This document shows positions 1 through 64,000 of a stretch of 64,000 nt of DNA, piece by piece. Source of the DNA: Ignavibacteria bacterium (GTDB lineage: Bacteria > Bacteroidota > Ignavibacteria > Tepidaquicellales > OLB5). The stretch lies in NCBI GenBank assembly GCA_017303675.1, contig JAFLBX010000001.1, forward strand, positions 693,970-757,969. Reading direction: 5' to 3'. The notes under the pieces are model-generated. The model ran no database searches. It had not been told where the DNA came from and was given only the letters and a program-made list of their open reading frames with translations. Made by a program: the position numbers and the translations under genes. Numbering within the stretch: the stretch's first letter is position 1; every line of letters begins with the position of its first letter.

Positions 1-577
1 TTTCTGTGTAATCCTTATACTGCCATATATCAGTTCTGAAGTCACGGATAGGAACATTTTCATTTCCTGCTACCGGCTTATAATAATTTACTCCGTGCGG
101 CGGAACTATTGTATTGGTATGAACAGTAACTACAGGCGCCGGTTCAAGATAATTGATCACGTAGTCTTCATTATCTGAAGGCCTTACATAATTCCTGTAA
201 ACTACGAACGGCCTATCGCTTTTAACTTCTGCTACTGCCGGGTCAGCAGTGGGGTCAAACCATCTTGCGTGTACATTAGTGTATTTTGCGTACGGATCGT
301 ACGATTCAGACGGAAGCGCTGCATAATAAAATGACCCGTGATAAACGTAGCGTGATCCAACCGCTGTTTTACTTCTTTGATCAGAGCTGTGCATTATCCA
401 CACGTCACTGTACGGGGGATACCCGATAAGCGCTGTAGACTGTGCATAGCCATCTTTGCTGTTAATATTGCTGTTCAAAGAAGCAGCATCTGAACTTCTC
501 TGCCAACCGTTACTTAGTGCATTAGCAGCCGAAATAAATAAAACCAACATTAGTGATACTGCGAGTTTGTTTAACAT
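1..577 (-). CDS. Exported protein of unknown function, 3' part outside window
   Basis: An open frame runs from an ATG at 575-577 leftwards to the window edge (192 codons visible, no stop). The start is supported by an AAAGGAG Shine-Dalgarno sequence about 8 bases upstream. The first 20 or so residues (MLNKLAVSLMLVLFISAANA) form a typical Sec signal peptide. The visible mature part is rich in Tyr, Asn, Ser and Pro and has no motif I recognise. Composition and context (other secreted proteins follow) suggest a cell-surface or periplasmic protein; a T9SS sorting domain could lie in the missing C-terminus, but this cannot be seen. Confidence 0.75.
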   Translation of the reverse strand, partial: MLNKLAVSLMLVLFISAANALSNGWQRSSDAASLNSNINSKDGYAQSTALIGYPPYSDVWIMHSSDQRSKTAVGSRYVYHGSFYYAALPSESYDPYAKYTNVHARWFDPTADPAVAEVKSDRPFVVYRNYVRPSDNEDYVINYLEPAPVVTVHTNTIVPPHGVNYYKPVAGNENVPIRDFRTDIWQYKDYTE

Positions 578-746
578 AGCTAACTTCTCCTTTCATATAT
601 AAAAATTGAACAAATGAAAAGATAGTTCTATTGATTACATCCCAAAAACAATAATTTAGGAAATTTTTTTAATAAAGGAATGATTTTCAAAAATTTATTT
701 CGGGTTCAAAAACAATGACTTAGAGATTTTTATCCACTTATTACAG

Positions 747-770
747 AACAAGGGGCTGGAGCCCCTTGTT
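747..770. repeat. 24-bp near-perfect inverted repeat between two minus-strand genes
   Basis: AACAAGGGGCT and AGCCCCTTGTT form an 11-bp stem around a two-base loop. It lies just downstream of the jelly-roll-like gene (ends at 792 on the minus strand) and could stop transcription, but no T-run follows on either strand, so it resembles the window's intergenic palindromes more than a canonical terminator. Confidence 0.6.
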
Positions 771-791
771 GAAGAATGAAATTATTGATTG

Positions 792-1328
792 TTATTTTGT
801 CATATCGGTAGTGGGAACGTCTTTGCCAACTTCTTCAAGTTTGAAACCGGAGATCCATGAATTCCCCGTGCCGTTTACAAGAAATCCATAAGCAATTCCA
901 ATAGCTTCCGGAGCAACATCAAGCACTATTTCATATTTGGTCCAGTCATTGGTACCGGCAATTGCCCGGTTAACCATGTTATCAAATGCCAGGGAAGTAT
1001 TCTTATCTGTGCCATCGACTCTCATCCACATTCCCGCCCAGCCTGTAATGCTTTCATTTTTAATATTGCCGCTCAGCCTGATCCGTTTGCCGGAATACTG
1101 TTCGGGCATAATGTATGTCATGATCGTCCCGAAGCCATCTATTGGAGATTCTTTTGACTTCAGAAAATAAACAGCTCCCTCATTATATTTTTCATCAGCC
1201 TTGCCCCAGTCATATGATTCCGGCTTGCTTCCCGCTTTGAACCATCCATCAATTTTTTGTGAATATGCTGTTTGAGCAAACAGTGTAACAACAAACATCA
1301 AAGTAAGAATCCTGATCGTGGTTTTCAT
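792..1328 (-). CDS. Exported jelly-roll-like protein of unknown function
   Basis: 178 residues with a signal peptide (residues 1-23, ending AYSQ). The rest has motifs such as MPEQYSGKRIRLSGNIK, GWAGMWMRVDG, LAFDNM and GTNDWTKYEIVLDV. This pattern resembles a carbohydrate-binding-like beta-sandwich that I associate with domains appended to some bacterial transcriptional regulators; here it stands alone and is exported. A ligand cannot be read from the sequence. Neighbours on both sides are exported proteins on the same strand but are separated by more than 200 bp, so it is probably its own transcript. Confidence 0.7.
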   Translation of the reverse strand: MKTTIRILTLMFVVTLFAQTAYSQKIDGWFKAGSKPESYDWGKADEKYNEGAVYFLKSKESPIDGFGTIMTYIMPEQYSGKRIRLSGNIKNESITGWAGMWMRVDGTDKNTSLAFDNMVNRAIAGTNDWTKYEIVLDVAPEAIGIAYGFLVNGTGNSWISGFKLEEVGKDVPTTDMTK

Positions 1329-1485
1329 ATTATTATTTATTTAATTGATGATATTTTTTTTATTTTCACTGGTCAGTCAGTTTTCTGCTTCAAAGCTTCG
1401 GACTCATAATAAAGAGCCCTTAGACATACTCATCTTTGGCGGGCAATAGGCTCAGGGGGACAAGTATGAGCAGTTTCACATCTGC

Positions 1486-1520
1486 AACCCCCCTTAGTCC
1501 CCCCTTAAAGGGGGGGATTT
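1486..1520. repeat. CCCCCCTTA...AAGGGGGGGATTTT palindromic repeat
   Basis: A C-rich half (two C6 blocks separated by TTAGT) is followed by TTAA and a G7 block, able to form a strong hairpin. Similar C/G-block palindromes occur at 26381-26408, 47179-47204 and inside the GNAT gene at 55161-55182, so it belongs to a dispersed family. It lies 20 bp beyond the stop of the minus-strand T9SS gene at 1541. Confidence 0.65.
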
Positions 1521-1540
1521 TACAGAACAGGCACACCGCA

Positions 1541-2410
1541 CTATTTCACCAGAACCATTTTCTTTTCATCTGAAAAGCTGCCTGCGGTTAAACGGTAAAA
1601 ATAAACGCCGCTTGCGTAATTTGAGGCATCAAATACTACAGAATAGATACCTTTTTTATAGTCAGCATTTACCAATTGGGCGACCTGTTCACCCAGCAGA
1701 TTATAAATTTTTAAAGTTACCTTTGCATCTTCAGGCAGGCCGAAAGATATTTCGGTTTGCGGGTTGAAAGGATTGGGGAAATTCTGGAACAGCTCGTATT
1801 TTGTCGGTACTATTCCGCCAAATCCTTTGCCTGTATGTGTAAAGTGGTCTATCCACACCACGTCAGAATTTCTTCCGAACGCACCGGCATCTTTGATGTA
1901 ATAATTTACTGCAAAGTAAATATTTTTTCCTGCATATGCCGAAAGGTCATACGCTTTTTTATGCCATGAGCCTACGGGTCCGTTTACCTTAAAATAATCA
2001 ATCATAGTAAATGAAGAAAGGCTGTCATCAGTTGTTGAGATCCATATTTTCAATGAATCCTTGAATTGCCTGTCAATTGCGCCGCACCAGAAAGAAATTG
2101 AATCACCTTCATGTATATCATAGATGCGCGGAGAAATTATCCAGTCATCAATAACATTGAAACGGTTCATATTTATGAAGCTTAGCTTGAAGAAGTAGCT
2201 TCCGGCGTGCGGGCTCTGTACACCAAGCCCGAAAAATTCAACCGGTGAATAAAGCTCAATATCAGCGCCGCCTTTATCATTATTAACCAGCTTCCAGCCG
2301 CGAGTTTCAATATTTTTATCGGGAAAAGTTTCTTCCCACTTTATTCGCTGTGAATACACTGCAGAACAAAACAAAAAAGTATATAATAATACAAAAATAT
2401 ATTTTAACAT
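1541..2410 (-). CDS. T9SS-secreted protein with adhesin-like (choice-of-anchor J) domain
   Basis: 289 residues. Signal peptide (about 1-20, ending VYSQ), then a region of about 180 residues (WEETFPD.., GWKLVNND, SPHAGSYFFKLSF, DWIISPRI, GDSISFWCGA, DVVWIDHF) with the hallmarks of a cleaved-adhesin/choice-of-anchor J jelly roll. The last 80 residues are a T9SS sorting domain (FPNPFNP, IYNLLGEQV, GIYSVVFDASNYASGVYFYRL, KKMVLVK). It should be exported across the outer membrane and attached to or released from the surface. The start overlaps the end of the phosphoesterase gene by 7 bp, so the two are very likely co-transcribed and perhaps translationally coupled. Confidence 0.88.
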   Translation of the reverse strand: MLKYIFVLLYTFLFCSAVYSQRIKWEETFPDKNIETRGWKLVNNDKGGADIELYSPVEFFGLGVQSPHAGSYFFKLSFINMNRFNVIDDWIISPRIYDIHEGDSISFWCGAIDRQFKDSLKIWISTTDDSLSSFTMIDYFKVNGPVGSWHKKAYDLSAYAGKNIYFAVNYYIKDAGAFGRNSDVVWIDHFTHTGKGFGGIVPTKYELFQNFPNPFNPQTEISFGLPEDAKVTLKIYNLLGEQVAQLVNADYKKGIYSVVFDASNYASGVYFYRLTAGSFSDEKKMVLVK

Positions 2411-4050
2411 GAGTATGACACCTTTAAAATTTTAATTACTTCCTTAAGAAATGATAAGCCATCGCCGATAGTTTTTATGCCGGATGGCGGATGTGAACTG
2501 CCATAGGCAAGGGAGTTGGCAACCCCTATGAAATCCTTCTGGAAACCTGTGAGCGGCTTATCAAGGAAGAAGTCCTTATCGCCCTGTGTATATTCCTGCC
2601 TTGGCGCGGTAACCGGCCAATCGCTCGGGTTCCTTGGAAACTCACGCGTTAAATATCCTTCAAGCGAAGGCGAAGTGAGGTCTCTCTGTGTCAAATGCCC
2701 AAGGTTCCATTTATTGGAAAGTGTTTTAATAACGGATGTATGAGTAAGCTGATCGCTTATCACCGTACCGCTGTTAATATATGCTGAAACAAGTATAGCG
2801 GGAACGCGGATACCAAGCCTTCTGAAATCAAAATCCATTTCATTGTTTGTGGTATTGCCCGGGGGCTGAACTCCCGCCGGCGGCTGAACGTGGTCATACG
2901 TTCCGCCCGCTTCATCAAAAGTTATTATGAATAATGTGTTCTGCCAGTTATTGCCAACTGAGCTTGAGGAGTTCTTAATAGCATTGTAAACTTTGTGAAT
3001 AAGCTTTTCACCCGGTGTTACAGAAGAAGGAAATGTTGTAATGTTGCTGTTGCCAACAAGCGGAGCGGGCGGATGCTCATCGTTATGGAAGAACATCATT
3101 CTGGGCTCAATAAATGTATATTCAGGCAGCCTGCCGGAAGCGCAGTCATCATAGAATGCATCCATACTGCAGATATGGTCATGGGCATATGGCCTTAGCG
3201 CATTAAAATGAATAAGCAGGCTCATGGGGAAAAGATCAAGATGATCAAAATACAGCTTCCAGTTATAGCCCCTGCTTTGCAAGCGCTGAAAAATAGTTTC
3301 AGAGGTGTTAAGCTGCCACTTTGTGTAGCCATCGGGGCAGGAATTTGTAACATTACCGTTTGACTGCGCGCTGTTCAAAAATGAGCGGTTGCAGAAAGTC
3401 TGTGAAGGAACGGCGCAGTGCCAGTGATCGCAAACTGCAAATCCTTTTGCAAGCGTGCTTATAACGGGAACTACCTCTGGAGGGAAGCAGCTCATGATAA
3501 TTCTGTATTCACTGTAAGTGGGCATTCTGCCCTGTGTGGCCTTAAAGTTGTTAATATAGTCCATTAAAAAACCGTTCATCGGGTAAACCTGCGGAATCGT
3601 ATCGGGCACGTTCCACGGGCTGACCATATCGCATGCATCAACAAAACGGTTGCTGTCGGGAAGTATTGTTCCGAACATGGAAGCGTTCATATGAGGATAC
3701 TCTTCGCCGGGGTCCGGGTTCGGGTTATTCATTATTGAATCCTTATGCACAGGCACGCTGCCCATAAAAGATGAATCAGCGTACGGCGGTATAGGATTTG
3801 AAAGGTTATGGTATGCCACGCCTTCGAACGGCTGGTTATTTGGCGGCGGGTTTTGCGGTGTATATAGATAGCCCAGCAGGTTATCAAATGACCGGTTTTC
3901 CATCATAAGCACAACAACGTGGCTGAACTTATCAAGTCCGCCGGCGATTTCTTTGAACCTGTAAATGGAAGGGAAGGCAGAGCCTATCGCTCCGATAGCC
4001 AGCGAGGAACCCGCAAGCTTCATAAATTGTCTTCTGTTGATCTTTGCCAT
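2404..4050 (-). CDS. Tat-exported phosphoesterase (phospholipase C / acid phosphatase family)
   Basis: 548 residues. The N-terminus carries a twin-arginine signal (NRRQFMKLAGSS, then a hydrophobic stretch ending near residue 28). The signature HVVVLMMENRSFDNLLGY (residues about 44-61) is that of the phosphoesterase family that contains non-haemolytic phospholipase C and acid phosphatase AcpA; the Glu-Asn pair there belongs to the metal/catalytic centre. Further typical motifs are CDHWHCAVPSQTFCNRSF, FIEPRMMF and FIITFDEAGGTYDHVQPP. Substrate (phospholipid or phosphomonoester) cannot be decided. It is folded in the cytoplasm and exported by Tat, and it is the first gene of a two-gene unit with the T9SS cargo gene that overlaps its stop codon. 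Confidence 0.88.
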   Translation of the reverse strand: MAKINRRQFMKLAGSSLAIGAIGSAFPSIYRFKEIAGGLDKFSHVVVLMMENRSFDNLLGYLYTPQNPPPNNQPFEGVAYHNLSNPIPPYADSSFMGSVPVHKDSIMNNPNPDPGEEYPHMNASMFGTILPDSNRFVDACDMVSPWNVPDTIPQVYPMNGFLMDYINNFKATQGRMPTYSEYRIIMSCFPPEVVPVISTLAKGFAVCDHWHCAVPSQTFCNRSFLNSAQSNGNVTNSCPDGYTKWQLNTSETIFQRLQSRGYNWKLYFDHLDLFPMSLLIHFNALRPYAHDHICSMDAFYDDCASGRLPEYTFIEPRMMFFHNDEHPPAPLVGNSNITTFPSSVTPGEKLIHKVYNAIKNSSSSVGNNWQNTLFIITFDEAGGTYDHVQPPAGVQPPGNTTNNEMDFDFRRLGIRVPAILVSAYINSGTVISDQLTHTSVIKTLSNKWNLGHLTQRDLTSPSLEGYLTREFPRNPSDWPVTAPRQEYTQGDKDFFLDKPLTGFQKDFIGVANSLAYGSSHPPSGIKTIGDGLSFLKEVIKILKVSYSC

Positions 4051-4105
4051 TAAATATGTTTACGGTATTATAAATTGAATAAAAAAAATTATTTTTTTTG
4101 TTTCA

Positions 4106-4250
4106 CCCTTCGACAAGCTCAGGGTGAGAATTCCCTTCGACAGGCTCAGGGTGAGAATTCCCTTCGACAACTGCAGGGGCAGTGAACAGCTCAGGGTGTG
4201 AATGCCCTTCGACTCACTGCCTACGCCAAGGCTTCGGCAGTCAGGCGCTA
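4106..4250. repeat. Cluster of CCCTTCGACAAGCTCAGGG-type repeats
   Basis: Copies begin at 4106 and 4133 (spacing 27), then at 4160 an expanded copy with an insert between the halves, then a degenerate copy at 4205. The unit has complementary ends (CCCT..AGGG). The same unit forms a tandem array at 49781-49908 and a cluster at 59118-59194. A minus-strand ORF through this block encodes only the repetitive LSKGILTLSLSKG and is not a gene. The rest of the gap (4251-4329) holds short TTAATTG repeats. Confidence 0.85.
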
Positions 4251-4329
4251 CTTCTTTCGCTGCACTCAATAAGGTAGGGCGATAAAATCATATGACTGTT
4301 AATTGCTAATTGTTAATTGTTAATTGAAT

Positions 4330-5373
4330 TTACACTCCAAACACAAATCCTGTTGTCAGTGTTTTCCACAGGCCGCCGTTGTATTTGTTCAGGTTATAAC
4401 CGCCGCCTTCGTAGTAGCCATCGTAGGTGATAACTTCAAGGACTCCGTCGCCATTCATATCAACAACGCCTTCTGCCATGCTGAATGTAAAGTTATTTAC
4501 GGCAAGCGGCATGAACTCAGAAATTACCTTACCTTCAGCATCCATTACGAAAACAAGCGAGGTGAAGTTTGTGAAGTCATTCTGCAGCCTAACGCTTACA
4601 AGGAACTCATTTTTATCTTTTCCGGTAAAGCTTCCTTCAAATATCTTAATATCTTCGTTTGATATTTTTTTAAGCGGAACGGTTTTGGCCTCACCCTTAT
4701 CGTTGTATTCAGATACCATTACCCCTTTTAATTTGGGCATGATATATCCTTTGAACTCATCTATAATGCCCTGGTTAGTAACGCCTTTCCTGTTTACTGC
4801 GCTGATGCTGCTGTTGTACGAACAGACAACAACTTCGTATTCATCAAGCTTCATCTCTTTGGGAGGCATAACAACAGCATAGAATATTGTACCCGCGCCC
4901 ACCATATCATCCATGTTCACATAGTACCCTGATACTTCAGCGGGGTAAACCCCGCTTGTTCCGGATAAATAAATTTTATCACCTATCTTAAAGCTGGTGT
5001 ACTCGGCAAATTCAGGTTTGTATTCAGAAAAATAATAATCAGGAAAATTTTCATTATATGTTGCGTATTTTGCGATCACTTCTTTAAGCTTAGAGCCGTA
5101 CAGTTCATAACCGTAACCGGTGGAATCACTTAGCTTTTCATTTGCGGAGAATTTGTAATAATCATCTATTATAATTTTTTTACCGTCATACCTTCCGAAA
5201 AAAACTCTTTCATCAGAAGATACATCATTTATTTTTTTTGAATTGTTTACAGGTGTATCGCCCGCGGTTTTTTTATCATTTGATCCGGGAGTATCGCCTG
5301 CTTTTTTGGTGCAGGCAGTAAGTGATACAGAAAGCAATAAAAAGGCCAGGAAAAACAGGAAATACTTTTTCAT
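4330..5373 (-). CDS. Lipoprotein of unknown function
   Basis: 347 residues. Residues 1-21 form a lipoprotein signal (LSVSLTAC, lipobox Cys at 21), followed by a Lys/Thr/Asn/Asp-rich linker with a duplicated KKxxGDTP motif. The body has no family signature that I recognise. Near the C-terminus MNGDGVLEVITYDGYYEGGG resembles the calcium-binding-like DxNxDG loops of FG-GAP/VCBS repeats, suggesting a beta-propeller blade or isolated loop. Expected location is the membrane facing the periplasm. It stands alone, with repeats on one side and the protease gene pair on the other. Confidence 0.8.
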   Translation of the reverse strand: MKKYFLFFLAFLLLSVSLTACTKKAGDTPGSNDKKTAGDTPVNNSKKINDVSSDERVFFGRYDGKKIIIDDYYKFSANEKLSDSTGYGYELYGSKLKEVIAKYATYNENFPDYYFSEYKPEFAEYTSFKIGDKIYLSGTSGVYPAEVSGYYVNMDDMVGAGTIFYAVVMPPKEMKLDEYEVVVCSYNSSISAVNRKGVTNQGIIDEFKGYIMPKLKGVMVSEYNDKGEAKTVPLKKISNEDIKIFEGSFTGKDKNEFLVSVRLQNDFTNFTSLVFVMDAEGKVISEFMPLAVNNFTFSMAEGVVDMNGDGVLEVITYDGYYEGGGYNLNKYNGGLWKTLTTGFVFGV

Positions 5374-5552
5374 TTTTATGCAGATTGATTTTTATATTAT
5401 GTCAAAAATAAGGATTTATGTTTAAAAATGCTTCCAGTGTTTAGTACACATTTTTTGAAAATGTAAAAGTGAGTTAATAGGGGAATAATTTTATTTACCG
5501 GGAATAAGATATTGCAAAAAATGGTTCCGGAAGAAAAAACCGCATTAAGAAG

Positions 5553-5644
5553 TCTATCTCAAAACTGGTTTTTATGTAAAATCTTTGTTAAAATTTTTCA
5601 AGATTCCTGCTTTCGCAGGAATGACAAGATACTTTTTGAGACAG
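5553..5644. mobile_element. Small MITE-like element with terminal inverted repeats
   Basis: CTATCTCAAAA at 5554-5564 is matched in inverted orientation by TTTTTGAGACAG at 5633-5644 (one internal mismatch). Inside, ATTCCTGCTTTCGCAGGAAT (5603-5622) is a perfect palindrome of a family that recurs at 43167 and 45700. No coding capacity. A short non-autonomous element or a composite of two palindromes; target-site duplication is not evident by eye. Confidence 0.45.
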
Positions 5645-5689
5645 CCGGAACGAGCCGGGTTTTTGTTTTTTGGTATTTGTTATTTTAAA

Positions 5690-6790
5690 TCAAGCTTCAT
5701 CGGTCACTCTTGGCTGCGCGCCATACTGATCAAGCAGGATATTATCGTATTTATCAGCATTGGCAAAAAGTGTCTTCAGGTTTTCAAGACCGGTTTCATA
5801 TGTTAAATACTGGTCATAAATAAACGTGGAAAGTATCACATCCTGGTTATTTACGCTGAACATCATGCCTTCGAGGTTATAATTTTCCCTTAACAGGAAC
5901 TCATACATTGCGGCGATGTTAGATTTTGGAAGCATGCAGAGCATGCTGTCGCAAACTATGAAGCCATCCTGGTTGTAGTTGATAAAAATTTTGGCAGTGC
6001 CTTCTTCAACTTCCCAGCTATAGGGACCTTTTCGCGCTAGCTTAACATCCTTGCCAAGCTGCTCTAAAATTGTTTCAACAATTGCCGATGCCCCGGTTGG
6101 CTTGTACTCGCCTTCTTTTTTAAGCGCGGGGAACTCCAGCTTGGTGCCGCAGTTGGGGCAGTATTCGCCGGCATCAAGGCTTTCTTCTGTAACGTAAAAT
6201 CCGCAGCTCGGGCACTTCATGGTATATTTACCGAAGTACTGCCTGTATTCCTTCAGGTCTTCTTCAAGGTACTCAACCGGCAGGGCAAATCCCAGGTTAT
6301 CGCCGCCTGCAATTATGAAAGTATTCACACCAACAACATCACCATTGGAATTAACAAGGGGTCCCCCGGAATTACCCGGGTTTATTGCTGCATCTATCTG
6401 TATATAATTTATACCGCGCTGCAGGCGTTTTGATTTTGAAACAATGCCCTCGGTAGCTGTATAGTTCAGCCCGTACGGGTGGCCGATCGCTATTACCTGG
6501 TCGCCTTCTTTTACATCAAGCCCGGGCGCAAGGTTAATATCAGGCAGCTCAATGCCTTCGGGTACCTTGATAAATGCAAGGTCGTACTTGGCGTCATTAA
6601 AAAATACAGGTGATATCTGCTTGGGAAGTGATCTTCCGCTGATGACAGCTTCTGAGTTACCCTTAACCACATGATCATTGGTAATTATCAGGTTCTCCTT
6701 TTTAACATAAAACCCGGTACCAGTACCCTGCGGTGTTGCTATTTGTATAATTACATGCTGAAATTTATCTATTATATGCTGAGTATCCAT
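5690..6790 (-). CDS. Cytosolic trypsin-like serine protease with zinc ribbon and YbjN-like C-terminal domain
   Basis: 366 residues without a signal peptide. Residues 1-180 are an HtrA-like S1 protease with the full triad visible: His40 (TNDHVVKG), Asp70 (YDLAFIKV), Ser141 (NPGNSGGPL). There is no PDZ domain. A zinc ribbon follows with CPSC at 193-196 and CPNC at 211-214. Residues about 230-355 (WEVEEGTAKIFINYN, DSMLCMLPKSN, FLLRENYNLEG, VILSTFIYD, LFANADKYDNIL) look like the YbjN/Tir-chaperone-like (TY-Chap) fold, a peptide-binding domain. The gene lies 65 bp downstream of another gene with such a domain, on the same strand, so they probably form one operon. Lack of a signal peptide points to a cytoplasmic, possibly effector-type, protease. 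Confidence 0.82.
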   Translation of the reverse strand: MDTQHIIDKFQHVIIQIATPQGTGTGFYVKKENLIITNDHVVKGNSEAVISGRSLPKQISPVFFNDAKYDLAFIKVPEGIELPDINLAPGLDVKEGDQVIAIGHPYGLNYTATEGIVSKSKRLQRGINYIQIDAAINPGNSGGPLVNSNGDVVGVNTFIIAGGDNLGFALPVEYLEEDLKEYRQYFGKYTMKCPSCGFYVTEESLDAGEYCPNCGTKLEFPALKKEGEYKPTGASAIVETILEQLGKDVKLARKGPYSWEVEEGTAKIFINYNQDGFIVCDSMLCMLPKSNIAAMYEFLLRENYNLEGMMFSVNNQDVILSTFIYDQYLTYETGLENLKTLFANADKYDNILLDQYGAQPRVTDEA

Positions 6791-6855
6791 TTTATTACTT
6801 AAATTTTCTGTGATGTTAATCTAAATTTTTTTGCCTTTTGTTATTTGCCGTTTGC

Positions 6856-8118
6856 TTACTGATTATAATTAAGCTGCTGAACTTCTGCTATATAGCTTTT
6901 CAGGAAGCTGACCATTGAATCGAACTTCAGGTTCGCCGTGTTGAACTTAAGCTCAGGATAAAGCTCTTTGCCTTCGGTGATAATTGCATCAATTTTATTA
7001 TTTATTAATTGTTCGCTGAATTTTCCGGATGCCGGATCATGAAGGCTCTCGCCAACACCAAGAGCCGTGAAATAATCCTGGTTAGTTATATTAAGCATCA
7101 GGTGAAACAGCTTTGCATCGGGCTTCGGCAGGCCGTAGCTGAAGAGGCAGTATGTTGCAAGATATTCATACAGCACTATTGCTATATCTAAATAATTGTT
7201 ATCAACGTACCATTTTACGTTCTGCAGGTTATTTGTAAAAAGATCAACAACAGCCTGGTGCGGCGCGGGGTTTGCGATACCGAAAGTGGATTTCACCCTG
7301 TAAAGATCTTCTGTCACAGCTTCTTTGGGTTTATCAAGAAGCTTTTGCAAAGCTTCTTTCATCCTGCGGTTCTTTTCAACATATGGCTTGTTATCCTTTG
7401 CGAAGTAATCCCAGCTCATTTTTTCAAGCTCGTTCATTAATGTGCCTTCGGGCGCAATGAGGTAATCAATTTTATAAGCTGTGTTAAGCAGCAGGTATGA
7501 AATACCGCCTGAGAAGGCGTCTTCGTTAAGCTCGTTAATGCGCGTGATGGTTTTTTCAAGCCAGGTTCTGTAAAAATTATATTTGATTTCCTTTTCAGTA
7601 TCAGGCAGTTGCTCTGCGTGTGCGTTACCGGTTGACCTCAGCATGGCGAAGTCATCTATAAGCAGGTCATCCTGTTTATCGGCGCGGGTTGCAAGCTCCT
7701 TCCAGCCGTAATAAAGCTTGCGCGGCGGAGCCGCTGCTATGGTGCTATCAAACTTAATACATATGCGGTTATCCTTAAGCGCGTACCGGCTGTAGAAAAG
7801 TGAATAGTTCATTTCCATAAGCCTGCGCATGAAGGCAACTGAGAGCTTATCATACTCCGCAACATCTGCTTCGGCAATTACCTTGCCGTTTGCAATTGTG
7901 CCGCGGATTATTTTTGAGCCCTGAAGCAGCTCAAATGTAATATTATCGCCGTCTTTTCTGAAGCTGACGTTGTTTACATCGTCATCCCGCAGGTAGTTAA
8001 AGAAGGCTTCGTAACTATCTATATATTTCTTTTCGAGAAAAAGCCTCTCTGATGTATTCCAAGCCTCAACTTTGGCTTTTGGCTTAAAGCTGTCTGAAAA
8101 TCTTCCGAATGTTATCAT
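6856..8118 (-). CDS. Protein with YbjN/TY-Chap-like N-terminal domain, partner of the protease
   Basis: 420 residues, no signal peptide or membrane segment. The first 140 residues (SYEAFFNYLRD, ITFELLQGSKIIRGTI, AFMRRLMEMNYSLFYSRYALKDNRICIKFDS, KLYYGWKELATRADKQDDLL) match the general pattern of the YbjN/type III chaperone-like fold. The remaining 280 residues appear all-helical and lack a motif I know. Position directly upstream of the trypsin-like gene on the same strand, and the shared chaperone-like module, suggest that the product binds to or presents substrates to the protease; this is an inference. Confidence 0.65.
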   Translation of the reverse strand: MITFGRFSDSFKPKAKVEAWNTSERLFLEKKYIDSYEAFFNYLRDDDVNNVSFRKDGDNITFELLQGSKIIRGTIANGKVIAEADVAEYDKLSVAFMRRLMEMNYSLFYSRYALKDNRICIKFDSTIAAAPPRKLYYGWKELATRADKQDDLLIDDFAMLRSTGNAHAEQLPDTEKEIKYNFYRTWLEKTITRINELNEDAFSGGISYLLLNTAYKIDYLIAPEGTLMNELEKMSWDYFAKDNKPYVEKNRRMKEALQKLLDKPKEAVTEDLYRVKSTFGIANPAPHQAVVDLFTNNLQNVKWYVDNNYLDIAIVLYEYLATYCLFSYGLPKPDAKLFHLMLNITNQDYFTALGVGESLHDPASGKFSEQLINNKIDAIITEGKELYPELKFNTANLKFDSMVSFLKSYIAEVQQLNYNQ

Positions 8119-8590
8119 ATTGTTTCCATTCCCGAAAGTGCGGGAACATCTATTAATAATGTTTAATTTATCCTGTACTCATTAATATATCAAATTTTAG
8201 AGCCCAGGTATTTTTAACAATCCTGCAAAATAGTTTTTATCAATTTGTTATTCAAAGTAAAAAAGCTTCTTACCCCGGGAAAAAATTAAGGGATTGTTTG
8301 AGGGAGGTTTTTTGCTTTTCTGTATGATTACCGGTGTGGTTTCAAAATTAAAACCTAAGGCCTGCCACTAAGACTCAAAGACTCTAAGGAACACAAAGAG
8401 TGTGAATTTGAAGGCGGCATGGTCCGTTGGACCTGCCGCATATAAGAATAAAATCAAAAGCTTTTCAACACTGAGTGCACAGAGTACACGAGAAGATATA
8501 ACAGGAAAGTTAAAAGACTTGCGTAAACTGTTAATATTTTTTATGTTTGTTTATCATGCGTACGTTCCGTGCAATGCGGAGCGTTAAAAT
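8119..8590. other. Long intergenic stretch, mainly repeat remnants
   Basis: Between the divergent YbjN-like gene and the AT-rich island there is no credible gene. The stretch contains low-complexity runs such as CTAAGACTCAAAGACTC and ACACTGAGTGCACAGAG, of the type often seen as degenerate intergenic repeats in this bacterial group. It must also contain the minus-strand promoter of the gene starting at 8118. A 61-codon ORF at 8402-8587 has no plausible protein features. Confidence 0.5.
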
Positions 8591-8667
8591 AGAGGGCTTT
8601 ACTCATTGAAACACCGAATACGGCTTAGATTCGTATTGTGGGTTGTTAATGAGTAAGGCTCTTTTTT
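8591..8667 (+). terminator. Nested hairpin ending in a T-run upstream of the AIPR gene
   Basis: AGAGGGCTTTACTCATT (8591-8607) pairs with AATGAGTAAGGCTCT (8648-8662), directly followed by six T. A second, inner stem (AATACG with CGTATT) lies in the loop. Sequence shows an intrinsic-terminator shape on the plus strand. It sits at the left edge of the AT-rich island, 57 bp before the AIPR start, so it may insulate or attenuate that gene. Confidence 0.5.
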
Positions 8668-8723
8668 GTTAAAGAATAAACTAATGAAATAAATAATATC
8701 TATAATTAAATAAAAGATAAAAA

Positions 8724-10739
8724 ATGAAAGTTGAACCCATAATAAATGCAAAATTTAATAGATTTAGAGACCAATTTGATCTAAAAAAAACACCCGATGG
8801 TATCGCGTTTGAGAGGTTTGTTAACTATTCAATTTTAAGCGTACATCAACCAGATGCTTTCAACGGTGATTCCGAATTATTTGATATCATAAATGTTGGC
8901 GGTAACAATGATATGGGAATTGATGGAATAGCAATTAAAGTTAATGGGATTCTGGTTAGAAATATTGATGAGGTAAAAGACTTAGTTGAAAGGTTTAAAA
9001 GAACTACTATAGAGTTTATTTTTTTGCAATCAAAATATAAAACAAATTTTGACAAAGGTGAATATAATAATTTCTTAGATGGTGTGAGAGAATTTCTAGC
9101 TGAAAATCAAAAACAACCAAAAAACCAAGCAATTGACTATCTGCTAGAAATTAAAGACTATTTATTAAGTGAAAATGTTATATTCACGTGGGAAGATAAT
9201 CCAACTGTGCGGATTTATTACGTAGTGATGGGTAAATGGATGAATGACAGTAATTTATCTGCATTAGCTAATCAGTTTCAGGAAGATGTTGATAGGATAG
9301 GAACCTATAAGAAACCAAAAATACATTTTATAGACACTGAACATTTCAAGGAAATATTAGATTCAAATGAAAATAATTTTTCAACTATCATAAATTCGAT
9401 TGATACAATGCCCTTGACATCTGTTAGAAATGTTGAAAATTCTTGTGTGATTTTATGTTATGCATCCGAACTTCAAAAATTATTGAAAACAAGCGATGGC
9501 TTGATTAGAAAGTCTTTATTTAATGATAATGTGAGAGATTTTCAGGGCAACAATACTGTAAATGACGAAATCAGAAATACTGTTGAATTAGAGCCCGAAA
9601 AATTTGCATTATTAAATAATGGAATTACAATTGTGTGTGAGGAGTATTTGCCCAGCAACAGACAAGTGAATCTAAAAAACCCACAAATAGTAAATGGTTG
9701 TCAAACATGTCATGTTTTATATTATTCTGCAGAAAAAAGTGAAGACTTATCAAAGGTACCCGTAATCGTTAAAGTAATTGCTACTAAAAGTAACGAAATT
9801 ACAAATCAAATTGTTAGGGGCACAAATAGGCAAAATATTGTATATGATGAAGCTTTCGAAACAACCAAAAAATTTCATAAAGAATTAGAAGAATTTATCA
9901 ATGCCTTATCTAATGAATACGAAAAATTTTATTATGAGAGACGCTCAAAACAATACCAAAATAATCCAACGATTAAACAATATCAAAAACTCAATTTAAG
10001 AATTATAGTCCAATCATTTGTGGCGATGTTTTTTAACGAACCCCATGTCGCATTTAGGCACGAATTAAAACTACTTGAAAAATTTCCAAATTCTTTGTTT
10101 CAAGATCATCAATCCAAACTGCCATATTTTACGGCTGCATATGCTTTTTTTTCATTAGAAAAATTGTTTAGGAATAACCTTTTTGAAAAAAGGAATTTAT
10201 ACTCTTATCGTGCGCATGTTCTAATGGCATTTAGAGAACTTGTGGCTGGAAAAAATATCGATATAAATAACGAAAAAATGATTGACGAACATTGTCAAAT
10301 ATTACTAAAAGTATTAAAGAACGATACCGAATGTAAGAAGTTTTTTTCAAAGGCGATCGAAATATTTGAAAATTGTAAAAACATATGGATAAAAAAGAAA
10401 AGAAGAAGTATATATGGGATTAAAGACATTAAAGAATTTACTGAGTTACTTTTATTGGAAATACGAAAAATTACTAACATGAAAACTGATTCAATCAAAA
10501 CAGGAAATTTTACTTATCAAGGTGAAGTAATAAAGATTTTGAGAGACAGATATGGTAAATATTGTGGTTTTATCAAACGCAATCCCCAAAATATTTTCTT
10601 TCACTCAAAATCAATAAAAGGATTAAATGTCAATAATTTGTTAGGGAAACAAGTTACCTACAAAGTTACTACAAATCCGAAAAACAACTCTTTAGTTGCA
10701 ACTGATATAGAGTTGATTAATAATATCCTGAATATTTGA
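8724..10739 (+). CDS. AIPR-family (abortive infection phage resistance) protein with nuclease-like N-terminus and cold-shock-like C-terminus
   Basis: 671 residues, AT-rich coding sequence. N-terminus: Glu30, GIDG with Asp67, and FIFLQSK with Gln102/Lys104 form a PD-(D/E)xK-like pattern as in Mrr-type nucleases. Middle: FALLNNGITIVCEEY (about 293), NPQIVNGCQTCHVLYY (about 320) and QIVRGTNRQNIV are the core of the AIPR family, linked to phage-resistance abortive infection. C-terminus (about 598-668): GEVIKILRDRYGKYCGFIKR, NIFFHSKSI and GKQVTYKVTTNPKNNSLVATDIEL read like a cold-shock/OB fold with RNP1- and RNP2-like strands. Expected activity is cleavage of nucleic acid during infection; the cold-shock part would bind RNA or single-stranded DNA. 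Base composition differs sharply from flanks, a sign of transfer. Family call firm, nuclease and cold-shock parts inferred. Confidence 0.85.
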   Translation: MKVEPIINAKFNRFRDQFDLKKTPDGIAFERFVNYSILSVHQPDAFNGDSELFDIINVGGNNDMGIDGIAIKVNGILVRNIDEVKDLVERFKRTTIEFIFLQSKYKTNFDKGEYNNFLDGVREFLAENQKQPKNQAIDYLLEIKDYLLSENVIFTWEDNPTVRIYYVVMGKWMNDSNLSALANQFQEDVDRIGTYKKPKIHFIDTEHFKEILDSNENNFSTIINSIDTMPLTSVRNVENSCVILCYASELQKLLKTSDGLIRKSLFNDNVRDFQGNNTVNDEIRNTVELEPEKFALLNNGITIVCEEYLPSNRQVNLKNPQIVNGCQTCHVLYYSAEKSEDLSKVPVIVKVIATKSNEITNQIVRGTNRQNIVYDEAFETTKKFHKELEEFINALSNEYEKFYYERRSKQYQNNPTIKQYQKLNLRIIVQSFVAMFFNEPHVAFRHELKLLEKFPNSLFQDHQSKLPYFTAAYAFFSLEKLFRNNLFEKRNLYSYRAHVLMAFRELVAGKNIDINNEKMIDEHCQILLKVLKNDTECKKFFSKAIEIFENCKNIWIKKKRRSIYGIKDIKEFTELLLLEIRKITNMKTDSIKTGNFTYQGEVIKILRDRYGKYCGFIKRNPQNIFFHSKSIKGLNVNNLLGKQVTYKVTTNPKNNSLVATDIELINNILNI

Positions 10740-10813
10740 AAAAACTTAGAAGCAAAAGAGACGATAAAAGTAGACGATTAATCGGATGAAGTAGAGGAAA
10801 ATAATAAAATAAT

Positions 10814-11272
10814 ATGGATTTCACATTTTTTTTAGCAATTTATGGTGCGCTACTTTCTACATTAATAGCGTTTTGGAATGTTTATATCTACAGTAAAGAT
10901 AAAGGTAACCTAAAGGTTGATTGTTCATTTACATATGAAATTGGGTATCTGGCTAGAAATGAAATACATCTTTCATTTACGATAACAAATATTGGAAGAA
11001 GAGATGTAGTAGTGAAAGGTTTAGCTGGAACTTCAAAAAACAAAAAGAAATTTTTGCTCTTTGCCGGAATGAATAATACAAAATTACCTAAAACCTTAAA
11101 ACCTGGCGAATATGTTATTGAGCAAATATTTAATTATAAAGATTTGTTTTCAAACAAAATAAACACAATTTATGTTTACGATTCATTAGGTAATGAGTAT
11201 TTTGTACCTAAAAAGGATATCAAGAATATAGAAACAGAATTTTTAGCAATAAATTCAATGCAAAGACCATAG
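10814..11272 (+). CDS. Membrane-anchored small protein, beta-sandwich-like, unknown function
   Basis: 152 residues. One membrane segment at residues about 3-26 (FFLAIYGALLSTLIAFWNVYIY), then a soluble part with alternating hydrophobic residues and a conserved-looking block FTITNIGRRDVVVKGLAG, typical of a small immunoglobulin-like or beta-sandwich domain. Proteins with this plan occur as uncharacterised ORFs in accessory regions. Same strand as the AIPR gene, 74 bp after it, similar AT-rich composition, so probably acquired together. Its last codons overlap the open frame of the next ORF. Confidence 0.7.
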   Translation: MDFTFFLAIYGALLSTLIAFWNVYIYSKDKGNLKVDCSFTYEIGYLARNEIHLSFTITNIGRRDVVVKGLAGTSKNKKKFLLFAGMNNTKLPKTLKPGEYVIEQIFNYKDLFSNKINTIYVYDSLGNEYFVPKKDIKNIETEFLAINSMQRP

Positions 11273-11406
11273 AAATAGTAATATTAGATAATCGCGAAAG
11301 AGCCTTATTAATTTGGGGTGTATTTTTATTCATTTTATCTTTAACCAGTAAAGATATAAGAAAATCGTTAGTTAATTTCTTAAAGGTATTAACTTCTAAT
11401 ACTATT

Positions 11407-12156
11407 TTGGTGTCTCTACTGTTGATTACTCTCTATGTCCTTTTCTTACATTACATCTTGTGGGTAAGTCTTCTGTGGAATCCTAGTTTTATTAAGGATT
11501 CAATTTTTTGGTATTTTGGTGTTGCGATAACCTTATTCGTTAATGTCAATAAAGTAAGTGATAAATCGTTTTTTATAAACATACTTTACGACAATTTGAA
11601 AATTTTGGTTTTGATTGAATTCATTGTCAATTTTTATACTTTTAGTTTTATAGTTGAAATGATACTTGTTCCTTTTATATTATTTATTACAGTGTTAAAT
11701 GTAGGTAATAAAGTCACATATAAAAATTTGATTCTTGACAAATTAACTAATTTCTTTTTTATTAGCTTTGCTCTGATCCAATTATTCTTTATTGTTTATA
11801 AAATAGCCCTTGAATACAAGTCTTTGGTAAATTATGAGAGTTTGAATGCGTTCATACTATATCCAGTATTAACGATTATGTATTTGCCATTTATCTATCT
11901 TTTTGCAATATATTTAAAATATGATACGATTTTTATAGTTGTCAGCAGAGGGCTGAAAGAAAGGAGTTTACTAATTAAGGCAGCAAAAAAGAAAATATTT
12001 TTTACTTGCGGGCTAAATTTGAGGAAAATAAATATTTTTCATAGAACTTCTGTATATAAATTTTTTGAAGCCCAGAATTTAAACGATGTTAATGGTATTG
12101 TCTTCTATTTTAAAAATTTTTGGAAAAAATATAAAGTGCGTTACAAATCTTGTTAG
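11407..12156 (+). CDS. Integral membrane protein of unknown function, true 5' end uncertain
   Basis: From the TTG at 11407 it encodes 249 residues with about six hydrophobic segments and a basic C-terminal tail (KKKIFFTCGLNLRKINIFH). The reading frame is, however, open back to 11212, and translation of 11269-11406 gives further family-like sequence (ILDNRERALLIWGVFLFIL, SKDIRKSLVNFLKVL), so the protein very likely begins near 11269. No ATG, GTG or TTG exists in that part; an ATA at 11269 overlaps the TAG of the upstream ORF, and a -1 shift there would fuse the two ORFs. Options: ATA start, frameshift, mutated ATG or sequencing error. Third gene of the AT-rich island; function unknown. Confidence 0.6.
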   Translation: MVSLLLITLYVLFLHYILWVSLLWNPSFIKDSIFWYFGVAITLFVNVNKVSDKSFFINILYDNLKILVLIEFIVNFYTFSFIVEMILVPFILFITVLNVGNKVTYKNLILDKLTNFFFISFALIQLFFIVYKIALEYKSLVNYESLNAFILYPVLTIMYLPFIYLFAIYLKYDTIFIVVSRGLKERSLLIKAAKKKIFFTCGLNLRKINIFHRTSVYKFFEAQNLNDVNGIVFYFKNFWKKYKVRYKSC

Positions 12157-12206
12157 TTTTTGCGTGTCTTCCCCTAATTCCCCTTTAACTTGCAATCATA
12201 TTCAAA

Positions 12207-12214
12207 TATCTTTG
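12207..12214 (+). promoter_or_regulatory. TATCTTTG -7 promoter element before the deacetylase gene
   Basis: TATCTTTG matches the Bacteroidota -7 consensus TAnnTTTG and ends 10 bp before the ATG at 12225. A TTG at 12190-12192 is too close (14 bp) for the usual -33 spacing. If used, the transcript would have a leader of only a few bases. Confidence 0.4.
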
Positions 12215-12224
12215 CTTCCTGCAA

Positions 12225-13118
12225 ATGAAAGTATATTACTCAGATCATTACACTGTTCCGCTGCCTGAGGGGCATAGGTTCCCCATGGAAAAATACAGGC
12301 TGCTGAGGGAAAAGCTGCTGGAGGAGGGTATCCTGGAGCCGGGTGAGCTTTATGAACCTGAGCTTCCCGCGCGCGAGGTTGTTACGCTTGCGCACTCGCC
12401 TGAATATTTTGACTCATTTGCAAACGGTACAATTGACCCCAAAATTATCCGCCGCATAGGGTTGCCGTGGAGCAAAGAATTGTTTTACCGTTCACTGGCT
12501 TCTGTTGGCGGAGCCATTGGCGCGGCACGCAGCGCCATTGAGTGCGGCATCGGCGGGAATCTTGCCGGGGGCACGCACCATGCTTTCCGTGATCACGGCG
12601 AGGGGTTTTGTGTATTCAATGATTTTGCCGTGGTGATACTGCATCTAATAAAATGCGGAATGATACACCGCGCCGCGATTGTTGACCTGGATGTTCACCA
12701 GGGCAACGGAAACTCCGGGATACTTGGGGCAAATCCGGATGTTTATATATTCAGCATGCACGGCGCGAAAAATTACCCGTTCCAGAAGGTGCCTTCAACA
12801 TGTGATATCGGGCTTGCTGACGGTACTGGTGATGACGAATATTTATCCTTACTTAAAGAAAATTTACCTGCTATTTTTGAGTTTAAGCCTGATATAATAT
12901 TGTACCAGGCAGGGGTTGATCCGCTTAAGGAGGATTCACTCGGCAGGCTTTCACTTACTCCCGGTGGTTTAATGGAGCGCGACAGGCTGGTGCTTGGTGA
13001 GTACAAATCAAGGGATATCCCGGTATCGCTCGGCTTGGGCGGGGGGTACTCAAAACCTATCACGCATACAGTTGATGCATATGCGGGGACGTATAGGGTG
13101 GTGAAGAGTTTATACTGA
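12225..13118 (+). CDS. Histone-deacetylase-family amidohydrolase (AcuC-like)
   Basis: 297 residues. Typical class II HDAC/acetoin-utilisation fold: YSDHYTVPLPEGHRFPMEKY at the N-terminus, the catalytic His pair in GGTHHAF (about 113-119), zinc ligands in VDLDVHQGNG (about 149-158) and AGVDPLKED, and the catalytic Tyr in GLGGGYSKP near the C-terminus. Known family members deacetylate lysine side chains, acetylpolyamines or acyl-CoA-related substrates; the substrate here is unknown. Cytosolic. GC content rises abruptly here compared with the island to the left. Nothing suggests a functional link to the next gene, 117 bp away. Confidence 0.9.
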   Translation: MKVYYSDHYTVPLPEGHRFPMEKYRLLREKLLEEGILEPGELYEPELPAREVVTLAHSPEYFDSFANGTIDPKIIRRIGLPWSKELFYRSLASVGGAIGAARSAIECGIGGNLAGGTHHAFRDHGEGFCVFNDFAVVILHLIKCGMIHRAAIVDLDVHQGNGNSGILGANPDVYIFSMHGAKNYPFQKVPSTCDIGLADGTGDDEYLSLLKENLPAIFEFKPDIILYQAGVDPLKEDSLGRLSLTPGGLMERDRLVLGEYKSRDIPVSLGLGGGYSKPITHTVDAYAGTYRVVKSLY

Positions 13119-13201
13119 ATAAGCGAAGCTACGGAAATAATGAAGTAAGTTTTTAAATCTCATAAGGTAATTATTGGATTTAGGAATTAATTGATATATT
13201 C

Positions 13202-13226
13202 CAGTCTTCGACTCCGCTCAGACTGA
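13202..13226. repeat. Single TTCGACTCCGCTCA repeat copy before the Nudix gene
   Basis: CAGTCTTCGACTCCGCTCAG with the following ACTG forms CAGTC...GACTG ends around the TTCG(N)GCTC core shared by the CCCTTCGACAAGCTCAGGG family. It ends about 21 bp before the ATG at 13248. Confidence 0.6.
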
Positions 13227-13247
13227 CATATTGTTTTGATTAGAAAA

Positions 13248-13670
13248 ATGACAAAGAAAAAACAAATACAATCAACACGGTTCGGGGTTTATGCCGTATT
13301 AAAGTATAAGGATAAGTATGTACTGATCCAGAAGGGCAAGGGTCCGTTCAAAGGCAGGTGGGACCTGCCCGGCGGGAAAACCGATTTTGGCGAGACACCG
13401 GAGCAGACCTTAAAGCGCGAAATTACTGAAGAGACGGGTCTGAAGCTGAGGTCATATAAGCTTATAACGGTTGAGGCATATACACATGAATCAAAAAAAG
13501 AAGAGTTCCATCATACGGGTGTGATATATAAAGCTGAAGCGAAGGATATAGATAAATTAAAGCGCGAGCCTGACGGCAATGATTCATTTGGCGCTGAACT
13601 TTTCACAAAAAAAGAGCTGAAGAAGCTGAAGCTTACTCCGCTTGCAAAAAAAGCGCTGAAGGATATTTAA
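13248..13670 (+). CDS. Nudix hydrolase
   Basis: 140 residues from the ATG at 13248 (an in-frame TTG at 13236 would add four residues; the ATG gives a more usual basic N-terminus). The Nudix box is complete: GGKTDFGETPEQ followed by REITEETGL, i.e. G-x5-E-x7-REUxEExGU. Members hydrolyse a nucleoside diphosphate linked to another group, often as house-cleaning enzymes; this size and sequence do not fix the substrate. The stop codon is directly followed by the start of the CHAD gene, so the two are co-transcribed and probably coupled. Confidence 0.9.
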   Translation: MTKKKQIQSTRFGVYAVLKYKDKYVLIQKGKGPFKGRWDLPGGKTDFGETPEQTLKREITEETGLKLRSYKLITVEAYTHESKKEEFHHTGVIYKAEAKDIDKLKREPDGNDSFGAELFTKKELKKLKLTPLAKKALKDI

Positions 13671-14147
13671 TTGGCAAAAGCAAAAAAAATACCGGGGCTT
13701 GATCCTGAAAGGCCGCTTGCCGAAGGCCTGCTGAAGATACTGCGCACAAGGTTTGATGAAATGACGGCGAATGAGCAGGGCACAATTGATGGCAGCGATA
13801 TAGAGGCATTGCATGATATGCGCGTAGCTTCGCGGCGTGTGCAGGCAGTATTTAAAATGTTCCGCGGTGTTTTCCCGAAGAAAAAATTCAAAGCAGAATA
13901 CAATGAGCTGCGCCTGCTGATACGCTCACTTGGCGAGGTCAGAGATTATGATGTGTTCATAGATAAGATAGAAAAGATGAAGGCTGATGTAAGTGAAAGA
14001 GATACCCGCGCAATCGATCTGCTTATTATAAGGAAAAAAGCCGAACGTGAGCAGAAGCGAAAGCTGCTGATACAGCATATTAACACGCTTAACAGGGCGG
14101 GATATAAAGAGCATTTCCATAATTTCATTACGGAGAATTTATCATAG
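13671..14147 (+). CDS. CHAD-domain protein, N-terminal half
   Basis: 158 residues from a TTG directly abutting the Nudix stop codon. It contains the first helical bundle of a CHAD domain: LAEGLLKILRTRFDEM, then the signature DIEALHDMRVASRRVQAVFKMF and LIRSLGEVRDYDVF. CHAD domains bind polyphosphate through conserved His and basic residues; both HDMRVASRR and RSLGEVRD are present. The product stops where the second half would start. The second half is encoded in the same frame at 14277, after 129 bp with stops. So this is either a split gene with two subunits or the 5' piece of an interrupted gene. Confidence 0.75.
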   Translation: MAKAKKIPGLDPERPLAEGLLKILRTRFDEMTANEQGTIDGSDIEALHDMRVASRRVQAVFKMFRGVFPKKKFKAEYNELRLLIRSLGEVRDYDVFIDKIEKMKADVSERDTRAIDLLIIRKKAEREQKRKLLIQHINTLNRAGYKEHFHNFITENLS

Positions 14148-14151
14148 ATTT

Positions 14152-14256
14152 GTTTGCACGGAGTGCAAACGTTACCATGTAGAGACTGACCTCCGGGCAG
14201 TCATAAAGATAATACATATGTTTGCATGGGGTGCAAACGTTACCATAAGTGCTAAC
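14152..14256. repeat. Hairpin direct repeats separating the two CHAD halves
   Basis: The spacer holds two copies of TTTGCACGGAGTGCAAACG (14152-14170) / TTTGCATGGGGTGCAAACG (14221-14239), each followed by TTACCAT, and a third partial GTGCTAACATTACCATAGGG. In each copy TTTGCA pairs with TGCAAA across a short loop; the C-to-T change in the second copy keeps a G-T pair. The spacing of the full copies is 69 bp. It looks like a small inserted repeat element. Confidence 0.7.
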
Positions 14257-14276
14257 ATTACCATAGGGTTTATCAT

Positions 14277-14801
14277 TTGAAAAGAAAATATTCCATAAAG
14301 AAAAAATTATCGCTCAGGGAAAATCTGAAACGGGTTATACCTGAGATGTATGATGATTTTTTTTCATATGCGCCTGTTGTGATAAATTTTCCGCTCAGGA
14401 AAAACCAGCTTCATGAAATGCGTAAGGCAGGCAAGCCGCTGCGCTACGCTATGGAGCTTGGCGAATACTGCTTCTCACCTGATTTTAAGCTGTGCCTTGA
14501 TGAGGTAAAGCTATCACTTGACCTAATGGGTGAGGTACATGATTCAGATGTAATGATACCTGATATTAATCACCACATCAGGGAAATCAGGCATTTTAAC
14601 AATACCATTAAAGATCAGGAACAGCGGATATCCACAAGGCAGCTTCGTAACTGTATATTGAACCTGAGGGAAAAAAGGCGGAATGAATATGCTGAGCTGG
14701 AGGCAAAGCTAAGATCATGGAGCGAAAATAATTTCAAAGCCCGAATAATAGCGGCTATGGAGATCCCGGAGCCTGTATTAAATAACTCCGTTAAAAAATG
14801 A
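14277..14801 (+). CDS. CHAD-domain protein, C-terminal half
   Basis: 174 residues from a TTG at 14277. LHEMRKAGKPLRYAMELGEYC is the hallmark of the second half of the CHAD domain (LHxxRxxxKxxRYxxE) and LDLMGEVHDSDVMI is the second copy of the GxxxDxxV motif. It is in the same frame as the first half. Together the two ORFs make one CHAD domain of usual size, so they are probably either two interacting chains or a broken gene. Its stop overlaps the start of the Crp/Fnr gene by four bases (ATGA), which implies translation coupling and speaks for continued expression. Confidence 0.72.
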   Translation: MKRKYSIKKKLSLRENLKRVIPEMYDDFFSYAPVVINFPLRKNQLHEMRKAGKPLRYAMELGEYCFSPDFKLCLDEVKLSLDLMGEVHDSDVMIPDINHHIREIRHFNNTIKDQEQRISTRQLRNCILNLREKRRNEYAELEAKLRSWSENNFKARIIAAMEIPEPVLNNSVKK

Positions 14802-15466
14802 TACCTGAGGAAATATACCAAAAACTCCGAGAAGCATACCCGTTTTTAAAGTCACTTTCAGATAGCGAAGCTGAGAGCATAAAGCAGTATTCAATTTTTA
14901 AAACACTGCCTGCGGGTGAAACGGTTTTTCTAAAAGGAGATACCTGTTCATTTTTCGCATTTATACTCTCTGGCAGGGTGCGTGTTTTTAAAGCCGGTGA
15001 AACCGGCAGAGAGATAACCCTTTACCGCTTCGAAAAGGGCGAGAGCTGCATATTGACAGCTTCGTGCATACTGAGCAAAAATTCCTTTCCCGCCGAAGCC
15101 GAAGTTGAAGAAGAAATTGAAACAGTGCTTATACCCAATGAGCTTCTGCGAGAATTTGTAAAAGGATATGACCCGTGGAGAAAATATTTTTTTGACCTGT
15201 TATCATCAAGGCTATCTGAAGTAATGGAAATTGTTGAAGAGGTCGCCTTCCGCAAAATGGATTCAAGAATTGCGGAATACATTACCCGCAACTCTCATAA
15301 CGGATTATTAAGCGCAACGCACCAGGAAATTGCAAAAGAGCTTGGTACTTCAAGGGAGGTTGTAAGCCGCATTCTGAAGGATCTGGAAAAGGAAAAAATA
15401 ATAATTCTTGACAGAGGTAAGATATTAATAAACAATCAATTAGCCCTTCACTCAAGGCTTTCTTAG
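14798..15466 (+). CDS. Crp/Fnr-family transcriptional regulator
   Basis: 222 residues. Residues about 15-130 form the cyclic-nucleotide-binding-like beta-roll (LPAGETVFLKGDTCSFFAFILSGRVRVFK); there are no Fnr-type N-terminal cysteines. Residues about 165-215 are the winged helix (THQEIAKELGTSREVVSRIL, then a wing ending LDRGKILI). The recognition helix SREVVSRIL is of the common Crp/Fnr type that reads TGTGA-like half sites, and a perfect palindrome of that type lies directly downstream. Start overlaps the CHAD stop. The effector cannot be deduced; nitrosative or redox stress is a possibility by analogy with regulators next to DUF2892 genes. Confidence 0.88.
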   Translation: MIPEEIYQKLREAYPFLKSLSDSEAESIKQYSIFKTLPAGETVFLKGDTCSFFAFILSGRVRVFKAGETGREITLYRFEKGESCILTASCILSKNSFPAEAEVEEEIETVLIPNELLREFVKGYDPWRKYFFDLLSSRLSEVMEIVEEVAFRKMDSRIAEYITRNSHNGLLSATHQEIAKELGTSREVVSRILKDLEKEKIIILDRGKILINNQLALHSRLS

Positions 15467-15472
15467 TTTTGC

Positions 15473-15491
15473 TGTGTGATATTGTCACACA
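15473..15491. promoter_or_regulatory. Crp/Fnr-type operator TGTGTGA-N5-TCACACA
   Basis: TGTGTGATATTGTCACACA is a perfect 7+5+7 inverted repeat lying between the regulator gene and the DUF2892 gene. It contains the classical TGTGA/TCACA half sites. Its centre (15482) is about 42 bp before the start expected from the -7 element at 15512-15519, the position of a class II activator site. Confidence 0.75.
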
Positions 15492-15511
15492 ATAATCCCG
15501 CGGTCTTGGTA

Positions 15512-15519
15512 TATCTTTG
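15512..15519 (+). promoter_or_regulatory. TATCTTTG -7 promoter element of the DUF2892 gene
   Basis: TATCTTTG fits TAnnTTTG. No TTG or TTTG is found 19-21 bp upstream; the Crp-type palindrome occupies the region, consistent with an activator-dependent promoter. Confidence 0.55.
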
Positions 15520-15564
15520 TATCAAAAGAATATATCATTAATTAAAATTCCGGAGGAACAAAAA

Positions 15565-15762
15565 ATGAAAGCAAACGTAGGAAGCGCAGATAAAGTTATC
15601 AGAATAATTCTTGGTGTGTTAATTATTGGCGCGGGATTTTATTTTAAATCCTGGTTCGGCTTAATCGGGATCGTACCGCTGTTAACGGCATTCATGAACT
15701 TCTGCCCGCTGTATTCAATAATAGGCGCAAACACATGCGGTGTAAAACAATCAAATAAGTAA
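15565..15762 (+). CDS. DUF2892 (YgaP-type) small inner-membrane protein
   Basis: 65 residues from the ATG at 15565, preceded by GGAGG at 15552-15556; an in-frame TTG-type start at 15517 would add 16 unlikely residues and lie within the promoter. The sequence VGSADKVIRIILGVLIIGAGFYF, then GLIGIVPLLTAFMNFCPLYSIIGANTC, is the DUF2892 pattern: two membrane helices with the conserved FCPLY and a Cys near the C-terminus. Such domains accompany rhodanese or redox proteins; no activity is known for the free form. Probably controlled by the adjacent Crp/Fnr protein. Confidence 0.88.
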   Translation: MKANVGSADKVIRIILGVLIIGAGFYFKSWFGLIGIVPLLTAFMNFCPLYSIIGANTCGVKQSNK

Positions 15763-15790
15763 CAATTCAAAATTCAGATTTAAATAAAAG

Positions 15791-15817
15791 GACTCTCGTT
15801 AACGGGAGTCTTTTTTT
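15791..15817 (+). terminator. Intrinsic terminator after the DUF2892 gene
   Basis: GACTCTCG, loop TTAA, CGGGAGTC, then seven T. An eight-pair stem with one G-T pair. It ends the plus-strand transcript before the convergent gene at 15826. Confidence 0.92.
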
Positions 15818-15825
15818 ATGATTCA

Positions 15826-16464
15826 TTACTTATAATTCGGAATATTCTTCCCGAGTATTAAATTGCGCTTTGAGGTATAAACACCGCTTTCATTTTTTGT
15901 CAATGATACAATTCCATCACCACCGCGGTTCTCAGCATTTTTCCTGTATGAATCATCCACAAATTTATCATCATCAAACACATAGTCATCTATCCAGTAT
16001 GGAGTTTTTCCGGACTCTTTAATTGTTGGGTGAATATGCGCGGGGAATGTGGCATTGGGATATGGAGCAGGTCTGAGAGTATAAAATCTATATTCACCTT
16101 TATCATTGGTCTTAAGCCACCCTCTAAGGTAGCCGTGTCGTCCTGTTTCATTTCCTTTTTTTGAATAATACCCGTTTTGATCGGTGTGATAGAGGTATAA
16201 TACAATTCCCGGGGCAGGCGTGATACCATCAGACTGATAGATAACTCCGCTGATCTCGAGCTTAATTTGGGCTGCATTAAAATCAGGCAGTGTATCAACA
16301 CTGCTTAGTTCTTCAAGCGGTACTGGCGAGTCATAAACAGCATCGCAGCCTTCGCATCCATCACCGACTTTTATTATTGTTTCCTTAACGGGCTTATCGT
16401 CATTTTGTCCGCAGACAAAATTTGTGAAGATCAATACAGCCGTAAGCGAGATAATAATTTTCAT
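15826..16464 (-). CDS. Exported intradiol ring-cleavage dioxygenase-like protein
   Basis: 212 residues. Signal peptide 1-19 (ending FVCG). Residues about 65-170 have the intradiol dioxygenase pattern: LEISGVIYQSDGITPAPG, IVLYLYHTDQNGYYS, GYLRGWLKTNDKGEYRFYTLRPAPYP and the iron-ligand motif AHIHPTI. In catechol and protocatechuate dioxygenases two Tyr and two His bind Fe(III); candidates for all four are visible. Secreted small members of this family are of unknown substrate, and no aromatic-degradation genes are nearby, so a role in catabolism is doubtful. It lies downstream of the sigma/anti-sigma unit but behind a terminator hairpin. Confidence 0.78.
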   Translation of the reverse strand: MKIIISLTAVLIFTNFVCGQNDDKPVKETIIKVGDGCEGCDAVYDSPVPLEELSSVDTLPDFNAAQIKLEISGVIYQSDGITPAPGIVLYLYHTDQNGYYSKKGNETGRHGYLRGWLKTNDKGEYRFYTLRPAPYPNATFPAHIHPTIKESGKTPYWIDDYVFDDDKFVDDSYRKNAENRGGDGIVSLTKNESGVYTSKRNLILGKNIPNYK

Positions 16465-16489
16465 ATTTGATATATTAAAAGTTATAAAA

Positions 16490-16512
16490 AACCCGCCGTT
16501 TTAAGGCGGGTT
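16490..16512 (-). terminator. Intrinsic terminator after the sigma/anti-sigma operon
   Basis: AACCCGCC (16490-16497), loop GTTTTAA, GGCGGGTT (16505-16512). On the minus strand the stem is followed by TTTTTT, so it terminates transcription from 18875-16567. It lies 26 bp before the start of the dioxygenase-like gene, which therefore needs its own promoter or read-through. Confidence 0.88.
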
Positions 16513-16566
16513 ATATTTTTTATTTTATAATTTAATAAAATCGTTGCACGTTTGAATTTTCACATC

Positions 16567-18279
16567 TTAATTATCATCATCATCGCCGGTATCGCTAGGC
16601 TTTCTGTGTTTTTCTGATTCCTTCTTTTCCTTTTCAATTTCTTCCTTGTGCAGCTGTTTTTCGCGTTCAACTTCCTTCTTAACTTCTTCCATATCTATCT
16701 TTATCTTTTCATTAACGCGTTTAAGCTCTTCTTTAACTTTTTCCATTTCCTTTTTGAACTCTTCGTTATCAATTTTCAGGTCTTCCTGCATCTGTTTCAT
16801 TTCTTCTTCAAGCTCTTTCTGGTCTTCTTCAGTCCAGCCGTTCACGCCGGTTTTGTAAAGGAATTCCATAGTATCGTTGCCCGGCGGTATTACATAATTA
16901 AAATTCCAGCTTTTTTTAGAGTGATCCTTCCAGTTTTTTTCCCAGTCCTTCTGCCATTTTTCATTATCAAACTGCTTCATATTTTCTTCAACCCTAGCCA
17001 TATTTTCCCGGATCTGAATATTAACTTCTTCCATTATCTTATCAACCCATTCATTAATATCTTCAGCACGTTTGAACCTTGAAATACTATCTTTTGGTAT
17101 GACCCTTGGCGGTGCAACATATGCAGCCACCTTGTTATAGACCTCATATTTATACTGCGCATCGACCCTTGGCATCATGTTAACCAGTGTTACAGCATCG
17201 GTCTTTTTGGAATTATTAAGAATTGTTTTTATACACTGTGAGCCGCAGTTACCGAAATCAAACTCCATAAGCGCCTGTTTAAGCTGTGGCGAGGAGTCTT
17301 CTCTGAACGGTGTGCCGGGGCCGATATCCTGTTTGGTTACGCAGAACTTGCCTTCGGGAACAAGTGATTCCCTGCCGGCTGATTCCAGTGAAACCTTGCC
17401 CTGTCTTACATAAAGCAGGCCGTCGCCGGCTTTATCGACTGAGAATTTATATGAACAGCCAAGATCGACAGCAGTAACGGTGCCTGCATCAACAAAGAAT
17501 GTGCGCGGTTTTGCGTTTATATTGGCGTCAATTGCGCCGTAATCAAGCTGAATTCGTTTTTCATTATTGCTGCTTTTTGTAAGCTTAACTTTGCTGTTCG
17601 GTTCAATAATTACTGTGCCAAGTCCCGCAACATAAAGCTCTGCCCTGGATGAATCGTTGGTTGTGATAACACCTCCCACGCCCAGTGAATCAATTGCCTT
17701 CATCACAAGATCATTGATCATAGGGCTGCCTTTAAGTGATGTTACCATCCATTTGGGTCCGCCTGAAACTTCGACTAAATTGGTATTGAGCTCAATTCCG
17801 TTATCGCGGAATTTCATGTAGCGGTTTACTCCGTAAACTATGAACGCAAGGATGAGCACTGCGGCAATGCCGCTGAAGTAGTATCGCATACTTCCCCAGG
17901 CAGATCTTACCGGAACCGGTTCTTTGCTGCCTGATGAAACTGAAATATATTCATCTTCAAAACCGTTCATGTTATAGATGTGTGTATCTTTATGCTCGGG
18001 TAATTTTGCGTTTATCTTTGCTTCGATCGCGTTCCACAGCTCCTGCTGTTTGTTCTTAGGCAGCAGCTTTTCGCTTTTTTCGTCTTCCTGGGCAATAAGG
18101 CTTGTTCTTTCAATAAGAAGAACGGTATCTTCCAGGTATTTTCTGCAGGCGGGGCAACATTTAAGATGCTCTTCCATCTGCTTCCTGTCTTCATTTGAGA
18201 TCATACCTTCAAGGTAATCATCTACCAAGAGCTCGATCTCTTCGCAATTATTATGTTTCATGGTTATTTCATTTTTCAT
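16567..18279 (-). CDS. Transmembrane anti-sigma factor with FecR domain and charged coiled-coil tail
   Basis: 570 residues. Residues 10-50 are a zinc anti-sigma domain (H38-x3-C42-x2-C45 within EEHLKCCPACRKYL). A membrane segment follows at about 133-152 (SGIAAVLILAFIVYGV). The periplasmic part at about 185-300 is FecR-like (AELYVAGLGTVIIEPNSKVKL, IQLDYGAIDANI, FFVDAGTVTAVDLGCSYKF, GLLYVRQGKVSLE). The last 100 residues are a Lys/Glu coiled coil ending in an acidic DTGDDDDN tail. It should hold the ECF factor encoded immediately upstream (4-bp overlap) until a periplasmic signal releases it. The extended coiled coil is unusual and may be the sensing or multimerising part. Confidence 0.85.
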   Translation of the reverse strand: MKNEITMKHNNCEEIELLVDDYLEGMISNEDRKQMEEHLKCCPACRKYLEDTVLLIERTSLIAQEDEKSEKLLPKNKQQELWNAIEAKINAKLPEHKDTHIYNMNGFEDEYISVSSGSKEPVPVRSAWGSMRYYFSGIAAVLILAFIVYGVNRYMKFRDNGIELNTNLVEVSGGPKWMVTSLKGSPMINDLVMKAIDSLGVGGVITTNDSSRAELYVAGLGTVIIEPNSKVKLTKSSNNEKRIQLDYGAIDANINAKPRTFFVDAGTVTAVDLGCSYKFSVDKAGDGLLYVRQGKVSLESAGRESLVPEGKFCVTKQDIGPGTPFREDSSPQLKQALMEFDFGNCGSQCIKTILNNSKKTDAVTLVNMMPRVDAQYKYEVYNKVAAYVAPPRVIPKDSISRFKRAEDINEWVDKIMEEVNIQIRENMARVEENMKQFDNEKWQKDWEKNWKDHSKKSWNFNYVIPPGNDTMEFLYKTGVNGWTEEDQKELEEEMKQMQEDLKIDNEEFKKEMEKVKEELKRVNEKIKIDMEEVKKEVEREKQLHKEEIEKEKKESEKHRKPSDTGDDDDN

Positions 18280-18875
18280 TTTGCCAGCTCCTCTCTCAGC
18301 ATTCTTCTGGCCCTGTGTAAATGGGCTTTTGAAGTACCTACCTCTATATCCATCATTTTGGAAATTTCGTGATGCTTATATCCTTCAATATCGTGAAGAA
18401 CAAAAGCCATCCTGGCCTGCTGCGGCAGCTTTTCAAGGGCACCTTCAATATCAATTCTTGAATCATACCCCTGTTTAACTTTTGCCTGGGGATTATCCCT
18501 GGAAATAATTTCAGTAAGCTCGCTTACGCGTTCCTGAAATCTTTTTTCAGAGCGCTTCATCATCAGGAACTGGTTCACCGCAATTGAGTGAAGCCATGAT
18601 GAGAACTTGCTTTCAAAGTGAAACGATGAAAGCTTTTCCCATGCTTTCACAAATACTTCCTGGGTCAGCTCTTCTGCGGTATCTCTATCCTGGCATGCGC
18701 GGAGACAAACTGCATACACACGTTTTACGTTGTTGTTATACAGCTCCCTGAATGCATGAGAGTTCCCTGCCGCCGCCTGGCGAACCAGCTCAAACTCTCT
18801 ATCCGGACTTGTAGATACCAGCTCCAGAGCTCCCCCCTCGGCAGTGCTGCCTGCCTCGGCTAAATTAGACCGCAT
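18276..18875 (-). CDS. ECF-type RNA polymerase sigma factor
   Basis: 199 residues. Region 2 at about 35-105 (HAFRELYNNNVKRVYAVCL, RDTAEELTQEVFVKAWEKL, FSSWLHSIAVNQFL) and region 4 at about 140-195 (ALEKLPQQARMAFVLHDIEGYKHHEISKMM, VGTSKAHLHRARRMLREEL) are complete. Directs transcription of an extracytoplasmic-stress regulon, held in check by the overlapping anti-sigma gene downstream. The first 25 residues lie ahead of the core and an internal start is possible, but an AGGAGAAAAT sequence just before the ATG at 18875 supports the long form. Confidence 0.93.
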   Translation of the reverse strand: MRSNLAEAGSTAEGGALELVSTSPDREFELVRQAAAGNSHAFRELYNNNVKRVYAVCLRACQDRDTAEELTQEVFVKAWEKLSSFHFESKFSSWLHSIAVNQFLMMKRSEKRFQERVSELTEIISRDNPQAKVKQGYDSRIDIEGALEKLPQQARMAFVLHDIEGYKHHEISKMMDIEVGTSKAHLHRARRMLREELAK

Positions 18876-19049
18876 ATTTTCTCCTAAATTACAATAATAT
18901 GATGCAAAGTGATATGAAAAGGTTTAGTTATATTATAGTATAAAAGAGAATTTGAAAAATCTTGTTTTTTCAGCGTTTATGTATAGTTTTTGCGCTTATT
19001 GGGCATAAAAACAAAAATTACGGCTTAAAAATATCACGAATATCGTTAC

Positions 19050-19079
19050 TTGATAACTCTATATATTATACTATCTTTG
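19050..19079 (+). promoter_or_regulatory. Bacteroidota-type promoter TTG-N19-TATCTTTG
   Basis: TTG at 19050-19052 and TATCTTTG at 19072-19079 are separated by 19 bp, exactly the -33/-7 architecture of Bacteroidota primary-sigma promoters. It lies 57 bp before the ATG of the exported protein at 19137. Confidence 0.7.
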
Positions 19080-19136
19080 GTTAATTTAATTGCAGTATAC
19101 AATATTCAATTCAAATTTTAGCCGGGGGGCGCTGAT

Positions 19137-19784
19137 ATGAAAAAGGGAAAAAAGTTTTTAGGTTACATTTTATTTTTCGCAGCTTTGTTTGTGCTTAGCT
19201 TTGTGCTTCACAATAATGTATCTGCTGTAGAAGATTCACAAAAACCCTATCAAAATATTTTAAACATTAACAGCAGCTCAGAGGTATTACATAAGGTAAT
19301 ATGGCGTGAAGATATTTACGATCCTTCACTGAAGGCAAAGGTTAATGTTATTAAAATTGATGACAGCTATTTTGCGGGCATCAGCGGACCGGAAAAAGCA
19401 GTGTTGGGCTATCTTGCATCAACAATTGGCAATGAGTGTTTTGCTGAAGGCAATAAACAGAATGTAAAGTGCAAGATACTTACCGCATTGAACCTGGGCT
19501 ACCAGTGCAGCGAAGAAAGCAAAACATATTTAAAGAGCTGGTTCCGTGATGATGCAGCGATCGTAAGCCAGATAGAGAACTGCAAGCCGACAATTGCTTC
19601 AACGGTTGAAAAAACATTCGACGAAGTAAAGATATCTTCTGCTGATAATGTTATAAAAGTTGAGCTTAAAGGCCTAAAGCTGAATATCAAAGAAAACTCC
19701 GCAAGCAAATGGAGCGAATCAATGAGCTTTAAGGTTGATGGCGATAAAGTATCATTAACAGAAAGAACAAAGAAGAACGATTAA
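19137..19784 (+). CDS. Exported protein of unknown function
   Basis: 215 residues with a signal peptide (GYILFFAALFVLSFVLHNNVSA, cleavage near residue 31). The mature part contains four or five Cys spread out (NECFAEG, VKCKIL, YQCSEE, ENCKPT), compatible with disulphide bonds in the periplasm, and ends with a lysine-rich tail. I recognise no family. It is monocistronic: a promoter precedes it and a terminator follows directly. Confidence 0.78.
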   Translation: MKKGKKFLGYILFFAALFVLSFVLHNNVSAVEDSQKPYQNILNINSSSEVLHKVIWREDIYDPSLKAKVNVIKIDDSYFAGISGPEKAVLGYLASTIGNECFAEGNKQNVKCKILTALNLGYQCSEESKTYLKSWFRDDAAIVSQIENCKPTIASTVEKTFDEVKISSADNVIKVELKGLKLNIKENSASKWSESMSFKVDGDKVSLTERTKKND

Positions 19785-19805
19785 GCTAAAAATTAAAAAT
19801 TATTA

Positions 19806-19834
19806 AAGGAGCCTCTTTGCGGGCTCCTTTTTTT
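19806..19834 (+). terminator. Intrinsic terminator between convergent genes
   Basis: GGAGCC (19808-19813), eight-base loop, GGCTCC (19822-19827), then seven T. On the minus strand a shorter T-run follows, so it may serve both the gene at 19137 and the convergent hydrolase gene. Confidence 0.9.
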
Positions 19835-19839
19835 ATGCA

Positions 19840-20805
19840 CTACTCTCTTAAGAAATCACTTACCTGTTTTAGAAATTCAGGAAGAGCCTGTACGTGCGGA
19901 ATATGTCCAACATTTTCAAGCTCAACAAGTTTAGAGCCATTGATAAGGCTGTTAACTTTTTTCCCAAGCGAGGGATAATTACCGTATATTTGTTTTGCCT
20001 CTTCGTTCAGCAGATTTTTTCCCACTACGGTACGGTCATATTGCCCTATAACAAGCAGGGTTGGAACCGTGATATCTTTCAGCTCGTAGATAACCGGCTG
20101 CTCATAGATCATCTGGTATGTAAGAGCATTTGCCCATGCAACGTTCCGGAAGTCATCTCTTGAGAGATCCTGTGACTGTGCAAGAACATAATGTTCATAT
20201 TCGTCCTTCCATTCGGGGTAATATGTCTTTTGATATTCCTTAATGCTGTTATAGGTAGCGGCAAGCTCCCTGATATACTGCGCTTCAACGGGCTGGTAAG
20301 GAACAAAAAGGCGGTAATCTTCAAGCCCGACCGGGTTTTCAAGCACAAGCTTTTCTGTTCTTTCAGGATACATTAAAACAAATCTGGCGGCAAGCATTCC
20401 CCCTGTTGAATGGCCTATAACATTTACCTTTTCAATTCCGAGAGAATCAAGCAAGCCCTTATTGTTCAAAGCCAGCAAATGAAAGCTGTAATGAATGTTT
20501 GCCCGTGATGACTTCCCCCAGCCAACCTGGTCAGGCGCAATAACCCGGTAGCCTGAGCCTACAAAGAATTCAATCACATCCTTCCAGTAATAGCCGTTAA
20601 AATTCTTGCCGTGGAAAAGTATTACGCTTTTGCCGTTGGCTGCTGCGGGATCAGGCTTTACATCCATGTAAGACATAACAAGCTGCTGTGATTCAAGCGT
20701 GAATGTAATGGAATCTGACGGGTAAGGATAACTGATATACTGCGAATAAGCAAGCGTGGCGAAAAAAATCAATAAAACAGGGATCTTCAAAATATTCATC
20801 AGCAT
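19840..20805 (-). CDS. Exported alpha/beta hydrolase
   Basis: 321 residues with a signal peptide (about 1-21, LLIFFATLAYSQ). Alpha/beta-hydrolase features: oxyanion strand SVILFHGKNFNGYYW, RVIAPDQVGWGKSS, nucleophile elbow GHSTGGM, acid strand TLLVIGQYDRTV and catalytic His near GHIPH. Likely an esterase, lipase or epoxide-hydrolase-like enzyme of the periplasm; the substrate cannot be inferred. An in-frame ATG two codons downstream (20799) is an equally good start. No obvious operon partner. Confidence 0.87.
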   Translation of the reverse strand: MLMNILKIPVLLIFFATLAYSQYISYPYPSDSITFTLESQQLVMSYMDVKPDPAAANGKSVILFHGKNFNGYYWKDVIEFFVGSGYRVIAPDQVGWGKSSRANIHYSFHLLALNNKGLLDSLGIEKVNVIGHSTGGMLAARFVLMYPERTEKLVLENPVGLEDYRLFVPYQPVEAQYIRELAATYNSIKEYQKTYYPEWKDEYEHYVLAQSQDLSRDDFRNVAWANALTYQMIYEQPVIYELKDITVPTLLVIGQYDRTVVGKNLLNEEAKQIYGNYPSLGKKVNSLINGSKLVELENVGHIPHVQALPEFLKQVSDFLRE

Positions 20806-20962
20806 TTACCTTTATTACTCCTCTAAAGATAAACACCGGGCGGTAACCTTAGTTTCCGGTGAATACAAAAAATCTGTATTAACCGGATTTACGGTTAAAA
20901 AACTAAAGTAATTTTAATATCCTCATCAGAGCAAATTCATATCATGGGCAGAAGCGAATTAT

Positions 20963-21904
20963 TTATTTTGCTTCATCTTCATCACCCGTACCAAGCGGTT
21001 CAATGCTGTAGGATGATTTGCCCAATATACATTTATTGCCCTGGTCAACTATAAATGGTTTCATCTTATCTGAAAGCTTGCCGGTATTAGCCTGGAACTC
21101 TTCAATTTTTGTTGTCATTTCTTCCATTGTAATTTTTCCGGCCTGGAAATCCTGCGCAAGCTGCTCCATTTCTTTTCCTTTTGATTCATAATCAGAAAAA
21201 TCGCTCAGTATATGCGAAATCTCGACAGAGCCTTCATACACACGGACAACATCAATACTGTCCCCGCCATCAACAAGCACTTCATGGGAATACTTTGTTT
21301 TGTTATGGCGAACCGAAGATCTTTTCCCTTCTGTTCTGATTTTAACCTTATCAGAAGGCGGGGAATCATAGGTAACTTTTCCTTTGATAATAAGTACTTT
21401 CTGGGCAAGCTCGCCCTGCCACTCGATCTTCAATTGTTCGCATAATGCATCAAGCACCGGAATTTTCATAAGCGAATATTCATGTGCTGTCATAAAAAAG
21501 CGCCCCGTCCGCGTGGGGTCACTTTTCATAAACACAGCTACTGATATCATTGCTCCTGCGCCGGTTTCAATAACGGTCCCGTCAGAAAGGATATCACCTT
21601 CCTTCAGGGTATCATCTACAACGTAATACGATGTATCGGGCTGGCCGCACATGTTCCCGACATCCATTTTCCGAACTGTCCCGAACGCATATCCTTTCAG
21701 CTTAACAACCTTCCATGAACACGGATAGTAGCCGCCGTCATAATTACCCCTGCTTAAGTTTTTTCCGGGACTGGAGTTACTTCCGTCGAAAAGTAGTGAA
21801 TCATGGGGTCCGCCTGCAAACACCGGCTTACCTGCGGAAAAAGAAAAATTAAATGCTGTTAGTATTACAGCAAATACCGGCAGAAAAAATAATTTTTTCA
21901 GCAT
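20963..21904 (-). CDS. Exported FecR-like protein
   Basis: 313 residues, signal peptide about 1-24. The region LKEGDILSDGTVIETGAGAMISVAVF (about 92-117) and SIDVVRVYEGSVEIS (about 221-235) follow the FecR/LPS-assembly-like pattern of a beta-rich domain seen in proteins that contain GDxxxTGxxSxxxL motifs. A helical segment (about 240-290, rich in Glu/Lys/Met) separates the two. No anti-sigma zinc motif and no membrane anchor, so it is not a sigma regulator like the FecR-domain protein at 16567. Third gene of a tight same-strand trio (11 bp after the small T9SS gene). Confidence 0.6.
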   Translation of the reverse strand: MLKKLFFLPVFAVILTAFNFSFSAGKPVFAGGPHDSLLFDGSNSSPGKNLSRGNYDGGYYPCSWKVVKLKGYAFGTVRKMDVGNMCGQPDTSYYVVDDTLKEGDILSDGTVIETGAGAMISVAVFMKSDPTRTGRFFMTAHEYSLMKIPVLDALCEQLKIEWQGELAQKVLIIKGKVTYDSPPSDKVKIRTEGKRSSVRHNKTKYSHEVLVDGGDSIDVVRVYEGSVEISHILSDFSDYESKGKEMEQLAQDFQAGKITMEEMTTKIEEFQANTGKLSDKMKPFIVDQGNKCILGKSSYSIEPLGTGDEDEAK

Positions 21905-21915
21905 AATTATTCCCC

Positions 21916-22389
21916 TTACTTTATTAAACTGATCTTTAATATTTTAAAAATTCCGTTATAACTGACCTTCAAAAAATAAATTCCCGAAGCAAGTCCGCCT
22001 GCATTTATAACCATGCTGTAAAAGCCGGTATTTTGCTCTCCTTCAAATAATTTCAAGGCTTCACGGCCAAGCTGGTCATACAGCTTTACTGTTACAAAAC
22101 CGGCTGCGGGAATCTGGTATTTTACTGTTGTTACAGGATTAAAAGGATTGGGATAATTACTGAAGACCTCAAAACTTAAGGGCATTTCGTTTGTTACTTC
22201 TCCCGTGCTGACAAGTCCGCCGCAAATTGTGCCATCACCGTACAGTATACCGCCTCCGTTAATAATGCCCGCGCATATATCCGCGGTTGTTAAAACCCCG
22301 AGCGATGTCCCTGCATCAAGCGTTAGAACGCTTTGCGCCTTCAGCGGAATTAACAGCACAAGAAAAAATGTTATTGCTATTGTTTTCAA
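21916..22389 (-). CDS. Miniature T9SS cargo protein
   Basis: 157 residues. Signal peptide about 1-18, then only about 50 residues rich in Gly, Thr and Ile (GTSLGVLTTADICAGIINGGGILYG), then a complete T9SS sorting domain (SNYPNPFNPVTTVKYQIP, KLYDQLGREALKLFEG, GLASGIYFLKVSYNG, KILKISLIK). The cargo part is too short for a usual catalytic domain; it may be a surface adhesin-like stub. Placed between the S74 protein and the FecR-like protein with gaps of 17 and 11 bp, so all three should be one transcript. Confidence 0.82.
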   Translation of the reverse strand: MKTIAITFFLVLLIPLKAQSVLTLDAGTSLGVLTTADICAGIINGGGILYGDGTICGGLVSTGEVTNEMPLSFEVFSNYPNPFNPVTTVKYQIPAAGFVTVKLYDQLGREALKLFEGEQNTGFYSMVINAGGLASGIYFLKVSYNGIFKILKISLIK

Positions 22390-22406
22390 AGTTCTTTCCT
22401 CTGGTT

Positions 22407-23693
22407 CTACTTTTCGTTTTCAGTCATTGAAGCGTTCTTTACCCCGGAGAGCTCTTTTACAGTTTCTTCAAGGCGGGTAAGCTTATCTTTAAGCATGTTC
22501 AGTGACTGAATTTCCGCAGAAAGCTTTGTGTTCTCATTCTTCAGCTCATCATTTTGAGCTTGAAGCTCCTGAATAGCTTTTACCATCGGCGCAAAAAGAT
22601 CATTGTATCGCATTTCATAATTGCCGTTATCATCTTTGGAGATAATTCCGGAGGTCTTTATTCCTTCTTCCATAAGGGTCTCTTCAACATCCTGGGCAAT
22701 AAAGCCGTATTCGGTTCTTTTACCCTGATCATTTTTTCTGAAGTAAGATACGGGCCGAAGTTTGCTGATAAAACTCAGTCCAAGCTCTGAGCTCTTTATA
22801 TTTTCTTTCCATTTTCTGTCGCTTGTGATAGTCCACGCAACCTGAACACCTGCATAGGATATCAGGGTATTGCCTATTCTAACCTGGTTGCTGCCGGTAT
22901 TGCTGGGCACCTGGGCATCGCTGCCTATACCAATATTATTATTGCCGGCGGTCAGATTATATAGCGACTGGTTTCCGACTGCTGTGTTTTCATTGCCGGA
23001 AACATTGCCGTAGAGCGCAGTAAAGCCCAATGCAGTATTTCTGATCCCGGTTTGATTGCTGTACAATGAGTAATATCCAAAAGCAGAATTGTTATTCCCG
23101 GTTAAATTATTGAACATGGATTGCGTACCAACAGCAGTGTTCTGCAAAGCTGTTGTGGAATTGTAAAGTACCTGGTAACCCATTGCGGTATTATTATAGC
23201 CTGTTGTATTGCTGTACATGGTGTACCTGCCCAGTGCTGTATTCTGGTAGCCTGATGTATTCATCATAAGCGCCTGCGAACCAATACCGCAGTTTGCATA
23301 TCCGGTTGTAAGCATGCTCAAAATATTGGAACCAACTGCAATATTATAGCTGCCTTCGCTTCCGGTACCGCTAAGCGTAAAGTTTCCGCTGTTTAACCCG
23401 AGGAAAAGATTTTCGCCTGAAGTGCCCGTACCTTTGTAATCATGCAGGAACCGCGATGAGCCTTTGAAGATTATTCCGGTACCTGATGAAATTGTGAGCG
23501 GAAGTACAAGGCTTCTGTTAAGCGAAAGATACCCAGTATTCTGCGCCAGCGAAAGATATGTTGCGGCTGTATCTCTGATTATAAACTGTCCGCCTGTACC
23601 AAGCTTGCCGTTAATGTTCTGGCTGAAGGCGGCTGCTGAAAAAACTATCAGCGCAATAACCGCTGAAAAAATGTTTCTGGTCAATTTCTGCAT
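22407..23693 (-). CDS. Exported tail-fibre-like protein with S74 chaperone domain
   Basis: 428 residues. Signal peptide about 1-24 (SAAAFSQ). Residues about 110-280 carry degenerate repeats of the form NTALGxxxLYxNxTGxxN, predicted to form a trimeric beta-roll as in adhesins. The C-terminal part (TSDRKWKENIKSSELGLSFI, LRPVSYFRKND, EYGFIAQDVEETL) is the intramolecular chaperone of endosialidase (peptidase S74), which trimerises and self-cleaves in phage tail spikes, followed by a coiled coil (about 375-415). First gene of the trio. The chromosomal context has no phage genes, so it is a host surface protein rather than a prophage remnant. Confidence 0.88.
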   Translation of the reverse strand: MQKLTRNIFSAVIALIVFSAAAFSQNINGKLGTGGQFIIRDTAATYLSLAQNTGYLSLNRSLVLPLTISSGTGIIFKGSSRFLHDYKGTGTSGENLFLGLNSGNFTLSGTGSEGSYNIAVGSNILSMLTTGYANCGIGSQALMMNTSGYQNTALGRYTMYSNTTGYNNTAMGYQVLYNSTTALQNTAVGTQSMFNNLTGNNNSAFGYYSLYSNQTGIRNTALGFTALYGNVSGNENTAVGNQSLYNLTAGNNNIGIGSDAQVPSNTGSNQVRIGNTLISYAGVQVAWTITSDRKWKENIKSSELGLSFISKLRPVSYFRKNDQGKRTEYGFIAQDVEETLMEEGIKTSGIISKDDNGNYEMRYNDLFAPMVKAIQELQAQNDELKNENTKLSAEIQSLNMLKDKLTRLEETVKELSGVKNASMTENEK

Positions 23694-23886
23694 AAACCTG
23701 TTTTCCGTTAATTTTAAATGTTACCCCAATTTGCCTTAGAAATGATTCAAACATAAAACTAAAGTTTACACAGAACAAAGAAATTTAAAGCTCAAAATGA
23801 AAGATTTTATACGGGAATTAGCTTGAATATTGCTTAAATTTTACAGATTTTAACAATATTACACCTTCTAAAATGAAAGGTTTTTT

Positions 23887-25347
23887 ATGGTAGATTCAGC
23901 ATTTATAAATATCCTAAAATCATTTTCAAAGGCTGAGATAAGGGGTTTCAGCAGATTTGTAAGCTCACCTTATTTTAATACCAGCGCAAACACTGCCTTA
24001 TTATATGAAGAAATAAAAAAATTCTACCCTTCATTCGGCGGCAAGGATTTCACACGTGAAAAGCTTTTTGCTGTAGTTTATCCCGGCAAAAAATACAATA
24101 AAGACCTGATGAACAGGCTCCTTTCAAACCTGATAAAGCTTGCAGAAAAGTTTATTTCCTTAGAAAGCGGCAGGTATGAAAAGCAGAACCTGCTCTACGG
24201 GTTAAGGCAAAAAAAGCTGTACGGTCATTTTCTTTCTGCAAAGAAAAAGTATGAAAAAAATTCTAAGCTGAATTTATTTGAAGATGAAGATGTAATGCAG
24301 CACCTGCTGCTGGATGATGAGTACGGCAATTACTTTCTTGATACCGATAAATATATCAACTGGGATCTTCATACAGATCTCTCGATGGAGTATCATTTAA
24401 TTCATTTCCTTTACAAGGTTTCACAGGTCTTCCGCCAGAAAACATTCTACTCCACCCAAAAGGACAGAAACAGAAACGCGGCATTCCACCTGGAAGAGTG
24501 TATGGACCTGAAGAAGCTTTACAGCACGGTTAAAAGCTCTGAGATAAAGAACAAAGAGCTGATATGCCATTACCTTACTCTTGTGATTATGAACTCCACA
24601 AAAGATAAACAGCTGTATGAAGAAATAAAGACTTACATATTTTCAAATAAGCAGATAAACAGCACCAGGAGCATTTACATAGGCTATATATATATGCTTG
24701 ATCTCCTTTCGGATGTACTTAAAAATACAACAGGCGAAGAACGAAGATATTACCTTAAGGAAAAGAACCTTGTTTATAAAAAAATCGAAAACGTATATTT
24801 TGCAACAGGCAAAGTAAAAATGCTTTTTGTTTTTTTCAGGAACTTCATTCTTTCAGGAATAAACACCGGAGACCTTAAATGGAGCGAATATGTATTCAAT
24901 AAATATATCCGGGATGTAAGGGAAAAAGGAAATGAATCGGTTGGCAAATATTACGAGTCACTGATACTTTTCCATAAAGGAAAATTTGAAGAAGCACTCC
25001 AGAAGCTTTCGCTGCTTAAGTCAGAAAAATTCCAGATGGATAAGAACCTATATTTTTATGATATAAGAATATTAAGGCTGATGCTTTATTATGAGCTTAA
25101 CTACCTGCAGGAAGCGTTAAGCAATGCTGATGCATTTGTGCATATGCTGAACAAAAGCAGCAAAATGCCGGTTGCCCATAAAGCTTCCGCTTCGTATTTT
25201 GCCTCAGGATATAAAAAAATTCTCGCCTGCAGAATGGATAACAACACTTCATCCCTGCCTGCTGCCATAAAGAAGATATCCGCTGAAAGAAGCTATTACG
25301 GTAAAACCTGGCTGCTGAATAAAGCAGCGGAAATGATGAGAAGATGA
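23887..25347 (+). CDS. Member 1 of a four-copy unrecognised family (SPxFN / PGxKYN family)
   Basis: 486 residues, no signal peptide or membrane segment, almost all-helical by composition. The N-terminus has ILKSFSKAEIRGFSRFVSSP, YFN, then VVYPGKKYNKDLMNRLLSNLIKLAEKF; the C-terminus has KTWLLNKAAEMMRR. The same pattern (S..E...F..F..SP-Y/F-FN; Y/F-PG-x-KYN; L.EKF/Y; C-terminal W-L/F/Y-x-x-K) occurs in genes at 32094, 35860 and 37365. The middle contains repeated short helices with alternating Leu/Tyr that recall TPR-type solenoids. Cytosolic; role unknown, perhaps a scaffold. Confidence 0.8.
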   Translation: MVDSAFINILKSFSKAEIRGFSRFVSSPYFNTSANTALLYEEIKKFYPSFGGKDFTREKLFAVVYPGKKYNKDLMNRLLSNLIKLAEKFISLESGRYEKQNLLYGLRQKKLYGHFLSAKKKYEKNSKLNLFEDEDVMQHLLLDDEYGNYFLDTDKYINWDLHTDLSMEYHLIHFLYKVSQVFRQKTFYSTQKDRNRNAAFHLEECMDLKKLYSTVKSSEIKNKELICHYLTLVIMNSTKDKQLYEEIKTYIFSNKQINSTRSIYIGYIYMLDLLSDVLKNTTGEERRYYLKEKNLVYKKIENVYFATGKVKMLFVFFRNFILSGINTGDLKWSEYVFNKYIRDVREKGNESVGKYYESLILFHKGKFEEALQKLSLLKSEKFQMDKNLYFYDIRILRLMLYYELNYLQEALSNADAFVHMLNKSSKMPVAHKASASYFASGYKKILACRMDNNTSSLPAAIKKISAERSYYGKTWLLNKAAEMMRR

Positions 25348-25424
25348 TAAATTTCAGGTACATTTTTAAGGAACAATAAGGATTTTGTGCAGTTAAATTA
25401 AAGCATATTTATTTTGAATATGCA

Positions 25425-25432
25425 TATATTTG
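25425..25432 (+). promoter_or_regulatory. TATATTTG -7 element before the DUF4126 gene
   Basis: Matches TAnnTTTG and ends 21 bp before the ATG at 25454. No good -33 element at the expected spacing. Confidence 0.35.
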
Positions 25433-25453
25433 TGAAATTACGGATTAAGGAAT

Positions 25454-26026
25454 ATGGATATAGCAATCGGTATTTGTCTCGGTTTAGGGCTCGCAGCAAG
25501 CTGCGGCTTCCGCGTATTTGTGCCGCTTTTGATAAGCAACATTGCCTCATTAACAGGCATTGTGAATATCGGCGGGGGATTTGAATGGATGGGTTCATGG
25601 CCGGCGTTCGCAATATTTTTGACCGCAACTATTGCGGAAATTGGCGCCTATTACATTCCTGTGCTTGATAATGCGCTCGATACAATTTCAGTCCCGCTTG
25701 CGGCAATTGCAGGTACACTGCTTTCGGTAACATTCATAACCGATGTGCCGCCGATGGTGCAGTGGACACTTGGTATTATAGTAGGCGGCGGCTCAGCCGC
25801 AGTGATAAAAAGCGGCGCAAGCATGGCTCGTTTGAAATCAACTGCTTTCACAGCCGGGTGGGCAAACTGGCTAATAGCGACATTTGAACATATAACATCG
25901 TTCGTTATGAGTGTGCTTACTGTGTTGATACCGGTTGTAATGGGTGTAATAGCTCTTGGTGTACTTGGATACTTTGGCTGGAGGCTTAGTAAAAAGAAGA
26001 ACCATGATTCAAGGATTAAAAGATGA
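25454..26026 (+). CDS. DUF4126 membrane protein
   Basis: 190 residues with five to six hydrophobic segments. MDIAIGICLGLGLAASCGFRVFVPLLISNIAS, DNALDTISVPLAAIAGTLL and AGWANWLIATFEHITSF are typical of the DUF4126 family of bacterial inner-membrane proteins of unknown function; glycine-rich helices are characteristic. Monocistronic, followed by a long repeat-containing gap. Confidence 0.87.
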   Translation: MDIAIGICLGLGLAASCGFRVFVPLLISNIASLTGIVNIGGGFEWMGSWPAFAIFLTATIAEIGAYYIPVLDNALDTISVPLAAIAGTLLSVTFITDVPPMVQWTLGIIVGGGSAAVIKSGASMARLKSTAFTAGWANWLIATFEHITSFVMSVLTVLIPVVMGVIALGVLGYFGWRLSKKKNHDSRIKR

Positions 26027-26051
26027 GCATGGTTTATATTATTTTCAATGG

Positions 26052-26103
26052 GGGCTAAAGCCCATAATATTTATTTTCTTAATCCACGACCTAAAGGTCG
26101 TGG
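26052..26103. repeat. Pair of intergenic palindromes
   Basis: GGGCTAAAGCCC (26052-26063) and CCACGACCTAAAGGTCGTGG (26084-26103), centres 36 bp apart with an AT-rich linker. The same CTAAAG/CTTTAG palindromes recur at 47838-47968. A further degenerate member (GGGGCTTTAGTCCC) lies at 26263-26276. The gap 26027-26412 contains no gene. Confidence 0.8.
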
Positions 26104-26380
26104 CAACTCAACTAACATGGTTAAAGTTAGAGAATATGGTTAGGCAATCCTTAGAATACTCAGATATATGTCGTTTCGTAAAGAAATATTTTTTTAATTT
26201 GCCCAGCTCTCCTGACTGCTCCGGCAGTTTAGAGCGGGGATTAATCTTGCCCTCAACCTGTGGGGCTTTAGTCCCAGTTTAGTTCATAAAAATAGATTAT
26301 TGGGGTAAACAACTCCCCGTTGCAGAGTTATATAAATTAGCGGTATCGAATAATCCGCACATAATAAAATCCTGAAAATA

Positions 26381-26408
26381 TCCTCCCCCTTTACAAGGGG
26401 GATTTTGA
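26381..26408. repeat. CCCCCTTTACAAGGGGG palindrome abutting a start codon
   Basis: CCTCCCCCTTTACAAGGGGG and the following ATTTTGA belong to the C/G-block repeat family seen at 1486 and 47179. It ends four bases before the ATG of the caspase-like gene. Confidence 0.75.
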
Positions 26409-26412
26409 ACAA

Positions 26413-27738
26413 ATGAAAAAATTTATATTACTTCTCGTTCTGCTTCCATTGTTCGTTAACTGCTCAAAGTTAAACGAGCTTACTTCCCGCGATTCGAAGC
26501 AAAAGAAAACCGGCAATACCGTTATCACTTCCGATATAAAGCCCGGTGAAAATACATATGGTGTAATAGCAGGCGTGCTGGAGTGGAAGGACCCGGGATT
26601 TTCGCCATTCAGCAGCCGCAACAGGAAAGATAAAGAGCTGTATACGCTGCTTAAATCACAGGGTATGAAGCCCAAAAATGTAAAGCTGCTTATAGATAAC
26701 GAATCAACAGTTGATGCCATGAAAACTGCTGTGCTGGATGCGCTTGAAAAAGCGCCGGAAGGTTCAGAGTTTATTTTTTATTATGCCGGTCACGGTGTAA
26801 AAGATGATGACAGCAAGATATATTTCGCAAGCTATGATATCACAACAGGGAAATATAAAAGCACGGGTTTTGATGTAAGCTGGCTTGGTGATGCTGTACG
26901 CGATAAATTCAAAGGCAGGCTTGTTTGGCTGCTGGCTGACTGCTGTTACTCGGGTGCGCTGCTTGATGAAGCGGAGAGGATAAGCTCCGTGGGTAAGAAT
27001 GTAATTGTGTTAACTTCAGCGGCATCGTGTAATATATCAACTGCCAACTGGACTTTTACACAATCAATAATTGATTGCCTTTCGGGGCTGCCCTTAGCCG
27101 ACAGGAACAATGACGGAATAATTTCGATCAGTGAAACCGGCACTGAGCTTGGCGATGCGATGAAATACCGCGAAAGGCAGATGTGCGGTTTTAAGCTGTT
27201 CGGGGTAGATGAAACAAGCGCATTATCAAAATCAACCGGCAAAATTGGAACCGGGAACTCAGATTTCCGTGTTGGTTCATATTTTATGGCGCCAAAAGGC
27301 AATGATTTGGCAGCAGTAAGAATATTAAATGCGGATAACAACAAAATTGAATGTGAATTCTATGATTACAGCGATAAATCCACGGAAACATTTAACAAAA
27401 GCGAGCTGCAGCCGATACACTTCGTGAGCTTTTCTAACGGTGATAAGATAAAGGTTTCATGGGAAGGCAAGTGGTATGATGCGGAAATAAAAAGATCTGA
27501 AAATGACTTCTATTATATCAAGTATGATGGCTACGAGGATTTCTGGAATGAGTGGGTTGCTTATGACAGGATCAGAACAGGGAAGGAAAAAACTGTACAG
27601 GTGGAATCAAAGGGCTCATGGTATCCCGCGGAAGTGCTTGAAGAAAAAGACGGGAAGTATTTTATCCGCTACAATAATTACAGCTATGTTTGGGATGAAT
27701 GGGTTGGTAAAGAAAGAATAAAATTCTGGGCAAAGTGA
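26413..27738 (+). CDS. Caspase-like (peptidase C14) lipoprotein with two Tudor-like C-terminal repeats
   Basis: 441 residues. Lipoprotein signal with Cys17 (LPLFVNC). Residues about 50-270 are a caspase-fold domain: GVIAGVLEWKDPGFSPF, KNVKLLIDN, catalytic His127 in FIFYYAGHGVKDD and catalytic Cys177/178 in LLADCCYSGALLD, as in metacaspases. Residues about 345-393 (GDKIKVSWEGKWYDAEIKRS, YYIKYDGYEDFWNEWVAYDRI) and 397-440 (ESKGSWYPAEVLEE, YFIRYNNYSYVWDEWVGKERI) are two copies of a Tudor/Agenet-like barrel with W-Y-x-A-E and D-E-W-V. Metacaspases cut after Arg or Lys. The lipid anchor places it in the periplasm or at the surface. The combination is unusual for bacteria as far as I know. Confidence 0.83.
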   Translation: MKKFILLLVLLPLFVNCSKLNELTSRDSKQKKTGNTVITSDIKPGENTYGVIAGVLEWKDPGFSPFSSRNRKDKELYTLLKSQGMKPKNVKLLIDNESTVDAMKTAVLDALEKAPEGSEFIFYYAGHGVKDDDSKIYFASYDITTGKYKSTGFDVSWLGDAVRDKFKGRLVWLLADCCYSGALLDEAERISSVGKNVIVLTSAASCNISTANWTFTQSIIDCLSGLPLADRNNDGIISISETGTELGDAMKYRERQMCGFKLFGVDETSALSKSTGKIGTGNSDFRVGSYFMAPKGNDLAAVRILNADNNKIECEFYDYSDKSTETFNKSELQPIHFVSFSNGDKIKVSWEGKWYDAEIKRSENDFYYIKYDGYEDFWNEWVAYDRIRTGKEKTVQVESKGSWYPAEVLEEKDGKYFIRYNNYSYVWDEWVGKERIKFWAK

Positions 27739-27753
27739 AGAATCTATATATGG

Positions 27754-27774
27754 ATCCTTCGCTACGCTCAGGAT
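27754..27774. repeat. Single ATCCTTCGCTACGCTCAGGA repeat copy
   Basis: Variant of the TTCG(N)GCTCAGG repeat family with complementary ATCCT/AGGAT ends. Lies between the caspase-like gene and the DUF1361 gene. Confidence 0.7.
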
Positions 27775-27847
27775 AGACATTTGAAACCAAACTACCTACC
27801 TTTACGTTAAAGAAGAAAACCAAAATCAGACCATTAAAATCGAAATT

Positions 27848-28531
27848 ATGTCATCATTTATCAGCAATTTACGGGAAAATAACAGGCTAAGTGTAACTGT
27901 TATTCTGGCAATGTCATGCCTTTTAAGCGTATCAATTGAAGCCTTCAGGGTATACTACTCAGGCTACAATACTTATTTATTTCTGATCTGGAATTTATTC
28001 CTTGCCATTTTACCGTATGTGATAAGTACATTGTTCCTGCTGTATTATAAGAAGATAAATTCACTGCTGCTTACGGGAATAATTCTTTCAGTGTGGCTGC
28101 TGCTTTTCCCCAATGCGCCCTATATTGTAACAGATTTTTTTCACCTCGATAAAAAAGCAGGAATACCATACTGGTATGACCTTGGAATGATACTTTCATT
28201 TGCGTGGAACGGTTTGATACTTGGATTCATTTCTCTTTATGATATTCAAACCGCATTAGCCAGAAAGTATAACGCTTTTAAAGGCTGGGCGTTCGCCATA
28301 TTTTCGCTGGTGCTGGGCAGCTTCGGAATATATCTCGGCAGGTATGAGCGTTTTAACAGCTGGGATGTGTTAACAAATCCGGTGGAGCTGTTTGTTGATA
28401 TAGCAAACCGTTTTATTCACCCAATGCAGCATCCGCGCACAATGCTGATGACAATATTATTTTCTGTAGTCCTGATCTTTGGATATGTAACACTGGTTAT
28501 GATGTTTAAGCCTGGGCGAGCAGAAAAATAA
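27848..28531 (+). CDS. DUF1361 membrane protein
   Basis: 227 residues, six hydrophobic segments. The motifs FLIWNLFLAILPYVIS, LLFPNAPYIVTDFFHL, YDLGMILSFAWNGLILGF and SFGIYLGRYERFNSWDVL are diagnostic of DUF1361, a polytopic membrane family of unknown function. Plus strand, not obviously linked to its neighbours. Confidence 0.88.
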   Translation: MSSFISNLRENNRLSVTVILAMSCLLSVSIEAFRVYYSGYNTYLFLIWNLFLAILPYVISTLFLLYYKKINSLLLTGIILSVWLLLFPNAPYIVTDFFHLDKKAGIPYWYDLGMILSFAWNGLILGFISLYDIQTALARKYNAFKGWAFAIFSLVLGSFGIYLGRYERFNSWDVLTNPVELFVDIANRFIHPMQHPRTMLMTILFSVVLIFGYVTLVMMFKPGRAEK

Positions 28532-28645
28532 AAATATGAACTTTCCTTCAAACCACCCCAAACTGAAACAAAACAATAGATGCGGCTCCCTTAGTCCATT
28601 ACACGTCATAATGATCAAAACTTCGGAAATGGGATACCCGGATAC

Positions 28646-29308
28646 TCAATCTCCATAATCCAGGATCCTGCCAACACCGCCGCAATGCTGTGTCATATCC
28701 ATGATCCTGGCTGCAGGTGTGCCGTCAATAAGAACAGTGGGGTCACCTTCTATTATGGTAAATGTATTTTGCCCGCAGCATGAGTTAGGACTTTTATGAA
28801 TTCCTGTATCTCCCATCCTTGCCGCAGGCTTATTCCTTACTTTAATTGTTGGGCTGCCTGTAGTAATGGGTCCTTTAACCGTATGCGGACATCCGGTACA
28901 GCCGTGGGAATCTTCCTGGCACCTGGCAATATCTCCAACTGCGGCATACATATCACTGTTTACAACATTGAACCTGTATGTTCTTTTTATTTTACTGCCA
29001 TTTATTAAACACGTCAATGTAATTTCATTCGGTCCCAAATTACTGAATACGGGATAAACATAATCACCGGATTTTGTGCAGCTTTCAAAAGTCCCGCTCC
29101 ACTCAATTTTATCAGAAACATCAGCTCCGGTAATGTTATCAATACCTGAGGCTGAAAAAACCCATCCGCTATTAAACACCGAAGGGCTGTATCCTGTAAC
29201 ATATATAATATTAACAGAAACGGTGGAAATACTTTTAAATGCTTCGTAATTTTTATCGGTGAAACTTAACAAAGGGAACAGTAAAAGGAAGATCAATAAT
29301 TTTTTCAT
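28646..29308 (-). CDS. Exported PAAR-domain protein
   Basis: 220 residues. A Sec signal peptide (MKKLLIFLLLFPLLSF) precedes an Ig-like region (about 25-118: DNITGADVSDKIEWSG, GPNEITLTCLINGSKIKRTYRF). Residues about 120-220 are a PAAR repeat domain: AAVGDIARCQEDSHGC, GPITTGSPTIKVRNKPAARMGD and GDPTVLIDGTPAARIMDMTQHCGG. PAAR proteins normally cap the spike of type VI or related contractile systems from the cytosol; a signal peptide means this one is exported by Sec and must have another role. No secretion-system genes are nearby. Confidence 0.82.
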   Translation of the reverse strand: MKKLLIFLLLFPLLSFTDKNYEAFKSISTVSVNIIYVTGYSPSVFNSGWVFSASGIDNITGADVSDKIEWSGTFESCTKSGDYVYPVFSNLGPNEITLTCLINGSKIKRTYRFNVVNSDMYAAVGDIARCQEDSHGCTGCPHTVKGPITTGSPTIKVRNKPAARMGDTGIHKSPNSCCGQNTFTIIEGDPTVLIDGTPAARIMDMTQHCGGVGRILDYGD

Positions 29309-29556
29309 TTAAAGCTCCTTTCGGTATATGCGGTTAATTTTCTGCAGAGAATCCCGGAAAATATATAAATTTCAAACTGATCTTTTTATGATTTTCATTA
29401 ATTGCAAATATGATAAATATCCATTTAAAAACCGTAAAAATTATGTTTGAAAAACCAGGTAATCGCTTTGAACCTCTATACAGGAGAAGATATTTTAAAA
29501 ATAATTTCCTGTTTTAGTACCTTAAGTATTGGATTTAATGCTTAAATGCAAATAGT

Positions 29557-29564
29557 TATCTTTG
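29557..29564 (+). promoter_or_regulatory. TATCTTTG -7 element before ettA
   Basis: TAnnTTTG consensus match 42 bp before the ATG of the ABC-F gene. No TTG at 19-21 bp upstream; the nearest is at 25 bp. Confidence 0.4.
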
Positions 29565-29606
29565 CCTCTTACCATAAAATTACAAACATAAATACAAATA
29601 TCGCTG

Positions 29607-31280
29607 ATGGCAGATAATAAAATCATATTTTCAATGGTAGGCGTAAGCAAAACTTTTCCACCGCAGAAACAGGTATTAAAGAACATTTACCTTTCGTTTT
29701 TTTACGGGGCTAAGATAGGTATCATCGGTCTTAACGGCTCGGGTAAATCAACCTTGCTGAAAATAATTGCAGGTGTTGAAGATAACTTTGACGGCGAAGT
29801 ACATTTTACCAAGGAGTATTCCATCGGGCTGCTTGAGCAGGAGCCGTACCTTGATGAAACGAAGACCGTAAAGGAAATAATCCAGGAAGGCGCGCAGGAA
29901 ATTGTTGATATATTAAAAGAGTATGAAGAAGTGAACAATAAGTTCTCGGAGCCGATGGATGATGATGAAATGACGAAGCTTATCGAAAGACAGGGCGAGC
30001 TGACTGAGCTTATAGATCACCTTAACGGGTGGGAGCTTGACGCGAAGCTTGAGCGCGCAATGGATGCGCTCCGCACACCTGAAGGTGACGCGCTTATCAA
30101 AAATTTAAGCGGCGGCGAAAAACGCCGTGTTGCATTATGCCGGTTATTATTAAAAGAGCCTGATATACTTTTACTTGACGAGCCGACCAACCATCTTGAT
30201 GCGGAATCAATTGACTGGCTTGAGCAGCATTTGAAGCAGTATAAAGGCACGGTAATTGCAATCACGCATGACAGGTACTTTCTTGATAATGTTGCGGGAT
30301 GGATATTGGAGCTGGATAGAGGCGAGGGGATTCCATGGGAAGGAAATTACTCAAGCTGGCTTGAGCAGAAAACCAAAAGATTAGAGCAGGAAGAGAAGCA
30401 GGAATCAAAACGCCGCAAGACACTTGAGCGTGAGCTTGAGTGGGTAAGGATGTCCCCAAGGGCAAGGCATGCAAAATCAAAAGCAAGGCTGCAGAATTAT
30501 GATACAATGATGAACGAAGATACCAAGCAGAAAGAAGAGAAGCTTGAGATATTTATTCCGAACGGTCCAAGGCTTGGCAACAAAGTAATTGATGCCGTAA
30601 AAATTAAAAAAGCCTTCGGCGATAAGCTTTTGTTTGATGACCTGAACTTTCAGCTGCCGCCGGCGGGAATTGTGGGTATCATCGGTCCAAACGGAGCGGG
30701 TAAAACAACGCTGTTCAGAATGATCCTCGGCACTGAAAAGCCTGATGCGGGCGAGTTTGAGGTTGGTGAAACCGTGCAGGTTGGCTATGTTGACCAGGCG
30801 CATGCTGAAATAGATCCCAATAAAACCGTATGGGAAGCAATATCAGAAGGAGCGGAATTTATTGAGCTTGGCGGCAAGCAGTTCAACAGCCGCGCGTATG
30901 TTTCGCGCTTCAACTTCAGCGGCACAGACCAGAGCAAAAAAGTCGGAGTGCTTTCAGGCGGTGAGCGCAACAGGCTGCATCTTGCGCTTACTTTAAAATC
31001 ACAGGCTAATGTTTTATTGCTTGATGAGCCGACAAACGATATTGATGTTAACACACTCAGAGCCCTTGAAGAAGCGCTTGAGGATTTTGCAGGCTGTGCT
31101 GTGATTATATCACATGACCGTTGGTTTCTGGATAGAGTGGCAACGCATATATTGGCATTTGAAGGTGATTCCGAAGTTTATTACTTTGAAGGCGGCTACA
31201 CCGATTACGAAGAGAACAAGAAAAAACGCCTTGGTGATATTGAACCGAAGAGGGTGAGATATAAAAAGCTGGTGGAGTAG
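29607..31280 (+). CDS. ettA: Energy-dependent translational throttle protein EttA (ABC-F ATPase)
   Basis: 557 residues, the usual EttA length. Two ABC domains: Walker A GLNGSGKST and GPNGAGKTT, signature motifs LSGGEKRRVALC and LSGGERNRLHLA, Walker B ILLLDEPTNHLD and VLLLDEPTNDID. The linker between them and the arm insert in domain 1 (about 85-135) are present, and the start MADNKIIFSMVGVSKTFPP is EttA-like. It is cytosolic, has no membrane part, and acts at the ribosomal E site, gating the first peptide-bond steps according to ATP/ADP. Stand-alone gene. Confidence 0.93.
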   Translation: MADNKIIFSMVGVSKTFPPQKQVLKNIYLSFFYGAKIGIIGLNGSGKSTLLKIIAGVEDNFDGEVHFTKEYSIGLLEQEPYLDETKTVKEIIQEGAQEIVDILKEYEEVNNKFSEPMDDDEMTKLIERQGELTELIDHLNGWELDAKLERAMDALRTPEGDALIKNLSGGEKRRVALCRLLLKEPDILLLDEPTNHLDAESIDWLEQHLKQYKGTVIAITHDRYFLDNVAGWILELDRGEGIPWEGNYSSWLEQKTKRLEQEEKQESKRRKTLERELEWVRMSPRARHAKSKARLQNYDTMMNEDTKQKEEKLEIFIPNGPRLGNKVIDAVKIKKAFGDKLLFDDLNFQLPPAGIVGIIGPNGAGKTTLFRMILGTEKPDAGEFEVGETVQVGYVDQAHAEIDPNKTVWEAISEGAEFIELGGKQFNSRAYVSRFNFSGTDQSKKVGVLSGGERNRLHLALTLKSQANVLLLDEPTNDIDVNTLRALEEALEDFAGCAVIISHDRWFLDRVATHILAFEGDSEVYYFEGGYTDYEENKKKRLGDIEPKRVRYKKLVE

Positions 31281-31360
31281 TTTATAGTGTTGAGGTGAGG
31301 TGTTTTCTGAAATCTTTCCGGAGAAAAAATTCTGTTATATAGAAACATTTAAAAACATGT

Positions 31361-31427
31361 CGCTCCTACGGAGCTCTAAGAAAAATATTCTTACAAAGCT
31401 ACAAACATATCGCTCCTAACGGAGCTT
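31361..31427. repeat. Paired short palindromes, 50-bp period
   Basis: CGCTCCTACGGAGCTC (31361) and CGCTCCTAACGGAGCTT (31411) start 50 bp apart. Two more such pairs with other stem sequences but the same spacing and central CCTA(A)CGG/CCGTAGG-like core are at 59865-59931 and 60075-60141. Ends 19 bp before the Nudix start codon. Confidence 0.8.
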
Positions 31428-31445
31428 TATCAGACTAAGCAATTT

Positions 31446-31988
31446 ATGAGCTGGAAAAAATTAAAAAGCGAATACATACTTAATTCCAAATGGCTGAAAG
31501 TACGGAAAGATACTGTCAAGATAAATGATGAGCTGGTTGTTAATGATTATTACATAATGGAAAATAAAGATGTTGCAATTATTTTTCCTGTTATAGATGA
31601 AAAACATGTAATGCTTAAGAAGGAATATCGCTACCCTATAGATAAAATAACACTGGAATTACCGGGCGGTACGTTTGATGAATCAAAAGAAGATGCTCTT
31701 TCTGCGGCAAAGCGTGAACTTCTGGAAGAGACAGGTTTAGGCTCAGATAGCTGGATAAACTTTGGTGAATTTTATGATTACCCTACAAAGGATACACATA
31801 AAATGCACCTCTTTTTGGCAAAAAATTGCATAAAAACGGCAGAACCAATAATTGACCCACAGGAAGAAATTGAGCTGGTAAAAATTCCGATTGATGAACT
31901 TGAAGAGTTAGTAAAAAATAACACTATAGAGGTAACTGGCTCAATGGCTTGTATATACAGGGCATTGTTGTATTTGAAGGATAAATAA
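31446..31988 (+). CDS. Nudix hydrolase, ADP-ribose-pyrophosphatase-like
   Basis: 180 residues. N-terminal strand pattern ILNSKWLKVRKDTVKINDELVVNDYYIMENKD is that of the ADP-ribose/ADP-sugar pyrophosphatase subgroup. The Nudix box GGTFDESKEDALSAAKREL, LEETGLG is intact (about residues 75-98). Family members hydrolyse ADP-ribose to AMP and ribose 5-phosphate, clearing NAD breakdown products. Preceded by a pair of palindromes, no operon partners. Confidence 0.88.
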   Translation: MSWKKLKSEYILNSKWLKVRKDTVKINDELVVNDYYIMENKDVAIIFPVIDEKHVMLKKEYRYPIDKITLELPGGTFDESKEDALSAAKRELLEETGLGSDSWINFGEFYDYPTKDTHKMHLFLAKNCIKTAEPIIDPQEEIELVKIPIDELEELVKNNTIEVTGSMACIYRALLYLKDK

Positions 31989-32093
31989 TTAACATATTGT
32001 TCGTCCAAAACCCTTGAATTGACTCTAAGCAAATATTACAAAAGTGCCGGTTTTTATTTATTTTTAAATTTATCATTTGAATTTCCTTCAGAA

Positions 32094-33542
32094 TTACTTT
32101 TTCATCAATTGCTCAATTTTCTCCAGCAGCCATTGTCTTTCGTTTATATTAAATGTATTGGAAATTTCAGATTGTATCTTACTTAACGCTTCTTTATTGC
32201 CTGAAAACTTCAGCAGAGAGTTATAATATTTCAGAAAATTAGAATTTCTTTCTCTTTGCGCCATTGGAAGTAAATTATCCCTTGAAAGGAATTTCCGGTA
32301 AGTATCGGCAACATCCAAAGCCTCTACGAAGCGCTCCATTTCGAAATATATCATTAGAGTCAGGTTCTTAATATTTGTTTTGTGCGAAGCGTTGTTTAAC
32401 GATGTTATTTTGCTCAGGCTCATCAGGGCTTCCTCATGCCTGCCGAAGGCCAGGCTGAGCCTTGCGCGCGAAATGCATCCGGGATTTATTTTATATTCCG
32501 GATTTAGCTGCGGCTCATATTTCTTTATAAAATTTTCGCACCAAACAAGCTCCTTCATCTGGATAGCCACAACAACTATGTTAATAAAAAGCTGCTCATC
32601 AAAGTAACCCCCTTTTTCTGAGGAACTGTATAGATTATTTTCTAAAATAATTTTATGCAGTTCAAATCTTTCCTTCATATAATCAGCGCTGCCTTTATAA
32701 AACTGATCGATTGCAAACGCTGAGAGCGCTGACATGGCATTAAAACGGTCTATCCATACAATCTTTTCCATTTCGTCAACAAGCAGCTCCTTTGTTTTCA
32801 GGTAATATTCAGGCTTGCCTTCCTTCAGCATAAGAGCTTTATTAAATACCAGGCTGAGAAGCGTTGAATTGTATTTTTCGTAGTTTTCCTTCAGATACTC
32901 AAATAATATATCCATAAACTCAAATTCGTATTCAAAATTTACGATCTTTTTCTGTGTGTCAACAAGGCTGAACTCTTTTAAGATCTTAATGAAAAAGAAT
33001 GTTAATATTGACCTGTATTTTGTGTAAGCTTCCTGTTCGGGCAGGTCTTTGTAGTTAAGGAATCTCTGGTTACTAAGCCAGTGGGCTTCCCTGAAAGACT
33101 GCATATTATACTTGCTCAGAAAAAAGTTTTCGTTCTTATATTTTACCTTTTCAAGATTACCTTCTGCCGCTTTTAACTTCCTTAAAAAAGGTCCCTCGAT
33201 GTTTCTTTCTTCAAGCTCTCTTAATATCCGTGTTTCTTCTCCCAGCGGTTCTTTGCGGTACTGGATGTATCCTAAGTAATCTTCTGCAAGATGTGTGAGG
33301 TTAAAAATTAATGTTTTCACGAAACTTTCGTTATATTTTGCCCCGGGAAAAAGCTTTTTGAACATTGACTCTTTATTCAGCAATTCATCTTCAAAATCAG
33401 GAAAGCTCAATGCCAGGTAATCATACAGCCTGGTAACAGATTCATTTTTATTAAAGAAGGGTGAGCGGACATAATCACCGAATTCCCTGAACTCCTGTGA
33501 AGATAAACTGCCAACAATTTGCAATAAGCTGCTCTTTAACAT
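32094..33542 (-). CDS. Member 2 of the four-copy unrecognised family (SPxFN / PGxKYN family)
   Basis: 482 residues. N-terminus LLQIVGSLSSQEFREFGDYV followed by RSPFFNKNESVTRLYDYL, then KLFPGAKYNESFVKTLIFNLTHLAEDYL; C-terminus ERQWLLEKIEQLMKK. It shares the SP-Y/F-FN, F/Y-PG-x-KYN and C-terminal W-L-x-x-K marks with the copies at 23887, 35860 and 37365 but differs widely in between, so the duplication is old. No signal peptide. Stand-alone on the minus strand, separated from the other copies by an unrelated secreted-protein gene. Confidence 0.8.
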   Translation of the reverse strand: MLKSSLLQIVGSLSSQEFREFGDYVRSPFFNKNESVTRLYDYLALSFPDFEDELLNKESMFKKLFPGAKYNESFVKTLIFNLTHLAEDYLGYIQYRKEPLGEETRILRELEERNIEGPFLRKLKAAEGNLEKVKYKNENFFLSKYNMQSFREAHWLSNQRFLNYKDLPEQEAYTKYRSILTFFFIKILKEFSLVDTQKKIVNFEYEFEFMDILFEYLKENYEKYNSTLLSLVFNKALMLKEGKPEYYLKTKELLVDEMEKIVWIDRFNAMSALSAFAIDQFYKGSADYMKERFELHKIILENNLYSSSEKGGYFDEQLFINIVVVAIQMKELVWCENFIKKYEPQLNPEYKINPGCISRARLSLAFGRHEEALMSLSKITSLNNASHKTNIKNLTLMIYFEMERFVEALDVADTYRKFLSRDNLLPMAQRERNSNFLKYYNSLLKFSGNKEALSKIQSEISNTFNINERQWLLEKIEQLMKK

Positions 33543-33783
33543 TCAATTTTTCTTTTATTTTGGGGATAAATTAATGTTTTTTTCAGACATTCTAAAGAAT
33601 TGAATTTATCCCATACCTAAGGTGCAAAACTTCGTTCAAAAAGTTTCCGCAGAAGAAGTGTATTAAACCAGCCGCAATTTTGTTTCCATATAAATTTATT
33701 GATTTCCGCATTATTTAAACAAATTCAGATTTGAGCCTGCATTTTACCGTATTCAGCGGGTTCATATTCATTCATTTAGTTTC

Positions 33784-33815
33784 TTTGCCGGGGCGTGTAT
33801 TTGAGTATATTTTTG
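33784..33815 (+). promoter_or_regulatory. Bacteroidota-type promoter TTTG-N20-TATTTTTG
   Basis: TTTG at 33784-33787 and TATTTTTG at 33808-33815 are 20 bp apart. Start expected near 33820, giving a short leader for the FN3 gene at 33842 and its downstream T9SS gene. The rest of the gap 33543-33783 shows nothing recognisable. Confidence 0.7.
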
Positions 33816-33841
33816 TAAGAAAGAATTAAACGAGGTGCAAA

Positions 33842-34111
33842 TTGAAAATTGAAAAATTCTACGCTACGCATGGAGATACCGAAGGAGATATTGATCTTCA
33901 ATGGGAGCCATCAAAGGATTCTAAATATTATGTACTGGAAATGTGTATGAAAAAAAACGGAAATCCCGGTTGGAAAACCATAGACATGGTTTCAAGATCA
34001 AGCTATAAAGTTACCGGTTTAAAGAAGAATGTCACTTATAGCTTCCGGGTTGCAAGTGTTACTTCAAAAGGGCAGGGCAAATGGAGCAGTGAAATATCAA
34101 AAAGAATATAA
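33842..34111 (+). CDS. Single fibronectin type III domain protein
   Basis: 89 residues from a TTG preceded by GAGGTG. The whole protein is one FN3 domain: DIDLQWEPSKDSKYYVLEMCMK, WKTIDMVSRSSYKVTGLKKNVTYSFRVASVTSKGQGKWSSEI. No signal peptide is visible, so it is either cytosolic or exported in an unknown way; FN3 domains usually bind proteins or sugars. It lies 37 bp upstream of the SBBP T9SS cargo gene on the same strand and probably shares its transcript. Confidence 0.82.
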   Translation: MKIEKFYATHGDTEGDIDLQWEPSKDSKYYVLEMCMKKNGNPGWKTIDMVSRSSYKVTGLKKNVTYSFRVASVTSKGQGKWSSEISKRI

Positions 34112-34148
34112 AAATTTTAACTAATTAAATAATTAAACAAATCTAAAA

Positions 34149-35798
34149 ATGAAAACAAATTTATTCACGCTATTTTTAATTGTAATTGTAATACTGATGT
34201 TTAATGCCGGGGTTTCAAGTGCACAGGTTGGTGAAATATGGACTCAAAGATATAATGGACCTGCGGACAGTACGGAATTTTTAAGTGCGATGACAGTTGA
34301 CCTGGAAGGAAATGTATATGTTACGGGCAGCAGCATTGGCAGCAGCGGAGCTTATTATGATATTGTTACTATCAAATATAATAATAACGGTTCTGTTCAG
34401 TGGCTGCAAAGATATAACGGACCTGCGGACAGTACGGATATAGGAAATTCAATAATTGTCGATGGTTCCGGAAATGTTTACATAACGGGAGAAAGTTATG
34501 GAGTCGGAACAAAAAGCGATATAATAACCATCAAATACAACTCTTCGGGTGTACAGCAGTGGCTGCAAAGATTTAATGGACCGGAAAATATGCAGGATGA
34601 GGGAAGACAAATACTCCTTGATGCTTCGGGTAACCTGTTTGTAAGAGGTGTTACATTAACCGGCGCAACCAGTTATGACTATATTGTTCTGAAATATAAT
34701 TCGTCCGGAATGCAGCAATGGATGAAAACTTATAACGGTACAGGAAGCTCGTCTGACTCACCTTCTGACTTAAAGATCGATGCTTCGGGTAATGTATATA
34801 TCACGGGTTACAGCACAGGTGTTGGTACCGGATATGACTGGTTAACAATTAAATATGACCCAACCGGCACCCAGCTATGGGAAAAAAGGTTTAACGGACC
34901 CGGAAATTCAACGGATGTAGCAAATTCACTTGCTGTAGATGCCTCCGGAAACATTTACGTAACAGGTTTCACCGGCGGTAACGGAACAGGAAATGACATT
35001 ACAACAATAAAATATAACTCTTCAGGAATTCAGCAGTGGATACAAACTTATAACGGACCCGGAAATGCAAATGACAATGCAAGATCTTTGGTTCTTGATG
35101 CGGACGGAAATGTATATATCACAGGTTACAGCGCAGGCGTTTCCTCAGGGTCAGACTATACGACAATAAAATATAACTCTTCAGGCGCTCAGCAATGGCT
35201 CGTAACTTATAACGGACCCGGAAACGCCGGTGAAGATGCATTTTCTTTGGTTCTTGATGCTGCCGGAAATATTTACATCACAGGCTCAAGCGTTGGCAGC
35301 GGTACAGATTATGACTATGCGACAGTAAAATATAATCAATCGGGTGTTCAGCAGTGGGTGCAAAGATATAACGGAACCGGAAATTCATATGACGAATCAA
35401 GACCTTTGGCAATTGATACTTCCGGAAACGTGTATGTTGCCGGAACCAGCCGGGGCAGCAATACCGCCAGAGATTACGCAACGATAAAATATTCACAGAC
35501 AATTGGCATTCAAAATATCAGCAGCGAAATACCCAAAGGTTTCTCGCTTTCACAGAATTATCCTAACCCGTTCAACCCGGTCACCAATATCCGTTTGAAT
35601 ATTGCTAAATCCGGGTTCGTTTTGATGAAAGTATATGATATCACAGGAAAAGAGGTTGCTGTACTGGTAAATGAAGATCTTTCAGCGGGTGTTTATAATG
35701 TGGATTTCGATGCTTCCATGCTTTCATCAGGCACATATTTTTACAGCATGGAAACAGCCGGTTTCCGCGATGTTAAAAAGATGGTGGTTGTAAAGTAA
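34149..35798 (+). CDS. T9SS-secreted SBBP beta-propeller protein 1
   Basis: 549 residues. Signal peptide about 1-25 (FNAGVSSAQ). About eight repeats of roughly 53 residues of the form (D)xxGNVYITGxSxGxGTxxDxxTIKYNSSGxQQWxxxYNGPGN, i.e. SBBP (seven-bladed beta-propeller) repeats. A T9SS sorting domain covers the last 80 residues (GFSLSQNYPNPFNPVTNIRL, VYDITGKEVAVLVNEDL, SSGTYFYSMETAGFRDVKKM). Predicted extracellular, binding role likely. Paralogues at 39168 and 43204 share the plan. Confidence 0.9.
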   Translation: MKTNLFTLFLIVIVILMFNAGVSSAQVGEIWTQRYNGPADSTEFLSAMTVDLEGNVYVTGSSIGSSGAYYDIVTIKYNNNGSVQWLQRYNGPADSTDIGNSIIVDGSGNVYITGESYGVGTKSDIITIKYNSSGVQQWLQRFNGPENMQDEGRQILLDASGNLFVRGVTLTGATSYDYIVLKYNSSGMQQWMKTYNGTGSSSDSPSDLKIDASGNVYITGYSTGVGTGYDWLTIKYDPTGTQLWEKRFNGPGNSTDVANSLAVDASGNIYVTGFTGGNGTGNDITTIKYNSSGIQQWIQTYNGPGNANDNARSLVLDADGNVYITGYSAGVSSGSDYTTIKYNSSGAQQWLVTYNGPGNAGEDAFSLVLDAAGNIYITGSSVGSGTDYDYATVKYNQSGVQQWVQRYNGTGNSYDESRPLAIDTSGNVYVAGTSRGSNTARDYATIKYSQTIGIQNISSEIPKGFSLSQNYPNPFNPVTNIRLNIAKSGFVLMKVYDITGKEVAVLVNEDLSAGVYNVDFDASMLSSGTYFYSMETAGFRDVKKMVVVK

Positions 35799-35829
35799 CA
35801 CAGAAACAATCAGTTTTGTAACGTTCTTT

Positions 35830-35857
35830 ATCCCTCCTTCGTCAACGAAGGAGGGAT
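35830..35857. terminator. Bidirectional terminator hairpin between convergent genes
   Basis: ATCCCTCCTTCGT, CA loop, ACGAAGGAGGGAT: a 13-bp perfect stem directly between the ends of the T9SS gene (plus) and family member 3 (minus). T-runs are short (CTTTAAT on plus, AAAG on the other side), so efficiency is uncertain. Confidence 0.7.
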
Positions 35858-35859
35858 CT

Positions 35860-37344
35860 TTAATTTACGAGTTCTTTCAGCTCTGCTGTTTTTCTCATGA
35901 ACCAGTCTTTACGTGCTGCAAGATACATCTTTGCAGATTTTTCCAGCTCTATAATATCATTAAGTGAATACTTTTCCGGGTTAGCTTTGATTTTAAACAG
36001 CTTTTCAAGCACCATAACACGTGAAGTTAAATGCAGTTTCATCTGTTCGTTAAATTCTGCCGCATCCTTCATAAAGTGTTTCATGGAGTCTATGGCAGAG
36101 AGTCCCTGCTCAACATACCCCAGGTTATAGTATGCAACCAGCGCCACCATTTTTACCGAATATTTCGCCTGGTAATCAGAAAACTCAACATCACGGATAT
36201 ATTCAAGTACTTTTTCGTTATTTCCTTTTGCTTCTTCAATAATCGCCATTGAGTATGCAAAGGAACTTTTCCTTTTACTCTCTTCTATATCCGGCAGGTG
36301 CTTATTTATAACTTCTATCGCGAACTCAAGGTCTCCCATAATTACAAATACTTCAATGATATTCCTGAAAACACCTGCCTGCAGCGGCGCCAGGCCTTCT
36401 GTGTTGAACTTAACATTGGCAAGCTGCGTTTTCCTGATAAAAGCCAGCTCTTTTAAATTTTCTTCTGAGCTTGAAATAACATAATTGTTAAGTATAAAAT
36501 CAAAAAGCGCCGATGTAAGGAACCATTTTTCAGAATTGGAATAGTTGCCTATACCGCTGATGATAAAATCCTTAAGCTCCCTGTAATTCTCATAATTTTG
36601 AGGTTCCCTATAAAGCTTCATCAGCCTTATCTGCAGGCTGATATAATTATAATGTTCCGCCTGGAGCCCTTTAATTTCCTTCAGGAAATTTTCGAAATTA
36701 AAATTCCTGTAAAACGCTTCTGTAACATTTATTTCGGGTATATAGTTAAGCTGGTTCTGCAGGTATTCCATGCCCGCAATATCTTTTTTTATCGTAGCAA
36801 TCATATCGCATGTGCTGAAAATACTCATCGGATACAATGTAACTGAGGCCCCGGTATATTTGCTTTTTATTGTATAGTGTTTGTGAAGGGTTTCAAGCAG
36901 CCTGCCGCGGTTGCGGTAATACCCTGTGCTTAAAACAGAATATTCCGTTTTCTCTTCAAGCTTATTATATTCTGAAAGAAAAAGCTTTTCGAGTGAGTGT
37001 TTATTATAGTTCTTAAGCCTGTTCAGCGCATCTTCAAATTCCCTGCCGGGCTCACCTTCCACGGGATTCACAGCAAGGAATTTTTCGCACAGCCTGAAAA
37101 GCTCGCTGAGCAGGTTTTTCATAATGCCGTAATTGTATTTTTTGCCGGGATAGATCCGCTTAAACAGATCTTCTTCATGCAGCGGTTTTCCGGATTTTTT
37201 CTGCAGGTACATTCGAAGCAGCTTAAAGAGCTTAACCACAGCCTTGTTCGAATTATAATACGGCGACTCAACAAACAGCTCAAAAGATTTAAGCTCAGCC
37301 GGTGAAAGTGCTTTTATAACTTCGAATGATTTATTTTTTAACAT
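35860..37344 (-). CDS. Member 3 of the four-copy unrecognised family (SPxFN / PGxKYN family)
   Basis: 494 residues. N-terminus VIKALSPAELKSFELFVESP, YYNSNKAVVKLFKLLR, then RIYPGKKYNYGIMKNLLSELFRLCEKFL; C-terminus RKDWFMRKTAELKELVN. Nearest to member 4: both have KYNYGIMKNLxSELF and a similar length. It lies directly downstream of member 4 on the same strand with a 20-bp gap, so these two are a tandem duplication in one operon. All-helical, cytosolic, unknown function. The family's N-terminal motif may serve as a small conserved interaction surface; the middle part has drifted. Confidence 0.82.
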   Translation of the reverse strand: MLKNKSFEVIKALSPAELKSFELFVESPYYNSNKAVVKLFKLLRMYLQKKSGKPLHEEDLFKRIYPGKKYNYGIMKNLLSELFRLCEKFLAVNPVEGEPGREFEDALNRLKNYNKHSLEKLFLSEYNKLEEKTEYSVLSTGYYRNRGRLLETLHKHYTIKSKYTGASVTLYPMSIFSTCDMIATIKKDIAGMEYLQNQLNYIPEINVTEAFYRNFNFENFLKEIKGLQAEHYNYISLQIRLMKLYREPQNYENYRELKDFIISGIGNYSNSEKWFLTSALFDFILNNYVISSSEENLKELAFIRKTQLANVKFNTEGLAPLQAGVFRNIIEVFVIMGDLEFAIEVINKHLPDIEESKRKSSFAYSMAIIEEAKGNNEKVLEYIRDVEFSDYQAKYSVKMVALVAYYNLGYVEQGLSAIDSMKHFMKDAAEFNEQMKLHLTSRVMVLEKLFKIKANPEKYSLNDIIELEKSAKMYLAARKDWFMRKTAELKELVN

Positions 37345-37364
37345 AGTTTGTGCGCGGTTAAAAA

Positions 37365-38846
37365 TTAAAAATATTTCTGTTTAAGCTCTTCAAGCTTTTC
37401 AAGATACCACTCCTTTGGATTTATACCGGAAGATCTAACGAATTCGCTATGTTTATCAAGCTTTCGTACATCATATTTTTCAGGTGAGGAAGATATTTTA
37501 AACAACCCTGTATAAGCCCTGATGCTGTCGTTGAGCTTTTTCCTGAAATCAGGGTGCAGCTCCCCGGTATCGGCAACGAATTTTTTGAATGTATCGATCA
37601 TAGAAAATCCCTGTTCAAACAGTCCAAGCTCATAGCAGCACCTGAGGTACAGAAATTTAGTCCGGAGCTTTATATGAAAATCAGCCTGGTCCGTAAGGGC
37701 AAGCTCTTTAAGGCTTGATTCATAATCCTTTTCCGCAGCAAAAATATATGCCCTTGCAAGCCTGTAGGCTACATCCCTCACAGAAGGATCAACATCCTTT
37801 CTGAACTCTTCGGCAAACCATGATACATACCCGGTATCGCCAAGCCTGATGCCTGAAAGCACTGTATCAAGATACACGGCAAGGAAGATATATCCTGTAT
37901 CTTCGCTGTTCATTTTTACCAAAGAGAACATTTTTTTAAGAATATTGTATTTTTCTGCATAAAACTCCCTGCTTCCTTCAGAAGCTCTTTTTTCGGCATA
38001 TAAGAGAAGATAGTTGTTTATAAGGGTATCAAGCATTTTGTTTGAATACAAATCAGCATTACTGAATATCACATCACGCAGCCTGTAATATATTTCATCG
38101 TTATTGCTGCCTGAGAGAAGCTCTATCAGATTCAATCTTAACAGTATATCATCCTTATGTTTAACAGAAGAGTTTTTTATGAACTCTGAAAAATCCCTGA
38201 TATCAAGGCGCGCTATAAATTCCTCAAGAAGATCTGTTTGCGGCCTTTTATTGGCTGAGTGTTCCGCAGCATACCGCATTGCGTATTCATCAGTAAGTAT
38301 TGAAATGACGTGCGGAAAGATATGTTCAATAACCAAAAGTCCGTTCTGAACATATTCATTCAGACTGCTTCTGCTTCTGTGAAAATCCTTTTCGGCTTCA
38401 AAGATCCTGCTTAAGTTATAATAATAGCTGCCGCTGATCTTTGCGGCTTCGATCTTATTTTTTGTTTTAGCCAGGGTGTGCCTGAAGTGGTCATCAAGAC
38501 CTCTTTGCTCAAGCTCACCAAGCAGTACAAACTGCTGGTCTATTCCGTTTATTGTGTTATTGTTTAGATTGATCACAAGGAATTTTTCAGCCTGCTTAAA
38601 GAGCTCGCTCATAAGGTTCTTCATGATCCCGTAGTTATACTTTTTTCCTTTAAAGATCTTTCCGTACAGAATTTCTTCGGTTATTTCACCGGCTTTTTTA
38701 CCGGTTAATGTTTTTTTTATTTCATTAAAAAGCTTGACCAGGGTTTTATTTGAATTGAAAAATGGTGACTGCAGGTAGAGGTAAAACAGCTTCAGTTCAT
38801 GCTCATTAAAAGTTGAAATAACATCAACAGCTTTATTTTTTATCAT
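37365..38846 (-). CDS. Member 4 of the four-copy unrecognised family (SPxFN / PGxKYN family)
   Basis: 493 residues. N-terminus VISTFNEHELKLFYLYLQSP, FFNSNKTLVKLFNEIKK, then KIFKGKKYNYGIMKNLMSELFKQAEKFL (PG changed to KG here); C-terminus PKEWYLEKLEELKQKYF. First gene of the minus-strand pair with member 3. Divergent from the T9SS gene at 39168, with a 321-bp intergenic region that holds a promoter and a structured leader on the plus strand. Confidence 0.82.
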   Translation of the reverse strand: MIKNKAVDVISTFNEHELKLFYLYLQSPFFNSNKTLVKLFNEIKKTLTGKKAGEITEEILYGKIFKGKKYNYGIMKNLMSELFKQAEKFLVINLNNNTINGIDQQFVLLGELEQRGLDDHFRHTLAKTKNKIEAAKISGSYYYNLSRIFEAEKDFHRSRSSLNEYVQNGLLVIEHIFPHVISILTDEYAMRYAAEHSANKRPQTDLLEEFIARLDIRDFSEFIKNSSVKHKDDILLRLNLIELLSGSNNDEIYYRLRDVIFSNADLYSNKMLDTLINNYLLLYAEKRASEGSREFYAEKYNILKKMFSLVKMNSEDTGYIFLAVYLDTVLSGIRLGDTGYVSWFAEEFRKDVDPSVRDVAYRLARAYIFAAEKDYESSLKELALTDQADFHIKLRTKFLYLRCCYELGLFEQGFSMIDTFKKFVADTGELHPDFRKKLNDSIRAYTGLFKISSSPEKYDVRKLDKHSEFVRSSGINPKEWYLEKLEELKQKYF

Positions 38847-38953
38847 GATTTTTTATGAAAATTATCGCTTCAAAATACGCAAAATTTAAACAAATTTCAC
38901 GTTTTTTTAAGATTACCTGTTTTAGAGTTTTGTGAAAAACCGCATAAAAATTC

Positions 38954-38986
38954 TTTGAAACGGGGCAGCCTGACAGGCTAACTTTG
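38954..38986 (+). promoter_or_regulatory. Bacteroidota-type promoter TTTG-N21-TAACTTTG
   Basis: TTTG at 38954-38957 and TAACTTTG at 38979-38986, 21 bp apart. Transcription would start near 38992, giving a leader of about 175 bases before the ATG at 39168. Confidence 0.72.
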
Positions 38987-38999
38987 TATCAGTTAAAAA

Positions 39000-39120
39000 A
39001 TCCGGTGGGGACCGATGTTCGATCTGAACAGAATAATTCAATTTTAGGTAATTCTCCATCTCCAAATCCCACCGGAGATACGCTGAAAAAGGACCTGTCT
39101 GCAGAATAGCAGACGGGTCT
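39000..39120 (+). ncRNA. Candidate structured 5' leader or small RNA
   Basis: TCCGGTGGG (39001-39009) pairs with CCCACCGGA (39068-39076), closing a 58-base internal region. A second hairpin follows: GACCTGTCTGC (39092-39102), loop AGAATA, GCAGACGGGTC (39109-39119), an 11-pair stem with one T-G pair. Both lie between a clear promoter and the SBBP T9SS gene at 39168 (preceded by AAGGAG). I cannot match it to a known riboswitch class. Regulatory leader, processed small RNA or repeat remnant are all possible. Confidence 0.4.
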
Positions 39121-39167
39121 TAAAGGCGGTATAAAAAATTTTTATAAATTCTATTAAGGAGAGATAC

Positions 39168-40811
39168 ATGAAAAGTATAATAACAATAATTGCGATAATG
39201 ATCATCTGCTCGCCGCGTGACACAAGCTCACAGGTAAGCCAGCAGTGGGCAAAAAGATACAATTCAACCGGTACGGCTAATGATTACGCCAGGGCAATTA
39301 CTTTTGACGCAGCAGGAAATGTATACGTAACAGGCTCGGCAAACAATGATTACTTAACGATCAAATATTCGCCCTCTGGTGATACCCTGTGGAAAGCTGT
39401 ATACAGCGGACCCGCAAACGATAACGATACTCCGAAGGATATTTACGTTGATGCTGCCGGAAATGTTTACATAACCGGCTCCAGCTTCGGGAACAGCAGT
39501 GAAACTGATTATGCAACAATTAAATATGATGCAAACGGTAACCAGCTTTGGGTTCAGAGATATAACGGAACAAATAACGATAACGATGAGGCGGTAAGCG
39601 TGGCAGTTGATGGTTCGGGGAATGTATATGCCGGCGGCTGGTCATCAACGCTGAGCGGCAGTACTGATTTTGTGATCGTAAAATATTCACCCGCTGGTTC
39701 TCAATTATGGACAAGAACCTATAACGGAACATCAGGCGGGAATGAATTTATGAGTAAAATGATAATTGATGCTGCCGGAAATATCTATGCCGCAGGCAGA
39801 AGCAGGGGTGTATCCAATGATGATTTCCTTACGGTAAAATATAACAGCTCGGGAACGCTGCAATGGGCATCCAGGCTGGACGGTAACGGCAACGGAAATG
39901 ACGATGCGGTATCGCTGACAGTAGATAATTTGGGTAATGTTATTGTTACCGGTTACACTTTGGGCAACGGAACAGCAAAAGATTACACAACCGTAAAATA
40001 CAATAATGCAGGTGTTCAGCAGTGGATAAAGAACTATAACAGGATCTCAGCAAGCGAAGATGTACCGGTTGGAATAGTTAATGACCAGCAGGGAAATGTT
40101 TATATAACCGGTTACTGCACGGGGCTGAATACAACATCGCTTGATTATATGACAATTGCCTATAATTCCAACGGTACTCAGCTTTGGGCAAAAAGCTTCA
40201 ACAGCGGACTGGTTGGCGCTGATGATAAAGCTTCTTCAATTGATATCGACGGCTCTGGTAATATTTACGTAACGGGCAGCACAATAAGCAGCGGAAGTGA
40301 TTTTGATTTTGGTACGGTAAAATATTCACCGGCCGGAGAAGTACAGTGGACAATTTTATATGAGAACATTGTTGCCGTGGATGACAATGCAGTAATGGTG
40401 AAAGCAGATAATAACGGTAATGTATATGTAACGGGTTTATCATCGGGATTTTCAGGGGTTGATTTTATGACAGTAAAATACTCGCAGCCCATCGGTATAA
40501 CGCAGCTCGGCACTGAAGTGCCGGAAGGTTTTTCCCTGGGGCAGAACTACCCTAACCCGTTTAATCCGGTGACAAATATCAGGATTCAAATGCCAAACAG
40601 CGGATTAGTAAAGCTTACTGTATTTGATATTACGGGCAAAGAAACTGCGGTATTGATTAATGGAAATCTGAGTGCGGGAACATATAATATCGATTTTGAT
40701 GCATCACATCTTGCATCAGGAACATATTTTTACAGGATGGTTGTTGGTGACAACACCCACAAAGGGGAAAATGGTTTTACCGACGTAAAGAAAATGATTT
40801 TGGTGAAGTAG
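39168..40811 (+). CDS. T9SS-secreted SBBP beta-propeller protein 2
   Basis: 547 residues. Signal peptide about 1-22 (ICSPRDTSSQ), preceded by an AAGGAGAG Shine-Dalgarno. About eight SBBP repeats (AGNVYVTGSANNDYLTIKYSPSGDTLW and variants). T9SS sorting domain at the end (SLGQNYPNPFNPVTNIRIQM, VFDITGKETAVLINGNL, DVKKMILVK). In this copy the stretch corresponding to METAGF of its paralogues is replaced by VVGDNTHKGENGF, an insertion within the last strands of the sorting domain. Expressed from the promoter at 38954 with a structured leader. Confidence 0.9.
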   Translation: MKSIITIIAIMIICSPRDTSSQVSQQWAKRYNSTGTANDYARAITFDAAGNVYVTGSANNDYLTIKYSPSGDTLWKAVYSGPANDNDTPKDIYVDAAGNVYITGSSFGNSSETDYATIKYDANGNQLWVQRYNGTNNDNDEAVSVAVDGSGNVYAGGWSSTLSGSTDFVIVKYSPAGSQLWTRTYNGTSGGNEFMSKMIIDAAGNIYAAGRSRGVSNDDFLTVKYNSSGTLQWASRLDGNGNGNDDAVSLTVDNLGNVIVTGYTLGNGTAKDYTTVKYNNAGVQQWIKNYNRISASEDVPVGIVNDQQGNVYITGYCTGLNTTSLDYMTIAYNSNGTQLWAKSFNSGLVGADDKASSIDIDGSGNIYVTGSTISSGSDFDFGTVKYSPAGEVQWTILYENIVAVDDNAVMVKADNNGNVYVTGLSSGFSGVDFMTVKYSQPIGITQLGTEVPEGFSLGQNYPNPFNPVTNIRIQMPNSGLVKLTVFDITGKETAVLINGNLSAGTYNIDFDASHLASGTYFYRMVVGDNTHKGENGFTDVKKMILVK

Positions 40812-40902
40812 TGAAATGTCAAACGTGAAACGTGAGATGTGAGACAAATGAAATTTTAGAAAAATTAAACAATACAGGTCTGTACAAAAGGAGTAAACAA
40901 AA

Positions 40903-43041
40903 ATGTTAAACAAAACAATTGCAACTTTCATCTTAAGCATAGCGCTTATAGCGGGATCGCTGCATGCGCAGATGTTCTGGAACCAGGCAGCAAAGTTTGA
41001 AAATGGCGGATACATCGCCTGCCCAAACACGCTTTCGCTGAATATAATTGGCAGCCTGACAATGGAGGCGTGGGTTTACCCCACTGTTAATTCCGGGGTA
41101 AGGTATATCATATTCAAGGGGAACGCATCCAACGGTTACTATCTTAGACTGAATTCAAACAACACGGTATCACTTGGAACTAACGGTACCAACAGGATAA
41201 CAAGCACGGCGGTAATTCCGGCCGGTAAATGGAGCCATGTTGCAGGGTCGTACGATGTTTCAATTAATGGTTACAAATTGTTTGTGAACGGTCTTGAAGA
41301 CGCATCTGTGATAAGTATAATTAACAGCACGCCTAACAATAACACCGATTCATTATTGATAGGTAAATTCGGGGCAAACACTTTTACAGGTTTGATGGAT
41401 GAAGTGCGGATATGGACAAAGGCAGTAAATCCTACCATGGTAAGAAGAAGTTTCAGAACATCACTTTCAATTTCAAACGGGCAATATGTATCGCTGCTGT
41501 TTTCAATGCCGTTCCAGAGAATAAACAGTTCGGGTACATCATTTACGATTCAGGACCTTTCACTTAACCCTATCTCGGTGAATCCCACATATAACCGCGG
41601 TGTAACAGCGGTTGATCTCAGCAGCAGACCTTCGGATTATTTAAGCGGGAACGAATCACTGGTTTTTGAAGGAAACAATGATTCTTATGCCGAAATAGCA
41701 ACCAATTCCCTCAACAGCATTACCGGCGCTATGACAATTGAGGCATGGATAAATATAACAGGCTCTTCGGCAGTAAATCAATACATAATCCATAAAAATG
41801 CGCCCGGCGGTAACGGCTACAGGCTAATGGTGAACAGCTCACAGAAACTAAGTTTTTCAATTAACAATTCCGTTTTCAACAGCGGCTCTGCTGTAATTGA
41901 ATACAACAAATGGTATCATGTAGCATGGGTTGTTTCCGCATCGGGCAGTTCCTCGCTCTATATCAACGGCAATCTTGATGCATTCTACGGATCATCGGGT
42001 ACACCGGCAGCAAATCCCGAACCGGTATATATAGGCAGAGGGCTAAAGGGCAACATTGATGAGTTGCGGGTATATAAATTTGAGCGCTCAGTTGGTGATA
42101 TTAAAAAATATATGTTTGAATCCATGGATGAAACAAACGCTCCTGCGGGTGATTGTTTTGTATTTAATTTCGATGGTTCTGCCTGGGCACAGAAAAACTT
42201 TCAGGTTTATACATTAAACGGAAATACTTTCTTATCAAATACTGCAGCATTTAACAGTACTTCAAGTCCGCTTGTAAGAGCTGATAATATTAATTTTCGT
42301 GAAGGATTCTATAAAAAGGTTTCAGACCGCAGGATCCCGGTAACGGGCACGCAGGGCGGAATGACTGATGATTCAATATTTATTCCGGATAATGTAAACA
42401 TCAATGATGTAAACCTGTATCTGAGTTTTAACCATGGCGCAGCGGAGCAGCTTGTTGTAACGCTTATTTCACCAACCGGTCAAAGTTACCAGTTTATGAA
42501 CGGTTACGTGAGTCCTGCTTTGGGTAATAATTTCACAACAATTTTTGATGACCAGGCTGACAGCATTCTGGCAAACAACAAATATTATAACCTTCTTCCG
42601 CGGGTTAAGACGACCGGCAGTATTAACAGCGCTTTCACCGGGAACAGTTCCGCCGGAGTATGGAAACTCAGGATCAATGATGTCTCGGGGCTGGAAATTG
42701 GATATTTAGCTGCATGGGGAATTCAGATCAACAACTCACCCGTAATCGGCATACAAAACATTTCAGGTGAAGTACCGGAAAGATTTTCCTTAGGGCAGAA
42801 CTATCCGAATCCGTTTAACCCAAAAACAAATATCAGGATCCAATTACCAAACAGTGGTTTTGTGAAACTCACAGTATTCGATATCACGGGCAAAGAAACT
42901 GCGGTACTTGTGAATGAAGAACTGAGTGCGGGCGCGTATAATATAGATTTTGATGCATCGCAGCTTGCATCAGGAACATATTTTTACAGGATGGAAACTG
43001 CAGGATTTACTGATGTTAAAAAAATGATATTACTGAAATAA
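40903..43041 (+). CDS. T9SS-secreted protein with two LamG-like domains and a proprotein-convertase P domain
   Basis: 712 residues. Signal peptide about 1-22 (LIAGSLHAQ); Shine-Dalgarno AAAGGAG before the ATG. Two concanavalin-A/LamG-like jelly rolls at about 35-190 (GSLTMEAWVYPTV, WSHVAGSYDVS, GLMDEVRIWTKA) and 250-400 (GAMTIEAWINITG, WYHVAWVVSASG, GNIDELRVYKFE). About 475-620 has P-domain features (TDDSIFIPDNVNINDVNLYLSFNH, LVVTLISPTGQ, GVWKLRINDVSGLEIGYLAAWGIQI). A T9SS sorting domain ends the protein. Probably binds glycans at the surface. Lies between two SBBP cargo genes. Confidence 0.9.
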   Translation: MLNKTIATFILSIALIAGSLHAQMFWNQAAKFENGGYIACPNTLSLNIIGSLTMEAWVYPTVNSGVRYIIFKGNASNGYYLRLNSNNTVSLGTNGTNRITSTAVIPAGKWSHVAGSYDVSINGYKLFVNGLEDASVISIINSTPNNNTDSLLIGKFGANTFTGLMDEVRIWTKAVNPTMVRRSFRTSLSISNGQYVSLLFSMPFQRINSSGTSFTIQDLSLNPISVNPTYNRGVTAVDLSSRPSDYLSGNESLVFEGNNDSYAEIATNSLNSITGAMTIEAWINITGSSAVNQYIIHKNAPGGNGYRLMVNSSQKLSFSINNSVFNSGSAVIEYNKWYHVAWVVSASGSSSLYINGNLDAFYGSSGTPAANPEPVYIGRGLKGNIDELRVYKFERSVGDIKKYMFESMDETNAPAGDCFVFNFDGSAWAQKNFQVYTLNGNTFLSNTAAFNSTSSPLVRADNINFREGFYKKVSDRRIPVTGTQGGMTDDSIFIPDNVNINDVNLYLSFNHGAAEQLVVTLISPTGQSYQFMNGYVSPALGNNFTTIFDDQADSILANNKYYNLLPRVKTTGSINSAFTGNSSAGVWKLRINDVSGLEIGYLAAWGIQINNSPVIGIQNISGEVPERFSLGQNYPNPFNPKTNIRIQLPNSGFVKLTVFDITGKETAVLVNEELSAGAYNIDFDASQLASGTYFYRMETAGFTDVKKMILLK

Positions 43042-43166
43042 TGCGATTATTTTTGAAACCCATGCCTGCATACAGTATGATCGGTTCTACAGTTGGTAAT
43101 GTAATGTATCAATCTGAAAGATTTTATTGTTGTACATAAAAGTATTTAAATAAAAAATAAATCCGG

Positions 43167-43186
43167 ATACCCGCCTTCGCGGGTAT
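43167..43186. repeat. ATACCCGCCTTCGCGGGTAT palindrome
   Basis: Inverted repeat of the family N-CCxGC(T/C)TTCGCxGG-N, as at 5603 and 45700. Lies 17 bp before the ATG of the gene at 43204. Confidence 0.8.
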
Positions 43187-43203
43187 GACAAAGAAAGAAA
43201 ACT

Positions 43204-44826
43204 ATGAAAACAATAATATTAATAATTTTAATCGGATTAACGATAGAGTGCACTTCGCAGATAATGCCTGAGCCATCATATATAAACCAGTTATGGAAAG
43301 CGGAATTTGGCGCAGAGAACCAGAAAGGTATGACAGTTGATGCTGCCGGAAATATTTATGTTATCGGTACGATTTTTAACGAAAGCTTTGACTGGCTGAT
43401 AATAAAATACAGTCCTTCCGGTGAAAGGCTTTGGTTTACGCAATTCAATGAAGATTACGGCGGCGATCGTGATGATATACCGCATGCAATAGCTGTTGAT
43501 AACTTAGGCAATGTATACGTTACGGGTGAAAGCTATTATTTATCAGCTGATTACCTTACTATAAAATATAATTCCCAGGGAACTGAACTGTGGCAAAAAA
43601 GATACGGCGGCCCGGGTCAGGATATTGCACTGGGAATTGCGCTGGACGAGAACAGAAATGTGTATGTCACCGGAAAAGAAATGACAAGCGTTAACCTTAA
43701 CTGCGTAACTTTAAAATATTCTTCAGGCGGAACGCTCCTGTGGGAAAAATCGTACGACGGTCCTTCCGGCAATTACGATATGGGAAAAGTAATTGCCGCT
43801 GCTTCAGACGGAAGCATCTATGTTGCAGGCAGCACTGAAACCCCTGCAAACGGGTATGACTATTTGCTTATTAAGTATAATTCATCGGGAACAGAACAAT
43901 GGGTAAGGACTTTTGACGGTCCCGCGCATGGAACTGATGGTGTCAGAAATATGGTACTGGGGTATAACAGCAGTATTTTTATTACAGGAATAAGTGAAGG
44001 CGCAGGAACAGATTATGATTACCTTACAGTAAGGTATAATGCAGCCGGATATATTCAGTGGTCAAAAAGATATAACGGCCCTGTAAACGGAGAAGACCAG
44101 GCAGTATCACTTGCGGTTGATGATATCGGGAATACATATGTAACGGGATACAGTATGTCAAATTTGGGATATGACTATGCAACCGTAAAATACAGCCTTA
44201 ACGGAACTTTCCAGTGGTTAAAAAGGGAAGATGGCAGCAATGCATCTGATGATTATGCCGGTGATATTGCTGTTGATGATGACGGTGATATATATGTAAC
44301 GGGTCATTTTAAAAAAGCCAACGATAACTACCTGATGGCAACGGTAAAATACAGCTCTTCGGGCAGCCAGAAGTGGGTCAAAAAATATAATGTTTCGGGG
44401 AAGGTAAGTGAAGGGAGGAATATTTTTGTTGACGGATCTGAGAATATTATTATTGCCGGTATGAGCGACCAATCCGGAAGCGGCCACGGATGGTACGAGC
44501 AGTTTCTAGTTGTAAAATACACACAAAATCCGTATATAATTGTGAACAGAAACGGAATACCCACTGAATTCTCGCTTTCGCAGAATTATCCTAATCCTTT
44601 TAACCCGGTAACAAAAATATCTTTCAGTATCCCTGATAATTCGTACACAAGGCTTACGGTGTATGATATTTCAGGCAAACTGGCAGCTGAGCTTGTTAAC
44701 GGTGTGCTTGAAGCAGGCTCGTATAATATAGATTTCAATGCATCGCAGCTTGCATCAGGAACATATTTTTACAGGATGGAAACTGCAGGATTTACTGATG
44801 TTAAAAAAATGATCCTGATAAAGTAA
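43204..44826 (+). CDS. T9SS-secreted SBBP beta-propeller protein 3
   Basis: 540 residues. Signal peptide about 1-19 (IGLTIECTSQ). About eight SBBP repeats (AGNIYVIGTIFNESFDWLIIKYSPSGERLW and variants). T9SS sorting domain at the end (FSLSQNYPNPFNPVTKISFS, VYDISGKLAAELVNG, METAGFTDVKKMILIK). The last part of the gene is identical over 76 bp to the end of the LamG gene (42953-43028), which points to recent recombination. Extracellular; binding or scaffold role likely. Confidence 0.9.
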   Translation: MKTIILIILIGLTIECTSQIMPEPSYINQLWKAEFGAENQKGMTVDAAGNIYVIGTIFNESFDWLIIKYSPSGERLWFTQFNEDYGGDRDDIPHAIAVDNLGNVYVTGESYYLSADYLTIKYNSQGTELWQKRYGGPGQDIALGIALDENRNVYVTGKEMTSVNLNCVTLKYSSGGTLLWEKSYDGPSGNYDMGKVIAAASDGSIYVAGSTETPANGYDYLLIKYNSSGTEQWVRTFDGPAHGTDGVRNMVLGYNSSIFITGISEGAGTDYDYLTVRYNAAGYIQWSKRYNGPVNGEDQAVSLAVDDIGNTYVTGYSMSNLGYDYATVKYSLNGTFQWLKREDGSNASDDYAGDIAVDDDGDIYVTGHFKKANDNYLMATVKYSSSGSQKWVKKYNVSGKVSEGRNIFVDGSENIIIAGMSDQSGSGHGWYEQFLVVKYTQNPYIIVNRNGIPTEFSLSQNYPNPFNPVTKISFSIPDNSYTRLTVYDISGKLAAELVNGVLEAGSYNIDFNASQLASGTYFYRMETAGFTDVKKMILIK

Positions 44827-44882
44827 AAAAGCTGCTGAGAATTATTTTAAACAGTTTAAATAATAATTAAATTCGTAAATTA

Positions 44883-44904
44883 CCTCTCCCTCTATGGGGA
44901 GAGG
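44883..44904. repeat. CCTCTCCCTCTATGGGGAGA palindrome
   Basis: CCTCTCCC and GGGGAGAGG pair around a short loop. Common dispersed type; ends 20 bp before the start of the DUF3592 gene. Confidence 0.7.
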
Positions 44905-44924
44905 AATATAAAAAGAAGAAAAAA

Positions 44925-45482
44925 ATGGATAAATATGAAAACGCAATAGATAGAACCCTGAACACGGTTAACTCTGTTTACAGTACAGGCAGAAGGATTG
45001 GTTATGTTGTTATGGGTCTTTTTTTTATGTTCACTTCCATTGTACTCTTTGCTGCAGGGATATACTTATACAAGACCCGTATCAACGAAGCAGCTACATT
45101 TACAAAAACCACGGGCACGGTAATTGAGCTGAAAGAAGTGAAGGGTAATGTGGATGTGGGAACAACCTATAAGCCTATATTGAAGTACAAAGATAAAAAC
45201 GGCAGGGAATTTATTTATACTTCTGCAAATTCCAGTGACCCGCCTGCATATGATGTTGGCGAAAAGGTCGATATGTTTTACAATGAAGCAAATCCTGAAG
45301 AGGCTTTTATAGATTCCGTTTGGGAAAAGTGGACCGGGACTGCAGCTCTTTTTATATGCGCTGTAATTATATTCCCCATAGGAATATGGCTGATTTATTC
45401 AGGGTTTAAAAGGAATAAGCCGGCGAAAAATATGAGCTCTAATACTAACAGCGGAACTTCATCGTATGTGAGTATTGGGTGA
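44925..45482 (+). CDS. DUF3592 membrane protein
   Basis: 185 residues with membrane segments at about 25-47 (VVMGLFFMFTSIVLFAAGIYLY) and 137-160 (ALFICAVIIFPIGIWLIYSGF). Between them TKTTGTVIELKEVKG, YKPILKYKDKNGREFIYTS and YDVGEKVDMFYNEANPEEAFID are typical of DUF3592, a small beta-rich domain held between two helices. Function unknown. Not clearly linked to the T9SS gene upstream. Confidence 0.82.
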   Translation: MDKYENAIDRTLNTVNSVYSTGRRIGYVVMGLFFMFTSIVLFAAGIYLYKTRINEAATFTKTTGTVIELKEVKGNVDVGTTYKPILKYKDKNGREFIYTSANSSDPPAYDVGEKVDMFYNEANPEEAFIDSVWEKWTGTAALFICAVIIFPIGIWLIYSGFKRNKPAKNMSSNTNSGTSSYVSIG

Positions 45483-45699
45483 GGGGTTGAAAGATCGGTT
45501 TCGGGGAAATAAATCACGCTCTTGCAGCGGGACTCTGGCTGACATAAAGTAATGTAATCCTGAGCGAAGCGCTTGCCTTGTTTCTAAGGAAGGATCCAGA
45601 CGAAATTATAGTGGTGTTATTCTCAGAAAGACCTAACCTATTGAACACGGAGTGAGTTTTTGGAACAAATTAATAATCATTCAATAATTTTAAATAGAG

Positions 45700-45718
45700 A
45701 TACCCGCTTTCGCGGGTA
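45700..45718. repeat. ATACCCGCTTTCGCGGGTA palindrome
   Basis: Same family as 43167 and 5603. Ends 8 bp before the ATG at 45727. A degenerate TCCTGAGCGAAGCGCTTG unit lies upstream near 45557; the gap 45483-45726 has no gene. Confidence 0.75.
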
Positions 45719-45726
45719 ATGTAATC

Positions 45727-46299
45727 ATGGGAATATTAAATAGTATTTTCAAAGGATTTCACCAGGTGATAAACGGAGGCAAGGATGTGCTTGCCCCGGT
45801 TGAAGGAATTTCATTTGAGGACTGGGCGAAGGCTAATGCGGGCATAGCTTCCGGCAAATCAGTTGATGAAACAGCAAAGCTGCTTGGGGTTGACCGCCCC
45901 CGGTGGGATAGAGCCAATGAAGAATGGCTTTCACGAATGAAGAACGATAAAACATTCACTCTTTCCATGAAGTATGCATCTATATTCAATAACAATGCGG
46001 CAGGCAACCTTCCTCAAAAAAAGGATTTTAATGACCAGACTTACCCAATTGAAAAATACGCGGAGGTTATGGTAGCGATGGATTACCTGGGAAGGCAGGG
46101 CCGTGACGCGCAGGATGTGCTGAAGGATTTCGGGCTTACGGTTGCTGATTACAGCAACTTAAGCAGCTATTATACCAAGAAAATATTTATGAGCCCGATG
46201 GGGCTAGGAATGAAATTCCAGAACCTGATGATGGAGTACCGCGCAAAGTATGAGAAGATCATCCAGGATGACGGCACTCATGATGATATTAAGTTTTAA
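45727..46299 (+). CDS. DUF6620-like cytosolic protein, copy 1
   Basis: 190 residues, no signal peptide. APVEGISFEDWAKANAGIASGKSVDETAKLLGVDRPRWDRANEEWLSRMKND is followed after a variable linker by YAEVMVAMDYLGRQGRDAQDVLKDFGLTVADYSNLSSYY. The tandem gene at 46611 shares both blocks almost residue for residue. I tentatively assign DUF6620, whose members start with the same EPxxGxxxEDWA block; function unknown. The start codon is preceded closely by a palindrome. Confidence 0.65.
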   Translation: MGILNSIFKGFHQVINGGKDVLAPVEGISFEDWAKANAGIASGKSVDETAKLLGVDRPRWDRANEEWLSRMKNDKTFTLSMKYASIFNNNAAGNLPQKKDFNDQTYPIEKYAEVMVAMDYLGRQGRDAQDVLKDFGLTVADYSNLSSYYTKKIFMSPMGLGMKFQNLMMEYRAKYEKIIQDDGTHDDIKF

Positions 46300-46610
46300 T
46301 GAATTGCATAATACAATCACCGCCGTTGTTGGTGTTTAACTGCTCCGCCAGTTTTAGCGAAGCGTCACCAGCAACAGAACAATTTGGACAGTGGTGAAAA
46401 ACTGCCTATTGCAGTCAGGCACAACGTCGGCTTAAAAATATAAAATTTATACCGGTTTCACATAAAATCAGCAAAATAAATAACAAAATTCCCTTAAAAC
46501 ATTCTGAATATTTTTTCCGCAAAAAACACCTTAAGCAGTCTTTTATTATTAATCACTAATAACTATTTTAACATCATTAATACATTAAAAACTTAAAGGA
46601 GAGTAACAAT
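46300..46610. other. Intergenic region with a degenerate inverted-repeat element
   Basis: 46324-46380 contains GTTGTTGGTG and, inverted, CACCAGCAAC, around CTGCTCCGCCAGTTTTAGCG. This is a repeat-like hairpin of about 60 bp with GTGGTG-type flanks. The rest is AT-rich and should carry the promoter of the next gene, whose ATG is preceded by AAAGGAGAG. No gene seen. Confidence 0.5.
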
Positions 46611-47123
46611 ATGTCAAGCATTTTAGAGCCTGTTGAAGGCGTAACACTTGAAGACTGGGCAACAGCAAACGCAAAAATGACATCAGGCACAACCAAGGAA
46701 GAGATCTGCGGTTTGCTTGGAATAGACGCACCGAAATGGGACCGCGTTAACGAAGAGTGGCTTGCGAGAATGAAGAACGATACATCGTTCACAATTTCAA
46801 CCAAGTATGCGGCAGCATTCAACCAGTCAGCCAGCGGCAACCTTGGCAAAGGCGGCGCAGCAGCGGCACAATCGATCAGCTTTGAAAAATACATTGAGGC
46901 AATGGTAGCACAGGATGTGCTTGGCAAGCAGGGCCGTGACGCGCAGGATGTGCTTAAGGATTTCGGCATGACTGTTGCTGATTACAGCAATGTCAGCTCT
47001 TACTGGTCCGGCCAGATGATGAGCGATTTTTCACTGGCTATGAAAATGAATAACCTGATGAATGAATACAAGGCAAAGTATGAAGCAATGAAGCCTGATT
47101 CACACAGCGACCTGGAGTTTTAA
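46611..47123 (+). CDS. DUF6620-like cytosolic protein, copy 2
   Basis: 170 residues, no signal peptide. LEPVEGVTLEDWATANAKMTSGTTKEEICGLLGIDAPKWDRVNEEWLARMKND and YIEAMVAQDVLGKQGRDAQDVLKDFGMTVADYSNVSSYW parallel copy 1. The linker is Gly/Ala-rich (SASGNLGKGGAAAA). Strong Shine-Dalgarno AAAGGAG. Paralogue of the preceding gene by tandem duplication; the paired EDWA...W and GRDAQDVLKDFG blocks are each likely a small helical domain. Confidence 0.68.
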   Translation: MSSILEPVEGVTLEDWATANAKMTSGTTKEEICGLLGIDAPKWDRVNEEWLARMKNDTSFTISTKYAAAFNQSASGNLGKGGAAAAQSISFEKYIEAMVAQDVLGKQGRDAQDVLKDFGMTVADYSNVSSYWSGQMMSDFSLAMKMNNLMNEYKAKYEAMKPDSHSDLEF

Positions 47124-47178
47124 GAGAAATTGCAGATTGCAAATTAAAGGTTGCAGTTTTTTTTGAGGATAAACAAAG

Positions 47179-47230
47179 CTCCCCTCCTTTCCCAAGGAGG
47201 GGAAATCCCGCTGAAAGCGGGATGGGGTGG
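47179..47230. repeat. Composite palindromes CCCCTCCTTTCCCAAGGAGGGG and ATCCCGCTGAAAGCGGGAT
   Basis: The first part (47180-47201) is a C/G-block palindrome of the family at 1486 and 26381; the second (47205-47223) is directly adjacent and also a perfect inverted repeat. Followed by GGGGTGGTCG. Both lie in the gap before the gene at 47312. Confidence 0.75.
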
Positions 47231-47288
47231 TCGTTTCAATTCATAAATATAGTTTTTTAAACATTGCAGTAAAGGTTTAATCAATGAG

Positions 47289-47309
47289 ACCCTTCACTGC
47301 GTTCAGGGT
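47289..47309. repeat. CCCTTCACTGCGTTCAGGG repeat copy abutting a start codon
   Basis: ACCCTTCACTGCGTTCAGGG and a final T. A variant of the CCCTTCGACAAGCTCAGGG family with complementary ends. It ends two bases before the ATG at 47312. Confidence 0.8.
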
Positions 47310-47311
47310 AT

Positions 47312-47779
47312 ATGATGACAGAATTTAACAAAGAAATTGACGCTGCATTTCAGAAGGCGTGGCATTCAAATAAAGGAGGAGATGCCGCCTGGTATGAATT
47401 CATGCAGCAGTACGGCGCGGAGCCGCTGAGTGAGGGCTTAAAAAAAGAGCTGCTTGAGTCGGAAATGAAAATTGCGCGCGGGGCTTTCCCAATAGAGCTG
47501 CGCCGCGTGATGGAAAAGATCATGGCGAAGCATCCCAATGACGCTAAGAATTTCGCAATGGACCAGAAGGTGCTGGAGTATTACCAGAAGATCAAGCCGT
47601 TTACCGGGCTGGGTGATATTTTCGCCAACGCATCAACAGGCACCCAGAAATACTCACAGGGCCTGCAGAAAGCCAAGCATAACACTATCAAATGCAAGAA
47701 TTGCGGCGCACCGCGCCTTGAGGAAATGCAGTATGATAACTGTATGTTCTGCGGCAGCGAGCTTTTTGAAAGAGCGTAG
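47312..47779 (+). CDS. Cytosolic zinc-ribbon protein of unknown function
   Basis: 155 residues, soluble. A helical N-terminus with Trp/Tyr-rich blocks (AFQKAWHSNKGGDAAWYEFMQQYGAEPLS) and SYxxI-type helices, then a C-terminal zinc ribbon with two Cys knuckles (IKCKNCGAPRLEE about 127-139, DNCMFCGSELF about 145-154). No enzyme motif. Third gene of the plus-strand cluster 45727-49271. ATG codons at 47312 and 47315 are both possible; the repeat ends directly before the first. Confidence 0.62.
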   Translation: MMTEFNKEIDAAFQKAWHSNKGGDAAWYEFMQQYGAEPLSEGLKKELLESEMKIARGAFPIELRRVMEKIMAKHPNDAKNFAMDQKVLEYYQKIKPFTGLGDIFANASTGTQKYSQGLQKAKHNTIKCKNCGAPRLEEMQYDNCMFCGSELFERA

Positions 47780-47837
47780 GTAAGGCATCCCGCTTTCAGT
47801 GAGACTGCGACTTGAAAGACATATAGTTTTTGATTAG

Positions 47838-47968
47838 CCCCGCTCTTTAGAGCGGGGTTTAACGAAATTCCCCAATATTCGGGCTTTAGCCCTGATTGAC
47901 GTTTTAATAAACCGTTGAAACGGTTATGAGTATAATCACTTTATTGTGCCCGCGGATAAATCCGTGGG
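47838..47968. repeat. Array of four palindromes
   Basis: CCCCGCTCTTTAGAGCGGGG (47838), GGGCTTTAGCCC (47881), AACCGTTGAAACGGTT (47910) and CCCGCGGATAAATCCGTGGG (47949). Centres are 39, 31 and 41 bp apart. Stem sequences differ but each has a short AAA/TTTA/GAAA-type loop. Like the pair at 26052. Non-coding gap 47780-48054. Confidence 0.85.
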
Positions 47969-48027
47969 CTGGTTTATGATAATTAACTTATTCTATAAAT
48001 TATCGAAGCGAATGCTCTCCGAATGAG

Positions 48028-48048
48028 ACCCTTCGTTTCACTCAGGGT
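48028..48048. repeat. CCCTTCGTTTCACTCAGGG repeat copy before a start codon
   Basis: ACCCTTCGTTTCACTCAGGG plus T, same family as 47289. Ends 6 bases before the ATG at 48055. Confidence 0.8.
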
Positions 48049-48054
48049 ATAATT

Positions 48055-48786
48055 ATGGCAGACTCATCCCAGGCAGTACAGGATCTTGTTACAAGATGGA
48101 ACGGGTTCCTGAAAAAAATAGAAGCGCGCTATTATGAAGTGCTTCAGCAGACAGAGGCACCGCTTGATAATGTAATAGCGAACCTTCAGTTCGATAACAT
48201 TATCATTCACAACATTTCAAACGGCTTAAAGAACCAGACCGTTACGCAGCTTTCAGAAAAAGTTGACGGCGCTGCCGGAAAATTTGAAAGCGAAATGCGC
48301 GCAGCAGGCGCATCTTCGGGGCTGATCTCGCAGGAGCGCGGCAAAACGCATGTACTTAAGAACTGGATGGAAATTGAATACCTGAAGTTTGAAAACAAGC
48401 TGGCTGCACGCGCCGCAAGGAAGATACTGGAAAATGTTAACGCGCACATTGACGAGAAAAAAATGCACCGCTGCACCCAATGCGCTGCTGATTTGAAGAT
48501 AAATGTATATTCATTTATGGCGGTTAACATAAAGTGTGAAAGCTGCGGCTCGGTTAACACGTACCAGCCTGATGACAGGGTGCGTGCGCTTGAGTGGTAT
48601 GTTATTACTCCCCTGGCGGAAGAATACGCGTTTGATGAAAAGCTGAAGGCCCGCACAGATAAAAGCGCAATGAAAGAGTATTACCGTAAATTCTATACCT
48701 ACCTTATGGAAAATGTACCCGATAAAAAGCAGTATTACGAGCGTGATATGAACGAAAGGCTTACAAATCCGATGTTCATGATGTAA
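48055..48786 (+). CDS. Cytosolic zinc-ribbon protein with helical N-terminus
   Basis: 243 residues, soluble. The N-terminal 140 residues are predicted helical (VTRWNGFLKKIEARYYEVLQQ, NLQFDNIIIHNISNGLKNQ). A zinc ribbon follows: MHRCTQCAADLKIN (about 139-152) and IKCESCGSVNTYQPDDRVRALEWYV (about 160-184), then a helical tail (AMKEYYRKFYTYLMENVPDKKQYYERDMNE). Function unknown. Same strand and same repeat type immediately upstream as the 47312 gene. Confidence 0.65.
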   Translation: MADSSQAVQDLVTRWNGFLKKIEARYYEVLQQTEAPLDNVIANLQFDNIIIHNISNGLKNQTVTQLSEKVDGAAGKFESEMRAAGASSGLISQERGKTHVLKNWMEIEYLKFENKLAARAARKILENVNAHIDEKKMHRCTQCAADLKINVYSFMAVNIKCESCGSVNTYQPDDRVRALEWYVITPLAEEYAFDEKLKARTDKSAMKEYYRKFYTYLMENVPDKKQYYERDMNERLTNPMFMM

Positions 48787-48923
48787 TTTTTCTGTACATT
48801 GCCCTGAATCTTATAAACAGAGTAATTTGTTTTAAATTATGACCGGATTATCTATCCCTTAATTTTAATTGCTGAGAGTTAGAAATATTTGTTTTATTGT
48901 AATTAAACTCAGGGAAAAAACAA

Positions 48924-49271
48924 ATGGCGGCAGATAAACAGATTATAGCAGATACATTGAACTGGATCTTCAGGGAAAAAAGCGCAGCGATATTTGCCAT
49001 CGAAGACCATTACGTGCAGGCAGCGGCTGCGCTGCCATCAGATATATACTGCGAAGCTGTAAGCCACCATTATCATTCAGCAATAGATATCGGGCTTGAA
49101 AGCAAGTTCACGGAACTGGGGTTTCATCTTGAAGAAGGAGGCAACTACAGCCGCAGGTATTATGCCGGAAACGAAGATTCCGCAGAAAAAATAGCCGCTG
49201 ATATTTTATATATTTTTGAAGAGATATTCAGATCCAATCCAAATGCTCCGTTTGAAGTAACTGAGCTTTAA
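48924..49271 (+). CDS. Small YbjN/TY-Chap-like protein
   Basis: 115 residues, soluble. YVQAAAALPSDIYCEAVSHHYHSAIDIGLESKFTELGFHLEEGGNYSRRYY reads like the peptide-binding Tir/YbjN-type chaperone fold (an alternating strand/helix block with xCEAVSxxxL... and LGFxxxxxxNxxR), followed by AEKIAADILYIFEEIF. Similar modules occur in the genes at 5690 and 6856. Function unknown; binding of another protein is plausible. Last gene of the small cytosolic cluster. Confidence 0.5.
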   Translation: MAADKQIIADTLNWIFREKSAAIFAIEDHYVQAAAALPSDIYCEAVSHHYHSAIDIGLESKFTELGFHLEEGGNYSRRYYAGNEDSAEKIAADILYIFEEIFRSNPNAPFEVTEL

Positions 49272-49384
49272 TTTTTACTATCCCGGCGCACCGCACCTTT
49301 ATGAGCTTTTATCACATTAATTATTTTCAAATTTCCAGTTATATTTGATGTAATAAATTAAATATTACCGGAGATATATTATCT

Positions 49385-49768
49385 ATGAAAAGGCTTTTAT
49401 TGGTTTTATTTTTGCTTGTGTCAGTAAAATTCATTTATGCTGACCAGCTTGCCTGGATATCGGAAGAGCAGGCAATGCAGACAGTTGATTATTTCAAAGA
49501 AAACAAGGTCAAGAATGTAATTCTTTGGTGCGCCTGCTGTGATAATGACGAAAAGATGAAAATTAAAGTGACCCGGATATATTACAAATCCATAGAGAAC
49601 CAGCCATATTTCCAGGTTTGGATAGAAGGTAAAGATAAGGACGGAAAAAAACTAAAGCAGGGTGTTGACCTGGCATATGTACACATTAAAAAATCAGGTG
49701 AGTGGCACAGTGTTGGTACTGTTATGGGATTCCAATGTGATCCCTGTACGAAGCCGTTTAAGTTTTGA
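49385..49768 (+). CDS. Small exported protein of unknown function
   Basis: 127 residues. Signal peptide about 1-19 (FLLVSVKFIYAD). The mature 108 residues carry five Cys in paired positions (LWCACCDND and QCDPCTKPF) that may form disulphides or bind metal. Pattern AWISEEQAMQTVDYF, VDLAYVHIKKSGEWHSVGTVMGFQCDPC. I do not recognise a named family. A TATATTTG element lies at 49340-49347. Confidence 0.7.
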   Translation: MKRLLLVLFLLVSVKFIYADQLAWISEEQAMQTVDYFKENKVKNVILWCACCDNDEKMKIKVTRIYYKSIENQPYFQVWIEGKDKDGKKLKQGVDLAYVHIKKSGEWHSVGTVMGFQCDPCTKPFKF

Positions 49769-49780
49769 GGAAACATTTCA

Positions 49781-49908
49781 CCCTTCGACAAGCTCAGGGT
49801 GAGATACCCTTCGACAAGCTCAGGGTGAGAGACCCTTCGACAAGCTCAGGGTGAGAGACCCTTCGACAAGCTCAGGGTGAGAGACCCTTCGAGAGGTTCA
49901 GGGTAAAA
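49781..49908. repeat. Five tandem copies of the CCCTTCGACAAGCTCAGGG repeat
   Basis: Copies start at 49781, 49807, 49833, 49859 and 49885, an exact 26-bp period; the first four have the same core CCCTTCGACAAGCTCAGGG followed by TGAGA[TG]A, the last is degenerate (CGAGAGGTTCA). Spacer of about 5-7 bases. Not a CRISPR: the intervening sequence is too short. The gap 49769-49989 has no gene. Confidence 0.92.
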
Positions 49909-49989
49909 TACTTAGAGTTATTTCTCATCCCGAGCTTGTCGGGGGATGATCCGGATCAGTTGATTCATGCATAGTTTTAACCTTTGATA

Positions 49990-50595
49990 ATGACCGAGAA
50001 TTTGAAAATGCCGGAAGCGCTTGAAGGCAAAAGGGTTAAGTTAATTCCCTTAAGCATGGCGCATGCTGAAGAACTTTGGGATTCAGCCAAAGAAGAAGAC
50101 CTGTGGACACATTATACCTTCCGCAAAATGGGAAGTTTAGAGAAGTTTAAGGAATTCCTCAAAGGCTCACTTGCGGAAGCTGAATCAGGCAAAGGCTTTA
50201 CGTTCACTATTATAGATAAAGCCTCCGGCAGGATGAAAGGCGGCACAAGCTTCCTGGATATTCAGCCGGCATCGCGCTCACTGGAAATAGGCAGAACGTG
50301 GCTTGCTAAAGAGCTTCATGGCACCGGTTTTAACGCGGAGTGCAAGCTTCTTTTGCTGCAATACTGTTTTGAAAAGCTGGGATTAATAAGAGTATTTTTC
50401 AAAACTGACAGCAATAACAAACGTTCACAAAGAGCTATGGAAAAAATAGGCGCTAAATATGAAGGCACTCTTCGCAACCATATGATAAGAGAAGACGGAA
50501 CTTTCAGGCATTCCGTTTATTATAGTATTATAGAAAGTGAATGGGAAGAAGTGAAGTCCATTCTGAGAGAGCAAAGCGAACGAAGAATCTCATAG
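49990..50595 (+). CDS. GNAT acetyltransferase, RimJ/RimL-like
   Basis: 201 residues from the ATG at 49990 (an in-frame TTG lies two codons upstream). LEGKRVKLIPLSMAHAEELW, IIDKASGRMKGGTSFLDI, LEIGRTWLAKELHGTGFNAECKLLLLQYCFEKLGLIRVFFKTDSNNKRSQRAMEKIGAKYEGTLRNHMI are typical of the RimJ/RimL/Acetyltransf_3 class. Transfers acetyl from acetyl-CoA to an amine, often a protein N-terminus or an antibiotic; substrate unknown. Confidence 0.87.
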   Translation: MTENLKMPEALEGKRVKLIPLSMAHAEELWDSAKEEDLWTHYTFRKMGSLEKFKEFLKGSLAEAESGKGFTFTIIDKASGRMKGGTSFLDIQPASRSLEIGRTWLAKELHGTGFNAECKLLLLQYCFEKLGLIRVFFKTDSNNKRSQRAMEKIGAKYEGTLRNHMIREDGTFRHSVYYSIIESEWEEVKSILREQSERRIS

Positions 50596-50707
50596 ACCAG
50601 ATGATTTCATTAAATTGATACTTTTAATAATTTATCTTTATCGCGTTTCTGAATGAGATCCTTCACGGAGTTTTTCCCGCATAATTAGCGCGGGATACAG
50701 GATTAAT

Positions 50708-51472
50708 ATGAACTATAAAATAAGAATAATTATCGGAATTTTTATCGCTATAATAGCGGTAATTTCCTATTTCCTCAAAACGGATGAGAACCCGGTTACG
50801 GGTGAAAAACAAAGAGTAAGCCTTACTGTAGATGAAGAAATTAAGCTGGGTTTGCAAAGCGTTCCCGAGATGATATCGGAATTTGGAGGCGAACATCCAA
50901 ATAATAAGCTTCAGGTATATGTTGACAGAGTTGGAAATAAGCTGGTGCAATCAACCGAAGCGGGAAGCTCGCCCTATAAATTTGAATTTTATTTGCTTGC
51001 TGATGCAAATACAGTTAATGCTTTTGCGCTGCCCGGCGGTCAGATATTTATAACTTACGCACTGCTTAACAGGCTAAAAACTGAAGACCAGTTAGCAGGC
51101 GTTCTTGGTCATGAAATAGGTCATGTGATAAACCGACATGGCGCTGAGCATATTGCCAAGCAGGAATTAACACAGGGGCTGATTCAGGCAACAGATATTG
51201 CGACAGGTGACCCGGGTATGATCTCGAGGTTTGTTGGCAATATGATCAACATGAAATACGGCAGGGAAGATGAGCTTGAATCTGATGATTACGGGGTGAA
51301 ATACATGGTCCAGGCGGGTTATAACCCGGAAGCTATGATCGATGTAATGCGGATACTGAAGGAAGCATCGGGCGGCGGAAACCAGCCGGAATTCATGAGC
51401 ACGCACCCGAGTCCGGATAACCGCATTGAAAAGCTCAAAGAGGTAATTGCCAGGTATAAAAAGAAACAGTAG
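50708..51472 (+). CDS. Membrane-anchored M48-family zinc metallopeptidase
   Basis: 254 residues. N-terminal membrane segment (IRIIIGIFIAIIAVISYFL) and then a periplasmic domain. HExxH motif is LGHEIGHVINRHG (H135-E136-x-x-H139) and the third zinc ligand lies in DELESDDYGVKYM (Glu about 194). NAFALPGGQIFITYALLNRL precedes it. Such BepA/LoiP-like proteases degrade or assist assembly of outer-membrane proteins. Half a TTCA-type repeat (GATCCTTCACGGAG) lies 40 bp upstream. Confidence 0.9.
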   Translation: MNYKIRIIIGIFIAIIAVISYFLKTDENPVTGEKQRVSLTVDEEIKLGLQSVPEMISEFGGEHPNNKLQVYVDRVGNKLVQSTEAGSSPYKFEFYLLADANTVNAFALPGGQIFITYALLNRLKTEDQLAGVLGHEIGHVINRHGAEHIAKQELTQGLIQATDIATGDPGMISRFVGNMINMKYGREDELESDDYGVKYMVQAGYNPEAMIDVMRILKEASGGGNQPEFMSTHPSPDNRIEKLKEVIARYKKKQ

Positions 51473-51516
51473 AAATTATTATTTTAACTGAACAATAATT
51501 GAATGATAAAAATAGA

Positions 51517-51538
51517 GATCCTTCACTGCGTTCAGGAT
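51517..51538. repeat. ATCCTTCACTGCGTTCAGGAT repeat copy before a start codon
   Basis: GATCCTTCACTGCGTTCAGG with AT; variant of the 47289 type. Ends 14 bp before the ATG at 51553. Confidence 0.8.
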
Positions 51539-51552
51539 TTTATATAACCAAC

Positions 51553-51975
51553 ATGAAAACAATAAATATATTCACTTTACTTACAGCTTTATTTTTTGTT
51601 TTAATTTTAAGCAGCTGCTCGGGTACCAAAGAAGCTACAACTTCGGGTAAGCTCGAAGGGATCGAGTGGAAACTGGAATCATTAAACGGCAGCGCCGTTA
51701 AGCTTAACAGCGGAAAACCCATTACGCTGAGCTTTGACGGATCAAAACAGGGTATAGGCGGTACTGCAGTATGCAATAAATATTTCGGCAGCTACATTAC
51801 AAACTCAGGCAAGCTGTCATTTTCTGAGATCGGCTCCACAAAGATGATGTGCGATGACAACCTGAATGAAGCCGATTATTTTTCCATGCTTGGCAGCGTT
51901 GATAGTTATTCGGTTTCAGGCGGCAAGCTTAGCTTAACGGGCAAAGGAAAAACACTTGCCGTATTCACAAAATAA
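51553..51975 (+). CDS. META-domain lipoprotein, copy 1
   Basis: 140 residues from the ATG at 51553; a longer frame from 51499 would read through the repeat and lacks a signal peptide start. Lipoprotein signal (FFVLILSSC, Cys about 19). META/HslJ domain: LEGIEWKLESLNGSAVKLN, ITLSFDGSKQGIGGTAVCNKYFGSYITN and GSTKMMCDDNLNEADYFSML. Known HslJ-like proteins confer novobiocin/heat-shock phenotypes in E. coli; exact role unknown. Ends five bases before copy 2 on the same strand. Confidence 0.87.
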   Translation: MKTINIFTLLTALFFVLILSSCSGTKEATTSGKLEGIEWKLESLNGSAVKLNSGKPITLSFDGSKQGIGGTAVCNKYFGSYITNSGKLSFSEIGSTKMMCDDNLNEADYFSMLGSVDSYSVSGGKLSLTGKGKTLAVFTK

Positions 51976-51979
51976 AATT

Positions 51980-52402
51980 ATGAAACCATTATATATAATA
52001 TTATTACTCGTTACTGTAATTTTTGCGGCGGGATGTAGTTCTTCGGACAGCAGCAGCAGCAATAACAAGCCGCTTACGGGCACTGAGTGGGTATTATATG
52101 AGATCGGCGGTAATAAATATGAAGCGGCGGCGGGTAAAGACGTTACAATAAAGTTTGACGGAACTGAACAAAATGTTAACGGCAAGGCTCCCTGTAATAC
52201 TTACGGTGGACCTTATATAAAGAGCTCCAATAAACTCTATTTTGGCGGCTTATATTCCACTGAAATGGCATGTGATGAACTTAAATCTGAACAGGAGTAT
52301 TTTAAAATACTTGGAAAGGTATTTTCATACCGTATCTCAGGCGATAAGCTTTATTTTTATGATAACGTTGGCCTGGTGATAGCGAGATTCAAAGCCAATT
52401 AG
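51980..52402 (+). CDS. META-domain lipoprotein, copy 2
   Basis: 140 residues from the ATG at 51980. Lipoprotein signal (VTVIFAAGC, Cys about 19), then a Ser-rich linker. META domain: LTGTEWVLYEIGGNKYEAAAG, VTIKFDGTEQNVNGKAPCNTYGGPYIKS and STEMACDELKSEQEYFKIL. Same length and domain plan as copy 1, so a tandem duplication; the two are co-transcribed and end at the terminator at 52424. Confidence 0.87.
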   Translation: MKPLYIILLLVTVIFAAGCSSSDSSSSNNKPLTGTEWVLYEIGGNKYEAAAGKDVTIKFDGTEQNVNGKAPCNTYGGPYIKSSNKLYFGGLYSTEMACDELKSEQEYFKILGKVFSYRISGDKLYFYDNVGLVIARFKAN

Positions 52403-52423
52403 AAGTTTTAATTCTAAATTTTA

Positions 52424-52467
52424 ACCCTGCGGCTCTTGAAAACATTTTATAGAACCGCAGGTTTTTT
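52424..52467 (+). terminator. Intrinsic terminator after the META genes
   Basis: CCTGCGG.CTCT (52425-52436), 14-base loop, AGAACCGCAGG, then six T (52462-52467). Close to a perfect stem with one bulge. It ends 6 bases before the ATG of the next gene. Confidence 0.82.
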
Positions 52468-52473
52468 ATATCT

Positions 52474-53001
52474 ATGAATAACGGCATACAAAAAGAAGAA
52501 AGACCCTGCACATTTGAAGATCTGGCAAAGCTTGAGATGGCAATGTGTAAATCCAAGAGCGAATTGCAGATTGCAGGGATTGTTATTCTGATTCTTTCGG
52601 TCATATTACCGTTCCTGCCGCCTAAGTACAGCGGCAATAAAGCAATGCTTGATATCATGAGCTATGGTTCAGCCGTTACCGGAATTGTGATTGTATTTGG
52701 TGTTGTTTTCCTGTGGTCAGTTTACTTTATGTTATATGGCTTGTACAAAGATCTTAAGAATAAAATAAAGATCTGTGTAAGCACTTATGTAACATCAACG
52801 GGCTGCACAAAATACAGGGGTAAACAGCATTTCTATTTTACAGCAGCGGGGCTGCCATACAGATTGGTCAGAATTCCGATCGATAAAAATGAATTTGAGA
52901 ATATGAAACAGGGAGATAGTGTTATTGTTGAATATTCAAAATTCGGAAAACGATTGTTGGGATGGAGATCAACCAGTCGTTCTAAAGTGAATCAAATCTA
53001 A
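52474..53001 (+). CDS. Two-helix membrane protein of unknown function
   Basis: 175 residues. Membrane segments at about 32-50 (IAGIVILILSVILPFL) and 69-95 (AVTGIVIVFGVVFLWSVYFMLYG). C-terminal soluble part of 80 residues (CVSTYVTSTGCTKYRGKQHFYFTAAGLPYRLVRIPID, GDSVIVEYSKFGKRLLGW) is beta-rich, reminiscent of the region in DUF3592-type proteins. Start directly behind a terminator hairpin, leaving no room for a separate promoter, so expression requires read-through or the hairpin has a regulatory role. Confidence 0.72.
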   Translation: MNNGIQKEERPCTFEDLAKLEMAMCKSKSELQIAGIVILILSVILPFLPPKYSGNKAMLDIMSYGSAVTGIVIVFGVVFLWSVYFMLYGLYKDLKNKIKICVSTYVTSTGCTKYRGKQHFYFTAAGLPYRLVRIPIDKNEFENMKQGDSVIVEYSKFGKRLLGWRSTSRSKVNQI

Positions 53002-53040
53002 TAGCTGCATTTTTCATTTTTCATTATTCAATGTTCATTG

Positions 53041-53688
53041 TTAATTGAAACTATTGCAGCTTGGGCAAAGTGCGCATACTACACACTCCCCGCAAAGCGG
53101 CTTTTTCGCTTTGCAAATTGACCTTCCGTGCTGGCCTATAACATGTGAATATTTTACCTGCTGCTCATCCGGAATAATTTCCTTCAGTTCCATTTCGATC
53201 TTTTCAGGTTTATCGCTATCGGTCAATCCAAGCCTTTGTGAGACCCGGTTTAAGTGTGTATCGGTCATAATTGCGGGCTGGCCGAAACAATTACCCAGCA
53301 CAACGTTCGCGGTTTTTCTGCCAACTCCAGCAAGCTTGGTGAGCTCATCCATAGTATTGGGCACTTCACCTTTATGCTCATTAACAAGCGAAGCGCAGCA
53401 GCTTAATACGCTTTTGGTTTTATTGCGGTAAAAGTTAATGGAGCGCAGCTCATGCTCAAGCTCAGTTTGTGCGAGCTTAAGAAAATCCCGGGGTGTTTTA
53501 TATTTTTTATACAATGGCACCATTACAGCATTCACTCTTTCATCGGTACACTGCGCTGCAAGCAGAGTTGATATCAGCAGCTCGAACGGATTTTTATAAT
53601 CCAGGTGGCAGCCTGCACCCGGATATTCGTTCGAAAGTTTATCGAGTATCTTTAAAGCACGGGACTTTTTATTTTTTAATGATTCCAT
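53041..53688 (-). CDS. nth: Endonuclease III (DNA glycosylase/AP lyase)
   Basis: 215 residues. Helix-hairpin-helix LTKLAGVGRKTANVVLGN with the catalytic Lys in GRKTA (about 120), catalytic Asp in TDTHLNRVSQRLGL (about 138), and the iron-sulphur site C-x6-C-x2-C-x5-C at the end (CKAKKPLCGECVVCALC). Excises oxidised pyrimidines in base-excision repair. N-terminal NPFELLISTLLAAQCTDERVN is the canonical start of the family. Stand-alone gene convergent with the gene upstream on the plus strand. Confidence 0.95.
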   Translation of the reverse strand: MESLKNKKSRALKILDKLSNEYPGAGCHLDYKNPFELLISTLLAAQCTDERVNAVMVPLYKKYKTPRDFLKLAQTELEHELRSINFYRNKTKSVLSCCASLVNEHKGEVPNTMDELTKLAGVGRKTANVVLGNCFGQPAIMTDTHLNRVSQRLGLTDSDKPEKIEMELKEIIPDEQQVKYSHVIGQHGRSICKAKKPLCGECVVCALCPSCNSFN

Positions 53689-53825
53689 ATTTGCTGATAT
53701 TTATTGTAATTTTATAAATTATGTTTAATATTAAAATGTAATTAGAATGATTTAATTATAATAATTTAAAAAGTAATAAACTGAATTGTTTTAATTTATT
53801 CTGTTAACTAATTTATTCAAATTTA

Positions 53826-53833
53826 TATTTTTG
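53826..53833 (+). promoter_or_regulatory. TATTTTTG -7 element, near-leaderless DinB-like gene
   Basis: Matches TAnnTTTG and ends only five bases before the ATG at 53839, so the transcript would begin at or next to the start codon. No -33 TTG at 19-21 bp. AT-rich gap 53689-53825 otherwise shows nothing. Confidence 0.45.
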
Positions 53834-53838
53834 AGGAT

Positions 53839-54402
53839 ATGGATACAGAAGAATTAAAAGGAATTTTAAAACAATTTGAATACTACAAAATGCTGGGCGA
53901 AAAAACTTTTTCGCAGCTTACCGATGAAATGCTCTTCAGGCAGTTCAATACAGAAAGCAACAGTATTGCGGTAATAGTAAAACACCTTTGGGGCAATATG
54001 CTTTCAAGGTGGACAGATTTTCTGACAACTGACGGTGAAAAAAAATGGCGCAACCGCGATGCAGAATTTGAATCAGATATAACCAACAAAGATGAGCTGA
54101 TCAATAAATGGAATGAGGGATGGAATTGTTTGTTTGCGGCATTAAATGATCTTAAGCCGGAAGATATGAACAAAACTATTTATATCCGTAACCAGGGACA
54201 TACAGTGTCAGAGGCTATATACAGGCAGCTTGCGCATTATTCATACCACATTGGGCAAATAGTATATATCGGAAAAATGTACAGCAATGAATGGAAATCC
54301 CTTTCAATCCCCAAATACAGCTCAAAAGCTTTTAATGATGCAAAATTTGCAGCAGATAAGCATAAAGAACACTTTACGGACGAATTTCTAAAAAAAGAAT
54401 AA
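53839..54402 (+). CDS. DinB-superfamily protein (DUF1572-like)
   Basis: 187 residues. Helical-bundle pattern with the conserved metal-binding His: AVIVKHLWGNMLSRWTDFL, RQLAHYSYHIGQIVYIGKM. FNTESNSIAVIVKHLWGNMLSRW and the C-terminal HYSYHIGQIVYI are typical of DUF1572 within the DinB/YfiT superfamily of putative metalloenzymes. Some relatives act as thiol-S-transferases; here substrate unknown. Next to a MarR gene, but with its own promoter. Confidence 0.85.
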   Translation: MDTEELKGILKQFEYYKMLGEKTFSQLTDEMLFRQFNTESNSIAVIVKHLWGNMLSRWTDFLTTDGEKKWRNRDAEFESDITNKDELINKWNEGWNCLFAALNDLKPEDMNKTIYIRNQGHTVSEAIYRQLAHYSYHIGQIVYIGKMYSNEWKSLSIPKYSSKAFNDAKFAADKHKEHFTDEFLKKE

Positions 54403-54442
54403 ATATCGCAGATAATAAAATAAATATAAAACAGCCTATTTA

Positions 54443-54468
54443 TTGATATATCAATTATTGATATATCA
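54443..54468. promoter_or_regulatory. Twin palindromic operator TTGATATATCA x2
   Basis: TTGATATATCAA (54443-54454) and TTGATATATCA (54458-54468) are two 11-12-bp palindromes with centres 15 bp apart. The pair lies 15 bp before the MarR start codon, the usual place of an autoregulatory MarR operator. Confidence 0.7.
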
Positions 54469-54483
54469 TATTATATTTATCAG

Positions 54484-54921
54484 ATGAAAACTGCTGACGC
54501 TAATAACATTGAGTTTTTCAATACTTTAGAAACTTCACTAAAACGGTATAAAAAGCTGATTAACGCAAAGCTTGAACATTTTGGAGTTCAGATAACCTTT
54601 GACCAATGGCAGGTTTTGGATATTATTGTTAATTATACAGATATAACACAAGCGGAAATAGCAGCAAAAACCTCTAAAGATACCGCTTCAGTTACGAGGA
54701 TAATTGAAATATTAAATACCAAGGGGTTGGTGGCGCGGCAAACTAATCCGCAAAACAGAAGAAAATATTTACTCAGGGTGAGCAATCACGGTGAAAAAGA
54801 ATATAATAAAGCTACAGAGGTGATAACTAAGTTTTCTGCTGCAGCTGTTGAGGGTATTAAAGAAAAAAGGCTTCGCAAGCTTAAAAAGATATTTAAATCC
54901 ATTTCTAAAAACTGCGCGTAA
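54484..54921 (+). CDS. MarR-family transcriptional regulator
   Basis: 145 residues. Winged-helix core: QWQVLDIIVNYTDITQAEIAAKTSKDTASVTRIIEILNTKGLVARQTNPQNRRKYLLRVSNHGEKEY. Recognition helix KDTASVTRIIEIL and the basic wing NPQNRRKYLL are intact; dimerisation helices flank it. Binds DNA as a homodimer, usually as a ligand-released repressor of its own gene and neighbours. The twin operator directly upstream supports autoregulation; the following GNAT gene is probably in the same transcript. Confidence 0.9.
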   Translation: MKTADANNIEFFNTLETSLKRYKKLINAKLEHFGVQITFDQWQVLDIIVNYTDITQAEIAAKTSKDTASVTRIIEILNTKGLVARQTNPQNRRKYLLRVSNHGEKEYNKATEVITKFSAAAVEGIKEKRLRKLKKIFKSISKNCA

Positions 54922-54933
54922 GCAAAATATAAA

Positions 54934-55458
54934 ATGAATTCACCCAATATAAAATTAAGAACCGCTGTGATTGATGATATTCCGGATATTATTGAAATGA
55001 ACAGGCAGACTGTGTTTACTGTTAACGCTAAGGATTACACGCCGGCTCAAATTAAAGTTTGGGCTGATGGCGCACTTATTTTTAAAAGGTGGGAGGATGC
55101 TTTAAAGGATCAGTATTTTGTGCTGGCAGAAGAACATACCACCCCCGGGCTAAAGCCCGACCCCTCCTTAAAAAAGGAGGGGAGTAATATTGTTGCCGGA
55201 TTCTCTTCACTGGCAAAGGATGGTTACCTGGATTTTATGTATATTAGCAAAGACTTTCAAAGATGCGGTGTTGCCTCTAAGCTGCTGGCAGCGATAGAAC
55301 AAAAAGCTAAAGAGCAGAAAAATCCGGAAATATATTCACACGTAAGTAAAACCGCAAAAGGATTTTTCCTAAAAATGGGTTATGAACATAAAGAAGATAT
55401 AAGCGACCTGTATAAAGGAGAGCTTTTTATTAACGCGTTAATGGTGAAAAAGCTCTAA
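54934..55458 (+). CDS. GNAT acetyltransferase carrying an in-frame palindromic repeat insertion
   Basis: 174 residues. GNAT features: LRTAVIDDIPDIIEMNRQ (N-terminal strand and helix), ITEMN-like, and motif A GYLDFMYISKDFQRCGVASKLLAAIEQKAKEQ. Between YFVLAEEH and IVAGFSSL a foreign stretch TTPGLKPDPSLKKEGSN is encoded by a repeat (55138-55185: GGGCTAAAGCCC then the CCCCTCC...GGAGGGG block). It lies in a loop before motif A, so activity may survive. Gap to the MarR gene is 12 bp, so it is probably co-transcribed. Confidence 0.83.
   Translation: MNSPNIKLRTAVIDDIPDIIEMNRQTVFTVNAKDYTPAQIKVWADGALIFKRWEDALKDQYFVLAEEHTTPGLKPDPSLKKEGSNIVAGFSSLAKDGYLDFMYISKDFQRCGVASKLLAAIEQKAKEQKNPEIYSHVSKTAKGFFLKMGYEHKEDISDLYKGELFINALMVKKL
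55138..55185. repeat. Palindromic repeat element inside the GNAT coding sequence
   Basis: GGGCTAAAGCCC (55147-55158) directly followed by CCCCTCCTTAAAAAAGGAGG and GG (55161-55182). The two modules otherwise occur in intergenic regions (26052, 47881 and 1486, 47179). Here the reading frame stays open and about 16 extra residues are encoded, which suggests recent in-frame insertion. Confidence 0.8.
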
Positions 55459-55577
55459 AATACGCCTTTTTGCATTGTTTGATATGTTCCATTAAACTAT
55501 TTTTGTTAAGTACCTTAATTGAATGCGCTCATCTCCGGCCGCCAAGCCATCCCTTTAGATAATTATATTTCACAAAA

Positions 55578-56063
55578 ATGAAAACGGCAATAATCTTTAA
55601 AACCAAACACGGCACCACGGAAAAAGTAGCGTATATGCTGGCGAAGGATCTTTCTTCTGATGGCAGCGAAGTCCGCGTAATAGATCTCGCAAAAACAAGG
55701 CAGCCACACCTGGTAAGTTATGAAAGAATAATAATCGGCGGTTCAATTCACGTTGGTAAAATTCAGCGCGAGATAAGAACATTCTGCGAGAGGCATACCG
55801 ATGTGCTGCGCACAAAAAAGCTCGGGCTGTATATCTGCTGCATGGAAACCGATGATCAAAAAAGGCAGAAGGAGTTTGAAGACGCCTTCCCCGAAAACCT
55901 GAAGAAGCATGCATCGGCTAAGGCAATAATGGGCGGCGAGTTTCTGCTTGAGAAAATGAACTTCATAGAAAGGCTTGTTGTAAGAAAAGTCGCCAATACA
56001 CGGGAATCTGTTCACGATATCGATACCGAAGCCGTGGAAAAATTCCTGAAAGAGATAAAATAA
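55578..56063 (+). CDS. HemG-like flavodoxin-domain protein
   Basis: 161 residues. FMN-binding P-loop-like KTKHGTTEKVAYMLAKDL at the N-terminus, then ERIIIGGSIHVGKIQREIRTFCE (characteristic of menaquinone-dependent protoporphyrinogen oxidase HemG: GxSIHxGK) and GLYICCMETDDQ. In E. coli HemG oxidises protoporphyrinogen IX; this protein could do so or be a related flavodoxin. Cytosolic. No haem genes are adjacent. Stand-alone gene. Confidence 0.82.
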   Translation: MKTAIIFKTKHGTTEKVAYMLAKDLSSDGSEVRVIDLAKTRQPHLVSYERIIIGGSIHVGKIQREIRTFCERHTDVLRTKKLGLYICCMETDDQKRQKEFEDAFPENLKKHASAKAIMGGEFLLEKMNFIERLVVRKVANTRESVHDIDTEAVEKFLKEIK

Positions 56064-56139
56064 ACAGTGATGTATTGGCTTAAATTAAGGCCATTAAATG
56101 ATTTTTACGGTTTACTTTTTAATTGTGCCTAATAATTGT

Positions 56140-56147
56140 TATTTTTG
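56140..56147 (+). promoter_or_regulatory. TATTTTTG -7 element before the GNAT gene at 56197
   Basis: TAnnTTTG match 49 bp before the ATG. A TTG at 56123-56125 is only 14 bp upstream, shorter than the usual spacing. Confidence 0.35.
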
Positions 56148-56196
56148 CTGATATTAAAAATATACTGTTCAAATCAAATTATTATTAAAGGATTCA

Positions 56197-57027
56197 ATGA
56201 GAGACCAATGGGCTAAGGAGCTGTATGTAAGGGGCGAAAAGGCAGCCGATTACGATACAATCACAGAAATAAACCGTCTTGCTTTCGGCAGGGAGGATGA
56301 AGCAAACCTGGTGAACGCCATAAGGAAAACCAAAAGCTATGAGTTCGGTTTTTCTCTTGTGGCAGTAAAGGAAGATGTTATCCTCGGGCACGTTCTGTTT
56401 TCAAAAGGATTTATAACACACCGCGGCAGAAGGTTCAAGTGTCTGGTACTGGGACCCATAGCCGTACACCCGGAACATCAAAGAAAAGGAATTGGCAAGG
56501 CCCTGGTTAACGAAGGATTAGAGCGCGCGAAGGAAGTTGGTTTCGGCGCTGTTATTGTTGTTGGCGACCCGGCTTATTACGCCGCCTTCGGCTTTAAGCC
56601 TGCGGTTACAATGAAGCTTCGCACCACGCTTGGCGTACCGGATGAGAATTTTATGGCGAAAGAAATTTCACGCAATGCCCTAAGAGGTATTATCGGTACA
56701 GTAATGTTCCCGCGTGAATTCTTAACACTTGCTGAGGCAGATAAAAAACGTGCAGATGAAAAAGCGAAGCTGGAAGAAAAAGCAAAACTCGAAGAATCTG
56801 TAATGCTTGAAGCAAGAAATATAGCTTTAAACACATTCAATAACCCCGGGGTTGCTGAGTCCGCTGAGATCACAATCGCCGAACAGGAAACCGAAACCGT
56901 GATTTCGCAGGAAGAAAATTCTCCGGTAAATGCACCGGCTGATGAAAACATTGAAATAAACACCAACGATCAGACAGATGAAAATTCAGGAGGCGATAAA
57001 CCTGCTGATAACAATACAGTGATGTAA
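56197..57027 (+). CDS. GNAT acetyltransferase (YhbS-like) with long acidic tail
   Basis: 276 residues. Residues about 10-170 are a YhbS-like GNAT: RGEKAADYDTITEINRLAFGR, LVAVKEDVILGHVLFSKGFIT, LGPIAVHPEHQRKGIGKALVNEGLERAKEVGFGAVIVVGDPAYYAAFGFKPA. The catalytic region is standard. From about 185 on there is a low-complexity, acidic, Ala/Glu-rich tail (EKAKLEEKAKLEE, then EETETVISQEENSPVNAPADE-type sequence), not usual in this family. No signal peptide. Followed by a terminator, so monocistronic. Confidence 0.87.
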   Translation: MRDQWAKELYVRGEKAADYDTITEINRLAFGREDEANLVNAIRKTKSYEFGFSLVAVKEDVILGHVLFSKGFITHRGRRFKCLVLGPIAVHPEHQRKGIGKALVNEGLERAKEVGFGAVIVVGDPAYYAAFGFKPAVTMKLRTTLGVPDENFMAKEISRNALRGIIGTVMFPREFLTLAEADKKRADEKAKLEEKAKLEESVMLEARNIALNTFNNPGVAESAEITIAEQETETVISQEENSPVNAPADENIEINTNDQTDENSGGDKPADNNTVM

Positions 57028-57056
57028 AATTATTAAATGTTTTAAATTGATAACCC

Positions 57057-57079
57057 GGGGGCTGATAAGCCCCTTTTTT
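57057..57079 (+). terminator. Intrinsic terminator after the GNAT gene
   Basis: GGGGCT (57058-57063), loop GATA, AGCCCC (57068-57073), then six T. Clean plus-strand hairpin. Confidence 0.92.
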
Positions 57080-57172
57080 GTTGGCAGACTTTTACGTTTT
57101 AAATTTAAATTACATAATATTATGTTTACTTTTGTACTGTATATTACTTTTTATATTCATTAAGGGGGTTTT

Positions 57173-58198
57173 ATGCTGCAGAAGTATAATTTTTCAAATG
57201 GTGCTCTGGCGGAAACATCCGACAGTGATTGCAGGGTGTGGGTTTATGTAAATCCGGATAACGATGAAAAGGAATTTATAGAAAAAGAATATAATATCGA
57301 CAGGCATAATGTTGAATCAGCCACCGACCCGGATGAAATATCTCGTATTGAGTTTGAAGATGATAACATTTTTATCATATGGAAGCGTCCGAAGAATTAC
57401 TTAAGCTCAGATAACTTCCTTTTCGGTGTATCTTCGATCGGTTTATTCCTATTCAAAGATAAGCTGGTGGTTGTGCTGCCCGAAGATGTATCGTTATTTG
57501 ATCAAAAGAACAGCCTTCAGTTCAATTCATTAATGGATATAATAATTAAATTCCTTTATAACTCAATTCGCCACTACCTGGATCACATTAAGGCGATGAA
57601 GATAATTTCACGGGAAATACAGATTAAGCTCAACGCATCAATGGAAAATGAGTATCTTATCCAGATGTTCAACCTGAGCGAAAGCTTAATTTATTATATT
57701 AATGCTATAAGTTCAAATCTGACCGTGCTGATAAAGCTGCGGAATTACTTCGAAAAACATTCGGGGGATGCCTTTCACGGTAACGATGAGAGGTTCGAGC
57801 AGCTTGAAGATATAATTATCGAAAATAACCAGTGTTTAAAGCAGGCGGAAATTTATTCATCGGTACTATCGGGTTTAATGGATGCGCGCGGCAATATCAT
57901 AAACAATAACATGAACGTGCTGATAAAGAACCTTACGATGATAAATATAATTTTCCTGCCGCTGAACCTGCTGGCAAGCATTGGGGGAATGAGCGAATAC
58001 AGTATGATGACCGATGGCATGGACTGGAAGTTATCATACGGCATTTTTATTGGGGCAATGGGGGTGCTTGGATGGGTAACGCTGAAATTCATAAACCGTA
58101 TTAATGCAATGAGCCGGCAGTCGCATATTGTGAGAAAATCATTATTCAGCAAGTTAAAGAGCTGGAAGCAGTCCGGCGGGAACTCAGGCGGGGTGTAA
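57173..58198 (+). CDS. CorA-family metal-ion transporter with altered GMN motif
   Basis: 341 residues. N-terminal soluble domain (CRVWVYVNPDNDEKEFIEKEY, FIIWKRPK, SIGLFLFKDKLVVVLPED), then long helices, and two C-terminal membrane segments: TMINIIFLPLNLLASIGGMSEYSMM and WKLSYGIFIGAMGVLGWVTLKF. The transport signature GMN of CorA is here GMS. CorA proteins form pentamers importing Mg2+ or Co2+/Ni2+. The SE after GMS is also unusual. A TACTTTTG -7-like element lies at 57127-57134. Confidence 0.85.
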   Translation: MLQKYNFSNGALAETSDSDCRVWVYVNPDNDEKEFIEKEYNIDRHNVESATDPDEISRIEFEDDNIFIIWKRPKNYLSSDNFLFGVSSIGLFLFKDKLVVVLPEDVSLFDQKNSLQFNSLMDIIIKFLYNSIRHYLDHIKAMKIISREIQIKLNASMENEYLIQMFNLSESLIYYINAISSNLTVLIKLRNYFEKHSGDAFHGNDERFEQLEDIIIENNQCLKQAEIYSSVLSGLMDARGNIINNNMNVLIKNLTMINIIFLPLNLLASIGGMSEYSMMTDGMDWKLSYGIFIGAMGVLGWVTLKFINRINAMSRQSHIVRKSLFSKLKSWKQSGGNSGGV

Positions 58199-58204
58199 TT
58201 AACC

Positions 58205-58513
58205 GTGGATAAATTTATCTTAACGCAGCTTATCTATTTAAATGACGGCGGCGAAAAGGATTTCCTTGAGTTTGAATCAATAGTTCTGCCGCTGCTTGAA
58301 AAATACGGCGGTAAGCTTATGTTCAGGATCAGGCCGGCAAGTGAGAGTTTCGTTTATCCCGCCGAAGGCGAGCTGCCTTATGAGGTCCACATAATTTCAT
58401 TCGAAACAAAAGACGATTTTTTAAGGTTTAAAAGTGACCCGGTAAGGGCGGAGCACCTGCATCTTGGGACCGGCTCCATAAAAAAAATAATTTTATTTGA
58501 AGCCGGCGCTTAA
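58205..58513 (+). CDS. DUF1330-like alpha+beta barrel protein
   Basis: 102 residues from a GTG six bases after the CorA stop codon. Pattern FILTQLIYLNDGGEKDFLEFESIVLPLLEKYGGKLMFRIRP, EVHIISFETKDDFLRFKSDPVRAEHL is that of the small ferredoxin-like DUF1330/antibiotic-biosynthesis-monooxygenase dimer fold. No catalytic residue can be assigned. Translation is likely coupled to the transporter gene. Confidence 0.7.
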   Translation: MDKFILTQLIYLNDGGEKDFLEFESIVLPLLEKYGGKLMFRIRPASESFVYPAEGELPYEVHIISFETKDDFLRFKSDPVRAEHLHLGTGSIKKIILFEAGA

Positions 58514-58542
58514 TTTATTCAATAATTAATACAGTTGAAACA

Positions 58543-59103
58543 ATGGTAAATTTTCAAAGGTATGTTTATTATATAATGATCTTTGTGTTTATGGTAGTGT
58601 GTTCTGAAGAAACATTTCCGGGTGATAATGATAAATATTTAAAATTCGCAGCTCTGGTTAAGGATTTTGATACTACCGGTTATTCACTGATCAGGGGTGC
58701 TGATCACGAAATTAATATAAAAAATTCAGCCGGTAATATTCTGAAGTTCCGGGTCTCAGACAAAAATGAGCTGATGAGTTATCATTGCGGGATTGTATTT
58801 ATATATTTTGAGTTCAACGGTGGGTGGCTGCAAAGATATACCACGCTTGATAAGGACGGTGTTTTAAAAGGTGATGAGGAGTTCGGAGATCTTGCAGCCG
58901 TGGAATATGAGATAAGAAAAATGAATTTGCTGCATGCTAAATTCGAAGTACTTAACGAGGCAGACGGGAATATCCAGATGAATGACGCAAAAGATGAGAT
59001 CGTGTATATGAGGGCATATGATTCAAAAAACAAACTGATTAAAGAAAATTATATATCTTCTAAGGAATACTGGAACGCCAATAATGTTTTGTACGGGCCG
59101 TAA
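58543..59103 (+). CDS. Exported protein of unknown function
   Basis: 186 residues. Signal peptide about 1-24 (IMIFVFMVVCSEETFPG; the Cys could alternatively be a lipobox). Mature part KFAALVKDFDTTGYSLIRGADHEI, VFIYFEFNGGWLQRYTTLDKDGVLKGDEEFGDL contains a strand-rich module and DxDGxxxGDEE that could bind calcium, although this is uncertain. Not a family I know. Separated from the upstream gene by 29 bp on the same strand and may share its transcript. Confidence 0.7.
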   Translation: MVNFQRYVYYIMIFVFMVVCSEETFPGDNDKYLKFAALVKDFDTTGYSLIRGADHEINIKNSAGNILKFRVSDKNELMSYHCGIVFIYFEFNGGWLQRYTTLDKDGVLKGDEEFGDLAAVEYEIRKMNLLHAKFEVLNEADGNIQMNDAKDEIVYMRAYDSKNKLIKENYISSKEYWNANNVLYGP

Positions 59104-59117
59104 GTTGATACATGTGA

Positions 59118-59194
59118 CCCTTCGACAGGCTCAGGGTGAGGACCCTTCGACAACTGCCTGCGATCGCACTTCGGCAGTCAAGGGCTCAGGGTGA
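59118..59194. repeat. CCCTTCGACAGGCTCAGGG repeat cluster
   Basis: One regular copy at 59118 and, from about 59143, an expanded copy whose halves (CCCTTCGACA and GGCTCAGGG) are separated by an insert that contains CTGCC...GGCAG. The same arrangement of insert is seen at 4160 and 4205. Located between convergent genes. Confidence 0.82.
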
Positions 59195-59203
59195 AATTTT
59201 TCC

Positions 59204-59800
59204 TTATACAAAATCTACAGTAACTAATATCCTTTCGCCGAATTCTTTCCTGTGAATATTTTTAACATACGGCAGCCTGCGTGTTTTATCAATTTCGCCG
59301 CGTATATCGCCGCCTTTCAGCGTAACAAGCTTACCGCCGGGTTTAACCAGGCTTTTTGACCATGCACAAAGATCCTGAAGCACTGCAACGGAACGAGAAA
59401 CAACGTAATCGTAATGATTCTTCATTTTCCCGTTCATGAAACCGCCCGTTACCAGGGCTTCAGCCCTGCCGCATATTGCGGCGGCGTTGGTAAGCTCCAT
59501 CCGTTTTATGATATCAGAAACTACGTTTATCTTTTTTTGTATGGAATCAACAAGCACCAGGTTAACTTCCGGGTGATGAATAGCGATCACAATACCGGGG
59601 AATCCCCCGCCGGTTCCGAGATCAAGAATATTGAGCCCGGGTTTAAAATCGATGCCGTTGAAGAATAATCTGGAATCTTCAATGAGATCAAGAACATTTG
59701 GTTTTTTGCGGGATACCAGGTTAATTTTGGAATTCCATTCAATAAGCAGGTCGTTGTATTGCTTTTCTTTTACGAGTGTTTGCCAGTTTTCTGTTTCCAT
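59204..59800 (-). CDS. rsmG: 16S rRNA (guanine527-N7)-methyltransferase RsmG
   Basis: 198 residues. SAM-binding motif NILDLGTGGGFPGIVIAIHHP, VNLVLVDSIQKKINVV, then VSRSVAVLQDLCAWSKSLVKPGGKLVTLKGG. N-terminal EWNSKINLVSRK is typical. Methylates G527 of 16S rRNA. It follows mnmG on the same strand (472 bp gap holding repeats), in the classical gidA-gidB order near the origin. Confidence 0.92.
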   Translation of the reverse strand: METENWQTLVKEKQYNDLLIEWNSKINLVSRKKPNVLDLIEDSRLFFNGIDFKPGLNILDLGTGGGFPGIVIAIHHPEVNLVLVDSIQKKINVVSDIIKRMELTNAAAICGRAEALVTGGFMNGKMKNHYDYVVSRSVAVLQDLCAWSKSLVKPGGKLVTLKGGDIRGEIDKTRRLPYVKNIHRKEFGERILVTVDFV

Positions 59801-59864
59801 GTTAGCAAAAATGGTGAATTGTTGTGATTAAAGAAATGGATGGATGCGGGTAGATGCGGTACAT

Positions 59865-59931
59865 ATGACCCCTACGGGGTCATTTCATTCTTATACAAAA
59901 GCGCTATAAATGTGTGACCGCTATGCGGTCA
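59865..59931. repeat. Paired palindromes, 50-bp period
   Basis: ATGACCCCTACGGGGTCAT (59865-59883) and TGACCGCTATGCGGTCA (59915-59931), centres 49 bp apart. Stem pairs differ from the other two such pairs (31361, 60075), but spacing and centre are the same. AT-rich linker TTCATTCTTATACAAAAG. Confidence 0.82.
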
Positions 59932-60074
59932 TTGCGTGTCTCACAAGCTTTTTTCATCCTGATTCTCTTTTGTAAGCAAATAGATTGTAACAACTGAAGT
60001 GGTTGGAGAAGGAGATTTTTGAATGAACGAATGTTTTTCCATTTCAAATAAGTTCAAAAATTAAACCCGCTGTT

Positions 60075-60141
60075 GACTCCGTTAGGAGTCAAACGTTTAT
60101 AGAAAATCGAACATTAAAGCAAAACGACTCCGTAGGAGTCG
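60075..60141. repeat. Paired palindromes, 50-bp period
   Basis: GACTCCGTTAGGAGTC (60075-60090) and CGACTCCGTAGGAGTCG (60125-60141), starts 50 bp apart. Third instance of the type at 31361 and 59865. Confidence 0.82.
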
Positions 60142-60180
60142 AACGTAAAAAGGCCGGGAATTTAAATTAATCAGACCACC

Positions 60181-60248
60181 CTCCCGCCTCTGGCGGGACA
60201 AGCTACCGCGAGCTTCGCTCGTGTCACCCCTCCTCATCTGAGGAGGTG
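60181..60248. repeat. Composite repeat CTCCCGCCTCTGGCGGGACA plus CCCTCCTCATCTGAGGAGG
   Basis: CTCCCGCC..GGCGGGACAAGCT, then CCGCGAGCTTCGCTCG, then CACCCCTCCTCATCTGAGGA: three adjacent small hairpins. The first hairpin with the ACAAGCT tail recurs at 62206-62227. Lies in the gap between mnmG and rsmG. Confidence 0.75.
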
Positions 60249-60272
60249 AGCTTTTTTAATAAAATGCAATAT

Positions 60273-62162
60273 TCATCCCTTAATGTAAATAGAAAGTATC
60301 GATGCGTCAGAAGGTGATACGCCCGCGATTCGTGATGCCTGGCCAATTGAGCGGGGTCGGATCTTATTTAGCTTTTCCCTGCCTTCGGTTGAAAGGGATT
60401 TTATTTTATTAAAATCAAATTTTTCCGGTATCTCAACCGATTCCATTTTGTTGAACGCCTCCACCTGCTCTGCCTGCCGGGTAATATAACCTTCGTAACG
60501 CAGCTCAATTTCAACCTGTTCAATAATTTCGGGGCGCTGTTTTATTATTTCCAGCAGCGGGTTGCCTTCAAATGCAGGTATGTTGATAAAATCCGATAGG
60601 CTGGTTTCATTGCGTTTTATTATCTGCGAAAGCCTGTCTGACTGTTTCAGCTCAGGTGAGCCCTTTGAAGCCAGATATTCATTCACATCCCTTGGCGAAG
60701 CAAAGTTTGACTTGAAATAATTCACACCATCACTGATAAGCTCTTCCTTTTCTCTGGTGCGCTGATAAATATCATCAGGTATTAACCCGAACTTATTGCC
60801 GTATTTCATCAGCCTTCTATCCGCATTATCCTGTCTCAGTATGAGCCTGTATTCCGCGCAGGATGTAAAAATGCGGTAAGGCTCTTCGGGAATTTTGTTT
60901 ATCAGGTCATCGATCAATACGCCAATGTATGCTTCGCTGCGTTTCAGAATGAAGGGCTCTTCCCCTTTAATTTTAAGGGCTGCGTTTATTCCCGCTATCA
61001 GTCCCTGTGCCGCGGCTTCTTCATAGCCCGATGTTCCGTTGATCTGTCCCGCTACATAAAGTCCGGGTATAAGCTTAGTCTCAAGCGTTAAGCCGGTCTG
61101 GTAGGTCGGAAGGAAATCATACTCCACCGCATAACCGGCGCGCATCATTTTAACATTTTCCAAACCAGGAATTGTTTTTAATGCTGCGTACTGAATCTCC
61201 TCCGGCAGGCTTGATGAAAAGCCGTTCATGTAAACCACGTTGGAATTAATTCCCTCGGGCTCAAGAAATATCTGGTGGCGTGACTTATCGGCGAAGCGGA
61301 AAATTTTATCTTCTATTGATGGACAATATCTCGGACCCGCGCCTGTAATTCTGCCGGTGAACATTGGCGAATCATCAAAGCCGGTACGCAGAATATTATG
61401 CGTATCTTCGTTGGTATAAGTAAGGTAACATGAGATCTGCGGCAGCAGTGGAAAATTACCATTTGAAAAAACAGAAAATGGTGTTGGGTTCTCATCTCCG
61501 GGCTGCTCCTGGCAAACCGAAAAATTTATCGTATCAAGCTGCAGCCTTGGCGGAGTGCCTGTTTTAAGACGAGTCGTTTTAAATCCTTGATTTATCAAAT
61601 ACTTAGAAAGTCCTTTGGCTGATTGCTCTCCGAATCTGCCGCCTTCATTTTGGCTGTGACCCATATGCATAACTGCATTCAGAAAGGTACCGCTTGTGAT
61701 TATGACAGCCTTGCAGGAAATATCGTAACCGAGCGAAGTTTTTATTCCCGAGATATTTCCGTTTGAATCCCGCACAAGCTCATCCACAGTATCCTGTATT
61801 AACGAAATATTCGGGCAGCTTCGAATGTATTTTGCCGCAGTAACAGAGTACAGATCGCGGTCACTTTGGCAGCGGGGTGACCAAATGGCGGGTCCTTTAG
61901 ACTTATTAAGTAAACGGAATTGTATTCCGGAGTCATCCGCAATTCTGCCCATTACTCCGCCGAGCGCGTCAATTTCTTTTACCAGGTGACCCTTCGCTGT
62001 ACCGCCAATAGCCGGATTACAAGACATTCGGCCAATTGCATCAAGATCCATGGTAACCATTCCAACGGTGCACCCCATACGGGAGGATGTCCATGCGGCT
62101 TCAATCCCGGCATGCCCGGCGCCGATTACGATTATATCGAAATGTTTGTTATGTTGTGACAA
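60273..62162 (-). CDS. mnmG: tRNA uridine 5-carboxymethylaminomethyl modification enzyme MnmG
   Basis: 629 residues, usual length. FAD-binding N-terminus FDIIVIGAGHAGIEAAWTSSRMG, then PAIGGTAKGHLVKEIDALGGVMGRIADDSGIQFRLLNKSKGPA, FAD-binding GQINGTSGYEEAAAQGLIAGINAALK and a C-terminal helical domain. With MnmE it modifies the wobble uridine of certain tRNAs. Encoded downstream of mnmE with a small gene and a parS-like site between. Gene order mnmE-mnmG-rsmG is conserved near origins of many bacteria. Confidence 0.95.
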   Translation of the reverse strand: MSQHNKHFDIIVIGAGHAGIEAAWTSSRMGCTVGMVTMDLDAIGRMSCNPAIGGTAKGHLVKEIDALGGVMGRIADDSGIQFRLLNKSKGPAIWSPRCQSDRDLYSVTAAKYIRSCPNISLIQDTVDELVRDSNGNISGIKTSLGYDISCKAVIITSGTFLNAVMHMGHSQNEGGRFGEQSAKGLSKYLINQGFKTTRLKTGTPPRLQLDTINFSVCQEQPGDENPTPFSVFSNGNFPLLPQISCYLTYTNEDTHNILRTGFDDSPMFTGRITGAGPRYCPSIEDKIFRFADKSRHQIFLEPEGINSNVVYMNGFSSSLPEEIQYAALKTIPGLENVKMMRAGYAVEYDFLPTYQTGLTLETKLIPGLYVAGQINGTSGYEEAAAQGLIAGINAALKIKGEEPFILKRSEAYIGVLIDDLINKIPEEPYRIFTSCAEYRLILRQDNADRRLMKYGNKFGLIPDDIYQRTREKEELISDGVNYFKSNFASPRDVNEYLASKGSPELKQSDRLSQIIKRNETSLSDFINIPAFEGNPLLEIIKQRPEIIEQVEIELRYEGYITRQAEQVEAFNKMESVEIPEKFDFNKIKSLSTEGREKLNKIRPRSIGQASRIAGVSPSDASILSIYIKG

Positions 62163-62205
62163 TTTTTGCTATAAAATTTTTGATTTTTGCTCATACAGAG
62201 CACCC

Positions 62206-62227
62206 TCCCGCCAGCGGCGGGACAAGC
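62206..62227. repeat. CTCCCGCCAGCGGCGGGACA hairpin
   Basis: CTCCCGCCAGCGGCGGGACA followed by AGCT, second copy of the module at 60181. In the gap upstream of mnmG. Confidence 0.75.
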
Positions 62228-62301
62228 TGTCCTCTGCTTTGCGCACCCATCCTTATCAATGGAGCAGAACTATGATGCAGCCTCACTGATGTGGCAAGCA
62301 T

Positions 62302-62327
62302 AACATTGTTTCACGTGAAACAATGTT
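62302..62327. other. parS-like chromosome segregation site, perfect
   Basis: TGTTTCACGTGAAACA (62307-62322) is exactly the bacterial parS consensus bound by ParB; here the palindrome extends to a perfect 26 bp (AACAT...ATGTT flanks). It lies between mnmG and the small lipoprotein gene, in the origin-proximal context expected for parS. parA and parB are not in the window. Confidence 0.88.
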
Positions 62328-62328
62328 G

Positions 62329-62772
62329 TTAATTGCAGGGATCAATCCCCCACTCATCTTTTCCGCGGCATTTCCAGTTGCGGTTTACAACCACAATCTT
62401 CCAGGTTGTCTCATTCTTTTTAACAAGCAGCTCAAATTTTTCTGCCGACATATTTTGGTGGACCGGATTGTGGTTTATCATAACAACGAGCACTCTGCCG
62501 TGGGTTTGAGGACTAAGCTCATATGTGAACTTACCTTCTTCGTTGTTATATAAATAATCATGGTAAAACCGGGATAACTCCTCAGGGGAAGATATATCAT
62601 ATTTTACAGATAAAATCTTATTTATACCAGAAACATCTTCCGAAATAGAATCTTCCCCACAGCCACAAAACAGGGTTAGAAAACCAGCAAAAAATAGCAC
62701 GTTTAATAAATTTACAAATGTTTCACGGGAAACATTCTTTAAAAAAAGCCCATTTTTGCGGATTTGTATCAC
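62329..62772 (-). CDS. Small putative lipoprotein gene containing a second parS-like site
   Basis: 147 residues from a GTG at 62772 that overlaps the mnmE stop codon (GTGA). After residue 12 there is NVSRETFVNLLNVLFFAGFLTLFCGCGEDS, with a lipobox-like LFCGC near residue 37. If translation starts later (for example at the TTG or GTG of FVNLL), the protein would begin with a normal lipoprotein signal. The mature part of 110 residues has Cys in KCRG and DPCN near the end. The parS-like site at 62719 encodes the NVSRETF residues. No family recognised. Confidence 0.6.
   Translation of the reverse strand: MIQIRKNGLFLKNVSRETFVNLLNVLFFAGFLTLFCGCGEDSISEDVSGINKILSVKYDISSPEELSRFYHDYLYNNEEGKFTYELSPQTHGRVLVVMINHNPVHQNMSAEKFELLVKKNETTWKIVVVNRNWKCRGKDEWGIDPCN
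62719..62734. other. parS-like site, one mismatch, inside a coding region
   Basis: TGTTTCACGGGAAACA differs from the parS consensus by one base in the centre. With flanks AA/TT the palindrome extends to about 20 bp. It is within the 5' part of the lipoprotein frame and encodes VSRET. Confidence 0.75.
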
Positions 62773-64000
62773 TTACCAATGCAAAATTTTGAAAATATGT
62801 TGTTTAAGATATCAACATTTGCGGTTTTCCCGATGATCTCAGAAATGGAATCCATAGCTGCCCTAATTTCAAATGAAATCAACTCGTTACCGCCACCCTG
62901 CTGAATTTGTTCTTTTGCATTCACAAGATATTCACAAGATTTCAACAAACAATCTCTGTGTCTTTCATTGGTAATTATCACTTCACTATGGCTATTTTTA
63001 TTAATCAGCTCCTTAGCCCTGGAAATAATGGCGCTTTCAAGTTCGTCCATATTTTCACCTGATTTTGCAGAAACAGCTAATCCATGTTTTGATACCCCCG
63101 GCATTAAGTCAATTTTATTAATCACCTTAATGGTCTTGCTGCTGAAGTCTGTTTCAGAAAGAGCGTCAACCTTAATATCTGAATTTGTTACTTCATCAAT
63201 CTCAAGCACAATATCAGCTTCTTCTATCTTAACTTTTGAGCGCCTTACGCCCTCTTTTTCTATGATATCTATGGTTTCTCGGATACCTGCAGTATCAACC
63301 AGATTGAACCGTATACCGCCCATGATCAGTGGTTCCTCAAGAAAATCACGGGTTGTACCCGGGATATCGCTTACAATTGCGCGATTTTCATTTAGGAAAT
63401 AATTAAAAATACTTGATTTACCGACATTGGGTCGGCCTATTATTGCCAAATTGACGCCGTTTTTGATTATTTTGCCGCTTTCATAACTTTGCGTTAATGA
63501 TTTGAATTTATCAATCAACTTATTGACCTTTTCAAGCAGTACGTTTTTTTCAACCAGGTCAATTCCCTCTTCAGAGAAATCGAGTTCAAGCTCAAGCAGT
63601 GAACAATAATTGATCAGGTCTTCGCGCAGCTTTTTTATCTTTTCGGAAAATTTACCGGTGAGCTGGGCAAGAGCAAGCTTGTTTGCTCCATCGGTTTTAG
63701 CTTTAATAAGATCAGCAACCGCTTCGGCCTGTGCAAGATCCATCTTACCGTTCAGATACGCTCGCTTTGAAAATTCCCCCGGCTCTGCGTGAAACGCTCC
63801 TAGCCGGTTGAGCAGCTCGCTTACTTTTCGGTAAATGAAGCTTCCTCCGTGTGTGGAAATTTCAGCTACATCTTCGCCTGTGTATGAATTAGGAGCTTTG
63901 TAGAATGTAACAACAACTTCATCGATAAATTCCGCACCGTTAAACAAATAGCCATGATGTGTAGTATGTGAGATGTAGTGGTCAATCGGCGCAGCGATAA
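62769..64000 (-). CDS. mnmE: tRNA modification GTPase MnmE, 5' end outside window
   Basis: At least 410 residues visible; the frame is open to the window edge (HYISHTTHHGYLFNGAEFIDEV continues past the internal TTG at 63947), so the N-terminus is missing. Tetrahydrofolate-binding N-domain remnant APNSYTGEDVAEISTHGG; G domain with GRPNVGKSSIFN (G1), DIPGTTRD (G2), DTAGI (G3), NKIDL (G4); C-terminal FCIGK with the catalytic-type Cys. Works with MnmG on wobble uridines. Confidence 0.95.
   Translation of the reverse strand, partial: IAAPIDHYISHTTHHGYLFNGAEFIDEVVVTFYKAPNSYTGEDVAEISTHGGSFIYRKVSELLNRLGAFHAEPGEFSKRAYLNGKMDLAQAEAVADLIKAKTDGANKLALAQLTGKFSEKIKKLREDLINYCSLLELELDFSEEGIDLVEKNVLLEKVNKLIDKFKSLTQSYESGKIIKNGVNLAIIGRPNVGKSSIFNYFLNENRAIVSDIPGTTRDFLEEPLIMGGIRFNLVDTAGIRETIDIIEKEGVRRSKVKIEEADIVLEIDEVTNSDIKVDALSETDFSSKTIKVINKIDLMPGVSKHGLAVSAKSGENMDELESAIISRAKELINKNSHSEVIITNERHRDCLLKSCEYLVNAKEQIQQGGGNELISFEIRAAMDSISEIIGKTANVDILNNIFSKFCIGK

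Follow-up and report, generated by a model that had tools for sequence, protein, structure and literature searches.

A predicted nuclease, an AIPR core and a cold-shock domain combined in an AIPR/AbiU-family protein of an Ignavibacteria genome

The window, a 64,000-nucleotide stretch of contig JAFLBX010000001.1 from an Ignavibacteria bacterium, contained an AIPR/AbiU-type gene within a variable AT-rich segment. The features identified in and around the gene were as follows.

8300 to 12165 (approximate), no strand assigned: variable AT-rich segment carrying the AIPR gene, between two conserved divergent genes (same-genus comparison, GC content)
8591 to 8664, plus strand: strong hairpin with a T run after it, some 60 bases ahead of the start codon (-35.2 kcal/mol, z -6.6)
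8724 to 10739, plus strand, stop codon included: AIPR/AbiU-type ORF of 671 amino acids (ORF listing; Pfam AIPR; PADLOC AbiU)
8724 to 9368, plus strand: predicted PD-(D/E)xK nuclease domain, residues 1-215 (structure model; FokI and MspJI matches; residue conservation)
8811 to 8813, 8922 to 8924, 9027 to 9029 and 9033 to 9035, plus strand: codons of the nuclease residues E30, D67, Q102 and K104, respectively
9411 to 9839, plus strand: ParB/sulfiredoxin-like part of the AIPR core, residues 230-372 (core model; structural matches; invariant residues)
9693 to 9707, plus strand: core motif NGCQT, residues 324-328; another core motif, NNG, lies at residues 298-300
9990 to 10481, plus strand: helical part of the core, residues ~423-586 (full-length and core models)
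10482 to 10511, plus strand: flexible linker, residues 587-596 (pLDDT below 50 for the most part)
10512 to 10715, plus strand: cold-shock domain (CSD) with a predicted OB fold, residues 597-664 (profile, family and model evidence)
10814 to 11272, plus strand: 152-aa ORF, also within the AT-rich segment (no Pfam or PADLOC family over threshold)
11407 to 12156, plus strand: 249-aa ORF of hydrophobic character, also within the AT-rich segment (no Pfam or PADLOC family over threshold)

The coordinates, frame and length of the ORF given in a preliminary description of this DNA were exact, and its assignment of an AIPR core was unambiguous. Residues 266-531 matched PF10592 (AIPR) in an hmmscan search of Pfam (E 6.6e-48, 164 bits against a cut-off of 25), and residues 6-554 matched the PADLOC model AbiU (PDLC02357; E 1.2e-102, 343 bits), which identifies the product by sequence as an AIPR/AbiU-family protein. 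The MzaE model matched residues 265-412 only, with a score of 54 bits (cut-off 1050). The C-terminal ~115 residues fell beyond both the AIPR and the AbiU model, the curated models stopping short of the tail. A genome search found this ORF to be the only AIPR gene in the source genome, and a protein search located AIPR-family genes in 91 plasmid records and 22 phage records.

Homology with same-genus genomes ended at 8299 and resumed at 12165-12182. The flanking genes were 0.3-0.8 kb apart in five same-genus genomes versus 4.1 kb here, and the GC content of the segment was 27-31% versus about 40% around it. The homology gap, the spacing of the flanks and the low GC content indicate that the segment is recently acquired or strain-variable cargo. 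The two downstream ORFs had no relatives among the neighbors of AIPR homologues and were rejected as system partners; a 205-aa ORF following the homologue L038 was unrelated in sequence and was likewise rejected. No methyltransferase was found in the segment (ORF list and Pfam), and neither TOTE-type TPR-OB nor TBP genes were present among the flanking genes in a Pfam scan. The upstream hairpin was near-perfect, occurred once in the genome and had no co-directional gene ahead of it. It matched no Rfam family over threshold, and the upstream regions of homologues had no common sequence, so it was rejected as a family-wide regulatory RNA. Near the insertion, 5690-6790 encoded a trypsin-like serine protease that also contains a stretch resembling a zinc ribbon and a region weakly similar to YbjN.

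The whole protein was modeled with AlphaFold (mean pLDDT 87). In this full-length model, the N-terminus matched the cleavage domain of FokI (Z 9.7 over 152 residues, also 9.5) and MspJI (Z 8.4 over 136 residues, also 8.2). All N-terminal matches among the best 50 structural matches were PD-(D/E)xK enzymes, and residues 1-259 matched restriction-endonuclease folds. The putative active-site residues near the N-terminus were widely kept among the 87 aligned homologues: E30 in 78, D67 in 80, Q102 in 80 and K104 in 76. In the model, E30 lay in a helix, D67 ahead of a strand, and Q102 and K104 where the following strand ends, which corresponds to a PD-(D/E)xK arrangement. The N-terminus is thus predicted to be a PD-(D/E)xK nuclease fold with a conserved E, D, (E/Q)xK site. 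The preliminary description had likened this site to that of Mrr-type nucleases; the resemblance in motif and fold stood, but hmmscan of the whole ORF gave no match to Mrr_cat (PF04471) at E up to 1, and the structural neighbors were FokI and MspJI. A direct sequence search of solved structures with the N-terminus gave no convincing match. AIPR proteins were assigned an N-terminal HEPN RNase in a 2012 review (PMC3506569). For the AbiU-type subfamily, this assignment is contradicted by the predicted model, whose fold differs, and no HEPN profile matched at E up to 1. Five tail-less AIPR relatives (L086, L088, L090, L103, and L112) had E in place of K104, giving D..QxE in the alignment, which may be a different form of the site or may reflect a shift in the alignment.

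The core (residues 215-588) was also folded separately, with a pLDDT of 92.7. Its best 17 structural matches all had the ParB/sulfiredoxin (Srx) fold, with modest Z scores of 4.0-6.6 and most of them covering 85-117 residues; the first unrelated match had a Z score of 3.2. They included ParB with CDP (Z 6.6), sulfiredoxin (5.6), SspE (4.8) and BrxU (4.5), as well as Noc, KorB, and PadC. The AIPR core is accordingly predicted, at the level of the model, to adopt a ParB/sulfiredoxin fold, a feature absent from the preliminary description. It was also the most conserved part of the protein in the 87-row alignment: N269, R271, N280, N298, N299, G300, N324, G325, C326, and Q327 were invariant in all 87 homologues. 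The invariant NGCQT, between a strand and a helix, would take the position of the DGQQR motif of GmrS and the GCHR motif of sulfiredoxin (PMC4619093). C326 was rejected as a sulfiredoxin-like catalytic cysteine; it was invariant in the 87 AbiU-type rows, but L, G, Q or A stood in its place in most of the wider AIPR family. A sequence link between AIPR and DndB had been stated previously (PMC3506569). It was not reproduced here: profile-profile comparison of the core with DUF262 and with DndB by hhalign gave probabilities of 0.1-0.2%, whereas DUF262 and DndB were joined by hhalign at 82%. The ParB/Srx relationship is therefore a claim at the fold level only. A direct sequence search of solved structures with the core gave no convincing match. 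The core may bind a nucleotide and act as a switch.

The C-terminal tail had been described as a cold-shock-like OB fold. In a search with the ORF alone, the CSD profile (PF00313) matched residues 614-655 with 17.5 bits, below the cut-off of 27; the preliminary description had thus recognized what the profile did not. The tails of homologues were more informative. Canonical CSDs occurred at the same place, 23 of 41 tailed homologues matching CSD at E up to 0.1; the best CSD match of a homologue tail had an E-value of 2.5e-21, and that of L063 scored 73 bits. The tail profile of the ORF's own clade matched cold-shock proteins of known structure at 1e-5 to 1e-4, the whole-family tail profile matched CspB at 5.8e-10, and hhalign of the tail against canonical CSD tails gave a probability of 94%. 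The PADLOC model CSD_V matched 12 of the 41 tails. In the predicted model, the five strands of a barrel were located at residues 597-607, 613-617, 624-627, 643-650, and 657-664, and the modeled tail matched the CSDs of CspA, CspB, YB-1, and Unr with Z scores of 9-11. Despite the sub-threshold single match, the homologue CSDs, the family profile and the five-stranded model together confirmed the tail as a CSD, as far as sequence comparison and modeling go. Sequence evidence, the comparison of homologues and the predicted structure likewise supported the joining of a nuclease to a CSD on an AIPR protein, as proposed in the preliminary description. Neither of the refuting outcomes that it had named, a tail lacking a five-stranded barrel or a non-nuclease fold at the N-terminus, was seen in the model.

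In a hand alignment to Bacillus subtilis CspB, we take F616, F625, and H627 to correspond to F17, F27, and H29, whereas W8, F15, and F30 of CspB are presumably not kept in the tail, so that the RNA-contact surface would be partly retained. Since the aromatic surface is kept in part, the tail likely binds single-stranded nucleic acid, but this binding may be altered. NYN-domain proteins from the same phylum end in a related CSD and were the closest sequence relatives of the tail found outside AIPR; their nuclease family is unrelated, and they have no AIPR core. Such proteins, with an NYN domain and a C-terminal CSD like the tail of the ORF, were encoded in several genomes of the phylum (L034, L035, and L036).

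Among the 87 aligned homologues, 42 had a CSD-type tail, three had an S1 domain, 40 were tail-less and two ran off the contig. The CSD tail was thus found in about half of the 85 AbiU-type relatives sampled, and the 40 tail-less ones retained the nuclease and the core, which indicates that the tail is dispensable for core function. The S1 domain was at the tail position in L107, L109, and L116, with Pfam S1 scores of up to 27.6 bits; only L116 passed the cut-off of 22, and L107 also matched S1-type NCBIfam models. The tail is exchangeable and stays an OB fold when its family differs (CSD or S1). Because S1 domains replace the CSD in relatives, the tailed branch reads RNA more likely than DNA, as these sequences suggest. 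Both the frequency of the CSD among AbiU-type relatives and the S1 alternative go beyond the preliminary description. Members of the ORF's clade came from Bacteroidota, Nitrospirota, Bacillota, and Spirochaetota; every complete one was tailed. Parsimony gave four changes among the three tail states. A single CSD clade was not rejected (p-AU 0.50), so several independent gains of the CSD are not claimed. The tails of L055, L057, and L061, from Bacteroidota and Nostoc, were in CSD register with few CSD signature residues (WYAFIRR..ENVYFD) and appeared to be diverged OB-type tails.

Several close relatives sat in defence islands. L048 adjoined a type I restriction-modification (R-M) system and Tmn, L044 a type I R gene, L053 an OLD nuclease, L046 GmrSD_N-HNH, and L038 and L042 PLD-type proteins; L039, L040 (from Dysgonomonas), and L041 stood amid ordinary genes. 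The three-part architecture of nuclease, core and CSD is well supported and marks a large branch within an already known family of defence proteins. This OB-tailed branch is apparently undescribed in the open literature searched, where AIPR combined with cold shock returned nothing relevant. CSDs or other OB modules inside defence systems are known from a retron Se72 CSD protein, CoCoNuT and TOTE/TALON (PMC11090510, PMC12458937, and PMC6868368), but with partners that differ from those in the AIPR ORF, and AIPR is unmentioned in the CoCoNuT and TALON papers.

We propose, with a probability of roughly 45%, that the ORF, on its own, encodes an anti-phage effector of AIPR/AbiU type, in which a nuclease and a ParB/Srx nucleotide switch are combined with a CSD that binds single-stranded nucleic acid. 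It could plausibly act in abortive infection by sensing RNA or ssDNA, as the preliminary description suggested. The OB tail, on its flexible linker, would engage single-stranded RNA or ssDNA from the phage; the core would change its state under nucleotide gating; and the nuclease would then be released onto nearby nucleic acid, by analogy with the DUF262 switch of SspE and GmrSD. Either cell arrest or direct clearance could be the outcome of this mechanism. SspE and GmrSD are the nearest working analogues, and the AIPR ORF at most works like them. The modeled core resembles the ParB/Srx domain of SspE, GmrSD, and BrxU, and the layout of switch and nuclease is common to both. These DUF262 NTPase-nuclease proteins, however, had no sequence-profile similarity to the ORF, which is not a member of their group by sequence; its predicted nuclease is of the PD-(D/E)xK type instead of HNH and is N-terminal instead of C-terminal, and a CSD is added. 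AIPR/AbiU proteins have long been named abortive-infection proteins, and the literature found gives no settled mechanism. The three-domain reading, with a nuclease, a ParB/Srx-like switch and an OB-fold reader, makes this question addressable by point mutants and binding tests.

Other explanations were considered. Instead of sensing a trigger, the tail might serve as an unspecialized anchor on nucleic acid, keeping the nuclease near transcripts or ssDNA, with phage recognition residing in the AIPR core. The 40 of 85 AbiU-type relatives without an OB tail keep the nuclease and core and must manage tail-less, and conservation is highest in the core, but the tails are kept in a deep multi-phylum clade, also in members with a degenerate nuclease, and so seem to have a more specific task; we regard this explanation as possible and not the probable one. 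It is rather unlikely that the protein works like a restriction enzyme, degrading incoming DNA itself instead of acting by abortive infection, with the CSD reading unpaired DNA. FokI and MspJI, its N-terminal structural neighbors, are DNA restriction enzymes, the core resembles SspE and BrxU, some relatives adjoin R-M genes, and R-M operons often contain AIPR genes (PMC2292703); against this, the segment is without a methyltransferase, and the replacement of CSD by S1 favors RNA over DNA. It is very improbable that the CSD controls expression by binding the leader RNA of its gene. The target would be the strong hairpin ahead of the start codon, but this looks like an intrinsic terminator, homologues share no common hairpin sequence upstream, and CSDs bind single strands, not stems.

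Seven Lachnospiraceae-type rows of the 87-row alignment had lost E30, D67, and Q102 and kept the core and the CSD. At six of the seven loci, the gene order was an AAA_15-family ATPase, a gene for a protein of ~226-253 aa and the AIPR gene, the last gap being 12-22 bases. The best PADLOC match of the ATPase of L064 was PD-T4-4_A (2.3e-34), and the middle protein, searched with the L060 copy, matched no known family. The ATPase, the ~226-253 aa protein and the nuclease-dead, CSD-tailed AIPR protein are a candidate three-gene system. More broadly, OB-tailed AIPR proteins could be RNA-triggered, nucleotide-gated single-chain PD-(D/E)xK nucleases distinct from SspE and GmrSD, of which the Lachnospiraceae form would have lost its nuclease and been converted into the sensing component of a system with the AAA_15 ATPase and the ~230-250 aa protein; this extended scheme is speculative and considered unlikely as a whole. 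At L058, L059, L060, L064, L070, and L096, the ATPase was encoded ~2 kb upstream of the AIPR gene.

Follow-up and report, generated by a model that had tools for sequence, protein, structure and literature searches.

The window analyzed here, a 64,000-nt stretch of the genome of an Ignavibacteria bacterium (G000), contains on its + strand an operon of exported proteins. Its first gene (39168-40811, start codon ATG at 39168) encodes an SBBP repeat protein with a T9SS C-terminal tail (PF06739, 2.1e-31; PF18962, 1.9e-08), followed by a gene for a Laminin_G_3 protein with a T9SS tail (40903-43041, +; PF13385, 7.5e-52) and, downstream, by one for a second SBBP protein with a T9SS tail (43204-44826, +; profile matches). 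Divergent from this operon, on the - strand, is the gene for a 493-aa protein (37365-38846) of a ~490-residue family that we have chosen to call SPYFN, after a conserved motif. Homology searches and neighbor mapping placed a second, tandem paralog at 35860-37344 (-), and a third (32094-33542, -) is divergent from a small fibronectin-like ORF and an SBBP gene, a place from which the leader class described below is absent; a further member of the family lies at 23887-25347. Neighboring genes throughout were called with a simple longest-ORF caller, so some short neighbors may not be genes.

In front of the operon, the original prediction had placed a promoter of the form TTTG-N21-TAACTTTG and two strong hairpins, and all of these were recovered when the sequence was re-read. 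The -33 element TTTG occupies 38954-38957 and the -7 element TAACTTTG begins 21 nt after it (38979-38986), both on the + strand. As -7 boxes lie at -12 to -5 relative to +1 in the accessible text of PMC9723704, transcription would start near 38991, giving a 5′ leader of ~177 nt (38991-39167, +), which is long beside the 5′ UTRs of Flavobacterium psychrophilum in that same text (median 24 bp, mean 65; PMC9723704). Within the leader, helix P1 pairs TCCGGTGGGG (5′ strand, 39001-39010, +), identical in 10/10 orthologs, with TCCCACCGGA (3′ strand, 39067-39076, +), assigned from the ortholog alignment and covariation. The P1 loop holds a GTTC/GAAC hairpin, P2 (39016-39030, +), and, just before the P1 3′ strand, the motif TCTCC (39059-39063, +), invariant in orthologs. 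A second unit (39081-39128, +) consists of P3, an 11-pair hairpin (39092-39102/39109-39119), above P0, a 4-pair helix (39081-39084/39125-39128, the 3′ strand placed by covariation) that was not in the original list. A Shine-Dalgarno-like sequence, AAGGAGAGA (39156-39164, +), precedes the start codon. The claim that the leader is structured was upheld by folding 38986-39170, which gave -57.1 kcal/mol against -35.6 ± 4.0 for 200 dinucleotide shuffles (0/200 as good; z -5.4); the opposite strand folds more weakly (z -3.5).

Scanning the whole window against Rfam 15 at the gathering threshold returned 0 matches, a search of 38900-39250 at E<=5 returned solely matches far below the gathering score, and none of the matches at 14 further leader loci overlapped a leader, in keeping with the earlier remark that the hairpins match no known riboswitch. 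Structured leaders are a known kind of element, and the leader here represents an RNA family that Rfam 15 does not contain. Neither the leader nor SPYFN was found in the literature searched, which does not in itself prove absence from print. Other identities were tried and rejected. The window contains no tRNA or tmRNA, a dispersed repeat was ruled out by the single copy of the leader in G000, and an invertible promoter was discarded on the like orientation of the loop in 10/10 orthologs and the position of the promoter outside P1. A leader-peptide attenuator was likewise rejected, as the 10-codon ORF from the ATG at 39015 in G000 lacks its start codon in G008 and G011 and the frames differ (by eye); so was a transcription attenuator, the sole + strand terminator-like site (38967-38979) lying inside the promoter. 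The promoter and compact structure would also suit a separate small RNA of ~140 nt that ends after P3 and is not a leader; however, no T-run or terminator follows P3 on the + strand, P0 closes P3, and the start codon usually lies ~30-100 nt after P3 in the same orientation, which makes this extremely improbable.

Conservation and covariation of the leader

When 15 genomes of the taxonomic family were searched at the DNA level, the leader was found kept at the home locus in 10 of the 13 genus genomes, G000 included, and was not found in the two non-genus genomes. The SBBP gene or an ortholog (59-84% identical) follows it in nine of these 10, and in G008, where the SBBP gene is gone, the same leader stands directly before the counterpart of the window operon's second gene, Laminin_G. 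Across the 10 orthologs (MAFFT alignment A3), TCCGGTGGGG, TCTCC and CCCACCGGAGATA are invariant, and the central part of the loop differs in both sequence and length; from this alignment, with no structure supplied, RNAalifold recovers P1, P2, P0 and P3.

A covariance model built on the 10 orthologs (R1) yielded diverged leader copies when run against 44 genomes of the order. In the window R1 gives one significant match, so the other two SBBP genes lack the leader, as had been proposed. R1 alone did not give a clean separation, with several of the matches rejected below at E 2e-4 to 0.006, whereas a second model built on 15 leaders (R2) separated cleanly and found further leaders, including four unseen in its building (L302, L309, L310, and L306/L031). 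The sources of the R2 set differ: L290 and L240 were first met in SPYFN-neighbor regions, scored by R1 and then entered into R2, which is circular for those two; L148, L155/L035, and L157 came from the context-free R1 search. L278 (G009) was matched by R2 in fetched loci only, and the genome-wide scans list no G009 match. L149-L154, L156, L158, L160, L303, L304, L307, L308, L311, and L312 were rejected as chance or P3-only matches, none with a SPYFN gene, and L159 and L161, antisense matches at true loci, were left out of the counts. In a class sample of 294 genomes, 15 had matches, namely 11 in the genus, G017, G020, and two that are weak and untrusted.

In total, 20 leaders were aligned: the 10 orthologs and 10 diverged copies from nine genomes, with the copies from G017 and G020 belonging to another taxonomic family. 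Nearly all share the P1 consensus CC-N-GTG-N-G/C-N-CAC-N-GG, the variable positions of which change in pairs, so that the 5′ strand reads TCCGGTGGGG, ACCGGTGAGA or TCCTGTGAGA, and CCTGAGTGAC in G017. Both sides had changed in 20/30 pairs, with 94.9% of cells paired (P1, 5/10 pairs after the diverged copies were added; P0, 4/4; P3, 10/11), and 0/500 shuffles of the same alignment reached any of five covariation measures; alignments A7 and A10 were fitted to the model structure, so that such pair counts lean towards the model; A3 and A9 were made with MAFFT. Besides the 20 leaders, A10 contains an antisense row (L314 minus, 1/21 rows), and A7 contains none. When the 10 diverged copies were aligned with MAFFT alone, RNAalifold found P1 with three compensated pairs, and neither P0 nor P3. 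Each of the 20 leaders folds with z between -4.25 and -7.44. The original prediction had staked itself on covariation in homologs; P1 and P0/P3 both covary, and a real, conserved RNA structure is almost certain. G-U pairs occur on the cargo strand at the P1 inner pair (GU in 10 rows), in P3 (UG in eight), and in P0 (UG in five), and, since the opposite strand would have C-A mismatches in their place, they suggest that RNA, and not a DNA cruciform, is the conserved form.

The leader copies have a conserved promoter upstream and a gene downstream on the same strand, and the element is very probably cis-regulatory. A strict TAnnTTTG box lies 9-18 nt 5′ of P1 in 16/20 leaders, in 14 of which TTTG occurs 19-21 nt further upstream, and from this set distance P1 would be what opens the transcript. 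Such a position, together with G-C-rich helices, no + strand terminator after P3, and no need of a partner, would also suit a 5′ stability element, in which P1, near the 5′ end, shields an abundant exported-protein mRNA from 5′-end-dependent decay with no switch. A pure stabilizer, however, needs no sequence identity, whereas CC-N-GTG / CAC-N-GG recurs and the loop motifs are invariant in orthologs; it would also leave the link to SPYFN genes, described below, unexplained, and we consider it improbable.

The further suggestion of a gene-specific regulator was not supported, because the genes that this RNA precedes, across 14 genomes, are of different kinds: SBBP, LamG, and others for exported proteins. 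The first operon gene encodes a T9SS-tailed protein in 14 of 16 fully mapped loci (judged by eye from the last residues), and the cargoes in G017 and G020 have different C-terminal ends. In G003 (L318, 5176-5825), the cargo gene behind a diverged leader is frameshifted into two ORFs, which may be an assembly error or real.

The SPYFN family and its link to the leader

None of three SPYFN members from the window had a significant Pfam or NCBIfam match or a PADLOC match, and 39 members gave scattered weak repeat-type Pfam matches only. Two structure models were used; the AlphaFold model (AF2) of the 493-aa protein is a confident, all-helical alpha-solenoid (mean pLDDT 90.9), and TPR designs match the C-terminal half by sequence. 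Foldseek returned no match at E<=0.001 for full-length SPYFN. The N-terminal 99 residues reached a best structural Z of 4.5 with no clear fold match, so that a winged helix, which had been expected there, was unsupported by the fold search, and neither Foldseek nor VIA-align recognized a nucleic-acid-binding fold. SPYFN proteins are basic, with a median pI of 8.73 (n=49) compared to 6.24 in 172 other ORFs >250 aa. The best VIA-align matches of the solenoid included the RRNPP proteins Rap and NprR (Z 11.7-13.0, rmsd 5.7-11.6 Å, 278-304 residues), a group that also includes PlcR; however, these scores fall within the range of unrelated helical repeats, and SPYFN has no recognized N-terminal helix-turn-helix. 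The Rap matches at Z 13 do not rise above helical-repeat noise.

The family is abundant. G000 has 50 SPYFN places, 49 of them full-length copies of ~1.46 kb, which amount to ~2% of its 3.65 Mb genome; 13 genus genomes carry 16-57 copies each, and thirteen further searched genomes of the genus, family, and order carry 2-58. At least a few copies also occur in another family of the phylum (G322, G342, G413, and G416), the counts being lower bounds because the phylum survey scored at most eight candidates per genome. The 5′ neighbor of SPYFN is divergent in 41/50 cases in G000 and 77/87 in other genus genomes (raw counts; the neighbor survey covered 80 of 95 prepared regions, several of them overlapping), and this neighbor often carries a T9SS tail.

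The link between leader and SPYFN is specific in one direction: strong leader matches adjoin SPYFN genes. Among the strong matches (E <= 6e-4, 39 genomes), 18 of 19 loci have a SPYFN gene and the nineteenth ends at a contig edge, whereas 0/15 weak or false matches have one; the four leaders outside the R2 building set obey the same rule. SPYFN is divergent from the leader operon in 15/16 fully mapped loci; the exception is G017, with a codirectional SPYFN gene 386 nt upstream of the leader. Conversely, most SPYFN genes lack a leader of this class, as in G000, where there are 50 SPYFN places and one leader. On the SPYFN tree the leader label is clustered (8 changes against a shuffled mean of 14.7; 0/500 shuffles), a result that near-copies favor. 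One G000 member, L212_7680, falls in a clade that is leader-bearing in G005, G009, and G012, yet has no leader match itself.

The pairing of leader with SPYFN is not strict, since different tandem paralogs adjoin the home-locus leader in different genomes and, between G004 and G014, the cargo (63% similar) is better kept than SPYFN (just 28% identical). The three tandem home-locus paralogs appear to have undergone differential loss. G005 and G009 show the reverse, keeping the leader and SPYFN while the cargo changes: their SPYFN proteins are 76% identical and P1 is the same, and the cargoes are alike over a ~98-residue stretch only.

The divergent position of most SPYFN genes, with or without a leader, and the basic character of the proteins would both be accounted for if SPYFN were a DNA-binding regulator of divergent promoters and the leader an independent RNA in the same intergenic region. 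The confinement of strong leader matches to SPYFN neighborhoods would then go unexplained, however, and no helix-turn-helix was recognized, although the fold search of the N-terminal domain gave no clear match of any kind; this explanation is somewhat unlikely.

Candidate mode of action

The reading that we favor, tentatively and at a little under an even chance, is that of a cis-acting leader of T9SS-cargo operons that acts on translation or mRNA stability and is probably bound by the neighboring SPYFN protein; its basis is the promoter, the covarying P1 and P0/P3, the sense-strand orientation, and the SPYFN neighbor. The leader, lying between the SPYFN gene and the operon it precedes, would be transcribed and would act after transcription start, on translation initiation and/or mRNA stability, since P3 is not followed by a terminator. 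SPYFN, as a basic alpha-solenoid, would bind P1 and the nearby loop. Regulator genes commonly lie divergent from their targets, and for this reason, as well as for the basic pI of the family and the strong leader matches beside its genes, SPYFN is the best trans-acting candidate; that it is the direct partner of the leader is possible, with the balance somewhat against.

Some copies allow an alternative pairing, of the P1 3′ strand or the adjoining TCTCC with the Shine-Dalgarno region, so that an open versus closed P1 could switch translation. In G005, G009, and G012a the P1 5′ strand recurs at the Shine-Dalgarno region (GTGAGATAG, GTGAGATGG), and this second copy could take the P1 3′ strand; GGTGGGA in G006 could do likewise, and in G003b the sequence opposite the loop is ATTAAAAGGAGA. 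In the window the pairing of TCTCC with GGAGA is modest, with 15/300 shuffles as good (post hoc). The pairing is strong in 5/19 leaders and there is none in several (post hoc), and a permutation over six groups gave 0.004, a value that is also post hoc and driven by two groups. Because it is strong in some leaders and absent in several, Shine-Dalgarno sequestration would be one lineage-dependent output and not the rule, and as a general output it is unlikely.

The same pairing would fit a small-molecule riboswitch, in which P1 is the regulatory helix, GGGG-N-CC, TCTCC, and GGAGATA bind the ligand, and SPYFN is mere genomic linkage, and among the orthologs TCTCC and GGAGATA, both single-stranded, are invariant, which points the same way. 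Ligand pockets, however, are kept, and here only a pyrimidine-rich stretch of the loop is common to the orthologous and diverged groups, P2 being gapped in the diverged copies. The controlled genes encode surface proteins with no common metabolite, and Rfam gave no match; a riboswitch is unlikely. SAM-II and other pseudoknot riboswitches resemble the leader in having a long-range helix, a strand of which may pair with the Shine-Dalgarno region, and differ from it in that the leader has no Rfam match, a variable loop, no metabolic genes, and no general Shine-Dalgarno pairing.

For the SPYFN-bound leader that we favor, ribosomal-protein and other protein-bound autoregulatory leaders offer a parallel, with a structured 5′ UTR, covarying helices, and an output in translation or stability. 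In ribosomal-protein-type leaders, as proposed here, the ligand is a protein encoded beside the RNA; unlike them, the candidate partner is encoded divergently, outside the controlled operon, and belongs to an uncharacterized family. Candidate structured RNAs of Bacteroidetes/Chlorobi (Flavo-1, Chlorobi-1, Chlorobi-RRM, SAM-Chlorobi, and Lnt), as presented in the accessible text of PMC2864571, are likewise motifs from comparative genomics, in the same broad bacterial group and mostly of unknown function; those with Rfam entries do not match the leader, and none is described in that text beside SPYFN-like genes (PMC2864571).

PPR and OPR proteins share with SPYFN an alpha-solenoid fold, many paralogs, and basic character, and designed PPR chains were among the weak Foldseek matches (E >= 0.027). 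SPYFN differs in having no significant sequence match, a weak structural match that is one among all helical repeats, and RNA binding that is putative. A broader conjecture, which we consider distinctly improbable, is that the dozens of paralogous SPYFN proteins are locus-specific regulators of Ignavibacteria surface-protein operons, a subset of which read a dedicated leader with P1 recoded per lineage. If true, the SPYFN-leader system would be a bacterial counterpart of organellar PPR/OPR systems, choosing which surface proteins are made. To our knowledge, little is known about how the choice of surface protein is made in bacteria with a large repertoire of T9SS cargoes; with a proposed regulator, a proposed RNA target, and natural cargo exchanges in hand, this choice becomes directly testable. 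The leader also gives the little-studied Ignavibacteria a well-supported RNA family and offers a first handle on SPYFN, a family that occupies ~2% of the G000 genome and, in the three window members searched, matches nothing significantly in Pfam, NCBIfam or PADLOC.

Other elements at SPYFN loci

A long inverted repeat at every SPYFN intergenic region was considered and rejected, as such repeats were found in 8/40 SPYFN-divergent and 8/83 control regions of G000, with no clear enrichment. By folding, 12/112 SPYFN regions beat all 25 shuffles (expected, 4.3), these being partly orthologs. A second, unrelated structured leader was seen upstream of a SPYFN-divergent gene at L297, L300, L206, L270, and L279; it has a long P1, such as GGCTATATGATGC/GCATCGTATAGCC, and a loop ATCCCCC that can pair with a TTTGGGGGAT-like sequence before the start codon, with <=2/300 shuffles as good in four of the five. 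Further strong long-range hairpins, mostly each with its own sequence, lie between SPYFN and divergent genes at L201:14190, L296, L276, L198, L195:5356, L247, L254, and L214.

In the intergenic regions of L199, L208, L210, and L212 (14453), other SPYFN-divergent genes have in their leader a small ORF with a RGYRLKPGTHKLI-like sequence and GTGCAC motifs, which looks like that of a small DNA-binding protein. An ORF of ~90-110 aa, fibronectin-like by eye, recurs divergent from SPYFN, in the window at 33842-34111 and elsewhere at L229, L244, L239, L248, L251, L277, L281, L282, L286, L288, L295, and L298. Finally, upstream of the ORF at 49984, the window contains a 25-nt inverted repeat, CCTTCGACAAGCTCAGGGTGAGAGA, with an 88-nt loop.
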